6,331 nucleotides of DNA, taken from positions 1 to 6,331 of the forward strand of contig JAUYMQ010000524.1 in assembly GCA_030698575.1 (NCBI GenBank). The letters are read 5' to 3'. Shown here piece by piece: positions 1-6,331 of the stretch. The notes below the pieces were generated by a model, which made no database searches, was not told the DNA's origin, and worked only from the letters and a program-made list of their open reading frames with translations. Positions within the stretch are counted from its first letter, which is position 1. Every line of letters begins with the position of its first letter. Source of the DNA: Deltaproteobacteria bacterium (GTDB taxonomy: Bacteria > JAUYMQ01). Both the position numbers and the translations under genes were made by a program.

Positions 1-127
1 CCGCGGTTTCGCTCCCCGCTTCTTTCAGCGACGGCCTCGCGACCTCCGCCTTACGGTTTGCTTGGGTCCCCGCGACCAGGTTCCCGGAGGACTTGCACCT
101 CCAAGTCGAAGCCCATGCTGGGCACAC
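1..127 (-). mobile_element. 5' end of a group IIC intron (domain I, partial, runs off left edge)
   Basis: On the minus strand, position 127 begins GTGTGCCC, matching the GUGYG 5' end of group II introns. The first hairpin pairs GCCC with GGGC (111-123). A second pairs GGAGG with CCTCC around a TGCAAGT loop (86-102). Further in come a CCGTAAGG loop, a GCTGAAAGAAGC segment and GCGAAACCGCGG at the window edge. Order and spacing resemble, from memory and without alignment, the Oceanobacillus iheyensis group IIC intron used for crystal structures (GUGUGCCCGGCAUGGG, then UCUGAAGGAAGC, then GGCAAACC). The element starts four bases after a terminator-like stem, the known target preference of class C introns. 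These self-splicing retroelements move by reverse splicing, usually with an intron-encoded reverse transcriptase. Here only the start of domain I is visible, so the rest of the ribozyme, any RT gene, and whether it is active or a 5' fragment remain unknown. No protein is assigned to this stretch. Confidence 0.8.
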
Positions 128-163
128 AAGAGAACGGGCGCGACAGAAAGCCGCGCCCGGTTC
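128..163 (-). terminator. rho-independent terminator of the Grx-TrxB gene, interrupted by the intron
   Basis: On the minus strand, GAACCGGGCGCG (163-152) pairs with CGCGCCCGTTC (142-132), an 11-bp stem with one bulged C and a 9-nt loop. It lies 34 bp past the stop codon of the Grx-TrxB gene. Only TCTT remains on the 3' side before the putative intron starts at 127, so the U-tract is short and probably cut by the insertion. Whether it still terminates efficiently is unclear. Confidence 0.7.
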
Positions 164-172
164 ACACTGCGT

Positions 173-190
173 ATCAAGGATCAAGGATCA
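173..190. repeat. short tandem repeat ATCAAGG
   Basis: Two and a half head-to-tail copies of the heptamer ATCAAGG lie between the stop codon of the Grx-TrxB gene and its terminator. A related GGATCA follows at 195-200 and overlaps the stop codon. This is probably simple slippage; no function is claimed. Confidence 0.5.
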
Positions 191-197
191 GAATGGA

Positions 198-1403
198 TCA
201 GTGACTTTGCTCCGCCAGCCAGCGCTCGGCGTCGATGGCCGCCATGCAGCCGGTGCCCGCAGCGGTAACAGCCTGCCGGTAGCGAGGGTCCATTGCATCC
301 CCGCTGGCGAAGACTCCCTCAACGCTGGTGTAGGAGGTCCCACCTTCCACCCGGATATAGCCCACGGGATCCATGTCGAGTTGCCCTTTGAAGAGATCCG
401 TATTGGGCCGGTGCCCGATGGCGACGAACAGCCCCTGGGTCGGGTACTCGGATATTTTGCCTGTCTTCAGATTCTTCAGCTTCGCCCCCGTGACGCCTCC
501 TTCAGGCGTGCCCATCACCTCTTCCACCGCGCTGTCCCAGACGAAGGCGATCTTCTCGTTCTTCATGGCGCGCTCCTGCATGATCTTGCTCGCGCGGAGC
601 TCGCCCCGCCGGTGGACCACGATCACCTTGGTCGCGAATTTGGTGAGGAACAGCGCCTCCTCCATGGCCGTGTCGCCGCCGCCCACGACAACGACTTCCT
701 GTCCACGGAAGAAGAACCCGTCGCAAGTGGCGCAGGCCGAAACCCCGTGCCCCATCAGGCGCTTCTCGCTATCGATTCCCAGCAGCTTGGCCGATGCGCC
801 CGTGGCGATGATGAGGGCGTCGGCCATCAGCCGCCCCTCGTCGCCGATCTCGACGCTGAAGGGGCGTTTCGACAGATCGACCTTTGTCGCGTCTCCCGCG
901 AGCACCCGGGTGCCGAACCGGAGCGCCTGTTTGCGGAACAGTTCCATCATCTCCGGACCCTGAATGCCATCCGGAAAACCGGGATAGTTTTCAACGTCCG
1001 TTGTGATGGTCAGCTGCCCGCCGGGCTGCGACCCTTCGATCACGAACGGCGAGAGTTCCGCCCGGGCCGCGTAGATTGCGGCGGTCCATCCCGCCGGACC
1101 CGTTCCGAGGATGGCCACGCGAACGTGTTCCTCGCGCCGCGCCTTCCTGCTGATTTTCAACATGGGGTCGAGCTTGCCGGAGACGTCGAGCGCGTGGAGC
1201 TCGTCGTAGCCTCCGACGTGAACACCGTCGATGAAGATCTGGGGAATAGTCATGAGCTGCGACCGCGCGATCATCTCATCCTTCTTCTCGGGATGATCGT
1301 GGATGTTGAACTCCTCGAAGGAAACGCCCTTCGATTCGAGCAGCCGCTTGGCGTTCGCGCAGAATGGGCATCCGTAGCCGGTATACATCTCGATGCGTGG
1401 CAT
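198..1403 (-). CDS. glutaredoxin-thioredoxin reductase fusion protein
   Basis: A 401-residue cytoplasmic flavoenzyme expected to pass electrons from NADPH through FAD and a CxxC to a fused glutaredoxin. Residues 1-85 form a glutaredoxin: CPFC at 12-15, the cis-proline motif TIPQIF at 52-57 and GGYDEL at 64-69. After a linker, residues 94-401 are a low-molecular-weight thioredoxin reductase. It shows the FAD-binding GTGPAG at 100-105, PGGQ at 128-131, the redox CATC at 224-227, the NADP-binding [10 protein letters not shown] at 241-250 with HRR at 264-266 (NADPH 2'-phosphate contact), and the FAD motif GVFASGD near 363-369. The frame stays open upstream to an ATG at 1571, but those 56 residues are low-complexity and unlike either domain. 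The ATG at 1403 begins exactly where glutaredoxins do, although its GAGGA lies unusually close, so the start is a family-based choice. The gene is 183 bp from the PLP enzyme gene and is followed by its own terminator. The natural acceptor is unknown: glutathione, a separate thioredoxin or a peroxiredoxin are all possible. Confidence 0.93.
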
Positions 1404-1451
1404 CGTCCTCGATCCGTCCTTTCTGGATGGCGGGTCTGGATGGGGGGTTTC

Positions 1452-1495
1452 GGCGGCCGGCGGCATGATTCTCATGCCTCGCCGCACAGGCCGCC
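1452..1495 (-). other. bulged long hairpin in the leader of the Grx-TrxB gene
   Basis: On the minus strand, GGCGGCC (1495-1489) pairs with GGCCGCC (1458-1452), and inside it GGCATGA (1478-1472) pairs with TCATGCC (1468-1462) around a GAA loop. A further GGC/GCC between them stacks the arms into about 17 bp with one-sided bulges. No U-tract follows on the minus strand, so it is not a typical terminator for the upstream PLP gene. It lies about 50 bp before the ATG at 1403. It could be an mRNA leader structure or a processing site. I do not recognise a known riboswitch. The rest of the 1404-1586 gap shows no gene or convincing promoter. Confidence 0.4.
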
Positions 1496-1586
1496 CTTTA
1501 GATGCGCCGCCGGCCCAAACGTTACGGCGCCGCGGCCCCGGGCAGGATACGGCCCTGGCCAAAGAAGGCAAGCGCCCCGGCCGGGT

Positions 1587-2693
1587 TCAGCCCGCGGGCA
1601 GCGCTTCCGACCGCTGCAGAAAAGCCCGGAGGGGCCGTGGCAGGACGCCCGGGTCGAGCGCCCCCTGAAAGGTCGGCAGCGCGATTGAGTTGAACGTGTT
1701 CCAGAAGAGCAGCGGGGCCGATCCACTCCCGCCGCCGTCCCTGCCCATGTGGTCCAGTACCGCAGCCAGCGTCTTGCCAGTATAGATCCCCTCGAGCGCG
1801 ATCCCCGAACCAGCCGCCCGCGCGATGGCCTGTTCCCCCGCCGGCGTCGGATGCCCGTAACCCCTGCCCATCCAGTTGCGAGGCAGGTCGAGGCGCGCGC
1901 GGTCAGCCTTCACGTCGGGGAACGAGGCATCGTGCTTTCGCAAAAAGTTGAGCGTCTGATCAGCGAGAGCACAAACGCGCCGCGCCGAGATCGGCATCAG
2001 ATCGTTCACCACCACCCCGAGGACGCGGCTGCGAAGCGCGGTCAGCGACAGACCCGCCAGAAGTCCCGCAGCCGTCCCCATCGATCCGACTGGCACCGTG
2101 ATGATCTCCGGCTCCGGAAGCGCGCCCTCCTGCACCTGCGCTTCCAGTTCCAGCGCGGCTTCGACGAAACCAACGCACCCGAGCGGTGAGGAGCCCCCCG
2201 GCATGACCAGCAAGGGGCGCTTACGTCCAACGCCGGGCAGGAGCCAGCGCCGCGCTCCGGACAGTGCGGCCCGGGAGGAAGATCCGACGAACTCGACACG
2301 GGCGCCGGTGTCGAGGATCCGCCGGAGGGTCTCCAGCACATGGGGCGTCGGGGGCTGGCCCACGGCGACGAGGATCATCCGGAGCCCGTGCTGCTTGCCG
2401 CACAACGCGACCGCCAGCGCGTGGTGCGATCCGATGGCGCCGAAGGTCAGGACCGTATCGGTTCCCTGTGAAATCGCGTCGGCGAGCAGGAATTCGAGCT
2501 TCCGGGGTTTGTTCCCGCCGTAAACCAGGCCCGCGCGGTCGTCGCGTTTGATCCAGAGTCCGGGGGCGAGGGCATCGAGCGCGTGAACCTCGCTCGGCCG
2601 CCGCAAGAGGGCCAACCGCGGGAGCCGACGCTCCAGTGCGGGATACCGGAGGAAGAGTCCGAACGGCCGGTCCTGCGAGGGTGCGGCGGTCAC
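1587..2693 (-). CDS. PLP-dependent enzyme, ACC deaminase / D-cysteine desulfhydrase family
   Basis: A 368-residue cytoplasmic enzyme of fold-type II PLP proteins. LWIKRDD (46-52) is followed by GLVYGGNKPRKLEFL (55-69), where Lys62 is the expected Schiff-base lysine. TFGAIGSHHA (83-92) takes the place of the family's usual SNH motif. VPVGSMGTAAGL (200-211) is the glycine-rich loop that holds the cofactor phosphate, and IYTGK (303-307) matches the family YTGK. Near the C-terminus, where D-cysteine desulfhydrases and ACC deaminases normally have a HTGG-like motif, this protein reads FWNTFNS (330-336). It is therefore likely a divergent subgroup, and substrate (ACC, D-cysteine or another D-amino acid) cannot be assigned. 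The GTG start at 2693 overlaps the stop of the upstream membrane-protein gene as GTGA. The nearest purine-rich run, GAGGGAG, lies about 20 nt upstream, so translation probably relies on coupling. Confidence 0.85.
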   Translation of the reverse strand: MTAAPSQDRPFGLFLRYPALERRLPRLALLRRPSEVHALDALAPGLWIKRDDRAGLVYGGNKPRKLEFLLADAISQGTDTVLTFGAIGSHHALAVALCGKQHGLRMILVAVGQPPTPHVLETLRRILDTGARVEFVGSSSRAALSGARRWLLPGVGRKRPLLVMPGGSSPLGCVGFVEAALELEAQVQEGALPEPEIITVPVGSMGTAAGLLAGLSLTALRSRVLGVVVNDLMPISARRVCALADQTLNFLRKHDASFPDVKADRARLDLPRNWMGRGYGHPTPAGEQAIARAAGSGIALEGIYTGKTLAAVLDHMGRDGGGSGSAPLLFWNTFNSIALPTFQGALDPGVLPRPLRAFLQRSEALPAG

Positions 2694-3103
2694 GGGCCGA
2701 AGTCCGTCAGTACTCCCTCGGTGAAAACCAGCGTGGCCGGACGCGTATTACCGCCATACTGCCAGTACTCGGTGCCCATCTGCGTGATGGTGAAAACGTT
2801 CTTGGGCTCACCCCAGGCCAGCCGGCATTTCTCGCGATCCCAGCCCTTGACGACCCGGCCGGCCCGGAGATCGATCTTGTCGCTCTCGGAGGTATGAGGG
2901 TGGGAGGCGATGTAGCGCTCGATGTTGTGGGAAAGCCAGAGCTCCTGTAAGGCACCGCCGCTGTTGCGGACCGTGTCGACGGCGAGGAAGAGCACCACCA
3001 TCCCGAGCAGGAGGATGATCCTCCGCACCCAGACCCTCCGGCGACCCGGCTTGGCCCGCCCCGTCAGGGACGGCGCGCCGGGGTATGTGGTCGGCAGCCC
3101 CAT
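2690..3103 (-). CDS. small single-pass membrane protein with BamE/SmpA-like C-terminal domain
   Basis: Not a gene I can name. With the ATG at 3103 it is 137 residues long. A basic N-terminus (RAKPGRRRVWVRR, about 16-28) leads into one hydrophobic segment (IILLLGMVVLFLAV, 29-42), suggesting an inner-membrane anchor with the positive end in the cytoplasm and the rest outside. There is no lipobox cysteine. Residues 77-135 (IDLRAGRVVKGW...LAWGEPKNVF...EYWQYGG...LVFTEGVL) follow the pattern of BamE/SmpA-like domains: a G-x-V-x-x-G turn, a helix ending in W-G-x-P, then a W-x-Y strand and an LVF-x-x-G strand. That assignment is by pattern only. The frame extends 12 codons upstream to a GTG at 3139 with no ribosome binding site; the ATG is preferred because GAGGA sits 6 nt before it. 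It is first in a two-gene unit with the PLP enzyme (4-bp overlap); the pairing does not reveal a function. Confidence 0.75.
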   Translation of the reverse strand: MGLPTTYPGAPSLTGRAKPGRRRVWVRRIILLLGMVVLFLAVDTVRNSGGALQELWLSHNIERYIASHPHTSESDKIDLRAGRVVKGWDREKCRLAWGEPKNVFTITQMGTEYWQYGGNTRPATLVFTEGVLTDFGP

Positions 3104-3109
3104 CGCCAG

Positions 3110-3114
3110 TCCTC
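3110..3114 (-). promoter_or_regulatory. ribosome binding site of the BamE-like membrane protein
   Basis: GAGGA on the minus strand, 6 nt before the ATG at 3103. The alternative GTG start at 3139 has no purine-rich run at the right distance, so this site decides the start in favour of the 137-residue form. Confidence 0.55.
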
Positions 3115-3174
3115 GAGATTTCGCCCGGATTGCGTTCACGCTGCGCTACGTAGATGACGCAGCGGCCTTCAGTC

Positions 3175-3204
3175 AGGCTAGGCCCGCGCTCCGCCGCATG
3201 TCAA
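3175..3204 (-). promoter_or_regulatory. likely sigma70-type promoter of the membrane protein-PLP enzyme unit
   Basis: A perfect TTGACA -35 box (3204-3199) is followed after 18 bp by TAGCCT (3180-3175), which keeps the T, A and final T of the -10 consensus. Transcription would start near 3168, giving a leader of about 65 nt before the ATG at 3103. The site lies just after the groEL terminator, so the downstream genes need their own promoter. The -10 box is weak. The rest of the 3104-3261 gap shows nothing clear beyond a small CGTTC-GCT-GAACG inverted repeat at 3248-3260. Confidence 0.5.
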
Positions 3205-3261
3205 GTTACACGTGCAGGTGTGTAGCGATGAACGGGGCGGGGATCACCGTTCGCTGAACGC

Positions 3262-3293
3262 AAAATAGAAGGGGCCCCCGCAGGGGCCCCTTC
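3262..3293 (-). terminator. rho-independent terminator of groES-groEL
   Basis: On the minus strand, GAAGGGGCCCC (3293-3283) and GGGGCCCCTTC (3278-3268) form a perfect 11-bp stem around a 4-nt TGCG loop. The U-rich tail TATTTT (3267-3262) follows. It starts 21 nt after the groEL stop codon and marks the end of the chaperonin transcript. Confidence 0.9.
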
Positions 3294-3314
3294 GAGATCC
3301 AGCCTGGGTGTGGC

Positions 3315-4997
<1,683 letters not shown>

Positions 4998-5007
4998 TCA
5001 TTTCGCG

Positions 5008-5026
5008 GTCCCGCCGCAGGCGGGAC
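5008..5026 (-). other. perfect hairpin between groES and groEL
   Basis: GTCCCGCC and GGCGGGAC form a perfect 8-bp stem around a 3-nt loop, 25 nt before the groEL start and just outside its GGAGG ribosome binding site. No U-tract follows, so it is unlikely to be an efficient terminator. A processing or mRNA-stability element that adjusts groEL relative to groES is possible. The groESL message of Agrobacterium tumefaciens is known to be cleaved between the two genes, but I have no direct evidence for that here. Confidence 0.5.
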
Positions 5027-5047
5027 GTGTGCAAGAAATCCAGGCTG

Positions 5048-5338
5048 TCAGTCTTCCAGGACGCCCAGTATGTCGCTCTCGTTGAGGATCAGCCGCTCTT
5101 CCCCCTCGACCTTGATCTCGACCCCGGCGTACTTTCCGAAGAGGACCCGGTCGCCCTTCTTCACGTCGAGTGGTTGCAACAAACCGTTCTTCATACGCTT
5201 GCCGGCGCCCACGGCGAGCACCTTTCCTTCCTGAGGCTTCTCCTGCGCCGAATCGGGAATGATGATGCCTCCCTTTGACTTCTCCTCCTGACCGAGTCGC
5301 ATGGCAATGACCCGATCTCCCAGCGGTTTGATCTTCAT
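5048..5338 (-). CDS. groES: 10 kDa co-chaperonin GroES
   Basis: A 96-residue co-chaperonin, the usual family length. Seven copies form the lid that closes the GroEL chamber in the ATP-bound state. The N-terminus [12 protein letters not shown] is the family start. Residues about 16-33 form the mobile loop, with GGIIIPDSA (23-31) carrying the hydrophobic GroEL-contacting tripeptide. [11 protein letters not shown] (39-49) leads into the roof region, [11 protein letters not shown] (62-72) is the conserved beta strand, and the protein ends in [14 protein letters not shown]. The ATG at 5338 has a near-perfect AAGGAGG (5353-5347) 8 nt upstream, which fits high expression. It lies 63 bp after lon and 65 bp before groEL. 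A lone CIRCE-like half-site precedes the ribosome binding site, so HrcA control is possible but not shown. Confidence 0.97.
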
Positions 5339-5355
5339 CTACCGAACCTCCTTGA

Positions 5356-5364
5356 GAGTGCTAG
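5356..5364 (-). promoter_or_regulatory. CIRCE-like half-site upstream of groES
   Basis: On the minus strand CTAGCACTC matches the left arm of the CIRCE operator (TTAGCACTC, bound by HrcA) at 8 of 9 bases. It sits where CIRCE usually lies, just before the groES ribosome binding site. The right arm (GAGTGCTAA, nine bases further on) is absent: that place holds TTCGGTAGA, which runs into the start codon. This could be a decayed operator or chance. I could not identify convincing -35/-10 boxes in the 5339-5401 gap. Confidence 0.3.
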
Positions 5365-5401
5365 TTGTGAGAATCCTGACGCACTGAGTTGATTGTTAGC
5401 G

Positions 5402-6331
5402 TCAGCCTTTGATCGCCGGCTGCGCCCGCTCGGGGGGAGGGGGTAGCACGGCTTCGAAAGCGTCGTCGAGCGAATCCACAAACCGGAACTCGAGATCCCT
5501 CCGTATGGCCTCGGGGACCTCCACCAGATCTTTTTCGTTGTGACGGGGAAGGATGACTGTCTTGACACCTGCTCTCTGCGCCGCCAGGACCTTGTCTCTT
5601 ATCCCGCCCACCGGCAGGACCTTCCCCCGGAGCGTGATTTCGCCCGTCATCGCCACGTCGGGGCGAACGGGCACCCCTCGCAGAAGCGAGAGCAGCGACA
5701 CCGCTATGGTGAGCCCCGCCGAGGGGCCGTCCTTCGGAATACCGCCCGACGGCACGTGCACGTGAAGATCCGAGCCCTCGTAAAAATCTCGCGGGACACC
5801 AAAGCGCTCAGCGTTCGCGCGAATGTAGGAGAGCGCGGCCTCGGCAGACTCTTTCATTACGTCGCCGAGGTTGCCCGTCAACGTGAGGGACTTTCCGCCT
5901 TTCATGCGGGTCGATTCGACAAATAGCACTTCGCCGCCTGAAGGCGTCCAGGCGAGCCCGATGCCCACGCCCGGCTGATCTGTGCGCTCCGAGATCTCCG
6001 AGTAAAATTTCTGAGGACCCAGATGCTCGTGGACGGTGCTCTCGTCCACATTAACCTGCGTGGCGGTTCCCTCCGCGACCTTGCGGGCGACCTTGCGGCA
6101 GACGGTTCCGATCTCTCGCTCCAGATTCCGGAGCCCCGCCTCGCGTGTGTAATCGTGGATCACCATCCCCAGCGCGGTGTCGCTGATCGTCAGATTCTCT
6201 TCCGAGATTCCATTCTCCGCCAGCTGCTTGGGAAGGATGAACCGGCGGGCGATCTGGAGCTTGTCGTCGCTGGTGTAGCCCGGAAGTTCGAGCCCCTCCA
6301 TGCGGTCGCGCAGCGGCGGCGGAATGGTGTG
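5402..6331 (-). CDS. lon: ATP-dependent Lon protease, C-terminal part (5' end beyond the window)
   Basis: The last 309 codons of Lon, open to the right window edge; the N-terminal substrate-binding domain and the Walker motifs are outside. The fragment starts [20 protein letters not shown], the end of the AAA+ core after sensor 1. [12 protein letters not shown] follows, with the sensor-2 arginine in the small alpha-helical domain. The protease domain then carries the catalytic serine in PKDGPSAG (codon 5720-5722) and the catalytic lysine in [10 protein letters not shown] (codon 5591-5593). They are 43 residues apart, as Ser679 and Lys722 are in E. coli Lon. [15 protein letters not shown] lies between them. 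Lon is a cytoplasmic homohexamer that degrades misfolded and some regulatory proteins. The stop is followed after 63 bp by groES, a sensible stress-protein grouping that may share transcription. An ATG at 6301 lies inside the domain and is not a start. Confidence 0.97.

Follow-up and report, generated by a model that had tools for sequence, protein, structure and literature searches.

The locus analysed here raises the question of what occupies the stretch between the end of a TrxB-like gene and the edge of its contig. The window, i.e. the whole stretch of DNA that was analysed, comprises the complete contig C472 with 6,331 bases. On its minus strand, a glutaredoxin-thioredoxin reductase (TrxB-like) fusion gene (198..1403) is the host gene upstream of the presumed insertion, as recognised by Pfam matches to Glutaredoxin (residues 4-63, 8.4e-21) and Pyr_redox_2 (residues 95-385, 4.3e-50). 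The initial annotation had proposed a group IIC intron directly behind the terminator of this gene. Judged from sequence, positions 127-1 of the minus strand almost certainly represent the start of a mobile intron of group IIC (bacterial class C) behind the Grx-TrxB terminator, since the 5' boundary, the terminator site, a repeat in the same genome and homologues elsewhere all agree with this proposal. Base 1 is the contig end and lies inside the intron, and the window thus shows 127 of the ~1,900 nt of this copy.

An intrinsic terminator hairpin (CGGGCGCGGC TTTCT GTCGCGCCCG; 135..159, minus strand) follows the fusion gene, beginning 38 nt past the stop codon. A terminator-like stem had been noted at 163-132; it was confirmed and placed at 159-135, with 10 pairs, 9 of them G-C, followed by TTCTCTT. 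The hairpin folds with a minimum free energy of -23.9 kcal/mol (z -3.9), and none of 200 shuffled sequences was equally stable. The T-rich 5' exon tail TTCTCTT (128..134, minus strand), whose site was set by comparison with homologues and which is presumed to contain the IBS1 target sequence, spans the 7 nt between the hairpin and the intron start. The intron starts with GTGTGCCCAGCATGGGC at 127 on the minus strand, 3' of hairpin and tail; GTGTG at 127-123 corresponds to the 5' boundary GUGYG, and homology to a second copy on contig C317 and to distant copies begins there. Elsewhere in the window, another strong terminator-like hairpin (GAAGGGGCCCC/GGGGCCCCTTC; 3293-3268, minus strand) was seen 3' of groEL.

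The first 127 nt of the intron (1..127, minus strand), corresponding to the 5' part of domain I, were assigned by the exact repeat on C317, by alignment of homologues and by Rfam D1D4-3 matches in these homologues. All sequence motifs initially named in addition to the stem are present, namely GTGTGCCC beginning at 127 on the minus strand, the conserved domain I segment GCTGAAAGAAGC at 29-18 (intron nt 99-110), within which GAARGAAGC hardly varies across the aligned introns, and GCGAAACC at 12-5 on the same strand. Two hairpins are supported by the alignment, GCCC-AGCAT-GGGC (111..123, minus strand; intron nt 5-17) and GGAGG-TGCAAGT-CCTCC (86..102, minus strand; intron nt 26-42), the latter with covarying pairs. 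Folded as a single sequence, the 127 nt have no unusual stability (z -0.7). When 13 introns were aligned here, 18 consensus pairs emerged, 7 of which are preserved by changes on both sides. It is therefore the covariation in the alignment, rather than the single-sequence fold, that supports the domain I structure, and in this way the domain I-like hairpins noted at the outset were borne out. An Rfam search of the window alone gave no D1 covariance match, its only two matches being far under the cut-off. The D1D4-3 match in the homologous locus L093 begins at about intron nt 82, and only about 46 of 170 model positions would lie in the window, so that too little of the D1D4-3 region is present to score. 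The D1 covariance check proposed earlier thus failed for the window alone and succeeded in the homologues, where D1D4-3 scored 93-121 bits.

Complete introns of this kind were detected in two distant metagenome-assembled genomes (MAGs), a Gemmatimonas phototrophica bin (L093) and a Myxococcaceae bin (L085), whose 5' ends share 76% and 74% identity with the window, within a range of 72-76% for distant homologues. In both, a matching 5' end, D1D4-3 (116 bits in L093, 97 bits in L085), a reverse transcriptase (RT) and a 3' end follow each other in the right order within about 1.9 kb. The RT is split over two frames in L093 and open over 459 aa in L085, and L093 additionally matches the domain V model. 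The ribozyme core and possible RT that had been expected beyond the left edge are thus carried by full-length homologues. These observations also bear on whether the 127 nt could be a non-intron repeat, i.e. another terminator-associated mobile sequence with a chance likeness to domain I. The missing direct Rfam match and the ordinary single-sequence fold would be compatible with such a repeat, but the 127 nt align collinearly with complete group II introns carrying D1D4-3, RT and domain V, which together with the covariation makes it extremely improbable, and in practice the homologues already refute it.

A search of the own genome revealed that the 127 nt of the window are repeated at C317:133-7 with 0 mismatches; the alignment was reported as 129 nt, as two T's just upstream match by chance. 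The C317 copy is preceded by a quite different hairpin (CAGGGCAGCGG/CCGCTGCCCTG), then TTTCATTT, and this duplication of the 5' end behind an unrelated terminator accords with the proposed insertion at a terminator. Exact repeat and distant homologues together argue that the resemblance to an intron is not due to chance. The two copies, identical over 127 nt, suggest a recent spread of the intron. A relic of about 34 nt at 94% identity, with a damaged start GTCTG, was found behind a third hairpin at C387:3411-3377, adjoining a gene which we take to encode an aldehyde ferredoxin oxidoreductase-like protein. With at most one mismatch, the 17-nt start pattern occurs at three sites of the genome only (the window, C317 and C387). 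As side observations, many copies of a GCATGTCATTGCGAGGAGC repeat lie on C317 between the intron-site terminator and the next genes (L008:170-560), and on C387 a second hairpin (ACCTGG/CCAGGT), then CTTCATTTGGTCTCCG, is located about 60 nt beyond the 34-nt relic (L013:2378-2412).

Because the contig ends at base 1, the proposed check for domain V was adapted and carried out on the rest of the genome. Group II domain V (RF00029 Intron_gpII) was matched above the gathering cut-off at three contig ends, C167:4285-4363, C481:61-139 and C634:7478-7556. These share an identical 44-nt domain V core (GAACCGCCGGATGCGGACCCGCATGTCCGGTGGTGTGGGAGGGG), which has no further occurrence in the genome when up to 3 mismatches are allowed, and the common 3' end ...CTATCCCGAT (...CCCGAT). 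The sequences after this end differ and represent different exons, which gives at least three insertions in the genome. The domain V triad at these ends, which lie on contigs separate from the window copy, is CGC, the form characteristic of IIC introns. The 3' type of C481 and C634 is 87% identical to L093 and 80% to L085, the same two MAGs that resemble the window 5' end; through this similarity, ends on separate contigs can be paired, and we infer that the window 5' end and a C481/C634-type 3' end belong together. The introns of L093 and L085 have the same order of parts, in different hosts; in these copies D1 and RT are assembled, whereas the window copy ends before them.

A further reading of the locus is that of a truncated relic, in which nothing of a IIC intron but its 5' part has survived at trxB. 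A precedent exists in the same genome on C387, with its 34 nt and mutated GTCTG start behind a terminator, and the remainder of the window copy lies outside the assembled sequence. Against this, the window copy is intact as far as the contig reaches and agrees with C317 at all of its 127 nt. Moreover, C472 and C317 break off after 127-133 nt of the repeat, and C167, C481 and C634 all start about 139 nt ahead of the intron 3' end, a pattern that would fit an assembler halting at a longer common repeat. A relic therefore appears unlikely, and we infer that the intron at trxB is probably complete and may splice or move.

The genome contains a single RT, which occupies C132 from about 3151 up to the end of the contig. 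Matches to TIGR04416 and to Pfam RVT_1 and GIIM identify it as a group II RT/maturase fragment whose N-terminal part is missing. This RT is 92% identical to that of L014 (MAG DeMMO2_54) and 49% to that of L085. It was rejected as the RT of the window intron, since the intron of L014, whose RT is its closest relative, has a 5' end just 73% like the window, and this from nt 22 on. Most likely the C132 RT belongs to a second intron sub-lineage, as judged by these identities, and the RT of the window's intron family is absent from the assembly. Directly upstream of the broken gene (L009:2035-3165) lies what we take to be an IS630-like transposase, which suggests disruption of this gene by an insertion sequence. 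It also seems very improbable that at trxB just a 5' fragment was retained, or an intron lacking an RT of its own, which the RT of the C132 sub-lineage would mobilise in trans and which would alter the 3' end of the trxB transcript via readthrough and splicing. For the RT of L085, the closest solved structure is the GsI-IIC RT (2.2e-135), and its domains are RVT_1 and GIIM only, with no endonuclease domain match.

In its features, the intron resembles the known group IIC or bacterial class C (B.h.I1, Geobacillus GsI-IIC): the window copy has the same GTGYG start and a site directly behind an intrinsic terminator, the separate 3' ends of the own genome have the CGC triad in domain V and a similar ...AT end, and the complete homologues have a length of about 1.9 kb and, in L085, an RT with maturase domain but without endonuclease match. 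Likewise, Rfam RF02001 (group-II-D1D4-3) matches the homologues and RF00029 the own genome's 3' ends. It differs from the class in sequence only, and its host is from a lineage with domain-level relatives only among the genomes searched. Membership is solid, and the element represents one more copy of an ordinary mobile intron that is already well described. With it, the hosts of IIC introns that target terminators gain a member of a poorly sampled lineage of bacteria, but no new principle emerges; it would explain the break points of C472 and at least four other contigs of the assembly, and some 130 nt at the edge of a contig were enough to recognise its 5' end.

Insertion of IIC introns at intrinsic terminators is known (PMC4424553), and it is well documented that class C introns prefer positions immediately 3' of rho-independent terminators (PMC8919778). 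By analogy with this class, the intron RNA and its RT would recognise the terminator hairpin and T-rich tail, and the RNA would reverse-splice into the DNA behind the terminator and then be copied by the RT. As suggested initially, an intron at this position might also alter the extent of trxB transcripts. For 57 of 62 distinct related 5' ends, which were gathered through similarity of the RT or of the 5' end and are not independent because sibling copies are included, the preceding 40 nt rank by fold stability within the top 5% of all 40-mers from the own locus. At four loci (L087:1036, L088:2049, L090:2048 and L092:978) the introns are preceded by GTT...AACGT/AACGC ends, which are attC-like rather than terminators; these sites resemble attC, which besides intrinsic terminators is the second target known for IIC introns (PMC4424553), as for IIC-attC introns. 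Among 97 other genomes, all of them related at domain level only, no close relative with a vacant trxB site was found. An empty-site comparison by TrxB was discarded, as the proteins of the intron-bearing MAGs and of genome G051 are at most 58% identical and thus too distant.

In the G051 homologues, EBS1 lies at about intron nt 179, i.e. past the contig end of the window copy. A general co-divergence of EBS1 and target was not upheld, as Cohnella and Brevibacillus copies (>99% identical) do not vary in any column close to where EBS1 is expected. The sibling IIC introns of G051 (L102-L107) are 94-95% identical to copy a and vary in four neighbouring columns of the EBS1 loop (intron nt ~179-184). 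Two of five siblings gave no match between EBS1 and their own flanking IBS1; in the other three the two pair (CCAT/ATGG, GAGTG/CACTC and ACAG/CTGT), as if EBS1 had diverged together with its target in these siblings.

Follow-up and report, generated by a model that had tools for sequence, protein, structure and literature searches.

The 6,331-nucleotide stretch of DNA analysed here (the window) encodes on its minus strand, at positions 198-1403, a single protein in which a glutaredoxin is joined to the N-terminus of a predicted low-Mr thioredoxin reductase (TrxR). We suggest that this protein is probably a bifunctional NADPH flavoenzyme that closes the glutathione cycle in a host with no recognisable glutathione reductase (GR), that is, a low-Mr analogue of the animal thioredoxin-glutathione reductase (TGR). 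The gene is complete, with an ATG at 1403, a stop codon at 200-198 and 401 encoded amino acids, and its limits are exactly those of the original prediction.

Residues 1-83 (1155-1403) constitute a Grx3-type glutaredoxin domain. This part matches Pfam Glutaredoxin over residues 4-63 (E = 8e-21), passes the NCBIfam cut-off for GRX_bact/glutaredoxin 3 (TIGR02181; 102.5 bits against 90) and matches E. coli Grx3 (1fov; E = 1.2e-26). The family motifs CPxC, T-x-P and GG are all present, with T52, P54, G64 and G65 invariant in the fusions, and in the CPFC dithiol at residues 12-15 (1359-1370) C12, P13 and C15 are invariant in eight fused proteins. The protein has G9 where a glutathione-contacting lysine would precede CPxC; this loss was considered as a sign of glutathione independence and set aside, since free-standing Grx3 proteins vary at this site too (K, R, T, W and E). 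The interdomain linker (residues 84-92; 1128-1154) is variable, with 10-50% identity over residues 84-93, and pLDDT falls to 66 in the block 81-90 of the AlphaFold model.

Residues 93-401 (201-1127) match Pfam Pyr_redox_2 (residues 95-385, E = 4e-50), pass the curated NCBIfam cut-off for TrxR (TIGR01292; 383.3 bits against 343.45) and match the mycobacterial TrxR (PDB 5uth; E = 7.6e-109), while structure comparison of the model pairs this part with 5usx_B (Z = 40.7). Both dithiols and the cofactor motifs proved to be as originally described, and most residues of the cofactor motifs are invariant among 40 relatives. In the FAD-binding GTGPAG motif (residues 100-105; 1089-1106) G100 and G102 are invariant and P103-G105 nearly so; C224-C227 are invariant in the redox-active CATC (residues 224-227; 723-734), as are G241-G243 and A246 in the NADPH-binding GGGDTA (residues 241-246; 666-683). 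The HRRGELRA segment (residues 264-271; 591-614), which from established knowledge of low-Mr TrxRs we take to recognise the 2'-phosphate of NADPH, has the form HRR..R over 264-270, with H264, R265, R270 and A271 invariant. The score, the CxxC and the FAD and NADPH motifs all identify the C-terminal part, as far as sequence can tell, as a low-Mr thioredoxin reductase.

The search for the domain pair across genomes, suggested along with the original prediction, revealed nine more copies of the both-domain fusion; they come from seven other genomes and from a plasmid of Ilyobacter polytropus, a cultured species. The domain order is the same in eight other full-length proteins according to alignments or domain scans, and fused proteins with this order come from the distant bacteria G029, G031, G042, G059, G060, G061 and L007/G062, and also from I. 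polytropus. All four genomes searched in the phylum of G042 (G042, G059, G060 and G061) carry the fusion, and G031 has two full fusion genes that differ in sequence as well as one truncated copy (L090, L130 and L131). In targeted searches of the window genome (G000) the fusion is the only TrxR, and the relatives listed for this genome include none closer than 'same domain'; viral contigs contributed only two remote glutaredoxins. The plasmid protein of I. polytropus DSM 2926 (Fusobacteriota) has 401 amino acids, with CPYC at 13-16 and CATC at 225-228, and the distance between the two CxxC motifs along the chain is about constant in all fusions (211-220 residues). The plasmid protein is annotated as trxB only, which is the name that NCBI gives to such fused proteins, and a caution follows that proteins annotated as plain 'trxB' can carry a glutaredoxin. 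In a 113-row TrxR tree the fusions are scattered and need six label changes, of which the well-supported branches force only one, so that the fusion may have had a single origin or several. We also noted an unfused pairing on the plasmids NZ_CP014597.1 and CP155823.1 (Salipiger and Thioclava), where separate trxB, osmC, thioredoxin-domain and grxC genes adjoin one another.

An assembly join and a mis-called start can both be dismissed, because seven other genomes and a named plasmid carry the same fusion. A start after the glutaredoxin is further disfavoured because one relative (L140) has no ATG, GTG or TTG within the 45 codons preceding its FAD motif, and because purifying selection acts on the glutaredoxin part, whose differences to the window are fewer at codon position 2 (0.30-0.34) than at position 3 (0.58-0.83). 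The fusion hence survives the two events named at the outset as able to undo it, translation from beyond the glutaredoxin and a frameshift or assembly error. The window gene does have an in-frame ATG at codon 81, and no strong Shine-Dalgarno sequence was found at the expected spacing from its upstream ATG; nevertheless, the idea that two genes were joined in assembly, or that translation runs from codon 81 without the glutaredoxin, has become extremely improbable. A shorter second product from codon 81 is possible in the window genome alone, and would be minor if made.

The closest layout is that of AhpF, which the original prediction overlooked. Both proteins have a TrxR-like low-Mr C-terminal part and an N-terminal relay of the thioredoxin fold, whereas AhpF carries a tandem pair of such folds and delivers electrons to AhpC, and the fusion has a single true Grx3 domain. 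The AlphaFold model of the fusion is good inside the domains, with a mean pLDDT of 89 and a pTM of 0.71, and was built on very little glutaredoxin coverage. VIA-align places model residues 3-401 on residues 120-520 of E. coli AhpF (4o5q; 384 residues aligned), in rows which, like those of Foldseek, mostly reflect the reductase domain, and the rmsd of 13.2 may be read as a different domain arrangement. The offset at the N-terminus is 117, so that CPFC 12-15 lands at AhpF 129-132, and in the model the glutaredoxin appears to occupy the place of the AhpF relay thioredoxin fold. The AhpF N-terminal domain attached to E. coli TrxR reportedly yields an active chimera, which implies that a low-Mr TrxR is able to feed a redoxin tethered to its N-terminus. 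The ahpF gene usually lies beside ahpC, and no ahpC is found in the window. Membership of the AhpF family was rejected: the fusion scores 203.4 bits against a TIGR03140 cut-off of 502.9, and its reductase is preceded by 92 residues with one glutaredoxin domain instead of about 200 residues with two tandem thioredoxin folds. In AhpF itself, the N-terminal cysteines pass electrons from the TrxR-like domain to AhpC (PMC8945050). Given this layout and the conserved motifs, direct transfer from CATC to CPFC, as first proposed, seems plausible.

Animal TGR resembles the fusion in having an N-terminal dithiol glutaredoxin on an NADPH flavoreductase, and in both cases NADPH is probably linked to thioredoxin as well as to GSSG. 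The animal enzyme, however, is built on a GR-like reductase of the high-Mr class whose C-terminal redox tail usually contains selenocysteine, while the fusion has a tail-less low-Mr TrxR. Accordingly, the high-Mr dimerisation domain PF02852, a part of TGR (TIGR01438), has no match in the fusion, and the protein ends in ...RWLAEQSH without a GC(U/C)G tail; TGR was thus rejected as its family. The view that the two architectures are convergent, on different reductases, is upheld, and the fusion probably works like both AhpF and TGR. NTRC and other TrxR-thioredoxin fusions likewise join a low-Mr TrxR to its own redoxin, but there the redoxin is a C-terminal thioredoxin, and nothing follows the reductase here. 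A protein of that opposite kind was observed in G047 (L111), where a TrxR bears about 145 extra residues with a C-terminal thioredoxin domain (CGPC).

In itself the architecture is no novelty, since Alves et al. listed fusions of glutaredoxin and pyridine nucleotide disulfide oxidoreductase from bacteria, archaea and eukaryotes in 2009 (PMC2679010), a precedent that the original prediction had likewise passed over. Those entries combine a CPYC-class glutaredoxin and the oxidoreductase in one chain, as does the protein described here; in the passages of that survey consulted, no mechanism or host context is given and low-Mr TrxR is not clearly separated from high-Mr TGR. The open-access literature yielded no biochemical work on a bacterial Grx-TrxR fusion. 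The fusion is real and conserved, and apparently uncharacterised.

The thiol context of the host bears on what the fusion may do. In the window genome, glutathione synthesis is represented by a GshA of the PF08886 family with GshB directly after it (C554), and by a second GshB-like gene on C187; no gshA of PF04262 was found, and for PF04107 this genome gives a weak and remote match of 29 bits. The uncommon PF08886 GshA is present in six of the eight fusion genomes (G000, G029, G042, G059, G060 and G061) and in none of 14 control genomes; G031 and G062 have none, and G029 has no match to gshB (PF02955). On C187 (L164, 1794-4166), a gene of the PF08014 microtubule-associated tyrosine carboxypeptidase family (E = 1e-84) is directly followed by the second glutathione-synthetase-like ATP-grasp gene, making a bacterial pair whose role is unassigned.

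The glutaredoxin family of the window genome further comprises a monothiol CGFS glutaredoxin (C104), a degenerate homologue that lacks the dithiol (C138), and matches that are GST-type domains or frames of thiol proteins of other kinds, with no second recognisable dithiol glutaredoxin among them. A separate thioredoxin with WCGPC is encoded on C44, so that gshA, gshB and trxA, the genes the original prediction had asked about, are all present. The high-Mr reductases of this genome are a dihydrolipoyl dehydrogenase and an NF004991 FAD oxidoreductase; both were scored and neither is a GR over the cut-off, in an assembly that is 91.6% complete and from which a GR could therefore be missing. No GR was identified in the seven other fusion-carrying genomes either, in a survey confined to the eight genomes that carry the fusion. 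There the high-Mr reductases are of the Lpd, transhydrogenase, NF004991 or MerA type, apart from one very short fragment in G031 that falls outside the classification. The NF004991 oxidoreductases, of unassigned function, occur in three fusion hosts.

It was originally proposed that the fusion might replace a separate thioredoxin or GR. The first half of this proposal falls because the genome encodes its own WCGPC thioredoxin; the second is the better supported because gshA and gshB are present and no GR equivalog was found, and we infer that replacement of GR is the better reading of the two. The relay would begin with hydride transfer from NADPH to the FAD of the TrxR part, which would then reduce CATC. 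From there, electrons would pass in an AhpF-like manner to CPFC in the attached glutaredoxin, either within one subunit or across to its partner, and the reduced glutaredoxin would act on GSSG, glutathionylated proteins and other disulfides. This path is suggested by the layout and the conserved motifs, and the separate thioredoxin is probably still served by the reductase part. In a host that has genes for glutathione synthesis and no recognisable GR, the fusion would most likely close the glutathione cycle.

A precedent for such a relay is known from the cyanobacterium Synechocystis, a glutathione-containing bacterium without GR, where NTR is reported to reduce the dithiol glutaredoxins GrxA and GrxB (PMC3816324). 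The proteins are separate in that organism, in contrast to the fusion, and whether the substrates of NTR are the glutaredoxins or TrxA is called controversial (PMC3816324). It is also conceivable, though we consider it unlikely, that each domain works on its own, the reductase serving the separate thioredoxin and the glutaredoxin being reduced by glutathione, with the fusion fixing only stoichiometry or location. The presence of both the WCGPC thioredoxin and the glutathione synthesis genes is in line with this, as is the variable linker. Turnover of a glutathione-driven glutaredoxin requires GSSG reduction, however, and no GR was found; moreover, the layout fits that of AhpF, whose N-terminal dithiol is fed internally.

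The genes adjoining the fusion lie on the same strand. At 1587-2693 is a PLP-dependent enzyme of the D-cysteine desulfhydrase/ACC deaminase group (PF00291), under every specific NCBIfam cut-off, which may have a role in thiol metabolism. Next to it, at 2690-3139, is a gene for a 149-residue protein that has a single hydrophobic stretch in its N-terminal part and matches nothing in Pfam or NCBIfam, and the region 3315-6331 upstream of the fusion holds groEL, groES and the C-terminal part of lon, a stress-protein neighbourhood.

These neighbours also touch on another reading, in which the fusion would chiefly supply electrons to a single client of its own (for example a peroxiredoxin, a ribonucleotide reductase or a methionine sulfoxide reductase) and would not be an enzyme of the glutathione cycle. 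An AhpF-like layout could be taken this way, AhpF being dedicated to AhpC, and the NTR-glutaredoxin pathway of Synechocystis feeds ferredoxin 7 (PMC10295655). Yet no client gene occurs in the window, where the neighbours are instead the PLP enzyme, the small protein, groEL-groES and lon, and we regard a private donor as improbable, more so than independent domains.

Replacement of GR is the part of the proposal worth testing. It offers a testable answer to how GSSG is recycled in glutathione-making bacteria without a recognisable GR, and the fusion provides a single-chain case of the TrxR-glutaredoxin relay, which is a matter of dispute in systems of separate proteins. More tentatively, and with more doubt than confidence on our side, this low-Mr counterpart of TGR might be the standard replacement of GR in lineages that make glutathione with the PF08886-type GshA, having arisen independently of animals. 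If this is true, the joining of a glutaredoxin to a TrxR would be the way in which bacteria, on their own and apart from the animal lineage, came to recycle GSSG.
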